64,000 nt of DNA from Natrialba swarupiae (GTDB lineage: Archaea > Halobacteriota > Halobacteria > Halobacteriales > Natrialbaceae). Every line of letters starts with the position of its first letter. Within the stretch, counting starts at the first letter, position 1. Below are positions 1 to 64,000 of the stretch, one piece after another. The notes under the pieces were generated by a model. The model searched no databases. It saw only the letters and a list, made by a program, of their open reading frames with translations, and was not told the origin of the DNA. The stretch lies in NCBI RefSeq assembly GCF_008245225.1, contig NZ_VTAW01000001.1, forward strand, positions 62,001 to 126,000, given 5' to 3'. Made by a program: the position numbers and the translations under genes.

Positions 1-1
1 A

Positions 2-244
2 GTACTCGGACTGTTTCTCGCCGAAGCAGTGATCCTTGGCGTCGTCGGTGCCGTCCTCGGGACCGCACTCGGTCTGCTCGCGGGTTATCTGGGTGCGCTG
101 TACGTCGACCTTCCGCTCGTCTACCCCCTCGAGTACGTCGCCCTTGCCATCCTGGTTGGAATTCTCGTTGGCGTCCTCTCGGGACTGTATCCGGCCTGGC
201 GAGCGGCCCGCACGGATCCGATCGACGCGCTCCGATACGAGTGA
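2..244 (+). CDS. FtsX-like ABC transporter permease, C-terminal end (partial)
   Basis: This open frame enters from the left edge, so only about 80 residues are visible. It holds two hydrophobic segments and ends in the pattern YPAWRAARTDPIDALRYE, which is typical of the last transmembrane helix and cytoplasmic tail of MacB/FtsX-type ABC permeases. Such permeases work with an ATPase, either exporting substrates or transmitting force to envelope proteins. The family assignment rests on the tail motif and membrane topology. The substrate cannot be told, and the partner ATPase would lie to the left of the window. Confidence 0.8.
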   Translation, partial: VLGLFLAEAVILGVVGAVLGTALGLLAGYLGALYVDLPLVYPLEYVALAILVGILVGVLSGLYPAWRAARTDPIDALRYE

Positions 245-271
245 GACGGACTGTCGTCACTGGTTACCGCT

Positions 272-877
272 TCACTCGCCTCGCCGATGGTCGTCTCGGT
301 CGTCCTCCCCCTCTTCGCGCCACCGCGTCGGCTCCGTCGGATCGGTCGACGGCGATCCGCCCGGTTCGCCAGGCGCTGACCAGCCGGTGTCGCTCGATTC
401 GAGGTCCGTTCCGGCCCGTGATCGGGTTCGGTCCCCCCGACTAGTCGGACGTCGACCGATCCGTTCGTCCTCGCTCATACCGATCGTTCGGCGGGCGTTG
501 GTTCGCTTCTCTGGATACTCGTTTGCGAGATAGGCACCAAGATAGCCACCCAGTAGCGCCACGCCGACGGTGTAGAGGAGTAACGCCGTCGCTCCGACGA
601 GGATGAAAAACAGGACGAACGCGAACCCGCTGGCCGGCGCGCCCGAAACCCCGAACCCGAAGCCGACGAAGACGAACGCGAGGAGTGCGAACGCGGCGAC
701 GGGCAGAAACGTGATCGCACCCGCCAGCGCCCCCACGATCGCGCCCTCGCGCGTGTCCGGCCCCTCGAGAAATCCCGCGACTGCGCCGCCGATCACGGTC
801 GAAAACGGGATGAACGAGAGGACGATCCCGACGATGGCACCGATGATCGCGTGAATGAGTGTCCGACTACTGACCAT
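272..877 (-). CDS. DUF5518-type haloarchaeal membrane protein
   Basis: The 201-residue protein has four glycine/alanine-rich hydrophobic segments in its first 135 residues, followed by a hydrophilic, Arg/Asp/Glu-rich tail of about 65 residues. The arrangement (IHAIIGAIVGIVLSFIP near the start, then GAVAGFL and a GGYLGAYLA helix) matches the haloarchaeal DUF5518 family, whose function is unknown. The frame is open upstream to 1129, but that part lacks haloarchaeal protein character, so I start at the ATG at 877. It is convergent with the permease fragment on its left and follows the AI-2E-type permease on the same strand. Confidence 0.75.
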   Translation of the reverse strand: MVSSRTLIHAIIGAIVGIVLSFIPFSTVIGGAVAGFLEGPDTREGAIVGALAGAITFLPVAAFALLAFVFVGFGFGVSGAPASGFAFVLFFILVGATALLLYTVGVALLGGYLGAYLANEYPEKRTNARRTIGMSEDERIGRRPTSRGDRTRSRAGTDLESSDTGWSAPGEPGGSPSTDPTEPTRWREEGEDDRDDHRRGE

Positions 878-1025
878 ACCGAACGAACGACGAGCAGGGA
901 GAAAAATGTCTGTGTACCGAAACACCGAGAGGTTGGGATCACCAGAGCGCAAACGGTGACTCGAGACCGACGCGAGTCGACAGCAACTCGACGACGGATG
1001 GGGGTCAACCTCGATCGAGAGGGGA

Positions 1026-2144
1026 TCAGTGGTCCGCCGGTCGCGAACGGGACTCGTCGAACGTCGCTTCGGTGTCCGATTCGGGTTCGGATGACTGTGC
1101 GCCGGAATCGTCAGTGGCGTCCACATCAAGCAGATCGGCGACGTCGGCGTCGCCGTTGACCTCGTCGGCGAGCAGATCGACGGCCTCGACGAACACCGCG
1201 ACGATCAGCGGGCCGACGACGATGCCGATCGCTCCGAGCGTAAACAGACCGCCGGTGAATCCGACGAAGTAGAGGCTTCCGGGAAGACCTGCCGATCGAC
1301 GCGCTAGACGCGGACGAACGGCGATATCCGGAAGCCAGGCGACCAGTGCGATACCGAGAACCCCCACCAGAACGGCGGCGGCCAGTTCGCCCGCAACGAC
1401 GTGATAACCTGCGATCGGTAGGATGAGAAGACTCGGACCGATGATCGGGACGAACTGCAAGATCGCCGCGATGATCGCGAGCGTAAACGGAATCTCGTAC
1501 CCGAGCGCCCAGAACAGCGGGTAAGCGATGAACAGCGTCGCGGCCGATGTGGCGAGTTGTAACACGTAAATCGCGTACAGCGTCTCCCGAGCCCGCGTCG
1601 CCAGCGCGTCGACGATGTCCCGGTAGTCGTGGGGGACCGGTGCGATGGCGGCTCGAGCAGCTTCCTCGCCCTTGAGGACGAGCGCGAACAGCAGGATGAC
1701 GAACAGCGCGAACTTGATCGCGAGGACGGGAAGCGCCGAGACCAGCGAGAAGGCGGTGCTCGTGAGCAAGTCGATTGCGAACGTCTGTACTTCCGCGACT
1801 TCGATCGTGTACGTGACGTCGAAAGCGGTAATCGGGATCTCCGGCGGGAGCCCCTCCACGATGTCGACGATCTCGTCGACGTTGACGTACAGCGTCAGGA
1901 CGATCGGCGAGAAGACGGCGACGGCGACGACGAAACCGACGCCGGTCGCCGCGAGGGCACCTGTCCACTCGGTGAATCCGCGTCTGACGAACCAGCGCTG
2001 GACCGGCATCAACACGTACGCGACCGTCAGCGCGAAGAGGATCGTTCCGAGTACCTCGAGCAGTATTCCGGCCGTTAGAACCCCCAGGGCGGCAACGATG
2101 GCTGCAAGTACGTGTCGACGCGACCGCGTTCCGTTCGATTCCAC
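1026..2144 (-). CDS. AI-2E family (PerM-type) transporter
   Basis: The 372-residue polytopic protein has paired N-terminal helices (residues 12-50), a central soluble stretch, and a C-terminal block of helices with the pattern LQFVPIIGPSLLILP near residue 235. That pattern is characteristic of the AI-2E/PerM exporter family. Members move small molecules or ions, and in salt-loving organisms some act as Na+/H+ antiporters. The start is a GTG at 2144. The last ~40 residues are acidic and Ser-rich. It is divergent from the binding-protein gene at 2338 with about 190 bases between them. Confidence 0.85.
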   Translation of the reverse strand: MESNGTRSRRHVLAAIVAALGVLTAGILLEVLGTILFALTVAYVLMPVQRWFVRRGFTEWTGALAATGVGFVVAVAVFSPIVLTLYVNVDEIVDIVEGLPPEIPITAFDVTYTIEVAEVQTFAIDLLTSTAFSLVSALPVLAIKFALFVILLFALVLKGEEAARAAIAPVPHDYRDIVDALATRARETLYAIYVLQLATSAATLFIAYPLFWALGYEIPFTLAIIAAILQFVPIIGPSLLILPIAGYHVVAGELAAAVLVGVLGIALVAWLPDIAVRPRLARRSAGLPGSLYFVGFTGGLFTLGAIGIVVGPLIVAVFVEAVDLLADEVNGDADVADLLDVDATDDSGAQSSEPESDTEATFDESRSRPADH

Positions 2145-2337
2145 GGTCGTGACTCACACCGAACGGAGAAAGTCTTTCCTCCAGACCGAAACCACGGATC
2201 GACTCCAAACGGTCGGGTCACGATCGATACGGTCTGTGACCGACCGATACCGACGCATCGCGGTCCGGACGAGCGTCCGAACCGCTCGGCGGCGAAACGG
2301 CACGATCCTTAAGCCGGTTCGTCGCGACATTCGAACG

Positions 2338-3579
2338 ATGAGACGACGGAGCTTCGTCCGCGGCGTCGGCGCGGGATCGGTGATCGCCCTCTCCGGGTGT
2401 GCGACCCGCGAAAACGGGGACGAAGACGAGGATGATGACTCTGCAGCGGAACTCCCAGAGGACGAACTCGAGGACGACGGTGGCCTCCGCGTGGCAACGT
2501 ACAGTTCCATGGTGGCCGAGGAGACGTCGGCCGGTCGCTGGCTCGCCGAGGCGTTCGAAGCCGAGTTTCCCGACGCCGAGATCGACTGGGTCGTTCCCGA
2601 AGCGGGGATCGAGAACTACATCCAGCGAGCACAACTCGAGGCCGAAATGGACGCGGACGTCTACCTCGGGTTGACCCTCCCCGAACTCGTTCGCGTCGAC
2701 GAGTCCCTGTCGGAGCCGCTGTTCGAACCGCTCGAACGTAGTCGTCTCGAGAACGACGACCGGATCAGCGCCGACCTCGAGTTCGGGGATCCCGACGGGC
2801 GGGTGCTCCCGTACGACGTCGGGTACGTGAGCCTCGTCTACGACGAGACAGTTCTCGAACCGCCGGAGACGTTCGAAGACCTCCTCGAGCCCGAGTACGA
2901 GGACACCCTTCTGGCACAAGACCCCCGACGGTCGGCACCCGGGCGGGCGTTTCTGTTGTGGACGATCGCGACGTTCGGGGACGAGTACCTCGCGTACTGG
3001 AAGCGACTGTGGGAAAACGGCGTCGACGTGCGTCCTCGCTGGACCGACGCGTACGTGGACGGCTACCTCGAGGAGGCCCGGCCGATGGTCGTCTCCTATA
3101 CGACCGATCGAATCGGCGCGAACCTGGCCGAGCGGAACCTCGATCGTCACCAGGTCGCAACGCTCGACGACGCGGGCTACGAGACCGTCGAGGGGGTCGC
3201 CGTCTTCGCCGAGACGGAACGGCGTGAACTCGCCTACGAGTTCGTCGACTTCGTCCTCTCGAGCGAAGCGCAAGCCGAGATCGCAGTCAGAAACGCTCAG
3301 TTTCCCGCAATCGAAGACGAATACCTCACGCTCGGAACCGAGTTTACGGCGTTTACACGCCGGCCATCGGAATCGGTCCGGTTTACCTACGACGAACTTC
3401 GAGAACGGCTGGATGGCTGGCTCGAGGCCTGGGACAACGAGTTTGGCGACCAGTTGGAGGATACTCCAATCGGAGAAACCGACGACGTATCGGGCGTCGA
3501 AGAAAACGGTGGCGAATCGGACGACGTCCCAGCGGAAAACGAAACGGCCGACGACGAGACTGATAGGGACACCGACTGA
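2338..3579 (+). CDS. Thiamine-type ABC transporter substrate-binding lipoprotein
   Basis: The 413-residue protein starts with a twin-arginine signal (MRRRSFVRG) followed by a lipobox ending in LSGC near residue 21, so it should be exported by Tat and lipid-anchored. An acidic linker follows, then a type-2 periplasmic-binding fold starting at LRVATYSS. The VYLGL, YVSLVYDE and TDRIGANLAE stretches resemble thiamine-binding proteins of the TbpA family; some iron-binding proteins are similar. The tail after residue 380 is acidic and repetitive. A TATA-like CTTAA lies about 30 bases upstream of the ATG. No permease or ATPase is adjacent, so it is an orphan or works with a remote system. Its stop codon is the first three bases of an 86-base palindrome. 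Confidence 0.8.
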   Translation: MRRRSFVRGVGAGSVIALSGCATRENGDEDEDDDSAAELPEDELEDDGGLRVATYSSMVAEETSAGRWLAEAFEAEFPDAEIDWVVPEAGIENYIQRAQLEAEMDADVYLGLTLPELVRVDESLSEPLFEPLERSRLENDDRISADLEFGDPDGRVLPYDVGYVSLVYDETVLEPPETFEDLLEPEYEDTLLAQDPRRSAPGRAFLLWTIATFGDEYLAYWKRLWENGVDVRPRWTDAYVDGYLEEARPMVVSYTTDRIGANLAERNLDRHQVATLDDAGYETVEGVAVFAETERRELAYEFVDFVLSSEAQAEIAVRNAQFPAIEDEYLTLGTEFTAFTRRPSESVRFTYDELRERLDGWLEAWDNEFGDQLEDTPIGETDDVSGVEENGGESDDVPAENETADDETDRDTD

Positions 3580-3662
3580 TACGGTTTGCTGTAACGATTT
3601 ACCGGTTCGACCGTAGGACGGGTCACGGTCGCACCGGAAATGACTTACAGCAGACCGTATGA
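3577..3662. repeat. 86-base palindromic element, copy A
   Basis: The left arm reads TGATACGGTTTGCTGTAA and the complement of the right arm reads TCATACGGTCTGCTGTAA. The arms continue inward through ACCGG/CCGGA to a loop containing CGGGTC. The first TGA is the stop codon of the binding-protein gene. The predicted transcript folds into one long hairpin. Confidence 0.85.
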
Positions 3663-3707
3663 TACGGTCTGCGATCGACCGGGACAGAGATTGCGGCCCG
3701 TATGATA
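3658..3707. repeat. Shortened palindrome fused to copy A
   Basis: A second, about 50-base inverted repeat begins inside the right end of copy A. Its left arm is TATGATACGGTCTGCGATC and the complement of its right arm is TATCATACGGGCCGCAATC. It looks like a partial or internally deleted copy of the same family, giving a tandem pair here. Confidence 0.6.
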
Positions 3708-3807
3708 CGGACGGCCCACTTTTGCGGGAGAAATGCGTCCTTTCGCTCGCGACAGCGGTGATATTGCAGTGCAGATTTAAGGAAGGGAACGTGGTACGTC
3801 GCGGCGC

Positions 3808-4173
3808 ATGGAGTTTGGACGGTTACTCAGCGGCGACCCATCGAGGAGTTCGAAGCTCTACCTCGCGATCGGCCTCCTCTCGCTCGTAAAGGCGATCGCG
3901 GTACGCAACGACCGGGAGCGATTCAGACGTGAGCTACTCGACGCGGGACTGTTCATCGGCGTCGGGATCGCCCTTCGAAAGTACAGCCAGCTCAAAGCCC
4001 AGAAACGCGCCGAACTCGAGTCACAGGTACCGGACTGGCTCGCTGGATCGGGAGCCGACTCGAGCGAACCGACGCTCCAGTCGTTCGCGAAACGACAGTT
4101 CGGTCAACGATCCGAGTCCGAGCCCGAGCCCACGATCACGGATCGGGCCCGCGGAATCGTCTCGAGCCTGTAA
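3808..4173 (+). CDS. Small haloarchaeal protein with membrane-like N-terminus
   Basis: I do not recognise a named family for this 121-residue protein. Residues 15-30 and 46-58 are hydrophobic and could be membrane helices or a hairpin. The rest is basic, then acidic and Ser-rich, ending with an Arg-Gly-Ile-Val-Ser-Ser-Leu tail. A clear TATA-like GATTTAAGG lies about 35 bases before the ATG at 3808, supporting the start and expression as a single gene. It sits between the palindromic elements and the left end of the IS element. Confidence 0.6.
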   Translation: MEFGRLLSGDPSRSSKLYLAIGLLSLVKAIAVRNDRERFRRELLDAGLFIGVGIALRKYSQLKAQKRAELESQVPDWLAGSGADSSEPTLQSFAKRQFGQRSESEPEPTITDRARGIVSSL

Positions 4174-4278
4174 CCGCCTGGACGCCGCCGTCGCGATCGG
4201 CTACGTGGGTGGAGCGCCCATCGGTACCGACACCAGCTGGTGGAGATCCCACAGGAGGGACATCAGGCACGTGAACCG

Positions 4279-4300
4279 CCTCGGGGTCAAGCCCCGAGGC
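4279..4300. repeat. IS end hairpin next to the tnpB 3' end (RE side)
   Basis: This perfect stem-loop (CCTCGGGG, TCAAG, CCCCGAGG) lies 11 bases past the tnpB stop. In tnpB systems the guide RNA runs from the 3' part of tnpB through this end, with the guide taken from flanking DNA. The guide here would therefore lie just below position 4279 on the minus strand. That is inference from the family. Confidence 0.75.
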
Positions 4301-4310
4301 TTCCCGTGGT

Positions 4311-5585
4311 TTAGTCGGACACTCCCACGACACCATCGGTCTGATAACCTCGAACAGCGTCGTGGGTCACGGTCGGGGCGTCCACGGCCCCCGATGCCTG
4401 CCGTCGCACTTTCCGAACAACGGGAAGGCTGTTGAGAGCAGGCACATTCCAATCGAGTTTCTTCATACCTTTCACGGCGATATTGACGCTTGCACCTCGG
4501 TCGCTGTGGTCTTGATGACCACAGTCCCGACACTTGAACCGCTTCTTGTTGCGGTTCGCACGCTCCGTATGCCCACACATCGGACACCGCTGGCTGGTGT
4601 ATTCGGGATTAACCCACACGGTCGGAATGCCCTCAAACGACGCTTTGTACGCCGTATAGATCTGAAGGGCGCGGAACGGGATGTGGTGCAAACGTCGGTT
4701 CATCCGCGTGCCGTAGTCGATACTGTCGCGCATCTCTTTGAGGTCTTCAAAGACGATACACGGCTTCTCGAACTGACGGCTCCACTCTACGATATGTCGA
4801 GACACCTTGTGGAGTCTGTCGCGGACGAACCGTTCCTCACGCCCTTCCAGCGTGTCGTGGATGCTGTCTTTCCCCGCGTTCTGCACGCGCTTACGCATCG
4901 TGAAGTAGCGGTGGCGCTCGAATTTGATTTCGGGGAAGTCGATGACCAACGTATCTTCGACACCATCCGTTGAGAGTGCGGCCAACGCCACGTTATCCTC
5001 ATTCACGTCCACACCGACAACCGACCGCGAGCCCTGCTTGTCTCGAACGGTCTGTTCGGTGTTGGTGACGTTGACGTGCAACTCGGCGTTGTCGTTGTGG
5101 AACAAGGCTTCTGCCGTCCCAATCTTCCACTCGTCACTTTCGAGTGCAGTCTTGAGAATGTCGAGGTGGGCGTCACTCCCTTTGAGGACACCTTTGACGT
5201 GCTTGTACGGCTTCGCGCTGATGCGGAACGCCACGTCACCGTCGTCGGTGAGTGACAGGTTGTAGCCTTCCTCGTAGTTTGCACGAAGCGGGTACGCGCC
5301 GTTCTTGGTGTGACTGGGTTGGGCGAAGTCGTCGTACTCGTAGTAGTTCTCCATCGCACCGAGTGCCTTCGCAACGACACGCTGAGTCGTGTTCTTCACG
5401 AGGTTAGCGCCGCCGGCTACTCGGTCAGGAATGTCATCCCAGTCCACGCCTTGCTTGGCGAGGCGGATGGTTTCGTTGTACACCGACCGTGCTTCGAGCG
5501 TGGCGTCGTACAGCAGGCTCTCGTTGTCACTCTGGATGTTGAGTTGGAAGTCCAGCGTCTTGACGAGAGCCTGTGCGTCCGTCAT
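4311..5585 (-). CDS. tnpB: RNA-guided endonuclease TnpB (IS200/IS605 OrfB)
   Basis: At 424 residues this is full length. The split RuvC-like nuclease is intact: the first Asp is in VVGVDVNEDN (about residue 195), the Glu in IVFEDLKEMR (about 280), and the last Asp in SDRGASVNIA. A CPMCG...CRDCG zinc ribbon lies before the last Asp. TnpB proteins cut DNA guided by an RNA from the element's right end and help keep the element in place. The ATG overlaps the stop of a small upstream ORF (ATGA), so the two are translationally coupled. With tnpA disrupted, this copy may persist as a domesticated or dying nuclease. Confidence 0.93.
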   Translation of the reverse strand: MTDAQALVKTLDFQLNIQSDNESLLYDATLEARSVYNETIRLAKQGVDWDDIPDRVAGGANLVKNTTQRVVAKALGAMENYYEYDDFAQPSHTKNGAYPLRANYEEGYNLSLTDDGDVAFRISAKPYKHVKGVLKGSDAHLDILKTALESDEWKIGTAEALFHNDNAELHVNVTNTEQTVRDKQGSRSVVGVDVNEDNVALAALSTDGVEDTLVIDFPEIKFERHRYFTMRKRVQNAGKDSIHDTLEGREERFVRDRLHKVSRHIVEWSRQFEKPCIVFEDLKEMRDSIDYGTRMNRRLHHIPFRALQIYTAYKASFEGIPTVWVNPEYTSQRCPMCGHTERANRNKKRFKCRDCGHQDHSDRGASVNIAVKGMKKLDWNVPALNSLPVVRKVRRQASGAVDAPTVTHDAVRGYQTDGVVGVSD

Positions 5586-5725
5586 TCTTGGTCGTTAGGT
5601 TGGACGTGACGGTAGTGGAGGAGGAGCGTGCGGAGTACGCTATCGAAACTCGTGTGGCCCTCCTCGTCCTTGAGTTCGTCAAGCTCGTCGTACACGGCGT
5701 CGGATACCTTGAGTTGCTTCGTCAC
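5582..5725 (-). CDS. Small ribbon-helix-helix-like protein coupled to tnpB
   Basis: A 47-residue ORF (54 residues if started at the GTG at 5746) reads VTKQLKVSDAVYDELDELKD and ends in a helix-rich TSFDSVLRTLLLHYRH stretch. The beta strand plus two helices resemble antitoxin-like ribbon-helix-helix proteins. Its TGA overlaps the tnpB ATG in an ATGA junction. A TATA-like CTATTAAG near 5750-5758 places a leaderless start close to the GTG at 5725, which is why I prefer it. It may regulate tnpB expression. That role is inferred only from fold and position. Confidence 0.65.
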   Translation of the reverse strand: MTKQLKVSDAVYDELDELKDEEGHTSFDSVLRTLLLHYRHVQPNDQE

Positions 5726-5820
5726 GTCTACCCCTTGTTCTTCCACACTTAATAGTATACTGGTGGTAGTCTGTAAGTCGCTTCAAAGAATACTTTAGAT
5801 CAGTCGTTGTGTTGTCAGGT

Positions 5821-6270
5821 ATGGGCGAGAAGCGGTCAAACCACACGGTGTACAACGTCAACTACCACTTCGTGTGGTGTCCAAAGTCAAGCAAAGCGAA
5901 ACTTTGCGTACCTCGCGGGATCGAAGATCCCGCTTAGTACCGTCACGCGATTCTCGAACCAATCGAAGCTTCGCTGGAAACGAGTTTCCGCGACGTGTGC
6001 GACAAGTACGGCTACGAGATATTATCGCTCCACATCTCGCCCGACCATGTACACCTGTTCGTCTCCGCTCACCCGAAGCACTCACCGAGCGAGATCGTGC
6101 GAACAGTCAAGAGCATCACGGCGCGGGAGATGTGGGAACAGCACGAACCGTTCTTGGAAGACTACCTGTGGGGCGGTGGGTTCTGGGAAGAATCGTACTA
6201 CGTTGGGACGGCAGGCGATGTTTCGACCGACACGATTGACCAGTATATCGAGCGCACGGAACACGTTTAG
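5821..6270 (+). pseudogene. tnpA: IS200-type transposase TnpA interrupted by a 51-base insert
   Basis: The frame begins MGEKRSNHTVYNVNYHFVWC and after residue 22 (CPK) should continue YRHAIL. Instead, 51 bases (5887-5937) interpose 16 foreign codons and a TAG. The frame then resumes in phase at 5938 and runs to the end. Downstream parts are intact: the HUH motif in PDHVHLF, the catalytic Tyr in DTIDQYIE, and the normal C-terminus. TnpA is the single-strand Y1 transposase. A TATA-like ATACTTTAG lies about 28 bases before the ATG. Unless the insert is bypassed or spliced, the enzyme is not made. Confidence 0.85.
5887..5937 (+). repeat. 51-base double-hairpin cassette inside tnpA
   Basis: The insert consists almost wholly of two perfect stem-loops: GCAAAG-CGAAA-CTTTGC and GCGGGATC-GAA-GATCCCGC. 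It ends in an in-frame TAG. An AGT trinucleotide flanks it on both sides (5885-5887 and 5936-5938), so the exact ends are ambiguous by a few bases. Confidence 0.75.
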
Positions 6271-6289
6271 CGGGGCTTACGGCCTTCAC

Positions 6290-6311
6290 CCTCGGGGTCA
6301 AGCCCCGAGGC
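6290..6311. repeat. IS end hairpin next to the tnpA 3' end (LE side)
   Basis: This copy is identical in sequence and orientation to the hairpin at 4279-4300. It lies about 20 bases past the tnpA stop and marks the other end of the element. Confidence 0.75.
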
Positions 6312-6354
6312 ACTCGGCCTGCTCCGCCTGTAGACGAGACGGCTGATCGTCATA

Positions 6355-6852
6355 CTACAGCGTCAACTCGAGTCCCGCACCGAACCAGCAAAACTCACTC
6401 GCCAGCCCGTCACCGAACGCCTCGTCACCGATTCGTTCGGCCGTCGGCTCGGGCCCGACCAGTTCGAATCCCGACCTCGAACGGTCGTCGTCGCACTCCG
6501 ATACTGACTTCGAGTTCGATTCGGGGAACAGATCCCCAGCGTCGTCGCTCGATCGAATCGTTACCGTCGGCTCGCCGACGAGCACGGCGTCCGTCTCCCT
6601 GCCGAACTCGACGGGTTCGCTGTCGGCTGTCCCATCCAGGGGATCGGGCGCTGTATCGAGTCGGTCGAGACCGTCGAACAGCCCTTCGAGGTCGTCGGCG
6701 GTCGCATCGATCTCGTCGTCTGTCGTCGGATCGTGGTCACCACCGGCCTCGAGGAGTTCGTCGGCTGATTCGGCTCCAGACGACGCGAGGATTGCGTCGG
6801 GATCGGGCTCGACGTCTTCGAACACTTCGGTTACCACGGGGTTCGGGCTCAT
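6355..6852 (-). CDS. Unrecognised acidic haloarchaeal protein
   Basis: The 165-residue protein is rich in Asp, Glu, Ser and Gly. It opens with MSPNPVVTEVFEDVEPDPDAILASSG and has repeated acidic helices (SADELLEAGG, ADDLEGLFDGLDRLD). No catalytic motif or membrane segment is visible and I cannot name a family. The frame is open up to a TTG at 6951. I chose the ATG at 6852; a TATA-like TTAATTA at 6925-6931 would also allow a start a little upstream. Codon use matches the host, so it is likely a real gene. It lies immediately right of the IS element. Confidence 0.55.
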   Translation of the reverse strand: MSPNPVVTEVFEDVEPDPDAILASSGAESADELLEAGGDHDPTTDDEIDATADDLEGLFDGLDRLDTAPDPLDGTADSEPVEFGRETDAVLVGEPTVTIRSSDDAGDLFPESNSKSVSECDDDRSRSGFELVGPEPTAERIGDEAFGDGLASEFCWFGAGLELTL

Positions 6853-7087
6853 GCCCTCGAGTCCCAGGCCGGTCTCCTTCGTTACGAACCCGTTTCCGTC
6901 GGACAAGGGTTCGGTTACCACCGAATTAATTACAGATTCGGAGAAGACCAAAACAGTCAGAAAACGACGGGATTTCGATCCGAAGGATCGAATTAGTGAC
7001 GGAAAGTCGATATCGAATGCGATAGCCTCGACGCGACGCTCGGCGACTGCGAACGTCGGTCGGGGAGGTCGACGCTTGTCGAAGTAA

Positions 7088-8266
7088 CTAGAAGAGGTCC
7101 TGTGTCAACTCGAGAGTCTTCTCGCGGTCGTCCCACTCGACGAACAGGGCCACGCTGGTCGCGCTCGTGACGACATCTAGCAGGTGGATTCGTTCCTCCG
7201 CGAGTGGGCTGATGATCTCGTTGACGATTCCCGGTTGGTTGGGGAGTTCGCCGCCGGTAACCCGAACCACGGCGATCGGCGAGTCGACGGTGACACTCGA
7301 GAGCGCGTCGTGGGCGATAACCTCGCGATGGAGGATGTTTTCGGCGCGTTCGGCCTCCTCATCGTCGATGTAGAACGTGATCGTATCCATTCCGCTCGCG
7401 ACTGCATCGACGTTAACGTCGCTCTCGCTCAGCGCCTTCGAGAGGTCGTAGAAGACGCCGGGTTGGTTGCGAATCGCGCGACCGGCGACGGTTAGACAGG
7501 CCAGCGGTCGTTCGCGAAGGTCGACGAGGTTCTTGAACTCGCCTTCGATGCTCGTTCCGCCCGAGAGTAAGTCGCCGTGTTGGTAGTGGACGACCCGGAC
7601 GTTGAGCCTGCCGTCTTTGTACGAAAGCGCCGATGGGGCGACGACCTCTGCGCCACGGAACGAGAGGTTTCTGAGTTCGTCGACGGAAATTTCGCCGACG
7701 TTTCGCGCTCCCTCGACGACTCGGGGATCACCCGTCATAACGCCCTCGACGTCGGTCACGATGACGACCTCGTCGGCCTCCATGTACTTGCCCATCATGA
7801 CTGCGGTCGTGTCGCTGCCGCCACGACCGAGCGTCGTGATCGAACCGTCCGGCCCCTCCGCGAGGAAGCCGGTGAGGACTGGAACCTCCTCGTCCATCGT
7901 CTCGGCGATCTCGATGGCGCGTTTCTGGGTTTCCTCGACGTCGACCTCGCCGTACTCGTCGGTTATGACCGGCCATCCGTCTTTGCCCGGTTCGAGGAAC
8001 CGGGAGTCGATGCCCCGGGAAGCGAGGGCAGCCTTGAGCATCCGAACCGACGTTCGCTCGCCCATGCTGACGATCTGTGCGCGGTCGGCCTCGTCAGTCT
8101 CGAAGGTGATATCGTCGAGCAAGTCGTCGGTCGTCGACCCCATCGCACTCGCGACGACCGCGATCTCGTGGCCGTCCTCGACCGCCGCCGCGACGGAGTC
8201 GGCTGCACGGTCGATTCGGTCACCGCTCCCGAGACTCGTTCCACCAAACTTAGCTACAACGCGCAT
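7088..8266 (-). CDS. lysC: Aspartate kinase
   Basis: The 392-residue enzyme phosphorylates aspartate in the first step towards lysine, threonine and methionine. The amino-acid kinase domain starts with VVAKFGGTSLGSGDRI and has GRGGSDTTAVMMGKYM and VTDVEGVMTGDPR in the expected order (residues ~150-190). Two C-terminal ACT domains follow from about residue 255, with GRAIRNQPGVFYDL and GGELPNQPGIVNEI; these normally bind the feedback amino acid. The length suits a monofunctional archaeal aspartokinase. The gene stands alone, with the next gene divergent at 8504. Confidence 0.93.
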   Translation of the reverse strand: MRVVAKFGGTSLGSGDRIDRAADSVAAAVEDGHEIAVVASAMGSTTDDLLDDITFETDEADRAQIVSMGERTSVRMLKAALASRGIDSRFLEPGKDGWPVITDEYGEVDVEETQKRAIEIAETMDEEVPVLTGFLAEGPDGSITTLGRGGSDTTAVMMGKYMEADEVVIVTDVEGVMTGDPRVVEGARNVGEISVDELRNLSFRGAEVVAPSALSYKDGRLNVRVVHYQHGDLLSGGTSIEGEFKNLVDLRERPLACLTVAGRAIRNQPGVFYDLSKALSESDVNVDAVASGMDTITFYIDDEEAERAENILHREVIAHDALSSVTVDSPIAVVRVTGGELPNQPGIVNEIISPLAEERIHLLDVVTSATSVALFVEWDDREKTLELTQDLF

Positions 8267-8503
8267 ACTGGCACCTCACGGCGTGGCTGTGATCGTGTAC
8301 CGATGTCCGAACTCATACTCGGTTCGTTACCAGAGCGAGCAGATAACTGTGTCCCATTGGACCGGCAAAGACCTCCGTATCGACACCTCAAGGTGGCAGA
8401 CGAGACGACCATCGCCGAAAGTGATACGTTCTGGCGCGGTCGGAAACGACACGTCGACACCGCAGCCGGGATTTATATTCACGCGTGGCATTACCACACG
8501 ACG

Positions 8504-8944
8504 ATGAACGTACGGGACGCACTCGAGGCCGACGCCGACGCACTCGCGGCGATCGCCGACTCGCCGACCGACGTGATGCGAAATCTCGTTCACGATCGGA
8601 CGGTCCGCGTCGCCGAAGACGGCACGCACGATCCGAACGCGGACGTCTCGAGTTCGCAGTACGACGGCTCGGATCCGGAGGATCTGCTCGGGTTCATCAG
8701 CTTCGACGCGCGCGAGGATACGGTTCACGTCACCCAGATCGGCGGGACCGCCGAGGCCTGCAAGCGGCTGCTGGCCGAACCGGTCCGATTCGCCGAACGC
8801 GAGTCGATGGCCGTCGAACTGCTGATGTCGCCAAACCGCGACTCCGTTCGAGAGGCTGCCGACGCGCTCGGGTTCGAACGAACGGGACGGGGACCACGGT
8901 TCGACGGCGCTCGAACGGAACGGTTTCGACTGGAGTCCGAGTGA
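8504..8944 (+). CDS. GNAT-family N-acetyltransferase-like protein
   Basis: The 146-residue protein starts MNVRDALEADADALAAIADSP, a typical GNAT opening. It has the beta strands LLGFISFDA and TVHVTQIGG, and ends with a NRDSVREAADALGFERTG acetyl-CoA-domain C-terminus. Members transfer acetyl groups to amines; the substrate is unknown. The classic Q/RxxGxG/A loop is weak here, so activity is uncertain. A TATA box (ATTTATATTC) lies 33 bases before the ATG, fitting a leaderless transcript. The next gene starts directly after its stop, so the two form an operon. Confidence 0.75.
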   Translation: MNVRDALEADADALAAIADSPTDVMRNLVHDRTVRVAEDGTHDPNADVSSSQYDGSDPEDLLGFISFDAREDTVHVTQIGGTAEACKRLLAEPVRFAERESMAVELLMSPNRDSVREAADALGFERTGRGPRFDGARTERFRLESE

Positions 8945-9436
8945 ATGGCGACACTCGACGCCGTTGGATCGTCGAGACGGGCCATCTCGTCGATCTGGCG
9001 CGCCCTCGAGCGACGTGTCGCGAACCCCGTCTTTCGTCGGTTGTTACGATCGCGATGTCACTGGCTCGTGAGTCGTCGTCTCCTGGTCCTCTCGTACGTC
9101 GCCACCCGTAGCGGGAAACGTTACACGTTCCCGGTCTCCTACCGTTCGGTCGACGGCCACCCGACCGTCCTCACGCCGCGGTCGGCGACGAACTGGTGGA
9201 AGAACTTCCGCGACCCTCACGAGTGTGTGCTCCACCTTCGCGGGAGGGAACTCCCCGCCACTGGGGAGGTCGTCGGCGACGACGAACGCGATGCCATTAC
9301 CTCTGCGTACCTCGAGTCGAGTCGCCTGATCCGGTTGGTGTTCGGCTCCCACGAGATCGAAGCAGACCGAACCGACGACACGTCACCACGTCTCGTGGCC
9401 GTTCGATTTCGACTCGAGACCGACGTGGTCAGCTGA
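8945..9436 (+). CDS. Nitroreductase/deazaflavin-dependent oxidoreductase-like protein
   Basis: The 163-residue protein contains RLLVLSYVATRSGKRYTFPV, TPRSATNWWKNFR and VLHLRGRELPATGEVV. These stretches match the split-barrel fold of F420-dependent nitroreductase-like (DUF385) proteins. The ATG directly follows the TGA of the acetyltransferase gene, which suggests coupled translation. Its last eight bases overlap the 3' end of the convergent PolD small-subunit gene. Whether it binds F420 or FMN cannot be told from sequence. Confidence 0.65.
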   Translation: MATLDAVGSSRRAISSIWRALERRVANPVFRRLLRSRCHWLVSRRLLVLSYVATRSGKRYTFPVSYRSVDGHPTVLTPRSATNWWKNFRDPHECVLHLRGRELPATGEVVGDDERDAITSAYLESSRLIRLVFGSHEIEADRTDDTSPRLVAVRFRLETDVVS

Positions 9437-11081
9437 ACTTCTGGACGGTAACGTCGAGCGTGTCCAGATCAACGATGGGCGCGTACCCCGCATCGGGGTC
9501 GATGTTGACGGACTTCTGGAAGTCGGTCTGGGCCTGCCAACAGCCCGAGTTTATCGCGAGCACGTTGTGATACTTGCCGAAGCCGAGTTTGTGGACGTGT
9601 CCGGTATGGAAGATATCGGGAACGTCCTCGATGACGAGGTAATCCCGTTCCTCGGGTGCGAGACGTGTGTGACCGCCGAACTGCGGCGCGACGTGTCGTT
9701 TCTTGAGGAGATGGTACATCGCTTTGTGGGGGTCGTCGTAGCTCGCTTTCTCCTCGGGGAGTTCGGCGATCACCTCGTCGAGGGAAACGCCGTGGTACAT
9801 CAACACGGAGACCCCCTCGAGTGTCACCGTCGATGGGTTGCTCACGATCCGGGCGTCGTGAGCCGACATAATGTTGCGGAGGTTTTCGTCGAAGCCAGGC
9901 TGAGGTTCCGCGAGTCGTACCGCGTCGTGATTCCCCGGAATCATGACGATCTCGATGTCCCCGGGGACCGATTTGAGGTGTTCGTTGAACGTCTCGTACT
10001 GTTCGTAGATGTCGACGATCTCGAGTTCCTCGTCCTGGTTCGGATAGACGCCGACGCCCTCGACCATGTCCCCGGCGATCAACAGGTACTCGACGTGGTC
10101 GGCCTCCTCGGTGTAGAGCCAGTCCGCGAAGGCGTTCCAGGCGTCTTCCATGAACTCCTCGCTCCCGACGTGGACGTCGCTGATCAGCGCCGCCTGCACG
10201 TGACGATCCGCGGTCGACGGCTCGCGCGTTCGAGGAACGTCGGGGAAGTACATCGAGTCGACGAACGCGATCCCCGCATCGTCCGAGAGCGTCCCCTCCA
10301 TCGCCAGCACCTCGTCACACAGCAGTTCCTCGACCAGGTCGGCGTACTCCCGGTCTTTCATCACCAACCACGGAAACGTCCCCGTGGCGTCCTCGAGTTC
10401 GATCAGCCAGTGCCCGCTCGCCGTCGACCGAACGTCGTTGACCAGCCCGACCATGCCCGCCTCGCTCCCCCCAGGCATACTCTGGATCGCCGTCGCCGGC
10501 CGGTGGTTGACCCGCCCTTTGAGCTTCGAGCCGAGTCGCTCGAGTCGATCGCGAAACACCGCGACGAAGTCGTCGTACTCCCCCGTCCCCGTGCTCTCGC
10601 CGGTCATATCGCCGTCAATCTCGAGCGACCGTAACTCGGGATCGGCCGATCGGTTTCCGGTAGACGACCGGTCGACGTCGGACGTCGACCGCGGCGAATC
10701 GACGGCGGTCGACGCCTGATCGGTGGCTGGCCGGGATCGGTCGTCGGGGGGTGGAGACCCCTTCGTTTCACCTGGAGATTGGGTACCCGAATCGTTCACA
10801 CTGGTGGAGTTGTCTCCAGTTGAAACAGAGGGGTGTTCTCCAACGGGATCAGCCGACTGCGGGACCGAATCGTTCGACGACGATTCCGCCGAAAGCGCCG
10901 TCTCGACGTGGTCGGTTCGAACCACCAGCGCGTCCTCGGCCACGTCCTCGACGACGCGCTCTAAGACCGCCGCCGGATTCTCGGCGGAGGCGATCAGCGT
11001 GACGGCTTCGCGCTCGGCGTTGTAGCCGCGGCTCGTGAGTTCGTCGACGATCCGGGCCGCACCCTCGAGTGGCACGATCAC
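9429..11081 (-). CDS. polB: DNA polymerase D small subunit (DP1)
   Basis: The 550-residue protein is the calcineurin-like 3'-5' exonuclease subunit of the euryarchaeal replicative polymerase PolD. Residues 1-75 form the N-terminal helical domain. Residues ~80-155 are a very acidic Ser/Thr linker. An OB-like part follows (MPGGSEAGMVGLVNDVRSTASGHWLIELEDATGTFPWLV). The phosphoesterase core has ALISDVHVGS, LLIAGDMVEGVG, MIPGNHDAVR, MYHGVS and HTGHVHKLG, so all metal ligands are present. The gene is part of the origin neighbourhood. The linker-coding DNA also contains a pair of ORB-like repeats. Confidence 0.95.
   Translation of the reverse strand: MIVPLEGAARIVDELTSRGYNAEREAVTLIASAENPAAVLERVVEDVAEDALVVRTDHVETALSAESSSNDSVPQSADPVGEHPSVSTGDNSTSVNDSGTQSPGETKGSPPPDDRSRPATDQASTAVDSPRSTSDVDRSSTGNRSADPELRSLEIDGDMTGESTGTGEYDDFVAVFRDRLERLGSKLKGRVNHRPATAIQSMPGGSEAGMVGLVNDVRSTASGHWLIELEDATGTFPWLVMKDREYADLVEELLCDEVLAMEGTLSDDAGIAFVDSMYFPDVPRTREPSTADRHVQAALISDVHVGSEEFMEDAWNAFADWLYTEEADHVEYLLIAGDMVEGVGVYPNQDEELEIVDIYEQYETFNEHLKSVPGDIEIVMIPGNHDAVRLAEPQPGFDENLRNIMSAHDARIVSNPSTVTLEGVSVLMYHGVSLDEVIAELPEEKASYDDPHKAMYHLLKKRHVAPQFGGHTRLAPEERDYLVIEDVPDIFHTGHVHKLGFGKYHNVLAINSGCWQAQTDFQKSVNIDPDAGYAPIVDLDTLDVTVQKFS
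10755..10779 (+). promoter_or_regulatory. ORB-like repeat inside the PolD small-subunit gene (forward)
   Basis: The plus strand reads CCCCTTCGTTTC followed by CTGGAGAT. This matches the core of the origin boxes at 15081 and 14664 (CCCCTTCGTTTC...TGGAAAC). It falls within the acidic-linker codons. Confidence 0.5.
10812..10840 (-). promoter_or_regulatory. ORB-like repeat inside the PolD small-subunit gene (reverse)
   Basis: The plus strand reads TCTCCAGTTGAAACAGAGGG followed by GTG. It is an inverted relative of the 10755 box and has the same face-to-face arrangement as the two boxes flanking the origin. Confidence 0.5.
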
Positions 11082-11239
11082 ACGTCTGCGACCGGACGAA
11101 AAAAGGGTAGCGAAACGACGGCCGACGCGATCGTTCGTGGCTCACTGCAACGGGTGTCGAACCGACCGGAACGCTACCCACTCTCAGTACTGTTCGACGA
11201 GGGGAACCTTGATTGCATGCCCCGGTAAAATGCGGGACG

Positions 11240-12181
11240 ATGAGCGGTCCCCACTCCGGCGATCCAGGCGGTGACTCGGACGACGGAGATTCCGGTTGGA
11301 ATTCCCGCAATTCGACGCGGAACGACGATCGTCCGGAAGAATCCGACGACGACGCCGTAGCGAACGAATCCGCTGTCGCCGACGCGTCGACCGAAAACGC
11401 CACGAGTGACGTGACGATCGAAGACGACGGAATCGTCCGCTGGTTTCTCGGCACCGAAGACGGAACGGTCGTCTTCGTCCGGGACATTCTGAGTAGCGTC
11501 GCTATCGTCGCCGTCATCGCGCTGATACTGTTCGGAATCAGCGGCATCTGGCCACCGCTGGTCGCCGTCGAGAGCGGAAGTATGGAGCCGAACATGGAAC
11601 GTGGTGACCTCGTGTTCGTCGTCGACGACGACCGGTTCGTCGGCGACGAGGCCGTCGACGGAACCGGCGTCGTCACGCTCGAGAACGGCGAGAACGGCGA
11701 CCACGAGAAGTTCGGCCAGGCCGGAGACGTAATCGTCTTCAAACCCGACGGAAGCGATCATCGCACGCCGATCATCCACCGAGCTCACTTCTGGGTGGAC
11801 GAAGGCGAAAACTGGGTCGACACCAAAGCCGAAGACGAGTACGTCGGCGACGCCACCTGCGCCGAAGTGCCGACCTGCCCCGCCCCACACGACGGGTTCG
11901 TCACGAAAGGCGACGCCAACAGCGGCTACGACCAGTACCGCGGCGGCGCCCAGACGGACGTCGTTTCCCCCGACTGGGTGACCGGCAAGGCGATGATTCG
12001 CGTCCCGTGGCTCGGTCACGTCCGGCTGTTTTTCGACTCGCTGTTCGGCGCGATGGTCGGTCCCGTCCCTCACGGCGCAGGGTCCGGACTCGCCTCGAGC
12101 CTCCTCGACGGATCCACCGCGGCACACGTCGGCGTCGGCGCTGTCGTCGCCAGCGGAGACGGACTCGTTCGCCGTCGATAA
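11240..12181 (+). CDS. Signal peptidase I (archaeal S26B type)
   Basis: The 313-residue protein cleaves Sec signal peptides at the outer face of the membrane. A disordered acidic N-terminus (residues 1-70) precedes a transmembrane helix (SVAIVAVIALILFGI). Box B follows as VESGSMEPNMERGD with the catalytic Ser, then the PIIHRAHFWV box, where His replaces the bacterial Lys, and VTKGDANSGYDQY with the third acidic residue. The ATG at 11240 is preferred over the one at 11213 because haloarchaeal composition begins there. It is divergent from the PolD small subunit, a conserved neighbourhood near oriC1. Confidence 0.9.
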   Translation: MSGPHSGDPGGDSDDGDSGWNSRNSTRNDDRPEESDDDAVANESAVADASTENATSDVTIEDDGIVRWFLGTEDGTVVFVRDILSSVAIVAVIALILFGISGIWPPLVAVESGSMEPNMERGDLVFVVDDDRFVGDEAVDGTGVVTLENGENGDHEKFGQAGDVIVFKPDGSDHRTPIIHRAHFWVDEGENWVDTKAEDEYVGDATCAEVPTCPAPHDGFVTKGDANSGYDQYRGGAQTDVVSPDWVTGKAMIRVPWLGHVRLFFDSLFGAMVGPVPHGAGSGLASSLLDGSTAAHVGVGAVVASGDGLVRRR

Positions 12182-12213
12182 CTCGAGGTCAGCGTCCGCT
12201 TGTGATCTCGAAA

Positions 12214-12669
12214 TTACTCCCCGGTCGTGATCTCGAGTCGAAGCGCATCCCCGTCCCGAACGACGTGCTCGGTCGGATCGACCCGTTCGTCGTCGACGAA
12301 GAACTCGAGTTCGACCGCCGACTCGCGGCCATCGTATTCGGTGTCGTCGATGGTGACGACGTGCTCGCCGTCTCGCTCGTCGGAGGTGAACTCCGGCAGG
12401 AGACCGATCGCCTCAGCGAACGTGACTCGCTCCCCACTCTCGGGATGGTCGTTGTACCAGTAGTCGTCGCTCTCGTGAAGGTGGAAATTCATCGAGTAGT
12501 CATCAGCATGTTCGGCCTGGAATCGGTCCGCCGAGAGATCGAACGGATCGCCGTCGATCACGATGTCGATTTCGCCGCGCTCGTACTCGTGATCGGGACC
12601 GTCGTCGGAAAGACACCCGGCTAGCGAGACGAGTCCCGCTGCGCCGGCGAGCACCGCCCGTCGGTTCAT
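12214..12669 (-). CDS. Predicted secreted lipoprotein of unknown function
   Basis: The 151-residue protein begins MNRRAVLAGAAGLVSLAGCL, a Tat signal with a lipobox Cys at residue 19. The mature part is acidic and rich in His, Tyr and Trp (FHLHESDDYWYNDHPESGE). It ends in a likely beta-sandwich without a recognised motif. The frame is open far upstream in the antisense of orc1, but only the part from the ATG at 12669 looks like protein. It is cotranscribable with the orc1 gene, which ends about 100 bases upstream on the same strand. Confidence 0.7.
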   Translation of the reverse strand: MNRRAVLAGAAGLVSLAGCLSDDGPDHEYERGEIDIVIDGDPFDLSADRFQAEHADDYSMNFHLHESDDYWYNDHPESGERVTFAEAIGLLPEFTSDERDGEHVVTIDDTEYDGRESAVELEFFVDDERVDPTEHVVRDGDALRLEITTGE

Positions 12670-12737
12670 GTCGAGTGGAATCGGCTCGAGGACTATTAGC
12701 CCGTCGTCTCGAACCGGCGAATGCGTCGAAAATCGGT

Positions 12738-12800
12738 GGTTCAGTTCTCGAAACGGGCGATGCGCTCGTGGTTCAGTTCTCGAATCGCGCCTGCACGAAC
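12738..12800. repeat. Short tandem duplication at the orc1 3' end
   Basis: About 31 bases containing the orc1 stop region (GGTTCAGTTCTCGAA) occur twice in tandem. The second Orc1 C-terminal ending (ARFEN plus stop) therefore lies as a silent copy just past the real stop. Confidence 0.6.
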
Positions 12801-14650
12801 GGCTGGACGTCGTCGATATCGCTGAGCCGCGAGTCCGACAGCAGGACAGCTTCGGTCTCCTCGAGGGGCACCGAGAGGCTGATCTCCTTGGTCCGGCCGT
12901 ACCGACCCTTCGAGACGACGACGGCGTTGACGATACCGAGCATGTCGAGTTCGCTGATGAGGTCAGTGACCCGCCGCTGGGTGAGGACGTCGGCGTCGAT
13001 CTCCTCACAGAGGCGCTTGTAAATGTTGAACACTTCTCCCGTGTTGATGCTGTGAACGCCGTTTTTCTCCAGCAGGATGATCGAGAACAGGACGAGTTTG
13101 CTCTGGGTCGGGAGCGTGCGGACGACCTCGACGACGCGATCGAGTTCGATCTTGTCCTGGGCCTGTCTGACGTGTTCCTCGACGATCGTCTCGGACTGGG
13201 CCCGTTCGGCGAGTTCGCCCGCGGTTCGAAGCAAGTCGAGTGCGCGTCGCGCATCGCCGTGTTCCTGGGCGGCAAAGGCCGCACAGAGTGGGATCACGTC
13301 GTCCGAGAGCGCCCCACCTTTGAACGCCACTTCGGATCGGTGCTGGAGGATATCGCGCAACTGGTTCGCGTCGTAGGGCGGAAAGACGATCTCCTCTTCA
13401 CCGAGCGAGGATTTGACGCGCGGATCGAGGAAGTCGGTGAACTTCAGATCGTTCGAGATACCGATGATCGACACCCGCGAGTTCTCGAGTTCGGAGTTCA
13501 TCCGCGAGAGATTGTAGAGGGTGTCGTCGCCGCTTTTCTCGACGAGTTTGTCGATCTCGTCTAACATGATAACGACGACCCGCTCGTCGTAGTCGACCGC
13601 ATCGAAGAAGACGCTGTAGACGCGATCGGTCGGCCACCCCGTCATCGGCACCTCCTCGAACGACTCTCGGTCCTCCTCGAGCGACTCGATTCGAGCCTCG
13701 ACGGCTGATTTCGAGTCGAACGGCGTCGACTCGAGTGGGTGATCCGGCGGGAACTTGGCTCCATGTTCCTCGTGGCTCGAGGCGGACTCGTCGTCGACCG
13801 TGGTGATGAACCGGTCGGCGTCGTCGGTCTCGTCCGATCGCTCGCTACTGTCGGATGCGTCGGTTCCGGTGGGATCGTCGGTCGATCGATCATCCCCCTC
13901 GTTTCGAGTCGGTGATTCGCCCGTTTCCAACCCCCCCATTTCTACTGCAGAATCGCCATCAGTAGTCTGGTTTGTATCTCCAGATGAATCAGTCGAACCG
14001 GCGGGAGAGGTGGCAGTCGGATCTCCGGATCCAGTGTCGGCTTCGGTCGGACGCGCCTCCGCGTCCTCGATCGGGAACTCGAACAGTTCGGACTCCCCCT
14101 CGGACGAGTTGGGGGGTGAATCGGGCGGCTGGGATCGATCGTACTCGTCGACGGCAGCGAGAAGCGACTCCAGTTCGTCGATTCGGTCGTCGATACGTTG
14201 TTCGTTCTTCTCGATGAACTTATTCGCCAACTGTGCGAGTACGCGATACTGCGTATCGGTGACCTCGCAGTTGATGTACTCGACGTCACACGGAACGCTG
14301 TACTTCTGGGAGGTGCTCTCGAGTTCCTTGCTGACGAATTTTGCACTTGCGGTCTTTCCAGTTCCCGTCTTTCCGTAGATGAGGATATTCGACGGGGTCT
14401 CGCCACGGAGTGCTGCCACCAGGATCGTCGCCATCTTGTTGATCTGGTCGCTTCGATGGGGGAGTTCGTGGGGAGTGTAGGACGGGCGGAGCACCTCCTT
14501 GTTCTCGAAGATCGGCTCGCCGCTGAGGAGATCGTCGAACAGACCCTGATTCGACTCCTCATCGTCGACCTCCGTTCCGCCGAGATCCATGGCAAATCCA
14601 CGCGTCCCGTCGATTTCGTTCGACCTATTGTTCGTATTGTCGTCTGACAT
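12773..14650 (-). CDS. orc1: Orc1/Cdc6 replication initiator
   Basis: The 625-residue protein binds origin boxes and loads the MCM helicase. The AAA+ part has Walker A in IYGKTGTGKTAS (about residue 96) and Walker B in VVIMLDEIDKL (about 385). Sensor-1 is VSIIGISNDLKF and sensor-2 is HGDARRALDLLR. A winged helix follows (VVRTLPTQSKLVLFSI onward). Between Walker A and Walker B there is an acidic Ser/Asp/Glu-rich insertion of about 150-170 residues, making it far longer than the usual ~400. The ATG at 14650 is preferred to the one at 14665. It faces away from the AT-rich origin, as expected for an oriC1-linked orc. Confidence 0.95.
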   Translation of the reverse strand: MSDDNTNNRSNEIDGTRGFAMDLGGTEVDDEESNQGLFDDLLSGEPIFENKEVLRPSYTPHELPHRSDQINKMATILVAALRGETPSNILIYGKTGTGKTASAKFVSKELESTSQKYSVPCDVEYINCEVTDTQYRVLAQLANKFIEKNEQRIDDRIDELESLLAAVDEYDRSQPPDSPPNSSEGESELFEFPIEDAEARPTEADTGSGDPTATSPAGSTDSSGDTNQTTDGDSAVEMGGLETGESPTRNEGDDRSTDDPTGTDASDSSERSDETDDADRFITTVDDESASSHEEHGAKFPPDHPLESTPFDSKSAVEARIESLEEDRESFEEVPMTGWPTDRVYSVFFDAVDYDERVVVIMLDEIDKLVEKSGDDTLYNLSRMNSELENSRVSIIGISNDLKFTDFLDPRVKSSLGEEEIVFPPYDANQLRDILQHRSEVAFKGGALSDDVIPLCAAFAAQEHGDARRALDLLRTAGELAERAQSETIVEEHVRQAQDKIELDRVVEVVRTLPTQSKLVLFSIILLEKNGVHSINTGEVFNIYKRLCEEIDADVLTQRRVTDLISELDMLGIVNAVVVSKGRYGRTKEISLSVPLEETEAVLLSDSRLSDIDDVQPFVQARFEN

Positions 14651-14663
14651 TCGTCGTACACGC

Positions 14664-14686
14664 ACCCCCTTGTTTCGTGTGGAGAC
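14664..14686 (+). promoter_or_regulatory. Origin recognition box 1
   Basis: ACCCCCTTGTTTCGTGTGG followed by AGAC lies just upstream of the orc1 start. It is probably bound by Orc1 and may also autoregulate orc1. Confidence 0.75.
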
Positions 14687-15080
14687 CCGAACTCGAAGTC
14701 GCGATTAGACGGGCGTAGACGGGGAAACACAGCCAATCTACGAGAGTGGTGACCGAGTTCGGATCCAGTTGATGCAAACGAACCAGAGGAACACATGGAT
14801 AATAAATTCTTCCCTTCAATTCAGGGTATTCGAGAAAAGACGGTTCACATCCGCCCTACGTTTCGTCTCGACGGCGCGTTTGGCGGCGTTTCGTTCGGCG
14901 ACGTGGATAGTTCGCCTCGACAGGGTCGAACGTGATCGACCCGTACGGGTCGGTCTCGAGTACGGTGAGGGACAGTTTCGAGGAGGGTTTCGACAATCCG
15001 AGGCCAGACACTGGAGTGAAATCGAAACTGGGGCGATGAAGTCGGACGGGACGAGTAAATCGCCGATCGACGTTGTCCAA

Positions 15081-15110
15081 CCCCCCCACCCCTTCGTTTC
15101 GAGTGGAAAC
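15081..15110 (+). promoter_or_regulatory. Origin recognition box 2 with G-string
   Basis: A run of C residues precedes CCCCTTCGTTTCGAGTGG and AAAC. This is the full haloarchaeal ORB on the left of the AT-rich region. Confidence 0.85.
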
Positions 15111-15139
15111 CGTCGAAGAGGTCGGTGGGAACGACAGGA

Positions 15140-15290
15140 TCTAGTCTGGGAAGTTTTATTTAGGTGGGATAGAAACAGTATCCGTAGAACTAGCAAAATA
15201 GAGTTGTTACTAGAGTGAATTGGTTTTCTTACTAGAAAGAACTAGATTTGCTCGATTTCTGCCGATGAATTACTAGAAGTCCTGAAAGCG
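15140..15290. other. AT-rich duplex unwinding region
   Basis: This stretch is markedly AT-rich against a G+C-rich background. It has repeated short words such as ACTAGAA, ACTAGCA and TACTAGA and lies between the inverted boxes 2 and 3. It is the likely site of initial melting. Confidence 0.75.
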
Positions 15291-15387
15291 TCAAAATCAC
15301 TCCAGAGACGCCCAATCACTTCCGATCGACGCCGCTTCGTCCACCTCACCGTCCTCGAACACCGTCTCAAGAGTGACGGGTTCGTTG

Positions 15388-15415
15388 GTCTCCACTCGAA
15401 ACGAAGGGGTGGGGG
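15388..15415 (-). promoter_or_regulatory. Origin recognition box 3 with G-string
   Basis: GTCTCCACTCGAAACGAAGG followed by GGTGGGGG is the exact inverse of box 2 and closes the origin on the right. Confidence 0.85.
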
Positions 15416-15797
15416 TGTGTTCCCCAGCCTCGACTCCACTCGTACTCTCTCCTCTCATGGGTCGTGACAACACTCCACATTCTCGTGTTGTCCTCTCTTA
15501 GTTCCGTGCTATCTCCTCTCACAGTTTACTCAGCACGTCCGACATCCCATCCGGACTCCTCGTCTTAGTTCACCTGTAGTAACACGTCCTTATCTCTCTG
15601 TTCGGACCAGCGACAACCGACCGAGTATCGCTCGAGTGATCGATACCAAGCTCGGTACTTCTCGCAAAACCCACACTCAAATATCTCGAAGGTATTACAC
15701 TCTCTTCTGTCCGAGAGTCAACTCGTTTGACGTAGGCTTAAGTGAGTTCGGTTCAGTAGTACGCGCAGACACACCCCGTGTGCTGGAGGCCCTAACG

Positions 15798-16436
15798 ATG
15801 GGACTGTTCACAGAACTCAAAGATAGTATCTCTCGGGCTACGGACCGCCTGTTCTCCGAACAGGAACCCAAACGAATCGGTATCTATGGTCCACCGAACG
15901 CCGGAAAGACGACACTCGCAAATCGCATCGCCCGAGACTGGACGGGCGATGCGATCGGAACGGAGAGTCACATCCCCCACGAGACTCGTCGCGCGCGTAG
16001 GAAAGAAAACGTCGAGATCGAACGGAACGGAAAGTCGGTAACGATCGACATCGTCGACACGCCTGGCGTGACGACGAAAGTGGATTACGAGGAGTTTACC
16101 GACGAGATGGAAGAAGACGACGCAATTCGTCGCTCTCGTGAGGCGACCGAAGGGGTCGCCGAAGCCATGCACTGGCTTCGCGAGGACGTCGACGGCGTCA
16201 TCTACGTCCTCGACAGCGCGGAGGATCCGATCACGCAGGTCAACACGATGTTGATCGGTATCATCGAATCTCGTGATCTCCCAGTTCTCATCTTCGCGAA
16301 CAAGATCGACCTCGACGACTCGAGCGTCAAACGCATCGAGGACGCCTTCCCACAGCACAAGACCGTTCCGCTCTCGGCGAAGGAAGGCGAGAACATGGAC
16401 GAAGTGTACGAGAACATCGCGGAGTACTTCGGGTGA
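15798..16436 (+). CDS. oapA: Small GTPase OapA/ArvA (oriC-linked, vesicle formation)
   Basis: The 212-residue Era-like GTPase has the P-loop GIYGPPNAGKTTLANR (about residue 30), the switch-2 DTPG in VDIVDTPGVTTK, and the NKID base-recognition motif in LIFANKIDLDD. The gene is the first of the conserved three-gene set beside oriC1, called origin-associated proteins. The homologous GTPase ArvA has been reported to drive extracellular vesicle formation in Euryarchaeota. The long open frame starts at 15636, but the conserved protein starts at the ATG at 15798. Spacing to the next gene is 6 bases, so oapABC is an operon. Confidence 0.88.
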   Translation: MGLFTELKDSISRATDRLFSEQEPKRIGIYGPPNAGKTTLANRIARDWTGDAIGTESHIPHETRRARRKENVEIERNGKSVTIDIVDTPGVTTKVDYEEFTDEMEEDDAIRRSREATEGVAEAMHWLREDVDGVIYVLDSAEDPITQVNTMLIGIIESRDLPVLIFANKIDLDDSSVKRIEDAFPQHKTVPLSAKEGENMDEVYENIAEYFG

Positions 16437-16442
16437 TCCTGG

Positions 16443-16844
16443 ATGCCAACAGCAACTAACGCCGACGACTCCGATCCCGCAGACGGAATCCAGATCGACC
16501 TGATCAGCGGTGAGCGCATGGAGAACATGGCGACGATGGAGAAGATCCGGATGATCTTAGACGGCGTCCACGACGGAAACATCGTCATCCTAGAAGAAGG
16601 TCTGACGCCGGACGAAGAGAGTAGGCTCATCGAGACGACGATGGCCGAAATCAATCCCGAGGACTTCAACGGGATCGAGATCGAGACGTATCCGAAGTCG
16701 GATAGCAAGGACTCGTCGCTTCTCGGTCGGATTATGGGTGGCGACGGATCGGAGGCGAAACTGACCGTGATCGGACCGGCGAACCGGATCGAGACGCTTC
16801 ATAAAGACGAGACGCTCATCAGCGCCCTCGTCTCTCGAAGCTAA
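16443..16844 (+). CDS. oapB: DUF2073 protein OapB/ArvB
   Basis: The 133-residue protein has GIQIDLISGERMENMATMEK, DGVHDGNIVILEEGLTPDEE and KLTVIGPANRIETLHKDETL, the pattern of DUF2073. No catalytic motif is apparent. It is always found between the GTPase and the zinc-ribbon gene in haloarchaea, so it probably works with the GTPase in vesicle formation or an origin-linked process. It starts six bases after the oapA stop. Confidence 0.85.
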   Translation: MPTATNADDSDPADGIQIDLISGERMENMATMEKIRMILDGVHDGNIVILEEGLTPDEESRLIETTMAEINPEDFNGIEIETYPKSDSKDSSLLGRIMGGDGSEAKLTVIGPANRIETLHKDETLISALVSRS

Positions 16845-16865
16845 CACCTACACCACTCCGAACTA

Positions 16866-17891
16866 ATGCCCCACGAATGCACGAACTGCGGCCGGACGTT
16901 CCCCGACGGATCGAAAGAGATGCTGTCGGGCTGTCCAAACTGCGGCGGAAACAAGTTCCAGTTCACGCCGTCGACGTCAGCTGGAGCCGACTCCTCGGCC
17001 TCGGCTGAACCTGATTCCGAAGCCGACTCCCCGGCCTCGGCTGAACCTGATTCCGAAGCCGACTCCCGGTCGACCGACGCCGTAGCCGGAGCTCGATCAC
17101 CGACCGACCCGGATGGAACTGGCTCGTCCGCTGTCGACACGGACGAATCTTCGTCGCACCCTCCCGACTCCGACTGGGTTCCGGCAACGGAGGCGACTGA
17201 ATCGACCTCGTCTTCGTCTCGAGAGCCGTCACCCTCGAACCATCTCGAGAAGTCGGATGTCTCCGATCAGGCCTGGCCGGATACGGCTCGTCGTCCGGAG
17301 GACCGATCCGGCCGCGAGTCAGATCCCTCGTCCGCACAACCGGATCAACCTTCGTCCTGGACCGACGACGGTTCGACTCCGCCAAGCGATTCGAACCGAC
17401 CCGAGGATCAGAGAGCGACGCTCGCGGAGTCCGAGGAATCTGCGCAGGCGGATGCACGGAGCGAATTCGTTTCGAGGAACGATTTACCGCCTGTTTCCGA
17501 ACGTTCGTCTGCTGATCGATGGGACACAGCACAAAACCATCACGTGTCTGACGGCCCGGCGGATTCGACATCGACTGGTGAGGGCGACCGCCCCACCGCA
17601 AACTCCGAGGGAGCCGTCGACGACGCTGCGAACGAGGAGACGGCGTCTGAATCCGACGAGGACCCCGACCACGGGCGTGTCGTGAGCGAACCATCCGCTG
17701 ATCAGCCATCGATGGAGGAACTTCGAGCAGAACTCAACGAGCAATTCGAGAGCATCAAGATCCTCAACCCGGGACAGTACGAACTCAACCTGATGGAACT
17801 GTACAACCGAGAGGAGTACATCATCTCCCTCCAGGAAGACGGTCGGTACGTCATCGACGTTCCGGACTCGTGGCGCGACGCGGAAGACTGA
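16866..17891 (+). CDS. oapC: OapC/ArvC-family zinc-ribbon protein
   Basis: The 341-residue protein has an N-terminal zinc ribbon (CTNCGRTF and CPNCGGNKF, residues 5-37). A long disordered Ser/Asp/Glu-rich middle (about 40-275) follows. The conserved C-terminal domain carries FESIKILNPGQYELNLMELYNREEYIISLQEDGRYVIDVPDSW. The middle includes a 36-base tandem duplication (16986-17057) encoding ADSSASAEPDSE-like repeats. It is the third gene of the oapABC operon. Confidence 0.88.
   Translation: MPHECTNCGRTFPDGSKEMLSGCPNCGGNKFQFTPSTSAGADSSASAEPDSEADSPASAEPDSEADSRSTDAVAGARSPTDPDGTGSSAVDTDESSSHPPDSDWVPATEATESTSSSSREPSPSNHLEKSDVSDQAWPDTARRPEDRSGRESDPSSAQPDQPSSWTDDGSTPPSDSNRPEDQRATLAESEESAQADARSEFVSRNDLPPVSERSSADRWDTAQNHHVSDGPADSTSTGEGDRPTANSEGAVDDAANEETASESDEDPDHGRVVSEPSADQPSMEELRAELNEQFESIKILNPGQYELNLMELYNREEYIISLQEDGRYVIDVPDSWRDAED
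16986..17057 (+). repeat. Two 36-base tandem repeats in oapC
   Basis: Two near-identical in-frame 36-base units, with the start of a third, encode a 12-residue Ala/Ser/Glu/Pro repeat in the disordered linker. Confidence 0.8.
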
Positions 17892-17936
17892 TCGATCCGC
17901 GGAATCGGTGTCTCTCCGAGAGATCGACCCGTGTTC

Positions 17937-17964
17937 CCCGACCACCTTCGTTTCTTCTCGAGAC
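17937..17964 (+). promoter_or_regulatory. Degenerate ORB-like box right of oapC
   Basis: ACCACCTTCGTTTCTTCTCG followed by AGAC shares the CTTCGTTTC core and part of the flank with box 2. It may be an outlying Orc1 site. Confidence 0.4.
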
Positions 17965-18144
17965 GATCCGATTTGTTCAACCTTTCGAGAGCCAGGGCAT
18001 GTAACAATTCCACGTGAACTGGTGGGGGTTTCTCCGAAGCCTTTGTAGACCGAACGAAATCCGCAGTGACCCACGGTCGACGATAAAGGGTGTCACGACG
18101 TGATCTTCGCCACACCCGTCCGATCGCGCCTCGAGACGGAGAAT

Positions 18145-18196
18145 GATGGATTTAAGCGACGGTAACGGAAAGATGGATTTAAGCGGCGGCAACGAC
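18145..18196 (+). promoter_or_regulatory. Tandemly duplicated promoter
   Basis: GATGGATTTAAGCG followed by a GGTAACG/GGCAACG stretch occurs twice, 27 bases apart. Each copy has a TTTAA box. The second lies about 32 bases before the microprotein ATG at 18208. Confidence 0.65.
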
Positions 18197-18207
18197 TGGG
18201 ATCGAGT

Positions 18208-18297
18208 ATGAGTACACCCACCAAGATCGTCGTCGGCACCGTTGCCGTCTCGGCTATCCTCTCGCTTTTGCTCGTTTTCCAGACCGTCTTCGTCTGA
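18208..18297 (+). CDS. 29-residue membrane microprotein
   Basis: The ORF encodes MSTPTKIVVGTVAVSAILSL followed by LLVFQTVFV, which is one transmembrane helix and little else. Its stop and the start of the next gene overlap as TGATG, so the two are translationally coupled. It has a well-placed TATA-like box about 32 bases upstream. The hydrophobic composition and the coupling support a real gene. It may anchor or regulate the downstream protein, but no function is known to me. Confidence 0.6.
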   Translation: MSTPTKIVVGTVAVSAILSLLLVFQTVFV

Positions 18298-19079
18298 TGT
18301 TCGAGAGCCGCGAACTCTCGGGACGTCTCGCGGACGTTCGAGACGAGCACGCGCCGAACACGCTCGTCTTCGACTGCGAGCGCGATTTCGAGACGCTGCG
18401 ACCGGCGGTCGCGGAGGACCTCGGAGTGATCGTCGACGGCTTCGAGCCGACCAGCTATCCGTCGGAGTGGCTTCCGGAGGACGCGCCGACGTTGCTCCGG
18501 CGGTACGCCGGTTCGGAGCTCACGATCGGGATGCCCGGCGACGGGAGCATCGCCTGGACCAAACAGACCGATCCGGCGGTCGTTCTCGTCAAACCGCGAG
18601 TCGAAGGCTCACCCGAGCCGTTTCTCGAGTTTCTGATCGCCGAGGCGTTCGTCGAACTCGGCCTCGACATTCCCGAACACTTTCTCGGCTTCTTCGAGGA
18701 AGCCTACCGCGAGTTCGATCGGGTGGTTCCGCTCGGTCCGAACGATACTTACCAGGTGGCAACGGCGTTGTACGACGGCTGGGTCGGCCTCCAGGCGCGG
18801 GACGTGTTCGCCGACTGGCGGGACGACCAGCCCGACCTCGCGGACGCCTGGCAGGACGCCGGGAACCACCTCGAGGGACGGGTTTCTAACCTTCCGCGAG
18901 AAGTCGCCCGCGGCGAGACGGAGTTCGCGGATGCGACCGAACTTGCCTGTGGGGCGATCAAACACGCGATCGAGCTCCCAACCCCGTTCGCCGCCCTCGA
19001 GACGGGCGCGTACCGCGATCACGGCCCCGAGTACGCGATTACGTGGGCCGAGAAGACGTTCGACGCCCTCGCGGAGTAG
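18297..19079 (+). CDS. Conserved haloarchaeal protein of unknown function
   Basis: The 260-residue soluble protein is acidic, with an alpha/beta opening (TLVFDCERDFETLRPAVAEDLGVIVDGFEP) and a largely helical second half (FLEFLIAEAFVELGLDIPEHFLGFFEEAYREF). I do not recognise a named domain or catalytic motif. Start and stop are firm: it begins in the TGATG overlap with the 29-residue membrane microprotein, and codon use is native. Tandem repeats begin at its stop codon. Confidence 0.7.
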   Translation: MFESRELSGRLADVRDEHAPNTLVFDCERDFETLRPAVAEDLGVIVDGFEPTSYPSEWLPEDAPTLLRRYAGSELTIGMPGDGSIAWTKQTDPAVVLVKPRVEGSPEPFLEFLIAEAFVELGLDIPEHFLGFFEEAYREFDRVVPLGPNDTYQVATALYDGWVGLQARDVFADWRDDQPDLADAWQDAGNHLEGRVSNLPREVARGETEFADATELACGAIKHAIELPTPFAALETGAYRDHGPEYAITWAEKTFDALAE

Positions 19080-19145
19080 TTCGTCTCGCGGAGTAGTTGT
19101 CTCGCGGAGTACGCCCTCGTAGAGTACACCCTCGTAGAGTAGTCC
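19069..19145. repeat. Cluster of 15-17-base tandem repeats
   Basis: Imperfect units around CGGAGTAGTTCGTCTCG and CGTAGAGTACACCCT follow each other about five times. They begin over the last codons of the preceding gene, whose own GCGGAGTAG ending seems to be the founding unit. Confidence 0.7.
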
Positions 19146-19230
19146 GAGTCTCCACGGAGTAATTCGGCGTCTTCGTGACGTGACTGCGTTCTCGTCTCTC
19201 TCGCCTTTCGGTCTCGTCCCCGGTTCTGGG

Positions 19231-19584
19231 TTATTCTTCGACGTCTTCGGGGTACCCTTCGGCACTTTCGGGGGACTCTTCGACGCACTCGAGGACGATC
19301 CCGTCCGCGAACCCACCTCGCACCGATCGTTTCTCGCGGCGAACCGCCTCGAGGTCCTCGAGCGTTCGCTCTCGGTGGTCGAGGATCGCGTAGACGACCT
19401 CGAGGACGTCGGCCAACTCCTCGAACTCACCGGAGTCTGCGAACTCCCGGCTCTCTTCGCGGAGTTTCGCGGCGAGGCGATCGGTGTACTCCTCGGCGTC
19501 GGCGACGTGGATCTCCGGTCGTTGGTCGTTTTTCTCTACGATCTCGGGAATCCGGTCACGGACGAGTTTGTCGTACTCCGGCAT
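19231..19584 (-). CDS. MazG-like nucleotide pyrophosphohydrolase
   Basis: The 117-residue protein begins MPEYDKLVRDRIPEIVEKND and contains REESREFADSGEFEELADVLEVVYAILDH. The EExxE and ExxD patterns fit the all-alpha NTP pyrophosphohydrolase (phosphoribosyl-ATP pyrophosphatase-like) superfamily. These enzymes sanitise or hydrolyse nucleoside triphosphates. The KLVRDRIPEI start is characteristic of one conserved prokaryotic subgroup. The last 35 residues are a low-complexity acidic tail. The gene is flanked on both sides by short tandem repeats. Confidence 0.8.
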   Translation of the reverse strand: MPEYDKLVRDRIPEIVEKNDQRPEIHVADAEEYTDRLAAKLREESREFADSGEFEELADVLEVVYAILDHRERTLEDLEAVRREKRSVRGGFADGIVLECVEESPESAEGYPEDVEE

Positions 19585-19628
19585 GTGTCTCGTTCGGTGT
19601 GGATCCGCGTCTCGTTCGTAGATCGATC

Positions 19629-19720
19629 AGGGTCTCGCTCGAAAGGCGATTGGAGTCTCGCTCGAAAGGCGATTGGAGTCTCGCTCGAAAGGCGATTGGA
19701 GTCTCGTTCGAAAGTCGGTT
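19629..19720. repeat. 23-base tandem repeat, three and a half copies
   Basis: Three perfect head-to-tail units of TCGCTCGAAAGGCGATTGGA plus GTC are followed by a diverged fourth (TCGTTCGAAAGTCGGTTCGA). They occupy the gap upstream of the MazG-like gene. Confidence 0.85.
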
Positions 19721-19730
19721 CGAACCTTGC

Positions 19731-20309
19731 TCAGAAGTCAGCCTCGACGTTCCCGTCCTCGTCGAGGTCGATCACGCCGTCGAAGCGGCTGCGAAAGTCG
19801 TCGACGACCGAGCGGTCGTGGGGTTCTTCCGAGAGGTGAAAGAGCCCGACTGCGTCGTGGTTCGCGAGTAGCTTGAGGATGCGGTCGACCGCCTTGAGGG
19901 CGTCGTCGTCGCCGGCGTAGTAGGCGAGTTCGGTGACGGAGTCGAAACTGAGCCGAAGTTTGCCGTCGTGGTTCTCGAGGAAGCCGTCGATGTGCTCGAC
20001 GATGCCGTCGACGTCGTCGGGTGCGGCGACGTAGTGTACCGTGTCCGTCTTCCGTCGGGAGTAACCGCGTTCGATGCTGAGCGTGTCGAGGATCTCGGCG
20101 CGTTCTTCGTCGACGTCGTAGTACTCGAGTTTCTGTCTGACTTCGCGGGCGGTGGTTCGGGTGGAGACGACGAGGAAGTGGTCGGTGTCGGTTTTCAGAA
20201 AGTCGGTATCGATTCGGTCCGTTTCTCCGGTGCTCGGGTGAAGTAAGAGAACGCCGGTCCCACCGGGGATCGTCGCCGGTGTCCCGTCGATCTCGAGCCG
20301 ATAGTCCAT
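19731..20309 (-). CDS. RecA/KaiC-like haloarchaeal protein without a visible P-loop
   Basis: The 192-residue protein opens with MDYRLEIDGTPATIPGGTGVLLLHPSTGETDRIDTDFLKTDTDHFLVVSTRTTAREVRQ. This resembles haloarchaeal KaiC-like or HTR-like proteins in which the Walker A region has decayed (GGTGVLLLHPSTGE). Later strands such as KLRLSFDSVTELAYYAG and ILKLLANHDAVGLFHLSEEP keep the RecA-like order. Function is unknown. A TATA-like TATTAAG lies about 30 bases before the ATG, supporting the start at 20309. Confidence 0.6.
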   Translation of the reverse strand: MDYRLEIDGTPATIPGGTGVLLLHPSTGETDRIDTDFLKTDTDHFLVVSTRTTAREVRQKLEYYDVDEERAEILDTLSIERGYSRRKTDTVHYVAAPDDVDGIVEHIDGFLENHDGKLRLSFDSVTELAYYAGDDDALKAVDRILKLLANHDAVGLFHLSEEPHDRSVVDDFRSRFDGVIDLDEDGNVEADF

Positions 20310-20421
20310 GTTGCACTGAACAACTTCCGGAATCGACTTAATAGTGCGGATATCACGAGTGGGGTGGTCTGCCACCACCGGAGGTTGATAGGGTTGATGG
20401 CGTCTGGCCTCCGACCGACCG

Positions 20422-20501
20422 TCGTACGGGTAACCCATTTCCAGCGCAATCGCGGGACGGGTCACGGTTTCGCCGGTACATTGTTACAGCAATCCGTATC
20501 A
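20422..20501. repeat. Palindromic element, copy B
   Basis: The right arm, read on the minus strand, is TGATACGGATTGCTGTAACA and continues ATGTACCGG. The left arm (TCGTACGGGTAACCCATTTCC) is decayed and the copy is about 80 bases. The TGA of the conserved arm is the stop codon of the permease gene. Confidence 0.75.
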
Positions 20502-22181
20502 GCCGATCTTGCCACCCTCCTGTCGGAGCAGGACGATCATCGAGAGTCCGGAGATGAGAATCAGTAACAACGAGGGAACCGCCGCGTACCGGTACGCGAG
20601 TGAGTCTTGGGCGTTCCAGATGAGGCTGACGAGCGTCTCCATCCCGATTGGTCTGAGCATCAGCGTCGCTGGCAGTTCCTTCATCGTCGTCAGAAACACG
20701 AGGATGCCGCCGGCGATCACACCGGGCATAATAAGAGGTAGGGTGATGCGACGGAACGCCTCGAATCGGCCAGCGTTGAGTGTCCGGGCGGCTTCAATCG
20801 TCTGGTAGTCGACCTGCAAGACGGACGAGCGGACGGTCCCGACCGCCTGGGGCAGGAACCGGACGACGTAGGCGAACACGAGTAGCCAGATGCCTTCCCG
20901 GTACAGCGACGGCAGGGTTCGGGTTCCAAGGAACACTAACGCGAGGCCGATAATGACGCCTGGAACGGCAAAGCCGATGTAGGTCGCCCGTTCGAACACC
21001 CGTGAGACGAATGAATTCGCCCGTCCGGAGTAGTAGGCGACGGGAAGCGCGAAGACGCAGGCCACCAGCGCAGCGATTGCGGCGAGGTGGACGGAGTTAT
21101 AGATGATTCCCCACCCGTCGCCGATGGCTATCCCGAAGCCCTCGAGTGGGTTGACTGAGCTGACGGTAATTCCTAAATCCAACTCGTAGGCCGGAATCCG
21201 GTCGCCCTCACTGCGGAACACCCAGTTCGTGAAGATCGCGACCGGAACGACGAGGGTGAGCATACCCAGCCCCGAAACGAACCCCATCGCCGGCCACTTC
21301 CAGTTGCCGAGTCGTATCGTACTCCCAGTGTCACCGCCACCGCTGGCGTCCTCGTCGCGGCCGATCCCTGCCTCGATGACGAGGACGACGGCGACGATCG
21401 CGATCAGTTGCAAGGCGAGCAATGCGGCGTACTCGACGTTGAAACTACTGAATTCCCAGTATATCCTGCTCGTGAAGACGCTCGCCCGCATGAACGCAGG
21501 TGTTCCGAAGTCAGAAATCGCGTAGAGGCCAGCGAGCAACGCACCGGCGGCGATCCCTGGCCTGATCTGTGGCAGCGTGACGCGCCGGAACGCTTCGAAC
21601 GGACCGGCGTTGAGCGTCCGTGCGGCGTCGGCGAGCGAACTGTCCATCGACAGCAGCGCTGCGCGGGTCGTCAGGAACACGTACGGGTAGGTGTACAGCG
21701 TGATGATGAAGGTCGCGCCGGAGAGGCCATCGATCCGCGGGAGCGACATCCCGAATAGCGAGTCGATTTCACCGCCCGAACCGAACATGCCGGTAAACGC
21801 GATTGCGCCGATATAGCTCGGAATTACGAGCGGGAGTGCGGCCACGACCGTCCAGAACCGCGGATACGGGAGATCGGTTCGGGTCGTCAATAGGGCGAGC
21901 GGGACACCGAGCAAAATGGAACAGACGGTCACGAACAGCAGCAATCCAATACTGTTCGCCGTAATGCGTGCGGTCTGTGAGGAAACGATGAGATCGTACG
22001 CCCGGGATAGTTCGACCGTCGACGCCTGCCAGACCAGCCAGAACATCGGCAAAATGATGAGAAACGCGACGAGAGCGCTCGCGGCGGCTAGGGCGATCGT
22101 CCAGGGCTCGACACGCTCGAGGCGCTCCCTGGCTGCTTCGACGCGTTGTGTGGTATCGACGGCGTTTGTGAGCGATTTCAT
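20499..22181 (-). CDS. Iron-type ABC transporter permease (two fused permease domains)
   Basis: The 560-residue membrane protein has about 12 helices and two copies of the BPD-permease signature: EAFRRVTLPQIRPGIAAGALL (about residue 225) and EAFRRITLPLIMPGVIAGGIL (about 490). This is the FbpB/ThiP/SfuB architecture, one chain forming both halves of the channel. It probably pairs with the binding protein encoded upstream on the same strand, 22565-23821. The ATPase gene is not next to it. Its TGA is supplied by palindromic copy B. Confidence 0.88.
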   Translation of the reverse strand: MKSLTNAVDTTQRVEAARERLERVEPWTIALAAASALVAFLIILPMFWLVWQASTVELSRAYDLIVSSQTARITANSIGLLLFVTVCSILLGVPLALLTTRTDLPYPRFWTVVAALPLVIPSYIGAIAFTGMFGSGGEIDSLFGMSLPRIDGLSGATFIITLYTYPYVFLTTRAALLSMDSSLADAARTLNAGPFEAFRRVTLPQIRPGIAAGALLAGLYAISDFGTPAFMRASVFTSRIYWEFSSFNVEYAALLALQLIAIVAVVLVIEAGIGRDEDASGGGDTGSTIRLGNWKWPAMGFVSGLGMLTLVVPVAIFTNWVFRSEGDRIPAYELDLGITVSSVNPLEGFGIAIGDGWGIIYNSVHLAAIAALVACVFALPVAYYSGRANSFVSRVFERATYIGFAVPGVIIGLALVFLGTRTLPSLYREGIWLLVFAYVVRFLPQAVGTVRSSVLQVDYQTIEAARTLNAGRFEAFRRITLPLIMPGVIAGGILVFLTTMKELPATLMLRPIGMETLVSLIWNAQDSLAYRYAAVPSLLLILISGLSMIVLLRQEGGKIG

Positions 22182-22462
22182 CGTCTGTGTCTGCTAACCG
22201 AATCGGCTCTCCTATGAATCGGTCCGCCTTCGATTCTCTTGAACCCCCTGATTAGTTCCTCGAACCGGGAATGCTGAACGGTGATACACATTCTACAAAT
22301 AACGAAATCGATTGTATCGATCGAACGTCGGTATTACGACTGATCGAAGCACGTTTTCGGAGAGATGAGGCCGTGTGAGTTTGATGAACACTTGTGTGGG
22401 TGGTGAAAGGCGGAACGGAATGGGTGGGACAGAATGGACCCGATTTCAGGTGTCGGTGGTCG

Positions 22463-22548
22463 TCGTACGATTTGCTGTACCGAGTTCCCGGCGTACGCGC
22501 CGTCCGGTTCGCGATAGCGCGGGAAATGATGGACAGCAGACCGTATCA
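22463..22548. repeat. 86-base palindromic element, copy C
   Basis: The left arm is TCGTACGATTTGCTGTACCG and the complement of the right arm is TGATACGGTCTGCTGTCCAT. It sits 16 bases downstream of the binding-protein stop codon, between that gene and the permease gene. Confidence 0.85.
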
Positions 22549-22564
22549 ATCGTTCGTCGGTGGG

Positions 22565-23821
22565 TTACAGCGGCATCATACCTTCGTCTTCCAGAAGGTC
22601 GTTGGCCGCCTGCAGTTCCATGTCGAACTCGCTGAGGTCGTACGTCGGCGAGTTGAGCTCGTCGGGACCGGGCAGCGGGCCAACGTAGTCGACGCCGTCG
22701 ACGACGGGGAACTCGCCGTTGTCATCCATCATGAACTCCTGTCCCTCGACGGCGACGAGGTGACGAGCGAATTCGGCGATGAGTTCGGGATCGTCGACGT
22801 TGTTCGTGACGGCGATGCCCGCAACACTGAACAGGGCACCTGCATCGCCTTCGGTGAACGTCACGCGGATCGGCGAATCGGGGTCCTCGTTGACGAGGCG
22901 GGCGGCGTAGTAGCTGTTGCCCAGACCGATGATCGGGTCGCCGTCACCGCCGCGGTTGACTTCCTCAGCCTGCGTGCTTCCGCTCCCGTACCGCTGTGGA
23001 TCCTGATCCATGAAGTCGCTGACCCACTGTCGCGTCGCGTCTTCGCCCTCGAGGTCGACCATCGCCTGAATGAATCCGCGGAACGTTCCGGAGTTCGGCC
23101 GCGTCGAGATGATACCCTCGAACCGATCGTCTTCGGCGTACGAGAAGATGTCCGTCGGTAGTTCGTCCCAGCTGTCGAACGGCGTCTCGTCCAATCGGTC
23201 CTCATTGTAAAAGACCGAACGGACTCGGCCGCTAACCCCGGTCCAGTATCCGTCCGGATGGCGGTAACTCTCGGGGACCGTATCGACGATGTCGCTCGGA
23301 AGCTCCTGGACGATTCCCGCGTCGTGGACGGCACCGAGCGCGCCCGGGTCCTGTGAGTAGAACACGTCTGCCGGCGTCGCGTCGCCTTCTTGTTCTAACT
23401 GGTTGACCTGGACGTCGTTGTCGTCGTAGTCGCGGTTGATCGTCAGTCCGCTGTACTCGTTTTCGAGTTGCTCGAAAACGAGATCGATCTGGTCGGGGGT
23501 TCGGCCGGAGTACACCGTGATCTCGCCCTCGAGATCGCCGAGATCGTCCCAGCTCACGCCGCTCGAGTCGACCGGAGTGGCGAGTGGTTCGGCGTCGGCG
23601 ACCGACGGGGCCCCGGCGTCCCCACCGTTTCCGTCGTCATCACCGTTTCCATTACCGCCGTTACCGCCATTGCCGCCGTTCCCACCGTTACCGCCGTTTC
23701 CACCCTCGTCGCTCGTACAGCCTGCGAGTGCTGCGAGTCCGACCGCGGAGAGGCCCGCGGAGGCGAGGAACGGTCGTCGTCCAGTCGTCCTGTCCGTGCG
23801 ATTGCTGTCGCGCTGTTGCAT
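22565..23821 (-). CDS. Iron-type ABC transporter substrate-binding lipoprotein
   Basis: The 418-residue protein has a Tat-like signal (GRRPFLASAGLSAVGLAALAGC) with a lipobox Cys near residue 35. A low-complexity Gly-Gly-Asn spacer follows, then a type-2 binding fold starting at EITVYSGRTPDQIDLVFEQLE. The GDATPADVFYSQDPGALGAV and SYRHPDGYWTGVSGRVRSVFYN stretches and the Tyr-rich GLGNSYYAARL suit FbpA/IdiA-type ferric-binding proteins. The Gly-Gly-Asn spacer is encoded by 9-base repeats. A DtxR-type operator lies 8 bases ahead of the ATG, beneath a TATA-like CTATATG, so iron repression is likely. Confidence 0.88.
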   Translation of the reverse strand: MQQRDSNRTDRTTGRRPFLASAGLSAVGLAALAGCTSDEGGNGGNGGNGGNGGNGGNGNGDDDGNGGDAGAPSVADAEPLATPVDSSGVSWDDLGDLEGEITVYSGRTPDQIDLVFEQLENEYSGLTINRDYDDNDVQVNQLEQEGDATPADVFYSQDPGALGAVHDAGIVQELPSDIVDTVPESYRHPDGYWTGVSGRVRSVFYNEDRLDETPFDSWDELPTDIFSYAEDDRFEGIISTRPNSGTFRGFIQAMVDLEGEDATRQWVSDFMDQDPQRYGSGSTQAEEVNRGGDGDPIIGLGNSYYAARLVNEDPDSPIRVTFTEGDAGALFSVAGIAVTNNVDDPELIAEFARHLVAVEGQEFMMDDNGEFPVVDGVDYVGPLPGPDELNSPTYDLSEFDMELQAANDLLEDEGMMPL

Positions 23822-23828
23822 ATCTTGT

Positions 23829-23844
23829 TTTAGGTCGGCCTAAA
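23829..23844. promoter_or_regulatory. DtxR-type iron operator 1
   Basis: TTTAGG, four bases, CCTAAA. It lies between the TATA box and the start codon of the iron-binding protein, where a bound metal-dependent repressor would block transcription. Confidence 0.75.
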
Positions 23845-23936
23845 ACACATATAGCTTCCGATTATCTTCGAGAGAAGGGTCGAGAGGAGGGGACAGCGTT
23901 GGCTGTCTCGCTCGACCGAGACCGATGCCCACGGTG

Positions 23937-23952
23937 TTTCGGCCGACCTAAA
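23937..23952. promoter_or_regulatory. DtxR-type iron operator 2 (one mismatch)
   Basis: TTTCGG, four bases, CCTAAA. It has the same spacing as operator 1 and differs by one base in the left half. Confidence 0.55.
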
Positions 23953-23969
23953 CCTCTCCACTCATACTT

Positions 23970-23985
23970 TTTAGGCGGTCCTAAA
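23970..23985. promoter_or_regulatory. DtxR-type iron operator 3
   Basis: TTTAGG, four bases, CCTAAA, a perfect half-site pair. It is preceded by a TATA-like CATACTTTTTA and sits on the side facing the methyltransferase gene, so it could control that gene. Confidence 0.7.
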
Positions 23986-24141
23986 GAGTCTGTCGGTCGT
24001 CACGGAGCGATCGACACACCGTCGAGGCGGCGGGCGCGCCAGGCGTCGATACCGCCGGTCGCCGACGACATCCCCGTCGCGGATGTCGATGACTCGAGTC
24101 GAAGGCGAACGGATTTTGGTGTGGGGAGTCGACCGCTGTGT

Positions 24142-24822
24142 ATGAGCGTTCGCGAGGAGTTCGACGAGTGGGCCGCAAGCGGCCGAGACAGGGGAATGGA
24201 GGACCGACACTGGCACACCGCGAAACACGCGCTGGCGCGGATGCCGGTCGAAGCCGGCGACGTGGTTCTCGATCTCGGCTGTGGCAGCGGCTACGCCGGT
24301 CGTGCACTCCGGGAGACAAAGAACGCGGGACGGATCTACGGGCTCGATGGCTCACCCGAGATGACGCGAAACGCGGCGGGGTACACCGACGATTCCAGTG
24401 TCGGTTACGTCGTCGGCGACTTCGGTTCGCTTCCGTTCGCGACCGACTCGATCGACCACGTCTGGTCGATGGAGGCCTTCTACTACGCTGGCGATCCCCA
24501 CCACACCCTCGAGGAGATCGCCAGAGTACTGCGGCCGGGCGGAACCGTCTACTGTGCGGTCGACTACTACGAGGAGAACGTCCACTCCCACGAGTGGCAG
24601 GAATCCATTTCGGTGGAGATGACCCGCTGGGACCTGGCGCAGTACCGCGAGGCGTTTCGCGAAGCGGGACTCCACGTCGCCGAGCAGGACAACCTTCCCA
24701 ACCACGAGATCGAGATCCCGCCCGAATCCGAGTTTCCAACCGATAACTGGGACACCCGCCAGGCGATGCTCGAGCGCTACCGCGAGTTCGGCACGTTGCT
24801 CACGGTTGGTGTCGCCCCGTAG
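24142..24822 (+). CDS. SAM-dependent methyltransferase (class I)
   Basis: The 226-residue protein has motif I in VVLDLGCGSGYAGRAL (about residue 45), an acidic post-I residue in IYGLDGSPEM, and motif IV-like DHVWSMEAFYYAGDP, followed by LEEIARVLRPGGTVYCAVD. This is the standard ubiE/Methyltransf_11 layout. The substrate is unknown. The frame stays open upstream to 23584; the ATG at 24142 is chosen because conserved sequence starts there. It is divergent from the iron-transport gene across a 320-base gap with three DtxR-type operators, so it may be iron-regulated. Confidence 0.85.
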   Translation: MSVREEFDEWAASGRDRGMEDRHWHTAKHALARMPVEAGDVVLDLGCGSGYAGRALRETKNAGRIYGLDGSPEMTRNAAGYTDDSSVGYVVGDFGSLPFATDSIDHVWSMEAFYYAGDPHHTLEEIARVLRPGGTVYCAVDYYEENVHSHEWQESISVEMTRWDLAQYREAFREAGLHVAEQDNLPNHEIEIPPESEFPTDNWDTRQAMLERYREFGTLLTVGVAP

Positions 24823-24825
24823 CGA

Positions 24826-25425
24826 TTACGATTCGAACCGTTCGCCGGCCGGAATCGTTACCTCGAGCCAGTTTTCCTCCGGTGGGAGCGGACAGTCGTA
24901 GCTGTCACTGTACGCACAAAACGGCGTGTACGCCAGGTTGAAATCGAGGAGGATCTCGTCGCCGTCCGTGAGCTCTCGGTCGGGTGACAGCTCCATGTAC
25001 CGGCCGCCGCCGTAGCTTTGCTGGCCGGTCGTCTTGTCACGGAAGGGGACGAAAAGCGGCTGATCGCCCGAGCTCTCGAGACGGTAGGCCGCGAGTTCGA
25101 ACATACCGTCCGCGAGGTCGGGCTCCTCACGATCGAGCGTGAACTCGAGGGTCCTAACCCGCAGGTACCGCATCTCTCCGCCGGCGGTCGTCTCCATCAG
25201 GACGACCTCGGGATCGTCGTGAGTCTCGACCGTCGCCGTCACTCGGTAGGTCGGGTCCGGTTCGAAGTACGAGAGCCCGTCGAACGCGTCGCGGTCGTCC
25301 GGCGGGATCGGCGACTGGGGATGGGTGCCGAAGAACTCGTCTTTCTCGGCCCGTTTCTCCTCGAGTTCGGTCCGCCACCGATCTACGTCCACGTCGTCAC
25401 CCGTGCCGTCACCGGAGTCGCTCAT
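24826..25425 (-). CDS. DUF1684-family protein
   Basis: The 199-residue protein has WRTELEEKRAEKDEFFGTHPQSPIP near its start. Further on are FVPFRDKTTGQQSYGGGRYMEL and LDFNLAYTPFCAYSDSYDCPLPPEENWLEVTIPAGER, the signature end of the DUF1684 family. The conserved Cys, Asn and Pro residues are present. Function is unknown; the fold resembles lipocalin-like barrels. It is convergent with the methyltransferase (3 bases apart), and the phosphoesterase gene lies about 50 bases upstream on the same strand. Confidence 0.85.
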   Translation of the reverse strand: MSDSGDGTGDDVDVDRWRTELEEKRAEKDEFFGTHPQSPIPPDDRDAFDGLSYFEPDPTYRVTATVETHDDPEVVLMETTAGGEMRYLRVRTLEFTLDREEPDLADGMFELAAYRLESSGDQPLFVPFRDKTTGQQSYGGGRYMELSPDRELTDGDEILLDFNLAYTPFCAYSDSYDCPLPPEENWLEVTIPAGERFES

Positions 25426-25473
25426 AGCGGGACTACCGTCCGAGGACGGGAGTGAGTTGCGCTTTGGCACTGA

Positions 25474-25977
25474 TCACTCGAGGACCGATCGGAACCGGAC
25501 AGACTCGGAGCGCGTATCGAGGATCGCGACGGTCCGGTGGTCGTCCGGGATCGTCGGGAACTGTCCGCCAGGATTGAGCACTGTCGTTCGACCACGTTCC
25601 GTCCGCTCTCGCTCGTGGTGGTGGCCGTAACAGACGACGTCGTACGTCTCGGCGTCGGCGAGTGCCTCGACCTCCGCCTTCGACTCGCCGTGGAGAACGG
25701 CAACGGAGAGCCCGTCGAACTCGAGGCTCGCGAACCGGCCGTGGAGTTCGCTTTCCGACCCGAGGTCGTCGAAGGCCACCTCGAGCCCCGATATCTCGCC
25801 GTCGTTGTTCCCGAGGACGCCGTGGACCTCGAACCCCTCGAGGGCGGACAGCAGCGGCGGGGCTATGAAATCGCCACAGTGGACGACGATCTCGACGCCT
25901 TCCTCCGCGAATATCTCGGCGGCTCGCTCGGCGGCGTCGACGTTGTCGTGGGTATCTGCGATGATCCCGATGTTCAT
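25474..25977 (-). CDS. Metallophosphoesterase (YfcE/MJ0936 type)
   Basis: The 167-residue protein has the complete two-metal phosphodiesterase signature: GIIADTHDN, VVHCGDF, LGNND, VLHGES and CYGHHHE. Such enzymes hydrolyse phosphodiesters with manganese or nickel. The length suits the single-domain YfcE group. The upstream in-frame starts lack conservation, so the ATG at 25977 is chosen. It probably shares a transcript with the DUF1684 gene. Confidence 0.92.
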   Translation of the reverse strand: MNIGIIADTHDNVDAAERAAEIFAEEGVEIVVHCGDFIAPPLLSALEGFEVHGVLGNNDGEISGLEVAFDDLGSESELHGRFASLEFDGLSVAVLHGESKAEVEALADAETYDVVCYGHHHERERTERGRTTVLNPGGQFPTIPDDHRTVAILDTRSESVRFRSVLE

Positions 25978-26280
25978 ACGGGTATCCGTGCGGGCGAACC
26001 ACAAAGGCGTTCGGGAGCCGACGGAGTCGCGTCCGGGACCGAAGCCTCGATGACCGACTCGAGTTGAGTGTTGCGCTCGTTTTTGCCACGTCAGTTACGA
26101 CGAACGTATCACGCTGGATCTTGACGAGATTACCACGCGCTGGGTTCGTCGGATTTCGTCGTCCAGCACTCGACGAATTCCGGGGGCGAACTGCCGAGTT
26201 CAGCCCGTCTCGAGCGCTCACTGGGCAAAACGTCCCACATCTATAATTGTTTTCAACACGCTGGTCAGTGTGAGATTGGG
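25978..26280. other. Intergenic stretch, promoter only
   Basis: I see no gene here. A TATA-like CTATAATTG near 26240, about 40 bases before the histidine-kinase ATG, is the only clear signal. Confidence 0.5.
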
Positions 26281-27984
26281 ATGACGAGCGCAGAACAGTC
26301 GCTGACCTTCTTTATGCTGATCTGTGCCGTCCCCATCGCCGGAGTGGCGGCCTACGCGTTCCGCAAACGCGACGAGCCGGGTGCTCGTGGCCTCTTCCTC
26401 TGTGAACTCGGAATGGCCGGCTGGTCGATTCAACTCGCGTTGATCACCTGGCCGACCGCGGTCATGCCGGTATTTCTCAACACGACGATCCGGCACGTCT
26501 TCCAGATCCTCGTCATCTTCGGCTGGCCGCTTCTCGTCCTCGAGTACACGAGACGGGGACAGGTAACGGTCAAACGGCCGTGGCTGGTCGCGCTCCTGGT
26601 GGTCCCGGTCGTGACGGTCGTCCTCACCGCGACGAACCCGTGGCACCATCTCGTCCTCGCGCCGGAGACTCCGGGGGACCCCTCCGGAATCGCCGAGTTC
26701 GTCCTCGGACCGTGGTACATCGTCCACATCGGGTTCGCGGTGGCGATGGTGATGCTTCCCGCCGGTCTCCTCGCACAGGACCTCCGGTCGGCAGTCGGGG
26801 ATCACCGCAGACAGCTCCTGTTGCTCATCGCCGGCTGGGCCATCGGCTTTCCCGGCGCGCTCAACACGTATGTGTTCAGAAACGTCGACGCCGTTCCGCC
26901 CTACGTCGATCTGACGCCACTTCTGTTCCTCGTTACGACCGTGCTGTGGGGGCTCGCACTCTTTCGATACCAGCTCTTTGCCCTCGCGCCTGTCAGCCGT
27001 CGGAAAGCCGTCGAGACCATGTCCGATGCGCTGCTCTCCGTCGATACCGAGGGCGTCATCGTCGACAGCAATCCGGCCGCACGAGCGCTGTTCGACGTCA
27101 ACGGGAACTGTACCGGAGACGATCTCGAGTCCGTCTGTGGGGAGTACCCCGCGATCGTCGAACAGTACGAGCGCGGTGTCACGGCCGGGACCGAAGTCAG
27201 CCTCGAATCCGAGGGGGAGGTTCGTCACTTCTCGATGGACGTCCGACCGATCGAGCAGGGAGCGACGGCGACCGGCACGTTGCTTCTCTTGCGCGATATT
27301 ACGGAACTCAAAGAGCGCGAACAGGAACTCGACTTGCTCAAGCAGGTGCTCTCTCGCGTGTTCAGACACAACATCAGAAACGAGTTGACGATCCTACGTG
27401 GACACGCGGAGATCATCCAGGAGCGGGCCGACGACGGCCGGTTCGACGATCACGTCGCCGAGATCGTCGCCAACACCGATCGCATCCTGAGCCACAGCGA
27501 GAACGCCAAAGACCTCGAGACGATCATCGACGCCGAGACGGCCGACGAACGGATCCCACTCGACCCCGCCGTTCGGCGGTGTGCTCGAGCGTACGCCGAC
27601 GACCACCCGGGCGTCGAGATCGATATCGACGTCCCCCCCGAGGTGGTCGTTTCGGCACACCCGAGCATCGAGCGGGCGCTCGAGGAACTCGTCCAGAACG
27701 CCGTCGCTCACCACGACGGCTCCGATTCGATCCGAATCGACGTTCGTGCCCGACCGACGGATGGCACTGTCCGTCTCGTCGTCGCGGACGACGGCCCAGG
27801 TATCGATTCTCACGAGATCGAGACGCTACAGGCCGGGGAGGAAACCGACCTCCAGCACGGCTCCGGGATCGGACTCTGGATGGTCGATCTCGTCGTTCGC
27901 AAGTCCGGTGGCTCGCTCCGGATCGACGACGACTCCGAACTCGGCGGCACGCGAGTGTGTATCGAGCTTCCACGGGCCGACTGA
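26281..27984 (+). CDS. Membrane histidine kinase (7TM sensor, PAS, HisKA, HATPase)
   Basis: The 567-residue sensor begins with seven hydrophobic helices (residues 5-240) of the histidine-kinase N-terminal 7TM type. A PAS domain follows (ALLSVDTEGVIVDSNPAARALFDVNG). The H-box is VFRHNIRNELTILRGH (phospho-His about residue 362). The ATPase domain has the N-box LVQNAVAHHDG, VADDGPGID and GSGIGLWMVD. All catalytic boxes are intact. No response regulator is adjacent, which is usual in haloarchaea. It ends seven bases from the convergent RIO1 gene. Confidence 0.92.
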   Translation: MTSAEQSLTFFMLICAVPIAGVAAYAFRKRDEPGARGLFLCELGMAGWSIQLALITWPTAVMPVFLNTTIRHVFQILVIFGWPLLVLEYTRRGQVTVKRPWLVALLVVPVVTVVLTATNPWHHLVLAPETPGDPSGIAEFVLGPWYIVHIGFAVAMVMLPAGLLAQDLRSAVGDHRRQLLLLIAGWAIGFPGALNTYVFRNVDAVPPYVDLTPLLFLVTTVLWGLALFRYQLFALAPVSRRKAVETMSDALLSVDTEGVIVDSNPAARALFDVNGNCTGDDLESVCGEYPAIVEQYERGVTAGTEVSLESEGEVRHFSMDVRPIEQGATATGTLLLLRDITELKEREQELDLLKQVLSRVFRHNIRNELTILRGHAEIIQERADDGRFDDHVAEIVANTDRILSHSENAKDLETIIDAETADERIPLDPAVRRCARAYADDHPGVEIDIDVPPEVVVSAHPSIERALEELVQNAVAHHDGSDSIRIDVRARPTDGTVRLVVADDGPGIDSHEIETLQAGEETDLQHGSGIGLWMVDLVVRKSGGSLRIDDDSELGGTRVCIELPRAD

Positions 27985-27991
27985 TACGGGG

Positions 27992-28861
27992 TCAGTCTCG
28001 AGACGGATCCGGCTCCGGCGTCGTGACGAACTCGAGCAGTTCGTCGGGGTCGGTCTCGAGTCCCTGCCGGGAAAAGAAGCTCGCGACGTTCTCACAGTCA
28101 CGCTCCAGGAAGTCGCGGCTGTTGGGGTGGTGGACGGTGACGGCCTGCCCGACGTCGATGATCACCAGTTGTCCCTCGTCGAAGACGACGTTGTACTCGC
28201 TCAGGTCGCCGTGGATGATCCCGGCCGAGTAGAGCCGGCGCATGTACTCGCGCATGACCTCGTAGGCGGTCTCGGGGTTCTCGATGTGGACCTCACCGAG
28301 GCGTTTTGCGCGCCCCTCCTCGTTGCCGATGTACTCCATGACGAGGACGTTGCGTTCGGCGGCGATCGGTTCCGGGACGCGGACGCCCGCCTTCTGGGCC
28401 CGCCGGAGGTTCGCCAGTTCCTTCTTGGTCCAGGCGAGGACGACGTCTTTCTTCTTGCCACCCAGCCCCTCGAATCGCGGGTCGCCCTCGAGATAGTCAC
28501 GCATCTGGCGGAAGTTCGACGCGTTGATCCGGTAGACCTTCACGGCGACTTCGCGGCCATCGCCCTGTGCGTGGTAGACGTTTGCCTCCTTGCCCGTCGA
28601 GAGTGGGCCACCGAAGGCCTCGACGTAGCCGTCCTGGACGAGTTTGTAGAGTGCCGCCAGCGTCGCGTCGTCGAACACCGACTGTTCGACCTTGAACTGG
28701 TCGGCGTCTTTGATCCGCTCTTCGAACTGCTCGAACTTTCGGTCGCGCTTGCGGGCGATGCGATCGGCCTCAGTATCCGAGACGTCGATCTCCTCCCACT
28801 CGTCGCCTGGAACCTCCGTCTCCTCGAGGTCGACCAGTCCGTACTCCGTTCCCGTTTCCAT
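27992..28861 (-). CDS. rio1: RIO1-type serine/threonine protein kinase
   Basis: The 289-residue kinase acts in late small-subunit ribosome maturation. The nucleotide loop is LSTGKEANVYHA and the Lys is in EVAVKVYRI. The STGKEA motif and the catalytic IIHGDLSEYNVVF are RIO-type, and the metal-binding Asp is in LVIIDVGQAV. The N-terminal part has the charged helix typical of RIO1. The start at 28861 follows from the MET...GLVDLEE opening. The 5' side faces the TackOD1-like gene. Confidence 0.93.
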   Translation of the reverse strand: METGTEYGLVDLEETEVPGDEWEEIDVSDTEADRIARKRDRKFEQFEERIKDADQFKVEQSVFDDATLAALYKLVQDGYVEAFGGPLSTGKEANVYHAQGDGREVAVKVYRINASNFRQMRDYLEGDPRFEGLGGKKKDVVLAWTKKELANLRRAQKAGVRVPEPIAAERNVLVMEYIGNEEGRAKRLGEVHIENPETAYEVMREYMRRLYSAGIIHGDLSEYNVVFDEGQLVIIDVGQAVTVHHPNSRDFLERDCENVASFFSRQGLETDPDELLEFVTTPEPDPSRD

Positions 28862-28917
28862 CTACCGTGGTATACTCTCCCAGCAGGGTAAAGTGCTGGG
28901 TCTCGCCACGGGGCCGG

Positions 28918-29904
28918 TCAGCTCCTGGCGGTCGACGACGAAACGAACGATCTGACCCGATCGAGCAGTCGGTCGTCGCCGCCGGTCGGCTCGACACGGT
29001 ACTCACTCGAGAGGTCGCCTCCCGTCGCGCTCACCATCGTGACGTCTTCTGCGTCGAGTATCTCCGCGACGCCTTCGTCGACCGAGCCGTTCGTCGAGAG
29101 CACGATCGGTCGAGCGTCTACCTCCCGTGCAATCTTGGCGAGTCGGCGGACGTCCTCGGAGTCGGGAGAGTCGTGGACGCCCGCGACGATCCGATCGTCG
29201 AGGAGGTCGTCTTCCGCGTACACGTGCACGGGCAACTCCGTCTCCGCCGCGGGCGGAGACACGTCGACGCTCGTCTCGTATCCGCGACTCTCGAGGGCTT
29301 GCGCGAGCGATCGCCGCGCGTCCTGTTGGTCGGCGAGCCACCGCTCTCCGGCGGACGTCAGGTAGTACCTGTTGAGCGGCTGTTCGCGAGCCTCAGCCGG
29401 TGGGTACGTGCGCGGACACTCCCGACACCACAGTCGGTGGACCGGCGAGTCGGTCCAGGAATCACAATCGTGACACCGATAGTGCTGACCGCGCTCGAGG
29501 TCGTCCCGGGCAACGTCCGCGTCACAATCCGGACAGTTCGACGCGTCCGCGTGCGCCGCGTCGTCGTCCGGGGGCTCCTCGAGCGGTTCGCCACACTCTG
29601 GGTGGACGACCGTCGTCTCCCACGTCCCGTGAACCGAGCTACAGCTCGGACAGCCGGTGCTGTATTGCATCCCTTCGGCGGCGCAGTTCGGACAGACGTA
29701 CACCTTGTGTTCGAACGACGACGAGAGGACGCCGCTGTCGGCCATCGCCTCGAGAACGTCGATAGCCGTCCCGTCCCGCTCGTCGAGGTGTCGCTCGACC
29801 GCGGGGTAGGTGACGTCCCCGGTTTCGTCGATCGACGGCTCGAACGCGTCGCGGTCGTCGCGGTGCAATTCGCTTACGGCCCGGAGCTTGCCTGGTGATA
29901 CCAT
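28918..29904 (-). CDS. TackOD1-like zinc-ribbon protein
   Basis: The 328-residue protein has an N-terminal helical part and then a cluster of Cys pairs between residues 70 and 185 (CPNCAAEG, CPSCSS, CPDCDADV, CHDCDS, CRECPR). This is the multi-zinc-ribbon pattern of TackOD1 domains, which are thought to act as output or binding modules with receiver domains. The C-terminal 140 residues look like a receiver-like alpha/beta domain (IVAGVHDSPDSEDVRRLAKIAREVDARPIVLS). Its role is unknown. The ATG at 29904 is the first start before conserved sequence. Confidence 0.7.
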   Translation of the reverse strand: MVSPGKLRAVSELHRDDRDAFEPSIDETGDVTYPAVERHLDERDGTAIDVLEAMADSGVLSSSFEHKVYVCPNCAAEGMQYSTGCPSCSSVHGTWETTVVHPECGEPLEEPPDDDAAHADASNCPDCDADVARDDLERGQHYRCHDCDSWTDSPVHRLWCRECPRTYPPAEAREQPLNRYYLTSAGERWLADQQDARRSLAQALESRGYETSVDVSPPAAETELPVHVYAEDDLLDDRIVAGVHDSPDSEDVRRLAKIAREVDARPIVLSTNGSVDEGVAEILDAEDVTMVSATGGDLSSEYRVEPTGGDDRLLDRVRSFVSSSTARS

Positions 29905-30160
29905 GGACGGATACGCTCGTCCGTTCCGACCGCCCGCGTCGGCTTTAGTATGGGCTGATTTATCCGAAGACCTGGGAGAGCGGCGCTCTCGGCGCGTTTG
30001 ACCGCACGAACCCAAGAGGGTAGCAGACGAGTACACGTGGCTGTCATGACACGATCGGCGACCGGTCGATTCGACTCGTCGACACCTGCTCGAGGGTAGC
30101 ATCCCCCGAGTCGAGTCATCGTCTTTAGGAGGTGGTGGTTCGAACCATCGACCCAGAGCC

Positions 30161-32272
30161 ATGTCCGCCGCCGACGCGCCCGAGGAAGGCAATCCGTATC
30201 TTCGGGATCCGCCGACGGAGTTCGATCCGCTCGAGGACCTCTCGGAGGACGAGGCCCGCGAGCACGTCGAGTTGCTCCGAGAGGCGATCCGCGAACACGA
30301 TCGCCGGTACTACGTCGAGAACGATCCGATCGTCGCCGACCGCACCTACGACGCGCTGTTCGCGCGCCTCCGGGAACTCGAGGAGGCGTTCGACCTCGCC
30401 CATCCCGACAGCCCCACGCGGAGCGTCGGCGGCGAACCGATCGAGGAGTTCGAGACGGTCGAACACGTCGCGCCGATGCTCTCGATCGACCAGAGCGGCG
30501 AGGCTGGCGACGTCCGGGAGTTCGACGAGCGCGTGCGACGGGAGGTGGGGGACGTCGAGTACGTCTGTGAACCGAAGTTCGACGGCGTCTCGATGGAGTT
30601 CGTCTACGAGGACGGCTCGCTCGAGCGCGCCGTGACCCGCGGCGACGGCCGCGAGGGCGACGACGTGACCCGAAACGCCCGGACGATCGGCTCCGTTCCC
30701 CAACGTCTCCACGGCAACTACCCCGACTTTCTCGCCGTCCGCGGCGAGGTCTACATGCCCAAAGACGCCTTTCAGGAACACAACCGCGAGCGGATCGAAC
30801 GCGGCGAGGACCCCTTCGCCAACCCTCGAAACGCCACCGCGGGGACGATCCGTCAGCTCGACCCCTCCGTCGTCGCCGAGCGCCCGCTCGAGGTCTTTTA
30901 CTTCGACGTCCTCGACTCGAGCGACGGGGCCGACACTCACCGGGAGGAACTCGAGCGCTTCCCCGAGTGGGGGCTGCGGGTCAACGACCGCGTCGAGGTC
31001 GCCGACGGCTCCGGCGAACGGTCAGCGATCGAGGCGGCGATCGACTACCGCGATCGGATGCTCGAGGCTCGCGACGACCTTCCCTACGAGATCGACGGCG
31101 TCGTCGTCAAAGTCGACGACCGCGACGCCCGCGAGCAACTCGGGCGAACCGCTCGCCACGACCGCTGGGCGTTCGCCTACAAGTTCCCCGCCCGCGCGGA
31201 GGTGACGCCGATCGTCGACGTCGCGGTCCAGATCGGCCGCACGGGACGGGTAACGCCAGTCGCCTTGCTCGAGCCGGTCGACGTCGGCGGCGTCACCGTC
31301 TCCCGGGCGAGCCTGCACAATCCCGAGGAGATCGCGGCAAAGAACGTCGACGTCGGCGATACGGTCCGCGTCCAGCGGGCGGGCGACGTGATCCCCTACG
31401 TAGAGGAAGTGGTCGAGAAAGGCGACGAGAACGAACCAGAGAGCCACTACGAACTCCCCGATCGCTGTCCAGTCTGTGACAGCGCCATCGAGCGCGACGG
31501 GCCGATGGCCTACTGTACGGGCGGGTTAGCGTGTGACGCCCAGCTTCGACGTTCAATCGAGTACTACGCCAGCGACGACGGCCTCGACCTCGAGGGGGTA
31601 GGCGAGAAGACCGTGCGCCAGCTCGTCGACGAGGGACTGCTCGAGTCGATCGCGGACCTCTACGAACTCGAGTCAGAGTCCCTCGTCGCCCTCGAGGGGT
31701 GGGGGGAGACGAGCGCGACGAATCTCCTGTCCGAACTCGATTCGGCCCGTGAGCCGCCGCTTCCGAACTTCCTCTCGGCGCTCGGCGTCCCACACGTCGG
31801 GCCGGCGACGGCTCGGGAACTCGCCCGCGAGTTCGGGACGTTCGAGGCGATCCACGAGACGGCCGAGACCGAACCCGACCGGCTCGAGGGCGTCGACGAC
31901 GTGGGCGAGACGGTCGCCGAACAGATCCACGACTTCTTCGTGAGCGAGGCCAACGCCGCCGCGGTCGACGCCATCCTCGAGCACGTCTCGCCCCAGGAAG
32001 TCGACCTCGAGACCGGCGGCGACGAACTCGAGGGGCTCACCTTCGTCTTCACCGGCTCGCTCGAGGGGATGACTCGAGGCGACGCACAGGAGCTGGTGGA
32101 GGCCCACGGTGCGAACGCGACCTCGAGCGTCTCGGGCAACACCGATTACCTCGTCGTCGGCGACAACCCCGGACAGACCAAACGCGACGACGCCGCCGAA
32201 AACGACGTCCCGATCGTCGACGAGGAGGCGTTCCGGGAGTTGCTCGGGGCGAGCGGCATCGACCTCAGGTAG
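30161..32272 (+). CDS. ligA: NAD-dependent DNA ligase LigA
   Basis: The 703-residue ligase seals nicks using NAD+. Domain Ia binds NMN (REHDRRYYVENDPIVADRTYDALF). The adenylation domain has the active Lys in YVCEPKFDGVSMEF. An OB fold follows, with a zinc finger (CPVCDSAIE, then Cys 441-461), the HhH region, and a C-terminal BRCT domain (GLTFVFTGSLEGMTRGDAQ). It is full length. Haloarchaea carry this bacterial-type ligase besides an ATP-dependent one, a known case of ancient gene transfer. Confidence 0.96.
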   Translation: MSAADAPEEGNPYLRDPPTEFDPLEDLSEDEAREHVELLREAIREHDRRYYVENDPIVADRTYDALFARLRELEEAFDLAHPDSPTRSVGGEPIEEFETVEHVAPMLSIDQSGEAGDVREFDERVRREVGDVEYVCEPKFDGVSMEFVYEDGSLERAVTRGDGREGDDVTRNARTIGSVPQRLHGNYPDFLAVRGEVYMPKDAFQEHNRERIERGEDPFANPRNATAGTIRQLDPSVVAERPLEVFYFDVLDSSDGADTHREELERFPEWGLRVNDRVEVADGSGERSAIEAAIDYRDRMLEARDDLPYEIDGVVVKVDDRDAREQLGRTARHDRWAFAYKFPARAEVTPIVDVAVQIGRTGRVTPVALLEPVDVGGVTVSRASLHNPEEIAAKNVDVGDTVRVQRAGDVIPYVEEVVEKGDENEPESHYELPDRCPVCDSAIERDGPMAYCTGGLACDAQLRRSIEYYASDDGLDLEGVGEKTVRQLVDEGLLESIADLYELESESLVALEGWGETSATNLLSELDSAREPPLPNFLSALGVPHVGPATARELAREFGTFEAIHETAETEPDRLEGVDDVGETVAEQIHDFFVSEANAAAVDAILEHVSPQEVDLETGGDELEGLTFVFTGSLEGMTRGDAQELVEAHGANATSSVSGNTDYLVVGDNPGQTKRDDAAENDVPIVDEEAFRELLGASGIDLR

Positions 32273-32375
32273 GCCCGGACGAGAGGTGGCACGACTTCGA
32301 GGGTGTGGCCGCCGGGGAACTGTCCTCGATCGCCACGTCGTACTCGAGAAAGCGACAGCTACATGCTCCTACTCG

Positions 32376-33320
32376 GTGTACCACCGGGACGAACCCGTGA
32401 TCGATCGTCGTTCGCTGTCGATCTTCTTCGGCTCGCTCGTGGCGCTCTCGAGTGGCTTCGTCGCCGTCTCGAGACTCACAGGCGTGAGCATGATCGTCCT
32501 CGCCCCGGCGTACATGTTCACCCCGATGTTCGCGGGGATCGTCACCTGTATCGTCGGGCGTCCGTCGTTCGAACGCGCGGGGCTTCGGTTCCCGTCGAAC
32601 CGACTCGTCTGGCTCGGCGTCGCCGCCGTCGTGCCGATCGCGTTGCTTCTGGTCGGTACCGGCGTTTCGTTACTCCTTCCTGGCGTCGAGTTCGTCCCAG
32701 ACGCCGATCCACTCACCGGTGAGGGGACCGAGTTCGCGCCGGCGGAGGAACCGGCCGGGCCGTCGCTGCCGGGCTGGCCGCTCAACCTCCTGTTCGCTGT
32801 CGTCCTCGCCATCGCGGTCGGCGCGACGATCAACGCGGTCTTCGCGTTCGGCGAGGAGTTCGGCTGGCGGGGTGTCCTCCTCACCGAACTCGCACCGCTT
32901 GGCTTCTGGGGCGCGTCGGCCGTGATCGGGGTCGTCTGGGGACTCTGGCACGCTCCAGTCGTCCTGGCGGGCTACAACTTCCCGTCCAACCCCGTTCTCG
33001 GCGTCGGCGTGATGACCCTGGCCTGTCTCGCGATGTCGCCGGTGTATACGTATCTCACCGTCACGGCGCGGTCGGTACTCGCGCCGTCGATCTTCCACGG
33101 CATCTTCAACGCCTTCGCCGCGACGATGTTTGTCTTCGCACAGGGCGGTTCCGAACTCCTCGTCAACCCCGTCGGCGGGGTCGGCATCCTCGTCTTCGTC
33201 GTCGCCGCCCTCCTGGTCGCCGTCTCTGGGCCACCCACGCTCGACCGCGACTGGGCGCTCGAGGGCGATGTCGCGGACGGGCCTCGAGCGGACGCCGACG
33301 CCGAATCCGCAGACGCGTAG
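32376..33320 (+). CDS. CPBP-family intramembrane metalloprotease
   Basis: The 314-residue membrane protein has about eight helices. It carries the CPBP (Abi) motifs: FGEEFGWRGVLLTEL with the EExxxR signature, VVWGLWHAPVVLAGYN with the catalytic His, and SIFHGIFNAFAATMF with a further His. These proteases process prenylated or other membrane peptides. The start is uncertain: GTG codons at 32376 and 32397 are both possible, and no clear TATA box resolves them. Confidence 0.85.
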   Translation: MYHRDEPVIDRRSLSIFFGSLVALSSGFVAVSRLTGVSMIVLAPAYMFTPMFAGIVTCIVGRPSFERAGLRFPSNRLVWLGVAAVVPIALLLVGTGVSLLLPGVEFVPDADPLTGEGTEFAPAEEPAGPSLPGWPLNLLFAVVLAIAVGATINAVFAFGEEFGWRGVLLTELAPLGFWGASAVIGVVWGLWHAPVVLAGYNFPSNPVLGVGVMTLACLAMSPVYTYLTVTARSVLAPSIFHGIFNAFAATMFVFAQGGSELLVNPVGGVGILVFVVAALLVAVSGPPTLDRDWALEGDVADGPRADADAESADA

Positions 33321-33695
33321 CCCCGGGATCGAGGGTCTTGGGGCTACCAGTGGTTGAGAACACAGTTATTTTATTCAGCAGAGTGGCTGCAACGATTGTT
33401 CGATACAGGCGAAGAAGTGTGCACTCACCGCGAGCGAACGACGTGAGCGAGCGGGCCGACGACCGACCCGAAGGGGAGGGAGGAGTGCTTTTTATCAACG
33501 TTTTGCCGAGTGCGGTCGCTCTGCGACCGCACGCAGAGCAAAAGGTTGGCACACGTAGTTATCGCACTGTATTCAATTACAGAAATACGGTGGAATGAAG
33601 AATTCGAACTGCTATGGTGAACTTCCAGCAATTCCTGGGCTATGTACCAAAGTCCATAGGATTATGGCGATGGAGCTAATAACATAGGATAGCGG
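33321..33695. other. Hairpin-containing intergenic stretch
   Basis: No gene is visible. The segment 33420-33545 contains short self-complementary words (GAGCGAACGACGTGAGCGAG), a T-rich CTTTTTATCAACGTTTTGCC stretch and a perfect 10-base-pair hairpin at 33510-33532 (GTGCGGTCGC, loop TCT, GCGACCGCAC). It marks the left edge of an accessory patch. Confidence 0.55.
33510..33532. repeat. Perfect 10-bp hairpin
   Basis: GTGCGGTCGC and GCGACCGCAC pair across the loop TCT, with T-rich sequence just upstream. It could be a terminator-like or mobile-element-derived structure. Confidence 0.6.
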
Positions 33696-34001
33696 ATGGC
33701 GTCCTACATCACTATCGTAGACTGGAAGGATGTCGAAGACGGATACGTCGTTGATGTCACCATCCGACAGACGGAGGATGAGAAGTATCCGAGCGGGTGG
33801 GACTACGGTCTTCACCTTGGAGAAGTCGGCGGGGATACCATCCTTCGCTACGACAACGCCCACGAACGGACGAAGGGTCACGAGCACCACACCCATGACG
33901 GTGTCGAAATCATCGAATTCCCTGGGATGCTGACGCTCTACGACCAGTTCAAACGAGAGACTGAAGCAATATCGTCTGTTTCGTGGAATTGGCCTGAGTA
34001 G
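33696..34001 (+). CDS. TumE/DUF6516-like toxin
   Basis: The 101-residue protein (MASYITIVDWKDVEDGYVVD..., GWDYGLHLGEVGGDTILRYDNAHERTKGHEHHTHDG) matches the TumE/DUF6516 family of small toxins. The family pattern of a YDNAH...HHH core is visible at residues 52-68. These toxins are paired with a DNA-binding antitoxin of the HVO_A0114 type, and exactly such a gene follows 23 bases downstream. The mode of toxicity is not established here. The region is lower in G+C than its surroundings, suggesting acquisition. Confidence 0.8.
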   Translation: MASYITIVDWKDVEDGYVVDVTIRQTEDEKYPSGWDYGLHLGEVGGDTILRYDNAHERTKGHEHHTHDGVEIIEFPGMLTLYDQFKRETEAISSVSWNWPE

Positions 34002-34024
34002 GACGCCTCTAGGAGGTACAAACA

Positions 34025-34429
34025 ATGCCCACGCTCAAAGTCACAGTCGGCAAACGCGACCGCCTCGACCAGCACACGCGCAGCCGTATCAAGGCCGCCC
34101 AGGAGGGTGAAGAACTCGACGACGCCCAGCCGGTATTGAACTTCGGATCGTATACAGAACTCAGTCGCCTGCTCAGCCCGAAGAATCTGGAATTGTTGGA
34201 GGCAATATCCAAACACGACCCCGAGAGTATCCGCGAAGCCGCTGCCTTGGTGGAGCGAGACTACAAGCAGGTCCATCGGAACCTTTCCGAACTCGAGGAC
34301 ATCGGTGTCCTCGAGTTCGAAGGCGGTGGATCGGGCCAGGCGAAGCAGCCGAAGTTAGCCTACGATGGTCTCGAAATCGACATCCCGTTTGCAAGGTCGA
34401 ACGGGAGTTTCGGTGCAGCCGCACCTTGA
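34025..34429 (+). CDS. HVO_A0114-type winged-helix antitoxin (TumA-like)
   Basis: The 134-residue protein has an N-terminal stretch (PTLKVTVGKRDRLDQHTRSRIKAA) and a winged helix-turn-helix (LELLEAISKHDPESIREAAALVERDYKQVHRNLSELEDIGVLEFEGGG). The VERDYKQVHRNL recognition helix is the hallmark of the HVO_A0114 family. It lies directly after the toxin-like gene and has a strong Shine-Dalgarno sequence (AGGAGGT, 8 bases before the ATG), unusual in this mostly leaderless genome. It probably neutralises the toxin and represses the pair. Confidence 0.82.
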   Translation: MPTLKVTVGKRDRLDQHTRSRIKAAQEGEELDDAQPVLNFGSYTELSRLLSPKNLELLEAISKHDPESIREAAALVERDYKQVHRNLSELEDIGVLEFEGGGSGQAKQPKLAYDGLEIDIPFARSNGSFGAAAP

Positions 34430-34602
34430 AGGCCCTATCGCTCTTGTACAGCACATCGTTTACTCGTATCATCAGCTGAGTATCACCATCCCAAATTTGA
34501 CACTCTCATCGCCCTGAACAGTAGTTGTGAAGGGCAACATCTGTGCACGGCAAATTTTCACCTCGATATTGTAGAATTGAGCAGTCGGTATAGAGTAAAC
34601 AG

Positions 34603-34746
34603 TTACCGTTCTGTTGACTCTTGTGGGAGATCGTCAACCCCACTCGCTTGTAGCACCTGGCGAATATGGAAGTCCTTCTCAGACGAATCGTCTGACTCTA
34701 AAGCGATCTCGAGATGTTCCTTGCACTCATTTCTGAGCCGCGCCAT
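34603..34746 (-). CDS. 47-residue small protein
   Basis: This short ORF encodes MARLRNECKEHLEIALESDD, then SSEKDFHIRQVLQASGVDDL and a PQESTER end. It is charged and helical and looks like a small haloarchaeal regulator-type protein; I cannot name a family. The TATA box TTTTAATA at 34772-34779 lies about 28 bases before the ATG, an ideal leaderless promoter in an otherwise gene-poor AT-rich stretch. That placement makes me think it is real. Confidence 0.6.
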   Translation of the reverse strand: MARLRNECKEHLEIALESDDSSEKDFHIRQVLQASGVDDLPQESTER

Positions 34747-35225
34747 ACAGTCAATCCTCGACACCTCTTATTAAAATACCATCATGTGCATTGGTAATAA
34801 TTTTGCAATATTTGAATTTGGAACCGTCACTATGCACACGTCGTTATCGACTCACCCAATCCAGTTCCAGCCGTATTCTGAATACAGAAATCGCGCTACC
34901 AACTACTGCTAGTGCGACGACACCAGTCAGTATCCTAACGTTCTTTACGTTGGTTGAACAACGAATAGACGCGCACTGAAAGTGCGCCGAGCCGGAGTCC
35001 ACGCCTGCAAGCAAGTACTCCGGCTCGTACACCACTCCCGCGTAGCGGGAGCAGTCCACCATTGACGTCGGTGAAATAAAGACCTGCCGACGTGTCGCCG
35101 AACCAATCCCACGCGCTCCACTGAAGCGGTCTCACGTGTTCGTTTCACTGGAGCGGTCTCACGGGTTTCTGGTTCCCTGGCTGGGTTGTGCTCCGCTGCG
35201 TCGGGTCTCGAGAACTGAGCTACGC
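34747..35225. other. AT-rich to hairpin-rich stretch, no firm gene
   Basis: The left part (34750-34960) is AT-rich and holds the 47-residue gene's promoter. The minus strand has one ORF (34844-35062) whose last 35 residues form a membrane helix (VRILTGVVALAVVGSAISVF), but its start is not convincing. Three perfect hairpins follow at 34971-35051. Around 35124-35170 a 27-base stretch (GAAGCGGTCTCACG / GGAGCGGTCTCACG) is directly repeated. The pattern suggests remnants of mobile DNA. Confidence 0.45.
34971..35051. repeat. Three consecutive perfect hairpins
   Basis: GCGCACT-GAA-AGTGCGC (34971-34987), CGAGCCGGAGT ... ACTCCGGCTCG (34988-35027) and CTCCCGC-GTA-GCGGGAG (35035-35051) follow each other within 81 bases. 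Confidence 0.7.
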
Positions 35226-35423
35226 ATGCCAACGAAATTCACCATCCACTGCGACTGTGGTACCGACGTACGGACGGAGCCGACCGGCGACGCGATCGCC
35301 GCCGAGAGCGCGATCGTCTGTCCCGACTGCGAATCGGTGTTCGCCGCGAGAATCATCGAACTCGAGACCGATCACGATGCATCCAGCGCTCGCCACGGCA
35401 CTCGCTCGAGTCGCGGCCCGTGA
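35226..35423 (+). CDS. Small zinc-ribbon protein
   Basis: The 65-residue protein has HCDCGTDVRTEPTGDAI and VCPDCESVFAARIIEL, giving two Cys pairs that form a zinc ribbon. Such mini zinc proteins are common in haloarchaea and often regulatory, but the role here is unknown. The ATG at 35226 is chosen because the sequence upstream of it is low quality. Its last 47 bases overlap the start of the HalOD1 gene in another frame. Confidence 0.65.
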   Translation: MPTKFTIHCDCGTDVRTEPTGDAIAAESAIVCPDCESVFAARIIELETDHDASSARHGTRSSRGP

Positions 35424-35595
35424 GGGCTGTCGCGGGACGTCCCTCCCGCCGCTGTACGAGCACGTGGACACCGAGGCGCTGACGACGGTGCTCGAGTCGG
35501 AGGCCGACGTGACGGTTCGGTTCGAGTACGAGGGATATCGGATCGTGATCGGACCGGGGCCGCTCGAGGTGACGGTGATCGACGGGGGTGGGTGA
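35377..35595 (+). CDS. HalOD1 output-domain protein
   Basis: The 72-residue protein is essentially one HalOD1 domain: LPPLYEHVDTEALTTVLESEADVTVRFEYEGYRIVIGPGPLEVTVID. This haloarchaeal output domain is found fused to signalling receiver domains or alone; its molecular activity is unknown. The ATG at 35377 lies inside the preceding zinc-ribbon gene, so the pair overlap out of frame by 47 bases and are probably coupled. Confidence 0.75.
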   Translation: MHPALATALARVAAREGCRGTSLPPLYEHVDTEALTTVLESEADVTVRFEYEGYRIVIGPGPLEVTVIDGGG

Positions 35596-36250
35596 CGGAC
35601 CGTCGGTCGCTATTACACTCTCTTGCTTTGATGCTATTCAGATCACGCGGGAAAGCGTGTCAGAGAACTCTTCCGATAGTGTTGATGGCACTGACTCTCC
35701 CGGTGAAACAAGTCGGTCTGTGTATTCACGGGCTCGCTCACCGGAGTCGACGTGGCGAAGAACCGTTCTGCTATCGTGGCAACGGTGAGTAGCCACGTCC
35801 TCCCCAGCCGATTCGCTCCCGTTGGTCGCTCATCCATAGGAAGACGTTTCACGCCTTCCACGCCTTCGCTCGCTACGCTCACGAAGACCTCGCGCAGTTT
35901 TCTCGAGCGGTCCCGTCATCACTCGACCGCTCGACAGCGCGCGCCACCGCAAGTCGGTGCGGGACAGTGGACTGCTACTATCTTCGCCTGTACTGACTGC
36001 CCGTCGGAAGCTGTTAGATCACTACAAAAGGGGCTGACTCGTGCGTAGCGGCTTCGCCGTCGCTCGAGAGACCAACGGTCTCGTCCTGAGTGGGAGTTGC
36101 TCCTGTGAGGTCTACAGAGTCAGAGGCTTTCGTGGTGGGTGTAACCCGCCCAGATACCCTGACATCGTCCGAACACTGCGCTCGCATTTCAGCCGACGGT
36201 TTATATCCGATGCCGAGGCACGACTCCGTCAACGCTATGACCGACGGAAG
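35596..36250. other. Gene-poor stretch, possible remnants
   Basis: None of the frames in these 655 bases looks like a normal haloarchaeal protein. Short palindromic words (CTTCGCTCGCTACGCTCACG, GCGGTCCCG...CGACCGC) are frequent. It may hold decayed mobile DNA. The only usable signal is the TATA-like TTTATAT at 36200-36206, upstream of the helicase gene. Confidence 0.45.
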
Positions 36251-38653
36251 ATGAGTACGGAAAGAGTCATGGACTGGCGTCCGATCTTCGGCCACGACGA
36301 GCCCTACGACGCGCAGGTCGACGGTATCGAGACAGCCGTCGACACCGCTCGAGAGGGCGGCTTTTCGGTCGTCGAGGGCGCCTGTGGCACCGGAAAGACG
36401 ATGATCGCTCTCACCGCGGGAATCTCGCTCGTCCGCAATCGCGACACCGACTACGAGCGCGTCCTCGTCCTCACGAGCGTCAAACAGCAACTGCGCCAGT
36501 TCGAGACGGATCTCGAGACGATCAACGAGAACCTCCCCGACGATTGGGACCCGATTTCGGGCCTCACGCTCGTCGGAAAGGCCGACGTCTGTCCGTACAA
36601 CCGCGAGCGCGCGGCCGGCATCGACGACGGCAACGTCTACGACCGGTGTGAGACCCTGCGCGATCGAACCCGTGATCTGACCGGCGAGGGTGGCGAGACG
36701 ACTGCCGCCAGCCTGGCCGCCCAGGCTCGAAGCCAGCAGATCGGCCTCGCCGACAGCGGAAGCCGCGGGGGTGGCGCGACGTTCCTCGAGACTGCGGGCG
36801 AGGCGACGCCGTACCCACCAGACCTCCCCAGCTACGGCGAGGGCGGCCCCGTCGGCGCCGAAACCGAGTACTGTCCGTTCTACGCGCGCTATCTCGAGGA
36901 TCTTCCCGACGAGGGAAGCGACGGCGACGCGGCCGAGGCCGTCCCCTACGACTTCACCGGAGCGGGGATGGTCACGCCCGAGGACCTCGTCGCCCGGTCG
37001 GCCCGTCACGGCACCTGCCCGCACTCGGTGATGGGGGCGGCTCTCGGCCACGTCGAGGTCGTCGTCGGTAACTACTACCACGCGTTCGATCCCCGGACCG
37101 TCGGCTCCTTTACGGGCGCGTTGCTCGACGACTCGACGTTCGTCGTCTGCGACGAAGCGCACATGTTAGAGCCCCGCGTACGCGATCTGGTCAGCGAAGG
37201 AATCGCCGACACCACGTTGCGAGACGCCGAGACCGAACTCTCGCGGGTCATCCAGCCGGTGAAGTTCGAACGCGAGGGCCGCCAGGCGGAAGGCGGCTCG
37301 AAGACTGCCGACGCCGACCTCGTCCGTGCCGAACTGAACGACAGCGACGTCTCCTACGAGGAACTCAACCGAACCCTCGAGTTCCTCCGGGATCTGCGGG
37401 GCGAACTCGACCGGCGCGTGACTGCCTATCTCGACCGGAATCACCGCGGGTGGCAATCGAACCTGACCGACCTCGAAGACGCCGAAATACCGCTTCGCGA
37501 CCCGGCCGAACCCGCCGAGGACGAACTCACCGAGTGGGCCCGCGAGGCGGGCTACGGCGACGCCGACTGGGTCCGCGCGGAGGCCGTCGGTGCCGTCGTC
37601 GCCCGAATCCTGAACGAGGCCGAAGACGAGGAACGAACCCGTGCGGCCCCCGCAGTCGGCCGCGTCCTCGGCGAGTGGTACCGCCGTGGTCACACCGACT
37701 ACTTCCGCGAGGTCGAACTCGAGCGAACCTGGAACGAGGTCGAACCCGCAGACTCCTGGCGACGAGCGTACACCGCCCGTCTCGCCTTGCACAACTGTGT
37801 GCCGAGCGACGCCATCGGCTCGCGACTCGCGGCCTTCGGCGGCGGCATTTTGATGAGTGCGACCCTCGAGCCGATCGAGGCCTTTACCGAGGTGACGGGT
37901 CTGCAGTATCTCGAGCGCGAGGAGGACCGTCCGGTCGTCGAACGCCGGTACGGCCTCCACTTCCCCGAGGAAAATCGCGAGAGCTTCGCGGTCGCCGCAC
38001 CGAAGTTCACCTACGACAACCGGGGTCGTCCGGGCGAGGAGAACCCGACACGGGACCACTACGCCGATGCGATCGAACGGATCGGCCGCCTCCCCGGAAA
38101 CGTCCTCGTGGGGATGCCCAGCTACGCCGAGGCCGACTGGATCGCGGGCATCCTCGAGAATCGGCTCTCGAAACCCGTCTTGCTCGACGCCGCGAGCGAC
38201 GACGAGACGACAGAGTCGCTCAAAACCGATTTCTTCGACGGCGAGGGGAAGGTGCTCGTGACGAGCCTGCGGGGGACGCTCACCGAGGGCGTCGATTACA
38301 GCGGCGACCGACTCTCGGCCGCCGTGGTCTGTGGCGTCCCGATCGTCAACACCTCGAGTCCCCGGACGAAGGCGGTTCGGCGGGCCTACGACGACGAGTT
38401 CGAGGACGGCTTCACGTACGCACTGACGATCCCTGCCGTCCGCAAGGCCCGGCAGGCGATCGGTCGGGTGATCCGCTCGCCCGAGGACGTCGGCGTCCGT
38501 GTTCTCCTCGACGAACGCTACGCCCGCGAGAGCTGGGACTCCGTCCGCCCGTACCTGCCCGCCGACGGCGAGTTCCAGCCCGTCAGCCCCGACATGCTCG
38601 AACTCGGCCTCGACCGGTTTCGGTCGAAACTCGAGTCGGATTCTTCCGTCTAG
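36251..38653 (+). CDS. XPD/DinG-like superfamily 2 DNA helicase
   Basis: The 800-residue helicase has Walker A in VEGACGTGKTMIALTAG (about residue 50) and the DEAH box in FVVCDEAHMLEPR (about 305). Four Cys between them (CPYNRER, CETLRD, CPFYARY, CPHSVMG) can hold an iron-sulfur cluster. The second RecA domain has GNVLVGMPSYAEADW, SLRGTLTEGVDYSGDRL, and motif VI in KARQAIGRVIRSPEDVGV. This is the XPD/DinG layout for 5'-3' unwinding, probably in repair. The frame is open to 36041 upstream, but the conserved protein starts at the ATG at 36251. Confidence 0.92.
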   Translation: MSTERVMDWRPIFGHDEPYDAQVDGIETAVDTAREGGFSVVEGACGTGKTMIALTAGISLVRNRDTDYERVLVLTSVKQQLRQFETDLETINENLPDDWDPISGLTLVGKADVCPYNRERAAGIDDGNVYDRCETLRDRTRDLTGEGGETTAASLAAQARSQQIGLADSGSRGGGATFLETAGEATPYPPDLPSYGEGGPVGAETEYCPFYARYLEDLPDEGSDGDAAEAVPYDFTGAGMVTPEDLVARSARHGTCPHSVMGAALGHVEVVVGNYYHAFDPRTVGSFTGALLDDSTFVVCDEAHMLEPRVRDLVSEGIADTTLRDAETELSRVIQPVKFEREGRQAEGGSKTADADLVRAELNDSDVSYEELNRTLEFLRDLRGELDRRVTAYLDRNHRGWQSNLTDLEDAEIPLRDPAEPAEDELTEWAREAGYGDADWVRAEAVGAVVARILNEAEDEERTRAAPAVGRVLGEWYRRGHTDYFREVELERTWNEVEPADSWRRAYTARLALHNCVPSDAIGSRLAAFGGGILMSATLEPIEAFTEVTGLQYLEREEDRPVVERRYGLHFPEENRESFAVAAPKFTYDNRGRPGEENPTRDHYADAIERIGRLPGNVLVGMPSYAEADWIAGILENRLSKPVLLDAASDDETTESLKTDFFDGEGKVLVTSLRGTLTEGVDYSGDRLSAAVVCGVPIVNTSSPRTKAVRRAYDDEFEDGFTYALTIPAVRKARQAIGRVIRSPEDVGVRVLLDERYARESWDSVRPYLPADGEFQPVSPDMLELGLDRFRSKLESDSSV

Positions 38654-38701
38654 CCACCGGGCTGTGACGGTTCTCGTTCTCGTCTTCGTTTCACGCGCGA
38701 G

Positions 38702-39013
38702 TCACCTCGAGGAACTCGCGGTGAACGTTTGCGCTGTGGTCGTCTCGACGTACAGCGAGTACAGCAGGATGGCGAACCCGCCCGCGACGAACGAACTCTG
38801 GATCGCGACGCCGAGAGCCACATTCCCGCCGAGGAGGTGGGCGAAGCCGCCGAAAACGGATCCGACGACGATGAAGGCGAACCCGGTTGCGACCGCGCGA
38901 AGCGGCCGTAAACCGGTTCGACGGAACGCCTTGAACGCAAGCGTCGCGACGGCACCCCCGGTCAGAAGCGTCGCCGCGTTCGCGACTGCGATGATGAGTG
39001 TGTACTCGTTCAT
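38702..39013 (-). CDS. Small haloarchaeal membrane protein
   Basis: The 103-residue protein has three hydrophobic helices (IIAVANAATLLTGGAVATLAF, AVATGFAFIVVGSVFGGFAHLL, VAIQSSFVAGGFAILLYSLYV) and a short polar tail. It resembles the DUF7521-type small membrane proteins of haloarchaea, with no known function. It is convergent with the helicase gene. Confidence 0.65.
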   Translation of the reverse strand: MNEYTLIIAVANAATLLTGGAVATLAFKAFRRTGLRPLRAVATGFAFIVVGSVFGGFAHLLGGNVALGVAIQSSFVAGGFAILLYSLYVETTTAQTFTASSSR

Positions 39014-39142
39014 TGGCCGTCTCGAGTCGGTCGACTCGTCGTTCGAGTGTTCACGAATATCGTTCTTGAGTTGGGTTCACCCTTCCCAGCCGGGAAGAAC
39101 CGTGACGAATACGTTCGGCGAACGTCGGTCCAGTCGGAATCG

Positions 39143-39604
39143 CTATCTCCGTGATTGTGCGGTCACGACGCCACGATATCGCTGTTTGTCGATCGGCTCG
39201 ATCGAGAAGCCGAGCGCCTCGTAGAACGGGCGGACGTCGTCGTCGAAGCGCACCGTGAGCCGTCCCTCGCGCTCGAGTGCCCGTTCGATCAGTGTGGTGC
39301 CGATCCCTCGTCCCCGGTGGCGACGACGGACGCCGATCGCCGAGACGTGTGCGCCGCCGCCGTCGTCGGCTTCGAGGACGGTGGTGCCGAGAATTCGCTC
39401 CGCACCGTCTCCGGTCGCTCGCTGCTCCGTGCTCGTGTCGGCCGTTCCACCGTTCGTCTTCGGTCCCCGACGATCCCCAGCCACCAGGACGTCGCCGACC
39501 GCGATCCGCGCTTCGACGTCGCCCGGCTCGAGCATCGCGGCGTCGAGGATTCGTCTCACCTCGAGAGCGTCGTCGTCGCTCGCGATCCGGACGTGTGGTG
39601 ACAT
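39143..39604 (-). CDS. GNAT-family N-acetyltransferase
   Basis: The 153-residue protein has the acetyl-CoA binding pattern VSAIGVRRRHRGRGIGTTLIERAL (RxRGRGIG, about residue 105) and the late strand VRPFYEALGFSIEP, both typical GNAT signatures. A poorly conserved linker (GPKTNGGTADTSTEQRATGDGAE) sits in the middle. The substrate is unknown. It stands as a single gene upstream of a small membrane protein. Confidence 0.85.
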   Translation of the reverse strand: MSPHVRIASDDDALEVRRILDAAMLEPGDVEARIAVGDVLVAGDRRGPKTNGGTADTSTEQRATGDGAERILGTTVLEADDGGGAHVSAIGVRRRHRGRGIGTTLIERALEREGRLTVRFDDDVRPFYEALGFSIEPIDKQRYRGVVTAQSRR

Positions 39605-39721
39605 CTCGGAGACGGCTACGCGACGCGGTGATAAAACGACCGACCTTTCGCCAGCGCGGTTGTACCCCCGTCCCTGCCGAGGTTCCCCGATCCGTCCCGG
39701 CGGGTGGGGCCGATTCGAGCG

Positions 39722-39931
39722 TCACCCGCCTTTGATCAGCCGCAAGACGGTGACGTGCTCGCTCTCGATCGGTTGATCCTCGGGGACCGGGCGACCGTCG
39801 ACGAGGACGCTCACCTCGTGGGGGCTGAGATCGACCTCGCCGAGGAGGTCGGCGTACGTCGGCCTCCCGTTGGCGGCCTCGAGTTCGACCTCGTGAGTGT
39901 CTTCGCCCTTGACGTCGACGGTGACGTGCAT
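39722..39931 (-). CDS. samp2: Ubiquitin-like small archaeal modifier protein SAMP2
   Basis: The 69-residue protein has a beta-grasp fold sequence ([48 protein letters not shown]). It ends in the diglycine of RLIKGG, the site activated by the E1-like UbaA for conjugation to lysines and for sulfur transfer in tRNA thiolation. The LSPHEV and DGRPVPED stretches match the SAMP2 group rather than SAMP1. The long frame upstream is spurious; the ATG at 39931 gives the right length. Confidence 0.9.
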
Positions 39932-39978
39932 ACGCGCAGTTGGGCGAGGCCGAACTTGAGCGCGTCGCTCGAGGGATA

Positions 39979-41067
39979 TCAATCCGCCGCCGGGCCGTCC
40001 GCGCCGACCCCTTCCTGGGATCGCGACTCTCGCTGGCGAACCGCACGCCGGTGGGCGACGATCCCCCGGGCGAGCGCGCCGAGTCCGAGCAGGAGGACGA
40101 ACAGGTCGACCAGGCCGCCGAGATACGGTATCGGGCTGACGAGCGCGCCGGCGACTACTCCGACGAGGAGCGCGACCCACCGGTTGTGGACGTCGACGAG
40201 CGAGAGGAGCCAGGCGGCGACGGCGTAGCGTCCGTAGACGACGGCGATCCAGATCGCGAGGGCGAACGCGAACCCGCCGAAGACGGACACCGGGATCCCG
40301 ACGATCGTGATCGCGAGCGCGACGAGCAGGATGGGAACCCCCACGAGCACACCGAGCCCGACGAGTCCGGTTCGGACGGGATCGGTCCCGATCCGTCCGG
40401 CAACCCCGCTGGAAAACCGGGGGAACACGAGCAACAACGCCGCGCCGAGCAGCAGGTTCAGTCCCAGCGTATAGAGCGCGAACAGCCAGGTGGCGATCGG
40501 CTCGAGGATGGGTTCGAACTCCCAGCCCGTCGATTCCTGGGCGATTTCACCCGCGACCGCGTCGGTGTTGCCGACGAGTTCGCCGCCGTAGCGGAGATCG
40601 CCCGCGATCGCGGCGTCGTCGCCGAGCCGGATCGTCTCCGCGCCGGCCGCCACGTTCCCGTCGACGCTCCCGTCGATCACGACGGTTCCCGCGCCCGCCG
40701 AGACGTCACCGCCGACGGTTCCACCCTCGCTCACCCTGAGTCCGCCCGCGGCGGCGTCGACGTCACCGTCGACGTTCCCGTCGATCGTGACGCTTCCGCC
40801 CGCAGCCTCGAGGTCGCCGCCGACGTCGCCCTCGATTCGGACGTCGCCCGCGACGGCGCTGACGTCGCCGGTGACGGTTCCCTCGACGATAACCGCTCCT
40901 GCGAAGGTTTCGAGTTCGTCGACCGTCTCCCCGTCTTCGACGATAACCGTCCCGCCGGTCTGGGACTCCGACTGGGCGGCGACCGTCCCCGGGAGCGCCC
41001 CACAGAGGACGACCGCGAGCGCGAGGAGGAGGACGCCCGTTCGCAATGGTGTGTTATCTATACCCAT
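39979..41067 (-). CDS. Secreted/membrane bactofilin-like polymer protein
   Basis: The 362-residue protein has a Sec signal peptide ([19 protein letters not shown]). A bactofilin-like repetitive beta-helix follows at about residues 40-180, with units like [25 protein letters not shown]. The C-terminal half has four or five membrane helices ([42 protein letters not shown]). The repeats favour polymerisation on the outer face of the membrane, perhaps for cell shape. That is inference from domains. It is divergent from rfcS. Confidence 0.8.
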
Positions 41068-41211
41068 ATACGAACTCCCTCGAGCACGATCAAAAAAGTG
41101 TCACACATACGTCAGATGTGTGGAGAATCACAGGGTACGTCTCGTCTCCCGTACGGTCGACGCGATGGATTTCTTCGGGCGATTTATTTCCTGGCGATTC
41201 CTTGGTCGGGT

Positions 41212-44200
41212 ATGAGCGAGGCCGACGCCGAGGCGGCGGAGCCGACCCCCGGCAAGACCGAAGTCTGGATCGAGAAGTACCGGCCGGAGCGCCTCGACGA
41301 GATCAAGGGCCACGAGAATATCGTCCCCCGACTACGGCGGTACGTCGAACAGGACGACCTGCCCCACCTCATGTTCGCGGGGCCGGCCGGGACGGGAAAA
41401 TGCGTGACAGGGGAGACTCCAGTACTAACCAACGAGGGTATTTCGCCCATTTCAGCTGTCGTCGGTGGCGTCGACGGATTCGGCGACCCGGATGACGATC
41501 TCGAGATACTCACGTACGACAACGACGGTACGTTCGAATACGTTTCTCCCTCCCACGTTTTCTCGAAGAACGCAACCGATCTTGTCTCGATCGAGACCCG
41601 TGACGGCAACGAGTTCACGGTCACACCGGAACACAAGCTACTCATCGCGGACGAATCGGGACTCGAGTGGCGGGAGGCTGGAAGGCTTTCCGGGGAGGAA
41701 CGTATCGTTCGACCGCTGAAGACGCCCGTGGCCGACGGCCCGTTTTCTTCACTCGACTGGCTCTCGTCGATGGACGGCGAGCGAACGTTCGTGACCGTCT
41801 CGGAATCTTTCGCTCGCCGACACGAAATCCCGGCCGAAGAGAACTACGTCGGACAGAAAAAAACGGTGATCGGCTGTCTCCGACGCGGCTATTCGATCGA
41901 CGAGATCGTTTCCGACTACGATATCCGTCGAAAAACCGCCACCGATTACGCTCGGACGGTATCGATCGATCTTCATGTGCCGTCGACGACGTGTTCACTG
42001 TCGTATCTTCGGTCGCTCGATGTCGAGAAGTCGGAACTTCGATCCCACGTCGAACGTATCCAGTACGTGACGCGATACAACAAGCGATCCAGCCCGATCA
42101 CGCCGCCCTGGGAACTTACTCCGGACCTGGCACGCTTCGTCGGTCTCGCTGTGAGCGAAGCACGGATCGAGAATGGGCGGATCAAATTCTACAATACCGA
42201 TAGGACGCTCTGTGAGACGTTCGAACGGATTGCACAGCAACTGTTCGATGCCGAAACGACTCGTGGTGTCCAGAAGGGCGTTCCGTACGTCGACCTCCGA
42301 ACCAAGTCCCTCCATCACTTCCTCGAATCCTGTTTTGACGTCTTCGGTGATTCGCACACGGCCGCTATCGGTTCGACGCTGGTCCACGCCTCAGAAGACG
42401 CTCGAGCAGCGTTCCTTCAGGCCGTTTTCGATTCAGAGGCGTACGTTGCCACCCAGGGGACGATCGAACTGACTCAAAAGGACGAATCGCTGATCACGCT
42501 CTGTTCTTATCTGCTCGCGTCGTTCGGGATTCCAACCCGGCGCAAGCGGGTCGAAAAGACGGCAACGAATGGATCAGGATCACCTCAGGAGTATCATTCG
42601 CTGTATATCTCTGGAATCCCTGCTCTTTCGCGCTTCGAGGATGCCGTCGGATTCACCATCGATCACAAGTCTGATCGAGTCGCTGATGCGACGGCCGGCT
42701 CTGGAAATCCGAACCACGATACGATTCCTGCGCAAGCGGCCGTCGACCACCTGTGTCACACGCTCTCGTTGAAAAAAGAGCCACTGATAACCGAGACGCT
42801 GAACCCGGAAAACCCCGGCCGTGAGTCCTATCTCGAGGACATCGACCGTCTCATTCAAGCAGCATCTGATCGCCTTGAGGCGGCACAACAGGTTACGCAC
42901 GATATCGATCGAGTCCGGTCGGACATTCGATCGATAAGCGCAATCCCCTCGGTGTGGGCCGGAGAGCGATCCACGTTGGACCCACTCTCGATCAGAAAGG
43001 AAGTCGAAGCGACGACTGGAATTCGGTCGGATCGGCTGCTTGAGTACTCTGATGGACGACGATCGCCGGTTGCAAGCCGCACGAGCGAGCTCCTCGTTAC
43101 GCTTGAGTCACGTACTGACGTGCCAGACACTGCATCGATACAGCAATCGCTCGGAAACGCGATCGATGCCCTTGGTGTCTCGGACAATCGAATCGCGGAG
43201 GGAACGGCGTTGCTTGGTAGTGATGTCCGTCAACTTATCGAGAACGACGATCACGACCTCGGGTCACTGCCGCGGTTCGAAACTGTCGCCGAACGAATTC
43301 TCGGCGTTGCCAATGAGATGTGTTCAATGGAAGTCGTCGAACAACTAGTTGAACTCGATCGACTCTCGCGCGGAACGCTTTACTTCGACCACATAACGGA
43401 CATCGAACACGTCGAAGACGAGCGTCGTGTCTACGATCTCACGGTGCCCGGAACGCGAAACTACGTCGCAGGTGACGTGCCAACCGTTATGCACAACACA
43501 ACGGCTGCACAGGCCATCGCTCGCGAAGTGTACGACGAGGACTGGCGCGAGAACTTCCTCGAACTCAACGCCTCGGACCAGCGCGGGATCGACGTCGTCC
43601 GCGATCGGATCAAGGACTTCGCGCGTTCGTCCTTCGGCGGCTACGACCACCGCATCATCTTCTTAGACGAGGCCGACGCGCTCACCTCCGACGCCCAGTC
43701 CGCTCTCCGACGGACGATGGAGCAGTTCTCGAACAACACCCGATTTATCCTCTCGTGTAACTACTCGAGTCAGATCATCGACCCCATCCAGTCGCGGTGT
43801 GCCGTCTTCCGATTCACCGAACTCGGCGAGGAGGCACTCGAGGCCCAGATCCGCGAAATCGCCGAGACGGAGGGGATCGAGGTGACCGACGACGGCATCG
43901 ACGCGCTCGTCTACGCCGGTGATGGCGACATGCGAAAGGCGATCAACGGCCTGCAGGCCGCGGCAGTCATGGGCGAGACCGTCGACGAGGAGACGGTCTT
44001 CGCGATCACCGCCACCGCCCGGCCCGAGGAGGTCGAGGCAATGGTCGACTACGCCATCGACGGCGACTTCACTGCCGCCCGCGCCGCCCTGGAGGATCTC
44101 CTGACCGACCGCGGGCTCGCCGGCGGCGACGTCATCGACCAACTCCACCGCTCGGCCTGGGAGTTCGACATTCCGGAGGGGGCCACCGTGCGACTGCTCG

Positions 44201-44298
44201 AGCGCCTCGGCGAAGTCGACTACCGCATCACCGAGGGAGCGAGCGAACGACTGCAACTCGAGGCGATGCTGGCCTCGCTCGCACTCGACGACGAGTAG
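41212..44298 (+). CDS. rfcS: Replication factor C small subunit with an intein
   Basis: The precursor is 1028 residues: an N-extein of 63 residues, an intein of 699 and a C-extein of 266, giving a mature RfcS of 329, the normal length. RfcS is the AAA+ clamp-loader subunit that opens PCNA. The N-extein ends in the Walker A Lys (GPAGTGK) and the C-extein begins [10 protein letters not shown]. Walker B is [10 protein letters not shown] and the SRC motif is QSRCAVFRF. The intein sits at the RFC-a hot spot. A TATA-like GATTTATTT lies about 30 bases before the ATG. The frame is open to 39940 upstream but that part is not protein-like. Confidence 0.95.
41401..43497 (+). mobile_element. Intein in rfcS (RFC-a site), degenerate LAGLIDADG endonuclease
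   Basis: The 699-residue intein begins [13 protein letters not shown] (nucleophile Cys1). It has block B in [10 protein letters not shown], and ends [23 protein letters not shown] with the C-terminal Asn before Thr. The endonuclease part has recognisable blocks C ([14 protein letters not shown]) and E ([20 protein letters not shown]), but Glu stands where the catalytic Asp is expected. The G+C content is clearly below that of the exteins. Splicing residues look intact; homing activity is doubtful. Confidence 0.92.
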
Positions 44299-44304
44299 TC
44301 GACG

Positions 44305-44937
44305 ATGGCGGGCGACGTCCGCATTCGAGTCGCCGAGCCCGGAACGATCACCGGGGGGACCGTAGCTGGCGGAGACGCGGCTGCCGTTCGCGACATTTAC
44401 GCACACTTCTGTGAGTCGACGCCGGTCACGTTCGAGGAGCGCGCGCCGACGGAAGCCCAACTGGCCGACCGGATCGCGTCGACCCTCGAGACGTACCCGT
44501 GGCTGGTCTGTGAACGCGACGGCGAGGTGGTCGGCTACGCCTACGCGAGTCGGCTGCGGAAACGACGCGCCTACCAGTGGGTCGTCGAACTTTCGGTCTA
44601 CGCCGCCGCCGACGCCCGCCGGTCGGGAGTCGGGCGTGGGCTCTACGAGTCGATGTTCGCGATTCTCGAGCGCCAGGGTGTTCGCGACGCCTACGCGGTG
44701 ACGACCGTTCCGAACCCCGAGACGGTCCGGTTCCACGAGCGTCTGGGATTCGAACGGCTGGGCGAGTTCCCGGCGATCGGCTACAGCCACGACGACTGGC
44801 GGGACGTCGCCTGGTGGCGTCGCCCGATCGGCCCGAAGACGGCCGACCCCGATCCCATCGCGCCGTTTCCCGAGGTCCGCGAATCCCCCGACTGGGAGTC
44901 GCTGGTCGCGACCGGTGAACCCTCTCTCGAGTTCTGA
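44305..44937 (+). CDS. Phosphinothricin-acetyltransferase-like GNAT enzyme
   Basis: The 210-residue protein has FCESTPVTFEERAPTEAQLADRI near the start, EVVGYAYASRLRKRRAYQWVVELSVYAAADARRSGVGRGLYES (acetyl-CoA loop RRSGVGRG) and a late FHERLGFERLGEFPAIGYSHDDWRDVAWWRR. This is the Pat/YncA subfamily of GNAT enzymes. They acetylate small amines such as phosphinothricin or methionine sulfoximine; the natural substrate here is unknown. It starts 6 bases after rfcS, so it is in the same operon. Confidence 0.88.
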   Translation: MAGDVRIRVAEPGTITGGTVAGGDAAAVRDIYAHFCESTPVTFEERAPTEAQLADRIASTLETYPWLVCERDGEVVGYAYASRLRKRRAYQWVVELSVYAAADARRSGVGRGLYESMFAILERQGVRDAYAVTTVPNPETVRFHERLGFERLGEFPAIGYSHDDWRDVAWWRRPIGPKTADPDPIAPFPEVRESPDWESLVATGEPSLEF

Positions 44938-44981
44938 CGGAAGCGATCGCTCAGGTTCGGCTCCGCACACTGGGCGATCGG

Positions 44982-46697
44982 TTACCTCGTCGCTGATTCG
45001 CGCCGATCACGTTCGCCGTCCTCGAGTGCGAGACCGTCGCCGGCGACGGGTTCGGTCGCTCGAGCGATCGCGACCAGACGATCGAGCAGCTCCCGTTGCT
45101 GTCGTTGGGCGTCGGCGATTTCCACGAAGTGTTCTCTGTCCCCGGTTTCTTCGGCGATATCGAGGAACCCGCGGGCGACGTTCAGCAGCGTCCGCACGTC
45201 GTCGTCGACCAGTTCGGCGACGGTCGAAAGACGCCGCTCGGCCGCGGCCAGATCGCGTTCGCATCGTCTCGCCTCCGTGACGTCGTCGTAGACGACCAGT
45301 CCTCCGGAGTTTCGTTCGCCTTCCCGCGCGTCGCCGTCGTCGCCTGTCTCGAGTGGAACCACCGCGAGGCGGTATTCGCGGATCTCGTCACCGATCTCGA
45401 CCCGACTGACGAACCGTCGTCGTTCACCCGCTCGAATCGCCTCGCGCAGCGTCGACTCTCGACGTCCGACGCCCGGCAGGACGGCCTCGACCTCGATGGG
45501 GACGTCGACGACCGTCTCTGGGTCGACGCCGAAGACGTCCGCGTAGGCTTCGGTGACGGCTCGGACGATCACCTCTCCGTCGTCGATCTCGTAGCGGGCC
45601 GCCGGCTCCGGGAACCGCTCGAACAGCGATCGGAGACGGTCGCGTTCCGTGGCGGCGTGATCCCGTTCGACGAGGAGTTCGTCGCGTTCCGTGGCGACGT
45701 GATCCCGTTCGACGAGGAGTTTCTTTTGCTCCGTCCGAACGCGATCCCGCTCTTCCCGGAGACGGTCGTTCTCGTCGGCGAGTCTCGACTCGGTCTCGAG
45801 ACGCTCGAGGACGGCGCGGGCGACCCGACAGTACGACGCGAGCGCCTCGCAGTCGCGCTCGTCGAACGCGGTTCGCTCAGCCGTTGCGGCGTGTAAGACG
45901 CCGACGTCGCCGACGGGGACACAACAGATCGATCGCAGTTCGTCGACGGCGTCGAACGGGTGATCCGGCTGGTCCTCGTCGCGCTCGTCGAGTATCACGG
46001 GGTCGCCGCTCCGGAGAACCTCGTCGAGGACTCCGTCGCGGGCCATCCCGTCGAGGTCCGATTCGGGAACGGCCGCAGTCGCGGATCGCAGCGTGAACTC
46101 GCCAAACTGGACCGTCGAGAGCCAGCAGTAGTCGACCTCGAGTGCGGTCGCCGCGTGGACGACCAACAGTTCGAACAGTCGATCGCGATCCTCCCGGGTT
46201 GCGACGTCGACGAGCGACTCGAGGAGTCGGTCGGCGAGGTCGTCGCTCGTCGCCGACCGGCCGCCGGGCATGGCGATCGTCTCGGGTTCGGCGTCGGATT
46301 CGGCTTGGCCGGCACACACCCACTCGATCTCGTCGGCGAGGTGGACGATCGCGTCGTCGGCGTCTCGCCGAACGTACCCCGCGAGTCCGTCCGTCGCCCG
46401 TGCCGCCGTCGGGGCGTACGACGCCTCCGAGAAGAGCACGATCGGCGTCGACTCGCAGGTTTCGATCGCCTCGAGGAGCGCCGACCCCGCGGCAGTCGGG
46501 GTCTCGGCGAAGACGATGCAGTCGACGTCCGACTCCCACGCCCGTAACTGTCCGACGTCCTCGGTCGACATCGGGTGGACGTATCTGTCCGGCCCCGAGC
46601 GAACCGTTTCCAGCGCGGCCGCGCCCTCGCGGGCCGAACCAGCGGTTTCGGCGAGGTAGAGAACCGTACGCTGTCGTGATCGCGACGAGAAAGTCAT
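44982..46697 (-). CDS. Degenerate sensor protein (receiver-like, GAF, PAS, dead HisKA)
   Basis: The 571-residue protein has a receiver-like N-terminus (residues 1-115). A GAF domain follows (about 150-300, with YCWLSTVQFGEFTLRSATAA), then a charged coiled coil with three 14-residue repeats (ELLVERDHVATERD), and a PAS domain (EPAARYEIDDGEVIVRAVTEAYADVFGV). The HisKA-like tail reads DDVRTLLNVARGFLDIAEET, with Asp where the phospho-His should be, and there is no ATPase domain. It therefore cannot act as a normal kinase and may be a dimerising signal adaptor. The ATG at 46697 is preferred to 46751. Confidence 0.8.
   Translation of the reverse strand: MTFSSRSRQRTVLYLAETAGSAREGAAALETVRSGPDRYVHPMSTEDVGQLRAWESDVDCIVFAETPTAAGSALLEAIETCESTPIVLFSEASYAPTAARATDGLAGYVRRDADDAIVHLADEIEWVCAGQAESDAEPETIAMPGGRSATSDDLADRLLESLVDVATREDRDRLFELLVVHAATALEVDYCWLSTVQFGEFTLRSATAAVPESDLDGMARDGVLDEVLRSGDPVILDERDEDQPDHPFDAVDELRSICCVPVGDVGVLHAATAERTAFDERDCEALASYCRVARAVLERLETESRLADENDRLREERDRVRTEQKKLLVERDHVATERDELLVERDHAATERDRLRSLFERFPEPAARYEIDDGEVIVRAVTEAYADVFGVDPETVVDVPIEVEAVLPGVGRRESTLREAIRAGERRRFVSRVEIGDEIREYRLAVVPLETGDDGDAREGERNSGGLVVYDDVTEARRCERDLAAAERRLSTVAELVDDDVRTLLNVARGFLDIAEETGDREHFVEIADAQRQQRELLDRLVAIARATEPVAGDGLALEDGERDRRESATR
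45639..45722 (-). repeat. Two 42-base tandem repeats in a coiled coil
   Basis: Two nearly identical 42-base units, with a third diverged unit beside them, encode two-heptad blocks of the coiled coil. This is a length-variable signalling helix. Confidence 0.8.
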
Positions 46698-46907
46698 TCC
46701 GAAGTGATCGTCTCTGTCCCCGTGTGATTCTCTATCCAGATAAAGGTACACACCCGTTTGTCACCTATATAACGATATCCGGGTCCGAATTAAACACCGG
46801 TTTGACAGCTGTCGCTCGATCCTGCGGTCGATCGCTCGCCGATCCACCTTCGGCCACCCGTCTCGCCGACCGAAGCCGCTTAGTGTCTCACTGCCGCCGT
46901 ATCCGCC

Positions 46908-47576
46908 ATGGCACCCTCGAACTGGCGGACCTACCTCGTCACCCAGGAGTCGCTCTCGAGCGGTCGGTCGACCGTCGAGATCGTCCGCGAGGCAATCGAC
47001 GGCGGGATCGACGCCGTCCAGCTTCGCGAGAAAGACACCGATACGCGCTGGCGGTACGAACTCGGCCTCGAGTTGCGCGAACTCACCGCCGCGGCGGGCG
47101 TCGATCTGATCGTCAACGACCGGGTCGACGTCGCGACGGCGATCGACGCCGACGGCGTCCACGTCGGTCAGTCCGATCTCCCGGTTGCGATCGCCCGCGA
47201 CCTGCTCGGTCCCGACGCGATCGTCGGCTGTTCGACCTCGACCGTCGAGCAAGCCGAGCGCGCCGAGGCCGACGGTGCGGACTACCTCGGCGTCGGGACG
47301 ATATACGGCACCACCTCGAAGGACGACGCAGTGGAGAAAGACGGCGTCGGCCCCAAACGCGTCGCCGAGATCGCCGACGCCGTCTCGATCCCGATCGTCG
47401 GCATTGGCGGCGTGACGGCCGACAACGCCGGGCCGGTCGCCGAGGCGGGTGCCGCCGGCGTCGCCGTCATCTCGGAGATAACGACGGCGACGGATCCGAG
47501 CCGGGCGACCGCGAGACTGGCAGCAGCCGTCGAAAGCGGCAAGAGCCCCGAGAGCGGAGAACCGACGAATGAGTGA
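46908..47576 (+). CDS. thiE: Thiamine-phosphate synthase
   Basis: The 222-residue TIM-barrel enzyme joins HMP-pyrophosphate and thiazole phosphate. Signatures are AVQLREKDTDTR, LIVNDRVDVATAIDADGVHVGQSDLP, YLGVGTIYGTTSKDD and PIVGIGGVTADNAGPV. Length and motif order are normal. It overlaps thiM by 8 bases. I see no thi-box riboswitch in the 160 bases upstream. Confidence 0.95.
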   Translation: MAPSNWRTYLVTQESLSSGRSTVEIVREAIDGGIDAVQLREKDTDTRWRYELGLELRELTAAAGVDLIVNDRVDVATAIDADGVHVGQSDLPVAIARDLLGPDAIVGCSTSTVEQAERAEADGADYLGVGTIYGTTSKDDAVEKDGVGPKRVAEIADAVSIPIVGIGGVTADNAGPVAEAGAAGVAVISEITTATDPSRATARLAAAVESGKSPESGEPTNE

Positions 47577-48408
47577 CTCGATCGACGTTACGACGGCGGA
47601 ACTCGCATCGTCGCTTCGGACGATCCGCGAGGGTGAACCGCTGGTTCAGTCACTGACCAACGAGGTCACGATGAACGACGTCGCGAACCTGATCCTCCAC
47701 TGGGGGGCACTGCCGGTGATGGCCGACTCGCCCGGTGACGCCGGCGAGATGGCCGACCTCGCGGACGCGGTCCTGATCAACACCGGGCAGATTCCGGCGC
47801 CGAAAGTCGAGGCTGCCCGCGAGGCCGGTCGCCGGGCGAACGAACGCGGCGTTCCGGTCGTCCTCGACCCCGTCGGCGTGGGCTCGACGCCCTCTCGGGA
47901 GGCGGTCGCCGAGTCGCTGCTCTCGGAGCTCGAGTTCTCGATCATCAAGGGCAACTACGGCGAAGTGAGTGCCCTCGCTGGCGTCGAATCCGAAGTGAAA
48001 GGCGTCGAGTCCGTCGGCGACTACGAGGAGATCGAACGCACGGCTCGCTCGCTGGCCGACTCGACCGGCGCGACCGTCGTCGCCTCGGGCGTCGAGGACG
48101 TCATCGCCGACTCCGAGAGCGCCTACCGACTCTCGGCCGGTCACGACCGGCTCGGCGACGTCGTCGGCACCGGCTGTATGCTCGGTGCCACCCTCGCTGT
48201 CTTCGCGGGCACACTCGAGGACGGCCACGCGGCTGCCGTCCACGGAACGCTCGCGTTCGGCGTCGCCGGCGAGCACGCCGCTGAGATGGACCACAACGGC
48301 CCGGCGAGCTACCGGACGAACTTCCACGACACCGTCGCTGGCCTCGGTCCCGACGCCGAACACGTCACCGATCTCGAGCTCGCCGACCGAATTTCCAGAG
48401 TCGTGTAG
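47569..48408 (+). CDS. thiM: Hydroxyethylthiazole kinase
   Basis: The 279-residue kinase phosphorylates the thiazole alcohol for thiamine salvage. Signatures are PLVQSLTNEVTMNDVANLILHWGALPVM, PVVLDPVGVGSTP, IIKGNYGEVSALAG and GDVVGTGCMLGATLAVFAG with the catalytic Cys. It overlaps thiE, so the two are coupled. Together with the thiamine-type binding protein at 2338, this suggests both salvage and uptake. Confidence 0.95.
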   Translation: MSDSIDVTTAELASSLRTIREGEPLVQSLTNEVTMNDVANLILHWGALPVMADSPGDAGEMADLADAVLINTGQIPAPKVEAAREAGRRANERGVPVVLDPVGVGSTPSREAVAESLLSELEFSIIKGNYGEVSALAGVESEVKGVESVGDYEEIERTARSLADSTGATVVASGVEDVIADSESAYRLSAGHDRLGDVVGTGCMLGATLAVFAGTLEDGHAAAVHGTLAFGVAGEHAAEMDHNGPASYRTNFHDTVAGLGPDAEHVTDLELADRISRVV

Positions 48409-48449
48409 CTCCTGAAACAGTTTTATCAGCCCCCCTCGAACGCTCGTAC

Positions 48450-48719
48450 ATGACGCGTGACCGACTCGCGGACGCGGCCGACTCACTCGAACGTGCGGCG
48501 AGCGCGGCGGACGGCGACGCCCGCGACCGACTGTCCGACCAGTCCGAACAGTTCGAGACTCTCGCGGACGCCGATCGAGGCCCCGATCACGGCAAACTCG
48601 CCCGTCACGAACACGTTTTGAACGAGATCGCCGACGACGCGGGCGGGGAGGTCGCCGACCACGTCGAGGACGCACTCGAGTCGATCCACGCGTTCCGAGA
48701 GACGCTCGAGGGCGTCTGA
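48450..48719 (+). CDS. Small helical haloarchaeal protein
   Basis: The 89-residue acidic, all-helical protein (RLADAADSLERAASAADGDARDRLSDQSEQFETLADADRGPDHGKLARHEHVL) resembles the DUF7553 family of haloarchaea. A TATA-like TTTTATC lies about 30 bases before the ATG. No function is known. Confidence 0.7.
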   Translation: MTRDRLADAADSLERAASAADGDARDRLSDQSEQFETLADADRGPDHGKLARHEHVLNEIADDAGGEVADHVEDALESIHAFRETLEGV

Positions 48720-48735
48720 TCGACACGAAGCGCGC

Positions 48736-49371
48736 TCAACAGACTGGTTTCGGGTTCGCACCCATCGCCTCGAGGTTCTCGACGTACTCCTCGTAGGCGG
48801 CCTCGATCGCACCCGTCGCGGCTTCCTGGGCGCGCTCGCGGTCGTCCGCGTCGGAACAGACCTCCTCGAGCAGCGTCTCGGCGCGCTCGAGTTGGTCGTC
48901 TAAGTCGTCGCCGAACTCGCGGAAGACGCCGGCGGTCTGGGGGTCGGCGTCGCCGACGAAGTAGCCGACGACCTGATCTTTCGAGCGCGTGCTCGCGAGG
49001 ATGCGTCCGACGAACGCGCCGACGCGGTCGACCGTCGACTCGAGTCCGCGGAGGTACTCGTGGAGCGCCGGCACCTCCTGGGGGTCGTAGCTCTCGTCGC
49101 CGAGATGTTCGAGGACGGTCTCGAAGTGGGCTTGCTCCTCCTCGGCGGTGGTCGCGAACGCCTCGCTCGCGGCCGAAACGTCCTCGTCGTCTGCCCACCC
49201 CTCGAAGGTCTGCCAGGCGGCGTGTTCGGCGTCCGCGGTGGCCTGGAGGACGGGTTCGGTGTCGATCTCGCCGCCCGTATCAGCATAGAGGGACTTCGAG
49301 GAGCCAAGTCTCGAGAGCGCGGTCTGATTGTCTTCCTGGACGGTCTCGAGGAACGCGTCGGTGTCAATCAT
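48736..49371 (-). CDS. Ferritin-like (rubrerythrin-related) protein
   Basis: The 211-residue protein is mostly four long helices. It has ATADAEHAAWQTFEGW and ATTAEEEQAHFETVLEHLGD, which carry the Glu...His metal-ligand spacing of ferritin-like diiron proteins. Further helices contain YDPQEVPALHEYL and FREFGDDLDDQLERAETLLEEV. I infer a di-iron or oxygen-stress role, but not all ligands can be assigned. It is convergent with the small helical protein gene. Confidence 0.7.
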   Translation of the reverse strand: MIDTDAFLETVQEDNQTALSRLGSSKSLYADTGGEIDTEPVLQATADAEHAAWQTFEGWADDEDVSAASEAFATTAEEEQAHFETVLEHLGDESYDPQEVPALHEYLRGLESTVDRVGAFVGRILASTRSKDQVVGYFVGDADPQTAGVFREFGDDLDDQLERAETLLEEVCSDADDRERAQEAATGAIEAAYEEYVENLEAMGANPKPVC

Positions 49372-49486
49372 GAGTGGCGGTTCGTGTGGGCGGGGGTTAG
49401 GCCTATCGTCGCGGGAAGCGCGGCGCCGCCTTGCTCCACGGGTCGCTTTCGCTCCCCGTTCCGGTAGGAGGGCTCCTTCGCGTCAC

Positions 49487-50350
49487 TCAGTCCCCCTCGC
49501 CTTTCTCGATCGGTGCGTTCACGAGGTTACCCCACTCGGTCCAGGAGCCGTCGTAGTTGACGGCGTCCTCGTAGCCGAGCAGTTCGTGAAGCGCGAACCA
49601 CGCGACCGAGGAGCGCTCGCCGATGCGGCAGTAGGCGACGGTGGTCTCGTCGCCGTCGATGTCCTCCTCGGCGTACAGCTCCTCGAGTTCCTCACGGCCC
49701 TTGAAGGTGCCGTCGTCGTTCGTGACCGCGGCCCACGAGATGTTCGTCGCGCCGGGAATGTGGCCGCCGCGCTGGGCGGTTTCCTGCAGTCCCGGTGGCG
49801 CGAGGATCTCGCCGCTGAACTCCTCGGGCGAGCGGACGTCGACGAGCGGAACGCCGCGTTCGATGGCGTTTTCGACGTCCTCGCGGTAGGCGCGGATGCT
49901 CTCGCGCGGGCCCGCGGCATCGTACTCGACGGCCGAGAAATCGGGCTCCTCGTCGGTCGTCGGATACTCGTTCTCGAGCCAGTACTCGCGGCCGCCGTCG
50001 AGGAGATAGACGTCCTCGTGGCCGTAGTATTTCAGCTGCCAGTAGGTGTAGGCGGCAAACCAGTTCGAGTTGTCGCCGTAGAGGACGACGGTGTCGTCCT
50101 CGCTGATGCCGTGACTACCGAGCAGCTCCTCGAAGTCCTCTTTCGAGAGGATATCACGAGTGGTCTGGTCCTGGAGCTGGGTCTCCCAGTTGAACCCGAT
50201 CGCACCGGGGGCGTGTTCTTCGTCGTAGGCTTCCGTGTCGACGTCGACCTCGACCAGCCGGAGGTCGGAGTCGTCGCTCTGGAACTCCTCGAGGCGCTGG
50301 TCGGCCCAGTCGGCGGTGACGAGTACGTCGTTGGCGTATTCAGTTGCCAT
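49487..50350 (-). CDS. Two-domain thiosulfate sulfurtransferase (rhodanese)
   Basis: The 287-residue protein has a non-catalytic N-terminal rhodanese domain (VEVDVDTEAYDEEHAPGAIGFNWETQLQD) and an active C-terminal one (LVDVRSPEEFSGE, GGHIPGATNISW, TTVAYCRIGERSSVAWFAL, with the Cys in YCRIGERS). It transfers sulfane sulfur to cyanide or cellular acceptors. The ATG at 50350 gives the usual length. It is divergent from a second rhodanese at 50633. Confidence 0.93.
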   Translation of the reverse strand: MATEYANDVLVTADWADQRLEEFQSDDSDLRLVEVDVDTEAYDEEHAPGAIGFNWETQLQDQTTRDILSKEDFEELLGSHGISEDDTVVLYGDNSNWFAAYTYWQLKYYGHEDVYLLDGGREYWLENEYPTTDEEPDFSAVEYDAAGPRESIRAYREDVENAIERGVPLVDVRSPEEFSGEILAPPGLQETAQRGGHIPGATNISWAAVTNDDGTFKGREELEELYAEEDIDGDETTVAYCRIGERSSVAWFALHELLGYEDAVNYDGSWTEWGNLVNAPIEKGEGD

Positions 50351-50632
50351 ACTCGAGTCCACGTTCCCCGGGGTCATAGTGGCACTCGAACCGGACAATT
50401 CGGTCACAGGTCGACCGTCTCGGTGATGGTTGCCGCTACCTCGAACGACGACCGACTACGGACGTCCCGCAGGTGGCCGTCGTCTCCCAGCTGCGAGCAC
50501 GCCCGTCGTATGACCCGTGGAACGACCACGGAGTCTCGACTGAATCCGGAAACAATTGCCACGACCTCGGTACCCAGGGGAGACGTGCCGGGAACAGTGG
50601 GTTATCGGTGCTCCGAGGCGTCGATACGACCG

Positions 50633-51433
50633 ATGGACGAATCCGTCGTCGTCTCACCAGACTGGCTGGCATCGCGACTCGAGGAGCCGACCGTCCGCCC
50701 CGTCGACGTCCGCGACCCGTGGGAGTACGACGGGATCGGCCACATCCCTGGGGCGGTCAACGTCCCCTTCGACAGCTACCGCGACGAGTCGGACGTCGAC
50801 CGCGGGACGCTTCCCGGCCCCGATGCGTTCGCCGATCTGCTCTCGGACGCCGGGATCGAACCGACGGACACGATCGTCGCCTACGACGACACCCACGGCG
50901 TCTTCGCCGCCCGGTTCGTGCTCACCGCTCTCGAGTACGGCCACGACGACGTTCGTCTCCTCGACGGCGACTACAGCGCCTGGAACCGCGAGTACGAGAC
51001 GACGACCGCGGAACCGGAGTTCGAACCGACGAGCTACGAGACCGATCCGCTCTCTCGGGAGGAGAGCCCACTCGTCGGCCTCGAGGCCGTCGAAGACGCA
51101 CTCGAGTGCGACGCGCTGTTCGTCGACACGCGCGAGGCTCACGAGTTCGAGGAGGCCCGCCTGCCCGGTGCCGTCCGCTTCGACTGGCGCGAGGTCGTCG
51201 ACGACGAGACGCGACGGCTGCAATCTGAAGACGACCTCGAGGATCTGCTCGCGGAGTACGGGATCACGCCCGACCGCGAGATCGTCCTCTACTGTAACAC
51301 GGCTCGCCGGATCAGTCACACCTACGTCGTACTCAGGGCGCTCGGCTACGAGGACGTCGCCTTCTACGAGGGAAGTCTGACGGAGTGGCTGGCGAACGAC
51401 GGCGAGGTAGCGACGGGTGCTGTCGACTCCTGA
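50633..51433 (+). CDS. Two-domain sulfurtransferase (rhodanese), second copy
   Basis: The 266-residue protein has the N-terminal domain RPVDVRDPWEYDGIGHIPGAVNVPF and the C-terminal domain FVDTREAHEFEEARLPGAVRFDW, with the active Cys in IVLYCNTARRISHTYVVL. The active loop differs from its neighbour (CNTARR versus CRIGER), which suggests a different acceptor. The large upstream open frame is spurious. Its TGA is the first three bases of palindromic copy D. Confidence 0.92.
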   Translation: MDESVVVSPDWLASRLEEPTVRPVDVRDPWEYDGIGHIPGAVNVPFDSYRDESDVDRGTLPGPDAFADLLSDAGIEPTDTIVAYDDTHGVFAARFVLTALEYGHDDVRLLDGDYSAWNREYETTTAEPEFEPTSYETDPLSREESPLVGLEAVEDALECDALFVDTREAHEFEEARLPGAVRFDWREVVDDETRRLQSEDDLEDLLAEYGITPDREIVLYCNTARRISHTYVVLRALGYEDVAFYEGSLTEWLANDGEVATGAVDS

Positions 51434-51516
51434 TACGGTTTACTGTCGATCAGTTCCGGTGAGACCGCGACCCGGACGGCGGTCTCACCGGTCCATCGCG
51501 ACAGTAATCAGTATGA
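51431..51516. repeat. 86-base palindromic element, copy D
   Basis: The left arm is TGATACGGTTTACTGTCGAT and the complement of the right arm is TCATACTGATTACTGTCGCG. The inner stem CCGGTGAGACCGC / GCGGTCTCACCGG is perfect. The outer TGA ends the rhodanese gene. Confidence 0.88.
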
Positions 51517-51656
51517 CGAGCGCATCTCTTTCCACCAGTCGAGGAACCCGGTGAAACCTGCAATCTCGGGTAGGCGGGTCGCTCTCGAGTCGGTCCGAAA
51601 ACCTGTCTGTGTCGCGACCGGAAGAACCATTCCAGAGTATCGACAAGGTCGGATTC

Positions 51657-52469
51657 ATGCCTCGAGACTCGTTCCCTCGAATCGGCCTCGGGACGTACTC
51701 CGACGACGACCGCGAGCAGTGGACCGACAACGTCAGGACCGCCCTCGAGGTCGGCTACCGACATATCGACACGGCGCAGGTGTACGAAAACGAGGAGTAC
51801 GTCGGCCAGGGACTACACTCGAGCGACGTCGACCGCGAGGACGTTTTCCTCTCGACGAAGACCGTCCACCACGACGTCCCGCCCGACCCGGAGCAGGTTC
51901 CCGAAGCGATCGACGGCTGCCTCGAGCGACTGGGCGTCGACGCCGTCGACCTCTGTTACGTCCACTGGCCGACGGGGATCTACGATCACGAGACGATTCT
52001 GTCGGCGTTCGACGACGCCTACGAGGCCGGCAAGATCCGCAACGTCGGCCTCTCGAATTTCACGCCTGAACTGCTCGAGGAGGCCCGCGAGATCCTCGAT
52101 GCGCCGATCTTCGCTCACCAGGTCGAGATGCATCCGCTGCTCCCCCAGGAGGAGCTGGTCGCCTACGCCCGGAAGCACGATCACTGGCTCGTCGCCTACT
52201 CGCCGCTGGCCCGGGGAGAGGTGTTCGATATCCCCGAAATCCGGCAGGTCGCCGAGAAACACGACGCCTCGCCGGCACAGATCTCGCTCGCGTGGCTGCT
52301 CTCGCACGATCCCGTCGCCGTCATCCCGAAAGCCAGCAGCCGCGAGCACGCAGCACAGAACCTCGCGGCCCGCGAGATCGATCTCGACGACGACGATCTC
52401 GAGCTACTCGACTCGATCGATCGCCGCCGCCGGCTGATCGATCCCGACTACGGTCCGTGGAACCGGTAG
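51657..52469 (+). CDS. Aldo/keto reductase
   Basis: The 270-residue TIM-barrel oxidoreductase uses NAD(P)H. The catalytic tetrad is visible: Asp in GYRHIDTAQVYENE, Tyr in VYENEE, Lys in STKTVHHD and His in CYVHWPTG. The cofactor-binding end VIPKASSREHAAQNLAA is present. The ATG at 51657 matches the usual family start (MPRDSFPRIGLGTY). The carbonyl substrate is unknown. Confidence 0.92.
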   Translation: MPRDSFPRIGLGTYSDDDREQWTDNVRTALEVGYRHIDTAQVYENEEYVGQGLHSSDVDREDVFLSTKTVHHDVPPDPEQVPEAIDGCLERLGVDAVDLCYVHWPTGIYDHETILSAFDDAYEAGKIRNVGLSNFTPELLEEAREILDAPIFAHQVEMHPLLPQEELVAYARKHDHWLVAYSPLARGEVFDIPEIRQVAEKHDASPAQISLAWLLSHDPVAVIPKASSREHAAQNLAAREIDLDDDDLELLDSIDRRRRLIDPDYGPWNR

Positions 52470-52523
52470 CGATCCGACGACGCCGCGTCTCTGTCCGCTT
52501 CACGCACTCGAGGTGTCCGCGTC

Positions 52524-53366
52524 TCACTCGCCTTCGTCGACCACGACGACGAGCGTCGGCTCCGACCGGGTCACGTCGCAGTCGTCGACGGTGTCGTCGC
52601 GTTCGAGCGAAAGCGTCGTCTCGTCGACGTCGTCGTCGAGGAGAACGCGTGCCGTGAGTTCGGCGCTGTGTTCGGCGTTGCCGCCGATCGCGTCCGGATG
52701 TCGATAGCTCGAGGGCTCGTATCTAATGGGGACTTCGTCCCCGAGGACGTCGTCCGTTCCGGCCACGCAGCCGTAGATCGCTGGGTGCTCGAGCGGGCGC
52801 GTGAAGACGAACCCGTTGGTGGCGGTGGCCGTCCCGACGGAGACCTCCACAGGGGTTCCGTCCCGGTCCGTCGAGACGTCCTCGGGGGCAGTTACGGTGA
52901 CGGACTCCTCGAGGCTGGTTTCGTAGGTGACGCCGCCGCCGAGGACGTCAGCGCCGACGAGGACGAGACTGAGACAGCACAACGCGATGACGACGATGCC
53001 GGCGGTGCGGAGGCTGATCGCGACCTCCCGTTCACGGACGGCGTAGCCCAGTCCGACGAACAGCGCCGCCGAGACGGCGAGTGCGAGGAAGATCCCGGTC
53101 TCGCCGAACTCGTACCGGCTTACAGTGTACCAGACGAACACCGCGTAGCTGATCGACGCGAGCGCGAAAGACACCACGCCGAGGCCACCCCGGTCGATGG
53201 CGACGCCGCCGACGAAGAAGCCGACGAACAGGGCAAATAGCAGGACGGTTCGTACCGTAATCGAGAGCCCGAACACCACGTCCTGGACGAAATACAGGAG
53301 CGCGACGAGCGCGAAGACGACGCCCAGGGCGTACAACAACTTACCGCCGTCGAGGTCGAAATTCAT
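52524..53366 (-). CDS. Membrane protein of unknown function
   Basis: The 280-residue protein has about six hydrophobic helices in its first 145 residues and a soluble, beta-rich C-terminal half (VTVTAPEDVSTDRDGTPVEVSVGTATATNGFVFTRPLEHPAIYGCVAG). I do not recognise the family. Composition and codon use are native. Confidence 0.65.
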   Translation of the reverse strand: MNFDLDGGKLLYALGVVFALVALLYFVQDVVFGLSITVRTVLLFALFVGFFVGGVAIDRGGLGVVSFALASISYAVFVWYTVSRYEFGETGIFLALAVSAALFVGLGYAVREREVAISLRTAGIVVIALCCLSLVLVGADVLGGGVTYETSLEESVTVTAPEDVSTDRDGTPVEVSVGTATATNGFVFTRPLEHPAIYGCVAGTDDVLGDEVPIRYEPSSYRHPDAIGGNAEHSAELTARVLLDDDVDETTLSLERDDTVDDCDVTRSEPTLVVVVDEGE

Positions 53367-53438
53367 GGAGGGACATCTAGACGTCTAATAGATTCCAATT
53401 AAACATTTTGTACTGGTGAGTATCGATTGTATTCGACG

Positions 53439-54536
53439 TCACTCCCGTGGATCGGCGGCCTCTGAATCGGATTCGCTGTCCCGGACGTTCCAGTGCAGAC
53501 CGATACTGACGGTGTCGTCGACGAACGGAATCACCGTCTTCCGTCGGTCGGTGTCGATCCGATCCGGCGGGGAGAGCCGCACGGACTCCCCATCGACGAC
53601 GACTTCGACGTCGGTTGCCGTTGGGAGGCGCTCGCGAAGGTCGTCGATCGCCCGGATTGGATCGGCGGGTTCGCCGCTGGTCGTCGGTTCCGCACCGTCT
53701 TCCTCGAGCGGGATGCCGCCCAGGACGGGGCGGATCGAGACGTCCTCGCTTCGGTTCGAGAGCACGGCGTTGACGGCTGCGCCAACGAGGATGAGAAGTC
53801 CGCTGACGTACAACCACGTCATCAAGACGATGATCCCGGCGAGCAGGCTGTTCTGGGCGCTCGCCGAACTGTACTGGACGTACAGTTGAAACAGCGACTC
53901 CGCGGCGACGAGTCCGACGGCGGTGATGGCGACGCCCGGAAGCGCCTCGATGAGCGCCATATCCTCCTCGTCGGGAAACAGGTAGTACATCGGGACCAGC
54001 GCGACGCCGACGGCGACGACGAGGAAGAGTCGCTGTCCGAGCCAGCCCACGGGGCCACCGGAGCGGCCGAACCCACCGGGTGCGACGGATTCGATGGCGA
54101 CGACGGCGGCGACGACCGCAGTCACCGAGACCAACACGACGACCGCATCGTGTACCTGATTGAGCAACGTGTTCCGCGCCTGAGACTCGTAGATGTCCGA
54201 GAAGGCCATGTCGAGACTTCTGAATATCCGCAACGCTCCCCAGACGAGAGCGACGATGCCCAGCGTCGAGGCGGCGGGCGGCGTCGTCTGGAGTTCCGCG
54301 ACGAGTACGTCCGCCGCACCGGGAGTCAACGCCGCTCGAGTGATCGAGACCAGTCCATCCTCGAGACTCTGGTTCCCGACGGAGCCGATGACCGCGAGCA
54401 ACAATAGGAGGAGCGGTAACAGCGAGAGAAAGGCGTTGTAGGCGATGCTCCCGGCCATGAAGGTGACTCGCTCGACTCTGAGTTCGTGGACGATCGCCCG
54501 CAACACGGTTTCGACGCGATCACGCTGGACAGTCAT
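53439..54536 (-). CDS. YihY/BrkB-family membrane protein
   Basis: The 365-residue protein has six helices in the YihY pattern: FMAGSIAYNAFLSLLPLLLLLLAVIG, GIVALVWGALRIFRSLDMAFSDIYE and IIVLMTWLYVSGLLILVGAAVNAVL. The acidic tail of ~85 residues is a haloarchaeal extension. Family function is unresolved (a transporter or envelope role has been suggested). The ATG at 54536 is preferred to 54647, which lies inside palindromic copy E. Confidence 0.88.
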   Translation of the reverse strand: MTVQRDRVETVLRAIVHELRVERVTFMAGSIAYNAFLSLLPLLLLLLAVIGSVGNQSLEDGLVSITRAALTPGAADVLVAELQTTPPAASTLGIVALVWGALRIFRSLDMAFSDIYESQARNTLLNQVHDAVVVLVSVTAVVAAVVAIESVAPGGFGRSGGPVGWLGQRLFLVVAVGVALVPMYYLFPDEEDMALIEALPGVAITAVGLVAAESLFQLYVQYSSASAQNSLLAGIIVLMTWLYVSGLLILVGAAVNAVLSNRSEDVSIRPVLGGIPLEEDGAEPTTSGEPADPIRAIDDLRERLPTATDVEVVVDGESVRLSPPDRIDTDRRKTVIPFVDDTVSIGLHWNVRDSESDSEAADPRE

Positions 54537-54581
54537 GGTTGCTGTGTGTCTCAAGGCGGTATAACCACTCTGGTGGCTGAC

Positions 54582-54667
54582 TGATACGGTCTGCTGTACG
54601 TTTTTTCCGGCGCGACTGCTATCCGGGTCGCGGTTTCGCCGGGACATCGGGACAGCAAACCGTCCGA
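54582..54667. repeat. 86-base palindromic element, copy E
   Basis: The left arm is TGATACGGTCTGCTGTACGT and the complement of the right arm is TCGGACGGTTTGCTGTCCCG. The inner CCGGCGCGACTGC / GCGGTTTCGCCGG pair includes G-T wobbles. It lies 44 bases downstream of the HicB-like stop codon. Confidence 0.85.
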
Positions 54668-54711
54668 ACGGACGGCAGATCGATCGAACCGGTTCGTTGC
54701 CAGAACGGCTC

Positions 54712-54939
54712 TTAGAGCCAGTCGTCGCCCGGATCGTCGTCGGTCGCTTCCAGGTAGGATTCGACTGCCGCGGCGAGATTCGAAAGCGCCTCTTCCGGCG
54801 TCTGGCCCTGGCTCGAGACGCCCGTCTCCTCGTCGTCGGCGATGTGGAGTCCGTGATCGTTCCGGCGCATCGTAACCTCGGCGTCGGCGAGCGCGTCGTA
54901 CGCGTCGGGATCGGCGTCCGCGTTGGAGTCTGCGGTCAT
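54712..54939 (-). CDS. HicB-like antitoxin-type protein
   Basis: The 75-residue protein has VTMRRNDHGLHIADDEETGVSSQGQTPEEALSNLAAAVESYLEATDDD. This is the partial RNase-H-like fold of HicB antitoxins, with the GxT-PEEAL-NL-AVE signature. No HicA toxin is next to it, so it may be an orphan regulator. It lacks a separate DNA-binding domain. Confidence 0.75.
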   Translation of the reverse strand: MTADSNADADPDAYDALADAEVTMRRNDHGLHIADDEETGVSSQGQTPEEALSNLAAAVESYLEATDDDPGDDWL

Positions 54940-55079
54940 ACGACTTCTTTCTCGTCGCCGGGATGAATATCCACCGACAGCGGCCCCGCCGGCGTGGGAG
55001 CCGACCGAACGCGAGCACCATCCGTCAGCGCCCCGCCCGAGAAAAAGCCTTTAACGACGTCGCCTCCTACGGGTAGCAA

Positions 55080-56468
55080 ATGGTACTCGACGATCTCGGA
55101 AGCTCTCTGCGGGGCACCCTCGACAAACTCCGCGGGAAGTCACGACTGAGCGAGGAGGACATCGAGGAGATCGTCAAGGAGATCCAGCGCTCCTTGCTGT
55201 CGGCCGACGTCGACGTCTCGCTCGTGATGGAGCTCTCGGACAACATCGAAGCGCGGTCGCTCGAGGAGGAACCGCCCGCCGGAACGCCGGCGCGGGATTT
55301 CGTCCTGCGCATCGTCTACGAGGAACTGGTCGACCTCATCGGCGAGTCGACGGAGTTGCCACTCGAAGAGCAGACGATCCTCCTTGCAGGCCTCCAGGGA
55401 TCCGGGAAGACGACCTCCGCCGCGAAGATGGCTTGGTGGTTCTCGACCAAGGGCCTTCGTCCGGCGGTCATCCAGACCGACACGTTCCGTCCCGGTGCCT
55501 ACGAGCAGGCCCAAGAGATGGCTGGCCGCGCTGAGGTCGACTACTACGGCAACCCGGACAGCGAAGATCCCGTCGAAATCGCCCGGAAGGGACTCGAGGA
55601 GACCAGCGAGGCCGACGTCCACATCGTGGACACGGCCGGCCGTCACGCGCTGGAAGACGACTTGATCGACGAGATCGAACAGATCGAAGGCGTCGCCGAC
55701 CCCGACACCTCCCTGCTCGTACTCGACGCCGCGATCGGACAGGGTGCAAAGGAGCAGGCCCAGCAGTTCGACGAGTCGATCGGCATCGACGGCGTCGTCA
55801 TCACGAAGTTAGACGGGACGGCGAAAGGTGGTGGTGCGCTGACGGCCGTCGACCAGACCGACTCCTCGATCGCGTTCCTCGGGACCGGCGAGGAGGTCCA
55901 GGACGTCGAGCGCTTCGAACCTGACGGCTTCATCTCCCGGCTGCTCGGTATGGGCGACCTCGGTCAACTCGCCGAACGCGTCGAGCGTGCGATGGCCGAG
56001 ACCGACATCGAAGAGGAAGACTGGGACCCCGAGGACATGCTCCAGGGCCAGTTCAGCTTAAACGACATGCAAAAACAGATGGAGGCGATGAACAACATGG
56101 GGCCGCTGGATCAGGTGATGGACATGATCCCCGGTTTCGGCGGCGGGATCAAAGACCAGCTTCCCGACGACGCGATGGACGTCACCCAGGAGCGGATGCA
56201 CACGTTCAGCGTCATCATGGACTCGATGACCGACGCCGAAAAGGAGTACCCCAAGGCCATCGGTGCGAGCCAGATCGAACGCATCGCCCGCGGATCGGGC
56301 ACCAGCGAGGACGAGGTCCGGGAACTCCTCCAGCAGTACAAGATGATGGAACGAACCATCAAGCAGTTCCAGGGGATGGGCTCGGACCAGGAGATGCAGC
56401 GGATGATGCAACAGATGCAACAGCAAGGCGGCGGTGGCGGCGGTATGGGCGGCATGGGCCCGTTCTGA
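55080..56468 (+). CDS. srp54: Signal recognition particle protein SRP54
   Basis: The 462-residue GTPase binds 7S RNA and signal peptides and targets ribosomes to the membrane. The N domain is [20 protein letters not shown]. The G domain has [37 protein letters not shown] and [12 protein letters not shown]. The Met-rich M domain ends with [19 protein letters not shown]-like CTTTAAC lies about 30 bases before the ATG. It stands alone. Confidence 0.96.
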
Positions 56469-56610
56469 CCGTCGGGCCAGTTTTCTCTCGACGGTCACGT
56501 CTCGTTGTCCCGACCTGCCGGCGCACCCGCCCCAGGGTCGTGCGTGTGTCGGACCTGGCGGGCAGTGAACCGTCTCAGGTGGCTCCGGACGACGCCTCCT
56601 CGAGCCTGCG

Positions 56611-57672
56611 TTATCCGGCGATCGGTAACTCGACGACGAAAACCGAACCGTCGGGGTCGTTGTCTTCGATCCGAACCGTGCCACCGTAGCGGTCCACCAG
56701 CGTCTGCACGAGGTACAATCCGATTCCGCTCCCGGCGCTTGCAAGCCCTTTCTCGCCCCTCCCGAAAATCGCCGACTTCTGGGAGTCCGGTACCCCTGGT
56801 CCGTTGTCCGCGATCCGGACCGCCACTCGATCCTCGAGCGTTTCCGCACGCACGGTCACGTTCGGCGTGTCCGTATCGTTGTGCTGGATCGCATTCTGCA
56901 AGAGGTTCCGAAACACGGCCTCCAGCAACTCGTCGGCACTGACCTGTACCGCCGGAAGCTCTCCTTCGATCGTCACGTCCGCGTCCGGATATCCCGAACG
57001 AGTCTCCGCTACTTGCTGGACGACCGTTCGTGCGAGGGGGACGCGTTGATCGTCGACCTCGGTTTGGAGCATCACCCTTGCCAGATCACGCGCAGTCGTC
57101 GTGAGGTCGACCGCGTGTCCGGTCTTTTCCTGTATCGTCGTCAGATCCGGATTCGACTCGTCGCCGAGCTGTTCCCGAAGCGACTCCGCGGCACCGCTGA
57201 TAACCGCGAGGTCGTTTCGAATGTCGTGACGGAGGACTTCGTTGAGCAGTTCGAGATCGTCCCGTTGTCGTTCCAACTCCTCCTCGTAGCGCTTGCGTTC
57301 GGTGATGTCTCGAGCGATACTCAAGATACGCGTCTCACCGTGGTAGGAGACGAGACTCGAGCTAATTTCGACGGGGATTTTCGTCCCGTCGTTGGCTTCG
57401 TGGACGGTCTCGAACACCTGGAGCCCGTCAGTGGGCATGTTCTCGATGAGTTCTGTGATCTCGTCTGGTTCCAGTCCGTCGTCGATCTCGTGAATCTGCA
57501 TCGAGAGTAACGTCTCTCGTGAGTATCCGAGCGTCTGGACGGCCGACTCGTTTACGGCTTCGATTCGTCCATCGGGAGCGAGAACCCACGCCGTGTCGTT
57601 CATCGCGTCGATCAGGTCCTGATACTCGCCGTGGGCTCGCTGCCGATCAGAATCCCGCCCGTCGCCGCTCAT
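56611..57672 (-). CDS. Soluble PAS-domain histidine kinase
   Basis: The 353-residue kinase has a PAS domain (VLAPDGRIEAVNESAVQTLGYSRE, through DITERKRYEEEL) and the H-box EVLRHDIRNDLAVISG (His about residue 150). The N-box is LLQNAIQHNDTD, with DNGPGVP and GSGIGLYLVQTLVD following. All boxes are intact. There are no membrane helices, so it senses cytoplasmic cues. The ATG at 57672 is preferred to the TTG at 57699. No response regulator is adjacent. Confidence 0.92.
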   Translation of the reverse strand: MSGDGRDSDRQRAHGEYQDLIDAMNDTAWVLAPDGRIEAVNESAVQTLGYSRETLLSMQIHEIDDGLEPDEITELIENMPTDGLQVFETVHEANDGTKIPVEISSSLVSYHGETRILSIARDITERKRYEEELERQRDDLELLNEVLRHDIRNDLAVISGAAESLREQLGDESNPDLTTIQEKTGHAVDLTTTARDLARVMLQTEVDDQRVPLARTVVQQVAETRSGYPDADVTIEGELPAVQVSADELLEAVFRNLLQNAIQHNDTDTPNVTVRAETLEDRVAVRIADNGPGVPDSQKSAIFGRGEKGLASAGSGIGLYLVQTLVDRYGGTVRIEDNDPDGSVFVVELPIAG

Positions 57673-57680
57673 ATGTTTGG

Positions 57681-57766
57681 ATCTCTCCCCGTCGAACAAA
57701 AGCTGTCGGCCGCTCTCCTCGGTACCGGACCGCGGTCATGGTACCGAATCACGACAGACCGTACGA
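57681..57766. repeat. Palindromic element, copy F (degenerate)
   Basis: The right arm, read on the minus strand, is TCGTACGGTCTGTCGTGATT and continues CGGTACC. It is related to the family arms, but the left arm has lost its outer part, leaving only the inner GGTACC pairing. It lies 28 bases past the UPF0201 stop codon. Confidence 0.45.
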
Positions 57767-57794
57767 CACGGTGTAATCGACGAAACCGGTGCTT

Positions 57795-58208
57795 TCACCC
57801 TTCGAGCGGGCGTCCGTCCTCGGTCGGTGGCGCGACGTGGTCGACGTACTCCTCGAGTGTCGGCTCCTCGACGCGGACGCGAACGCTGATCTCGCCGAGT
57901 TCGTCGGGTTCGCCGACCGAGAAGTTGACGCGGTCCTCGAAGGCCGCCTGTTTTTTCAACGCGAACGAGAAGACGTTCCCATCGCGATTCGAGAAGAACT
58001 CACCGCGGGCGGTGTCGAGGATCTCCTGGCGGTGGAGCAGATCGGAGAAGTGATCCATCGAGTGGGTTTCTGCCCTGATCTCGCCGAAGCTCTCCTCGAG
58101 TTCGGCGTTCGGGAAGATATTCGTGATCGCGTCGGCGACGCGGCTGGTGACCTCCGTGTCGTAGACGGGCGCGGTGATCTCGACGTCGACGCGGTAGACG
58201 TCCGTCAC
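57795..58208 (-). CDS. UPF0201/DUF54-like RNA-binding-domain protein
   Basis: The 137-residue protein has VDVEITAPVYDTEVTSRVADAITNIFPNAELEESFGEIRAETHSMDHFSDLLHRQEILDTARGEF and VNFSVGEPDELGEISVRVRVEEPTLEEYVDHVAPP. This is the archaeal UPF0201 fold, related to L5-like RNA-binding domains. Its start overlaps the 3' end of the next gene by 4 bases, so the two form an operon. The exact role is unknown. Confidence 0.88.
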   Translation of the reverse strand: MTDVYRVDVEITAPVYDTEVTSRVADAITNIFPNAELEESFGEIRAETHSMDHFSDLLHRQEILDTARGEFFSNRDGNVFSFALKKQAAFEDRVNFSVGEPDELGEISVRVRVEEPTLEEYVDHVAPPTEDGRPLEG

Positions 58209-58792
58209 GGCCGGCGCACCTCCGTGGGTTCCTCGGCGTCGCTCGTCTCCCCTTCGCGAATGATCGACCGAATCCGCTCGTGAAACGCCTCGAGCGTGTC
58301 GGTGTTCTCGACGACGACGTCCGCGCGATCCATCGCGTCGTCCATCCCGAAGCCACGCTCGCGCTCGTCGCGGGCGGCTAGTCCCTCGCCGCCGTCGGCT
58401 TCACCGGCGTCCCGCCCCCGTGTATCGATACGCTCTCGGCGAACGTCGAAGGGGGCCTCGATGCTGACGAGCGTGAAGGCCTCCTCGAAGCGCTCCTCGA
58501 AGGCGTCGACTTCGACGTCCGAGCGAATGCCGTCGACTAGGACGGTGTCGTGGCTCTCGAGACGGTCTTCGATCATCGGAAGCGACCGCTCGGCGATCGC
58601 CGCCGGGCCGTTCTCCTCGCGAAGCGCCTGTGCGACGGTGCCGTGGTCTTTCGCGGGATCGAGCCCGCGATCCGCGGTCTCCTGGCGGACGACGTCGCCC
58701 ATCGTCACCACCGGGATTCCCTCCTCGCGTGCGACGGTGGCGGCCTCGCCCTTCCCGCTTCCGGGCAGACCCACCGTTCCGATGACGTGCAT
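58205..58792 (-). CDS. UPF0200 P-loop kinase-like protein
   Basis: The 195-residue protein has Walker A in GTVGLPGSGKGEAATVA, then VVTMGDVVRQETADRGLD and VLVDGIRSDVEVDAF. This matches the archaeal UPF0200 family, related to dephospho-CoA and nucleotide kinases. The substrate is not known. The ATG at 58792 gives the normal family start MHVIGTVG. It is the first gene of the two-gene operon with UPF0201. Confidence 0.88.
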   Translation of the reverse strand: MHVIGTVGLPGSGKGEAATVAREEGIPVVTMGDVVRQETADRGLDPAKDHGTVAQALREENGPAAIAERSLPMIEDRLESHDTVLVDGIRSDVEVDAFEERFEEAFTLVSIEAPFDVRRERIDTRGRDAGEADGGEGLAARDERERGFGMDDAMDRADVVVENTDTLEAFHERIRSIIREGETSDAEEPTEVRRP

Positions 58793-58994
58793 CGACTCCC
58801 AATAGCGGTGAGAACTGCTTAAGGACTGTGCCTCGCCGCGGCCGTCGCCACTGTGTTCTGGCGCGTCTACCGTAATTTCGATTCCCTCGAGTCGGCCGGA
58901 ATCGAGTGTTCGATGGCGACTCGAGTCGTCGTCTGTCCCGACGGTCGCTCGCCCACCCCGCGGCGTTTTATCCGTGGGCGTGGAGAGACCGAGC

Positions 58995-59135
58995 GTGAGA
59001 ACGTCCACGAAAGTCATCGCCGTCGGCATCCTCCTGATCGTCATTCCGATCCCGGTTCTGCCGCCGCTGGTCGGGTCGACGATCGGGGTGGTCATCGTCC
59101 TCGCCGGCCTCTTCCTCAGGTTTCTCGGGGTGTAG
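58995..59135 (+). CDS. 46-residue hydrophobic membrane protein
   Basis: A GTG-started ORF encodes MRTSTKVIAVGILLIVIPIP, then VLPPLVGSTIGVVIVLAGLF and a LRFLGV end, forming two membrane helices. The pattern recurs in small haloarchaeal membrane proteins (IPIP...PPxxG...GLFLR). A TATA-like TTTTATC about 30 bases before the GTG supports it. Confidence 0.7.
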   Translation: MRTSTKVIAVGILLIVIPIPVLPPLVGSTIGVVIVLAGLFLRFLGV

Positions 59136-59196
59136 GGCGGTCGCCGTCGAGGGTTGGTTCTCGACGAACTCAGCGACTGGCCGGCGTGACGAGAGG

Positions 59197-60045
59197 CTAC
59201 AACCGAGCTCCGTCGTCTGCCCGCTCCTGTGGAGCGGGCTCGGGGAGCAATCGCGTGTAGTAGGCGGCGTGGACGGTGTAGAGATACGCCTGTATCAGTC
59301 CGCCGACGACGACGGTGAGGCCGATCGCCGCCGCCCGGAGCATCGTCTCGCTCACCTCGAGTTGGAGTCCCGGTTGGGCCACCGCGAACTCGGTTACGTA
59401 CACCGGCGTGAACATCGCGACGTTCACCGTTCCCCAGAGGAGAGTGTAGCCGACGACGCTCAGCAGGTTCGACCGGACGACGTGAATGCTCCGGCCGAAC
59501 GCGTCGAACGCGCGCTCACCCTCGACGACGATCGCCGCGTCGAAAAACTGCAGGAACATGAAGACGACGAAGAACACGAGAAAGAACACGATTCCGATTA
59601 TCGCGAAGATCCCGATTCCGACCGGGAGCCCCGCCCCGGCGTCGAACTCCATGGCGGCGAATCCGATCCCGAACGCGATCGTCGCGATAGCGGACACGAA
59701 GAACACGGCGATAAACAGGGCGATCATCAGCCCGATGAACAGGACCTGTGCCCCGAGCATCGAGACGTACCGTTGCTTTCCGACCTCGAGGAACCGATCG
59801 AGCGTCGTTGCTCCCTCGAGTCCCTCGAGGGCCATCCCGAGGATGCCGGCGAGGAAAAACGGCCAGACGACGATCGTGATTCCGAATCCGACCAGACTGA
59901 AGAGGGCGATCAGCGCGAACGATTCGGTGAACTCGCCGAGCGACGACACCTGCTGGATCGCCATTATCGCCACCCCGACGACGAGTATCACCGGATTTCG
60001 CTGGAGGACCGATACACCGTCGCGGAACGCGGAGAGTACTGCCAT
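59197..60045 (-). CDS. Multi-pass membrane protein (DUF7847-like)
   Basis: The 282-residue protein has six helices (VILVVGVAIMAIQQV, FALIALFSLVGFGITIVVWPFFLAGILGMALE, LGAQVLFIGLMIALFIAVFFVSAIATIAFGIG, FAIIGIVFFLVFFVVFMFLQFFDAAIVVEG and others). It resembles haloarchaeal DUF7847 proteins, themselves like glycerophosphodiester-phosphodiesterase membrane domains. Function is unknown. It is a single gene. Confidence 0.75.
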   Translation of the reverse strand: MAVLSAFRDGVSVLQRNPVILVVGVAIMAIQQVSSLGEFTESFALIALFSLVGFGITIVVWPFFLAGILGMALEGLEGATTLDRFLEVGKQRYVSMLGAQVLFIGLMIALFIAVFFVSAIATIAFGIGFAAMEFDAGAGLPVGIGIFAIIGIVFFLVFFVVFMFLQFFDAAIVVEGERAFDAFGRSIHVVRSNLLSVVGYTLLWGTVNVAMFTPVYVTEFAVAQPGLQLEVSETMLRAAAIGLTVVVGGLIQAYLYTVHAAYYTRLLPEPAPQERADDGARL

Positions 60046-60204
60046 CGGAACTGATTCGGGGCCATAATGTAAATATGCTCAGAAGAATCAAAATCAGTTT
60101 TGAGTCACGACGGCAGAATAGAGGTATCGTCGGCAGCTGTCGGACGAGTGAGCCGGTGAATCAGCCCGTACGGCAGTGAAAACGGAGAATCGATGCTCGA
60201 GTAG

Positions 60205-60870
60205 TTACTCGAGATAGCCCAGCGCGTCTTCGATCCGACCCAGTTCCGGCCCGGTGGTGTCCTCGCCGACGACGTAGCCGGATTCGTTGGCGACCAGCCC
60301 CGATCCCACGAGGGGCGCGCCGTAGTTGACGGTGCCGACGTCCGCCCGGACGTCGAGTGCCTCCTCGAGGTAATCGAGTTCCTCGTCGGTCGCCTTCGGG
60401 TGACAGAGCACGCCCGAGTTCGTCGCGACGGCGGCGGTCCCGACCGTCCGTACGCCGGCGAGGTCGCCGCGTTCGACGGGTACCTCGAGGGTGTCCTTGA
60501 CGATCTGGATCGTCTCTCGAGGGAGGTCGGGGTGGACGTACGCGCCGTAGTCGTTCGCGAGGACGACGTTACCAGCGGCGTTGATGTTGCCCGGCAGTTC
60601 GGCGACGGGCACGTCGAGTTCATCCGCTAACCGTTCGCGCTCGTACTCGAGAACGCGCGAACTGACGAGCAGGCCGTTCTCGTTACCCGTCGCTAGGGCA
60701 CCGACGGTCGAGGAGCCGCCGATCGTCGTGCGGATCGTGGGCACCTCGAGTTCCTCGGAGAGGGTTTCGGCGATGTCGTCGTCGACGTCGTGTCGAACGA
60801 GTACGCACGAGTCGGTCGCGCGGGCGAAGACGCCGACGTACGCCGACCCGGCGAAGGCGAGACGCTGCAA
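60205..60870 (-). CDS. eif6: Translation initiation factor IF-6
   Basis: The 221-residue pentein-fold protein binds the large ribosomal subunit and prevents premature joining. Five repeats are visible, for example [70 protein letters not shown] and [12 protein letters not shown]. It starts two bases after the L31e stop, in the ribosomal operon. Confidence 0.96.
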
Positions 60871-60872
60871 GT

Positions 60873-61151
60873 TTACTCGGCGACCTCGGCCTCGACGACG
60901 GCCTCACCCGCCTCGTCGAAGCGAGCCGCGCGAACGCGGAGCTTCCGTGGCGGGTTCGACCGGCCCTGCGACCAGACTTCCTCGTTGATCGAGGGGTCGA
61001 GACGGATCGCGTCCTCGTCGACCGCGAAGTGCTTCGCGAGGTGTTCGCGGATCAGACGCATCGCGTAATCGGCGGCCTCGTGGTTCGGTCCCTTCTTGAC
61101 GTCGCGCAGTGGAACGGTAACGACTCGTTCCTCGAAATCACTTGCACTCAT
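60873..61151 (-). CDS. rpl31e: Ribosomal protein L31e
   Basis: The 92-residue protein ([35 protein letters not shown], then [24 protein letters not shown]) matches L31e in full. It sits between L39e and IF-6 with 2-base gaps. The archaeal operon often continues with L18a, prefoldin and FtsY, but those are not found downstream here. Confidence 0.97.
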
Positions 61152-61153
61152 CG

Positions 61154-61306
61154 TTACTCGTCAGTGTCGTTACGCCGCCAGTTGCGTCGTTTCGGGTTTC
61201 GGGTGACGTTCATGTCCGTTTTCATCATGACCCAGACCGGAACGCGGCTGTTCTGATTCTCGAGTTTGGCAAGACGCTTCTTCTTGCCCTTCGATTTCTT
61301 ACCCAT
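61154..61306 (-). CDS. rpl39e: Ribosomal protein L39e
   Basis: The 50-residue basic protein [20 protein letters not shown], then [25 protein letters not shown], is a textbook L39e lining the exit tunnel. The ATG at 61306 gives the conserved start; the longer frame to 61348 is not. It is the first gene of the L39e-L31e-IF6 operon. Confidence 0.97.
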
Positions 61307-61384
61307 AGTAGCCACAGGTAGCCCACGCTGGCTTAAAATCTTGTCCATTGAACGCCACGCCCGGCGGCTTCCGAGTAGCCACCG

Positions 61385-61960
61385 TTACTCGAGCGGGAGC
61401 GACTCCACCGTCGAGTACACCGGGCCGTCGTTCGTGAGGGTGCTCTCGGTCAGTCGAACCTCCTCTACCCGCGTCTCGCCGACCGCGAACTCCTCGCCGT
61501 CCGCGTCCTCCGACGCTCGGACGAGGTCCTGGACCAACTCTTTCCCGCCGGCGTGTTCCATCCGCGCGAGCGTGACGTGGGGGGTAAACTCGTGGTCTTC
61601 CGGGTCGAAGCCCATTGCCGTCGTCCGATCCTCGATCGACTCGTGGAGCCTCGTGAACTCCTCGCCGCCGGAGTCGACGCCGAGCCAGACGACGCTGATG
61701 TACTCGAGACTCGGAAAGACGCCCAGCCCGCCGTAGCGGACGGTGAAGGGGTCGACGCCGCTGTCGTCGACGGCTGCCCCGAGTTCGTCGGTGAGTGCCG
61801 GAAGCCGCTCCTCGTCGACGTCGCCGAGGAATTTGAGCGTGACGTGGGCCTGTTCGGGCTCGACGAAATTCAGCCCCGACGCGTCCGCGAACTCGGCCTG
61901 GAGGTCGGCGACCGGTTCCGCGAGATCGTCCGGGAGGTCGACGCTGACGAACAGTCGCAT
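61385..61960 (-). CDS. thpR: RNA 2',3'-cyclic phosphodiesterase
   Basis: The 191-residue 2H-fold enzyme opens the 2',3'-cyclic phosphate of RNA or ligates tRNA halves in vitro. The two catalytic motifs are HVTLKF (about residue 40) and HVTLAR (about residue 130). Length and flanks (MRLFVSVDLPDDL) are normal for ThpR/LigT. Confidence 0.94.
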   Translation of the reverse strand: MRLFVSVDLPDDLAEPVADLQAEFADASGLNFVEPEQAHVTLKFLGDVDEERLPALTDELGAAVDDSGVDPFTVRYGGLGVFPSLEYISVVWLGVDSGGEEFTRLHESIEDRTTAMGFDPEDHEFTPHVTLARMEHAGGKELVQDLVRASEDADGEEFAVGETRVEEVRLTESTLTNDGPVYSTVESLPLE

Positions 61961-62014
61961 ACCGGTGCTCGAACGCGAACGGTATTCAACGCGGCGGTCG
62001 ACGCCGTTGCCTAT

Positions 62015-62100
62015 CGATACGGTCTCTCGTCCGTCAGTTTTGCTGGGACCGCGCCCCGCTCTACGGTCGCATCGGCAGATCGGTACAGCGTTCCGTACGA
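62015..62100. repeat. 86-base palindromic element, copy G
   Basis: The left arm is CGATACGGTCTCTCGTCCGT and the complement of the right arm is TCGTACGGAACGCTGTACCG. It lies 20 bases downstream of the SpoIIM-like gene's stop codon. It is moderately diverged but of exactly the same length. Confidence 0.75.
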
Positions 62101-62120
62101 GGGACGGATTGGGACGCCGA

Positions 62121-63188
62121 TCACGGAGTCTGTGCTTCGTCCTCGAGACCCTCGAGCCGTTCGGCGAACAGCATCTCGAGCAGTTCGGGGGTGATGTAGG
62201 CTTCGACGAACGCCGCGAGGACGAGCATGAGCCAGGCGAAGACGACCAACGCGGTCGTCCGAAGGAGGTACGGCTTCGTCAGGAAGGCGTCGCGATAGCC
62301 GATGATCCGTTCGGCGAACCGATAGAGCAGACGGAACCCGACGCCGGCCGCGATAAACAGCGCAGCGAGTTCGAAGACGCCGTGTGGGACGAGCCCCACG
62401 ATGACGTAATCGAGACCGGTCTCGCCGACGAGCGCGCCGACGACGTTCCCGACGATGATTCCGTTGAACAGCATGATAGCTGCGGTGAGCACGCCCACCG
62501 AGAGCGCGCCGACGATCGATAACAAGAACGGCTGGCTGTTGTTCACGATGAAAAAGCTCGCCGTCAACTCGAACTCCTCGTCCTCGAGTTCCGGAAACAG
62601 TTCCTCTTCGAGCAGTTCGAGGACGAGTTCGAACAGATTGACCCCCGCGAGCAAGAGCAGGAAACCGAGGACGATTCCGAACGCGAACAGCCCCGTCGAG
62701 AACCAGACGTATCGGCGGTGTTCGATCCAGGCCGCGTCGAGCCCCTCGAGCAGCCAGGGGGCGCGCTGGACGGAGACGACCGCGATCGCCGCGAACGTGA
62801 CGCCGACGACGGTCGCGCCGATCACCGGGAGAACGTCGTCGCCCGTCGAGACGGTCACCGCGGCCGTGACGAACGAGACGACAGCCAGTCCAAGCAGGAG
62901 CAGGGCCCAGTTTCTCACCGCGTTCGGCCCTGGGTCCGGCTCGCCGTCCGGATCGGGGTCGTCCGGGTCCGGCGTCGATGGCGGCGGACTCGAGGCGGGA
63001 TCGGCATCTGTGTCGGCGTTCGAATCGGCGAGATCGACCGTGATCCGTCGTCTCTCGTCCCGTTCGCCGTCTCGAGTGGCGTGTTCCGTGTCCCATTCGG
63101 TTTCCGCCTCGGAGCGGTCGTCGTCGAGGCCGCCACGGCCGCCCGCTTCCCTCTCGTCGCCGTCAGTGTCGTCTCCGGCGCCGGTCAT
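62121..63188 (-). CDS. SpoIIM-like (stage II sporulation protein M) membrane protein
   Basis: The 355-residue protein has a disordered acidic N-terminus (about 90 residues), then six or seven helices. The family signature is AIMLFNGIIVGNVVGALVGETGLDYVIVGLVPHGVFELAALFIAAGVGFRL (the HG-E motif). Despite the name, archaeal members have no link to sporulation and probably act in membrane organisation. The ATG at 63188 is preferred to 63308. Confidence 0.9.
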   Translation of the reverse strand: MTGAGDDTDGDEREAGGRGGLDDDRSEAETEWDTEHATRDGERDERRRITVDLADSNADTDADPASSPPPSTPDPDDPDPDGEPDPGPNAVRNWALLLLGLAVVSFVTAAVTVSTGDDVLPVIGATVVGVTFAAIAVVSVQRAPWLLEGLDAAWIEHRRYVWFSTGLFAFGIVLGFLLLLAGVNLFELVLELLEEELFPELEDEEFELTASFFIVNNSQPFLLSIVGALSVGVLTAAIMLFNGIIVGNVVGALVGETGLDYVIVGLVPHGVFELAALFIAAGVGFRLLYRFAERIIGYRDAFLTKPYLLRTTALVVFAWLMLVLAAFVEAYITPELLEMLFAERLEGLEDEAQTP

Positions 63189-63491
63189 GTACGTCCGTTC
63201 GACGATCCGGAGGATAAATCCGCCGACTGTTCCTCGCCCCGGTCGGATGCGGTACTCGACGACGCCTCGAGCGCCCGCGATCGCCACCGGCGAAGGACGT
63301 TTCGACACTGCCGGGGCAGCTGCGACAGCCGCGTTCGTCGTCCGCGATCGCGGCGTCGACGATCCGTTCGACGGCTCGGGCAGTCATCACTCGAGGCCAC
63401 GTCGACCGACGCCGTAGTCGTTGGCCCCGTTCTCGAGTGTCGCGGCGCGGCCGAACGTACAACTGCGGCCACGTCGTGGCGTGGAACGACC
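63189..63491. other. Intergenic stretch, nothing clear
   Basis: I see no gene or repeat family in these 303 bases. They should hold the divergent promoters of the SpoIIM-like and methyltransferase genes. Confidence 0.4.
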
Positions 63492-64000
63492 GTGACCGAC
63501 GGCGTAATCGAGACGATTCGACGGGCGCGTACCGCCGTCGAGTGCCTCGGGAGGCGGGCGTACCACCGAATCGCGGCCGTGAACTACGAACGCCGGCTGA
63601 TCTCGAGACGAAACCGGACGCCAGCCGGGAGCGTTCGCTGTCTCGAGCCGATCAACCGCCACGGAACGGACGAGATGCTCGCCGAGCTAGACGATGTCTG
63701 CGGCCCCGACGCGGTCGTCTTCGACGTCGGTGCACACGTCGGAATCTACGTGCTCGCGCTCGCGAGTGGAACGCCGGATCGACGGGTGGTCGCGTTCGAA
63801 CCGTCCCCGCCCGTCGTCGCTCGCCTCCGGGCCAACGTCTGTCTGAACTCTCTCGAGGACCGGATCGACGTCCGCCCGATCGGGATCGGCGACGAGGACG
63901 GCGACCGCCCGTTCTATCGCTCGTCGAACCCCGAACTCTCGGCGTTCGACCGCGCGAGTGCGACCCGCTGGGGTGGATCAGTGATCGACGTGCGACGAGT
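63492..64000 (+). CDS. FkbM-type methyltransferase, N-terminal part
   Basis: A GTG-started frame runs off the right edge after about 169 residues. It has HGTDEMLAELDDVCGPDAVVFDVGAHVGIYVLALASG (SAM-binding DVGAHVG) and VVAFEPSPPVVARLRANVCLN (acidic FEPSP). The FEPSPxVxxxLxxNxxLN pattern is the hallmark of FkbM-family O-methyltransferases, often active on glycans or lipids. The partner genes lie outside the window. Confidence 0.82.
   Translation, partial: MTDGVIETIRRARTAVECLGRRAYHRIAAVNYERRLISRRNRTPAGSVRCLEPINRHGTDEMLAELDDVCGPDAVVFDVGAHVGIYVLALASGTPDRRVVAFEPSPPVVARLRANVCLNSLEDRIDVRPIGIGDEDGDRPFYRSSNPELSAFDRASATRWGGSVIDVRR

Follow-up and report, generated by a model that had tools for sequence, protein, structure and literature searches.

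The 51-nt insert that interrupts tnpA in the window (the whole 64-kb stretch of DNA that was analysed) belongs, with a probability of about 0.72, to a haloarchaeal family of small mobile double-hairpin repeats, which enter DNA seamlessly and with a preference for certain sites, would be moved by a Y1/HUH transposase and would serve as a temporary off-switch of tnpA. These small mobile repeats have spread via intergenic hairpin arrays and via IS605-type elements, in which they occupy tnpA, tnpB, the end hairpins and one another.

The interrupted gene belongs to an IS605-type element at 4271–6334 (right limit ~6334–6337), the limits being the positions at which homology to other copies stops and unrelated flanks begin. 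The element starts with GTGAACCGCCTCGGGG and terminates with CTGTAGA, and the same ends were found in many unrelated flanks. A hairpin scan placed the left-end hairpin at 4278–4300, and the scan together with a comparison of IS copies placed the right-end hairpin at 6290–6310. On the minus strand the element carries tnpB (4311–5585), an ORF of 424 aa of the RNA-guided endonuclease TnpB family (Pfam PF07282, E = 2.6e-18), whose start is overlapped by a small ORF (5582–5746, minus strand); ORFs at this position in related IS copies are annotated as hypothetical or as a DUF2080 family transposase-associated protein. At the 3' end of tnpB, positions 4261–4447 of the minus strand matched Rfam RF02657 (sot2652) with 36.8 bits, which is below the gathering threshold of 61; the matched region is probably the omega-RNA region of the IS605 element.

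The tnpA gene occupies 5821–6270 of the plus strand. Its first part (5821–5886) has 22 codons and ends in FVWCPK, and its second part (5938–6270) continues in an intact frame with the HUH and Tyr motifs; between them lies the insert, which we call a type I cassette (51 nt, 5887–5937). The translation of the gene reads MGEKRSNHTVYNVNYHFVWCPK, then SSKAKLCVPRGIEDPA with a stop codon from the cassette, and then YRHAILEP...RTEHV followed by the terminal stop. The cassette stop, an in-frame TAG at 5935–5937 that is CAG in open copies, ends the tnpA of the window after 38 codons. With the 51 nt removed the gene encodes a complete transposase of the Y1_Tnp family (Pfam PF01797, E = 4.6e-39), in agreement with the preliminary description, which had held the rest of TnpA to be undamaged, including its HUH and Tyr motifs. 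The cassette is missing in paralogues; one of these, which the window's own genome carries on contig C65, has no insert and reads ...FVWCPKYRHAVLEPI.... The preliminary description had also placed the insert exactly at the junction of CPK and YRH; these codons are indeed split, but the triplet AGT is common to both ends of the insert, so that four registers are possible for the 51 nt and the cut can be located only to within a few bases.

Translation and folding bore out the claim that the insert in this IS200-type tnpA consists of two hairpins and adds an in-frame TAG. Hairpin 1 (5891–5907, plus strand) has the form GCAAAG-CGAAA-CTTTGC, and in other copies both of its arms are changed jointly to GCAAATC/GATTTGC. 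It is followed by a GTAC linker (5908–5911), complementary to the GTAC that spans the right junction (5937–5940), and by hairpin 2 (5915–5933, GCGGGATC-GAA-GATCCCGC), the segment of the cassette that recurred most widely in genome searches. The insert with its short flanks (5880–5945) folds at -23.9 kcal/mol (z = -5.0), a stability reached by 0 of 200 shuffled sequences. No adjacent hairpin pairs with stems of at least 7 were found elsewhere in the 64-kb window, at a cut-off that also misses hairpin 1 with its stem of 6, and no Rfam family matched the cassette. A 10-bp hairpin at 33510–33532 of the window (GTGCGGTCGCTCTGCGACCGCAC) is identical to the hairpin beside the cassette in an intergenic array of another locus (L008).

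The cassette was present at the same tnpA codon beyond the genome of the window. The exact right-junction pattern was found in 6 of 391 genomes of the class, namely the window's own genome and five further ones, all from the family of the window, which named relatives place as Natrialbaceae, and one species had two copies; the cassette pattern occurred in 30 of the 391 haloarchaeal genomes. The suggestion of a tiny insertion held, but not as a one-off: the insert is a mobile double-hairpin element that occurs across the haloarchaea and has a fixed site in tnpA. A dead insertion private to one genome and of no wider meaning, with which the stop at an early codon of the window copy would agree, is refuted by the presence of the same insertion across other genera, families and subfamilies, and we assign it next to no probability.

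The core of the cassette (CTAAGCGGGATC-NNN-GATCCCGCGAGGT, with ≤3 mismatches allowed) was detected in 81 of 125 genomes of the family, mostly in intergenic hairpin arrays, whereas the control, the reversed pattern, gave zero matches. A search of the genome with the insert also located core copies outside tnpA, in intergenic hairpin arrays that start just past stop codons. A scan of GTDB contigs detected the type I cassette in 23 stretches from named organisms, and the copy on a plasmid of Natronorubrum daqingense was 93.8% identical to the window over 578 matched bases. Nearly all distinct contexts of the cassette were tnpA genes broken after WCPK or a closely similar motif; two contexts (L117 and L118) were tnpB, in which type I has the opposite orientation, and one (L130) was a tnpA fragment missing the second part. 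Three diverged TnpA subfamilies of haloarchaea (34–44% protein identity to the window protein) carry the same cassette at the same codon, and cassettes taken from diverged subfamilies can differ by only 1 nt. TAG is the last cassette codon in one subfamily and the fifth codon in another; other cassettes have CAG and are open.

Several further observations were made on the arrangement of these repeats. The tnpB gene of L118 apparently contains three or more double-hairpin cassettes, including a reversed type I. The haloarchaeal arrays (L008, L010, L016 and L017–L045), which are intergenic and lie downstream of genes, contain in this order GGAGGAGTGCTTTTCATCGAAG, variable tandem hairpin modules and, near a stop codon, TTTTACCGAG-hairpin-CAGAGTAAAAGTTCG. 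Cassette loops (e.g. in L132, L129, L140 and L134) come as reverse-complement pairs, GAA/TTC, GGA/TCC and AAA/TTT, as if flipped by inversion or by template switching between the arms.

All cassette types found were double hairpins, with a family length of about 49–66 nt. Type II (54 nt, TCGTCC...AACGA) is inserted between YEILS and LHIS, just ahead of the HUH motif, in tnpA genes of Natrinema, Haloferax larsenii and others, and occurs with or without TGA. Type III (54 nt, TGGTTCGA...TCGTCATCACGA...TCGAACGA) is inserted in tnpA between HPK and HAPSE, and was found in 30 of 61 genomes from several haloarchaeal families, with zero matches of the control. Its stems comprise ~20 different sequences and are 95–97% paired, compared with 77–80% in arm shuffles. 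Type III was also located in hairpins at the ends of IS copies, among them the loop of the right-end hairpin of L151, and within a type I cassette, where it is nested in hairpin 1. The copy in L151 (Salinadaptatus halalkaliphilus, 1031–2090) is 98.7% identical to the IS of the window and has lost most of tnpB; it carries type III in the loop of its right-end hairpin. A rule by which type III would target hairpin loops was rejected (7 of 32 sites, compared with 23% in controls). Some tnpA genes have two cassettes, and the Halalkalirubrum copies have an extra hairpin pair ahead of CPK. Similar hairpin pairs in other genes, for which the preliminary description had proposed to look, were found in tnpB and in a histidine-kinase gene (HisKA + HATPase_c), where a 66-nt type III element, in frame and open (L203, 1500–1566, reverse strand), adds ~22 residues to the ATPase domain.

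In-frame cassettes add 17–18 codons to tnpA. The statement that the insert keeps the frame is correct for the 51 nt of the window copy but does not describe the family, since subfamily 2b has, at the same codon, 49-nt cassettes and a 94-nt compound that put the gene out of frame; the gene beyond them is intact when they are read past. An in-frame design was ruled out by these versions; outside tnpA, 18 of 30 type III loci have an element length divisible by 3. The cassette could alternatively be a peptide tolerated in a surface loop, like the Rickettsia palindromic elements, its stops being read through or reflecting recent decay. Thirteen open copies (e.g. L094, L095, L116 and L059, annotated 150-aa tnpA CDS), the open 66-nt element in the histidine-kinase gene and the natural insertion domains at beta1:alphaA and beta3:alphaC of TnpA-Y1 proteins (PMC6006769) agree with a tolerated peptide, which taken alone fails to account for the TAG conserved at two positions in different subfamilies, for the TGA in type II and for the 49- and 94-nt frameshifters; as a full explanation we consider it improbable.

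Turnover of the cassettes was observed at the DNA level. The empty copy L172 and the filled copy L104, both from genome G117, have 4 codon differences and a seamless junction, GCCCGAAG^TACCGACAC, and in this genome the cassette-bearing copies L103 and L104 and the cassette-free copy L172 share the upstream IS sequence while their downstream flanks differ. Similarly, L079 and L112 differ at 4 of 132 codons, yet two whole cassettes differ between them, again seamlessly. No target site duplication was detected in either empty/filled pair. The subfamily-2b copies L167–L176 are cassette-free, which indicates that the cassette is not universal in 2b. On trees that were built on 370–390 columns and are poorly resolved, subfamily 2 required at least 7 changes of cassette state, and subfamily 1 at least 8 for type I and 10 for type II. 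Some of the analysed stretches are masked. The target preference was G^TACCG for type I, which corresponds to the codons of tnpA between CPK and YR and was also seen in tnpB, and N^C, usually G^C, for types II and III. We favour a mobile element acting at the DNA level because the presence and absence of the cassette were seen in DNA, because its sites include non-coding IS ends and arrays, and because it occurs in both orientations.

The tnpA genes that the cassette blocks by a stop or a frameshift are well preserved. No other lesion was found in 24 of 27 blocked copies, including those with the frame-shifting 49- and 94-nt cassettes. Other lesions were counted in 3/27 blocked and 16/52 free copies (Fisher p = 0.06), groups that we read as not different, the damaged cassette-bearing L113, L114 and L122 being filed as free; a greater decay of blocked than of free tnpA was looked for in these 27 and 52 copies and was not seen. 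Simple pairwise counts gave 13 synonymous and 4 non-synonymous differences between the stop-bearing copies of the window and N. daqingense (dN/dS 0.08), 20.5 to 3.5 between the stop-bearing L097 and L098 (dN/dS 0.04) and 23 to 10 between the frame-shifted L102 and L127 (dN/dS 0.10). The dN/dS of blocked copies was about 0.04–0.2 overall, and the binomial probabilities without selection were <1e-5 for the blocked pairs. The copies of the window, Salinadaptatus and N. daqingense all have the TAG cassette; among them there was no cassette-free copy and no decay was visible. From the intact blocked copies and the low dN/dS we conclude that the block is either short-lived and reversible or compatible with a working gene.

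Purifying selection on stopped and frame-shifted copies would equally be expected if tnpA functions while carrying the cassette. Removal of the cassette from tnpA mRNA as a mini-intron, or its skipping by the ribosome, would let blocked copies yield full TnpA, and both the intact frames past the cassette in 24 of the 27 blocked copies and the dN/dS of 0.08, 0.04 and 0.10 fit this explanation. We nevertheless consider it unlikely, since the same elements occur in non-coding IS ends, in arrays and on the antisense strand of tnpB, and since near-identical cassette-free copies indicate turnover of DNA. With turnover this fast, the preservation of blocked tnpA does not prove function; the selection may predate the insertion and date from cassette-free ancestors. 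Two specific forms were tried and rejected: a canonical BHB intron (two 3-nt bulges with a 4-bp helix between them) did not fit in any of the four registers by folding and hand check, and codon-matched ribosome hopping would have a mismatch between take-off (AAG/AAA) and landing (TAG/CAG) codons. In a broader form, blocked tnpA would be functional through precise removal of the cassette, either from RNA or from ssDNA in some of the polyploid copies, which would make the cassette a reversible genetic switch of a mini-intron-like or mini-excision kind; we regard this as possible, though doubtful.

For the DNA-level element that we favour, the likeliest mover would be a Y1/HUH transposase that works in trans on single-stranded DNA, since this chemistry is marked by hairpin pairs, the lack of duplication and precise loss. 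No transposase was linked to the cassettes, whose ends (TCAAGC/TNAG) are unlike the host IS ends. Within tnpA the cassette would be a temporary off-switch, reversed by precise loss, and since the block could be undone in this way the rest of tnpA would be kept under selection. Haloarchaea are polyploid, and precise loss might take place in only some of the many chromosome copies of a cell. Silencing of the transposase, one of the possibilities raised initially, is plausible where the cassette brings a stop or a frameshift, but some copies are open.

The cassettes read as closest to the SMR-A repeats and to the REP insertions in tnpA-REP genes. SMR-A of Haloquadratum walsbyi (~110 bp) inserts, without duplicating its target, into the palindromes at the ends of IS605 elements and PATEs; its mobilisation is described as unknown, and it was proposed to inactivate IS605-type transposons (Dyall-Smith 2011, PMC3119063). 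The cassettes are likewise transposase-free, lack target duplication, prefer IS605-type elements and, in the case of type III, enter near-terminal palindromes. SMR-A differs in its ~110 bp, its prominent terminal inverted repeats and its location mostly outside the transposase ORF, whereas the cassettes, compared by description, are double hairpins of 49–66 nt with variable stems that are found also at fixed tnpA codons and in tnpB; their terminal inverted repeats are short and imperfect in type III (TGGTTCGA/TCGAACGA) and absent in type I. REP sequences were reported within bacterial tnpA-REP genes (TnpA-Y1 subclass 2.4), where they leave the frame undisrupted, and only subclass 1.1 of TnpA-Y1 was seen in archaea (PMC6006769, 2018). 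Both cases concern small palindromic repeats inside Y1 transposase genes, but the former involves bacterial RAYT-type proteins and the latter archaeal IS200 tnpA, often with stops or frameshifts. REPs linked to RAYT have a GTAG or CGTC tag at the foot of the palindrome; the linker of type III reads TCGTCATCA, and type I is without a GTAG foot. Because they fit neither the size of SMR-A nor the frame rule of tnpA-REP, the cassettes stand apart within the small mobile palindromic repeats.

Rickettsia palindromic elements and CGTC-tagged REPs (PMC3733652) are, like the cassettes, short and palindromic, some of them intragenic, with no dedicated transposase, and a CGTC motif lies between the two hairpins of type III. 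In contrast to the Rickettsia elements, the cassettes are haloarchaeal, have other sequences, invade IS605 elements and are in frame only in a subset. PATEs (PMC3119063) are also small and palindromic, lack target duplication and go down to 52 bp, and the cassette might be a terminal-only remnant of an IS605 element resembling the 52-bp terminal-only PATEs of Haloquadratum in size and hairpins. PATEs have near-terminal palindromes in common with IS605 elements, while the cassettes are unlike the ends of their host IS, the only IS ends compared in this respect; they have two different hairpins with linkers of their own, and their stems vary freely. Among the IS605-type elements met in this work none had ends matching both cassette ends, and we regard a PATE remnant as very improbable.

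The results describe very small mobile hairpin pairs, a family spread across the haloarchaea whose members home to fixed codons in the transposases of IS605 elements. Many haloarchaeal tnpA genes called pseudogenes may carry just one such cassette, and the good preservation of blocked tnpA is a concrete puzzle. The near-identical filled and empty copies make both an SMR-type movement and an action against IS605 elements directly testable.
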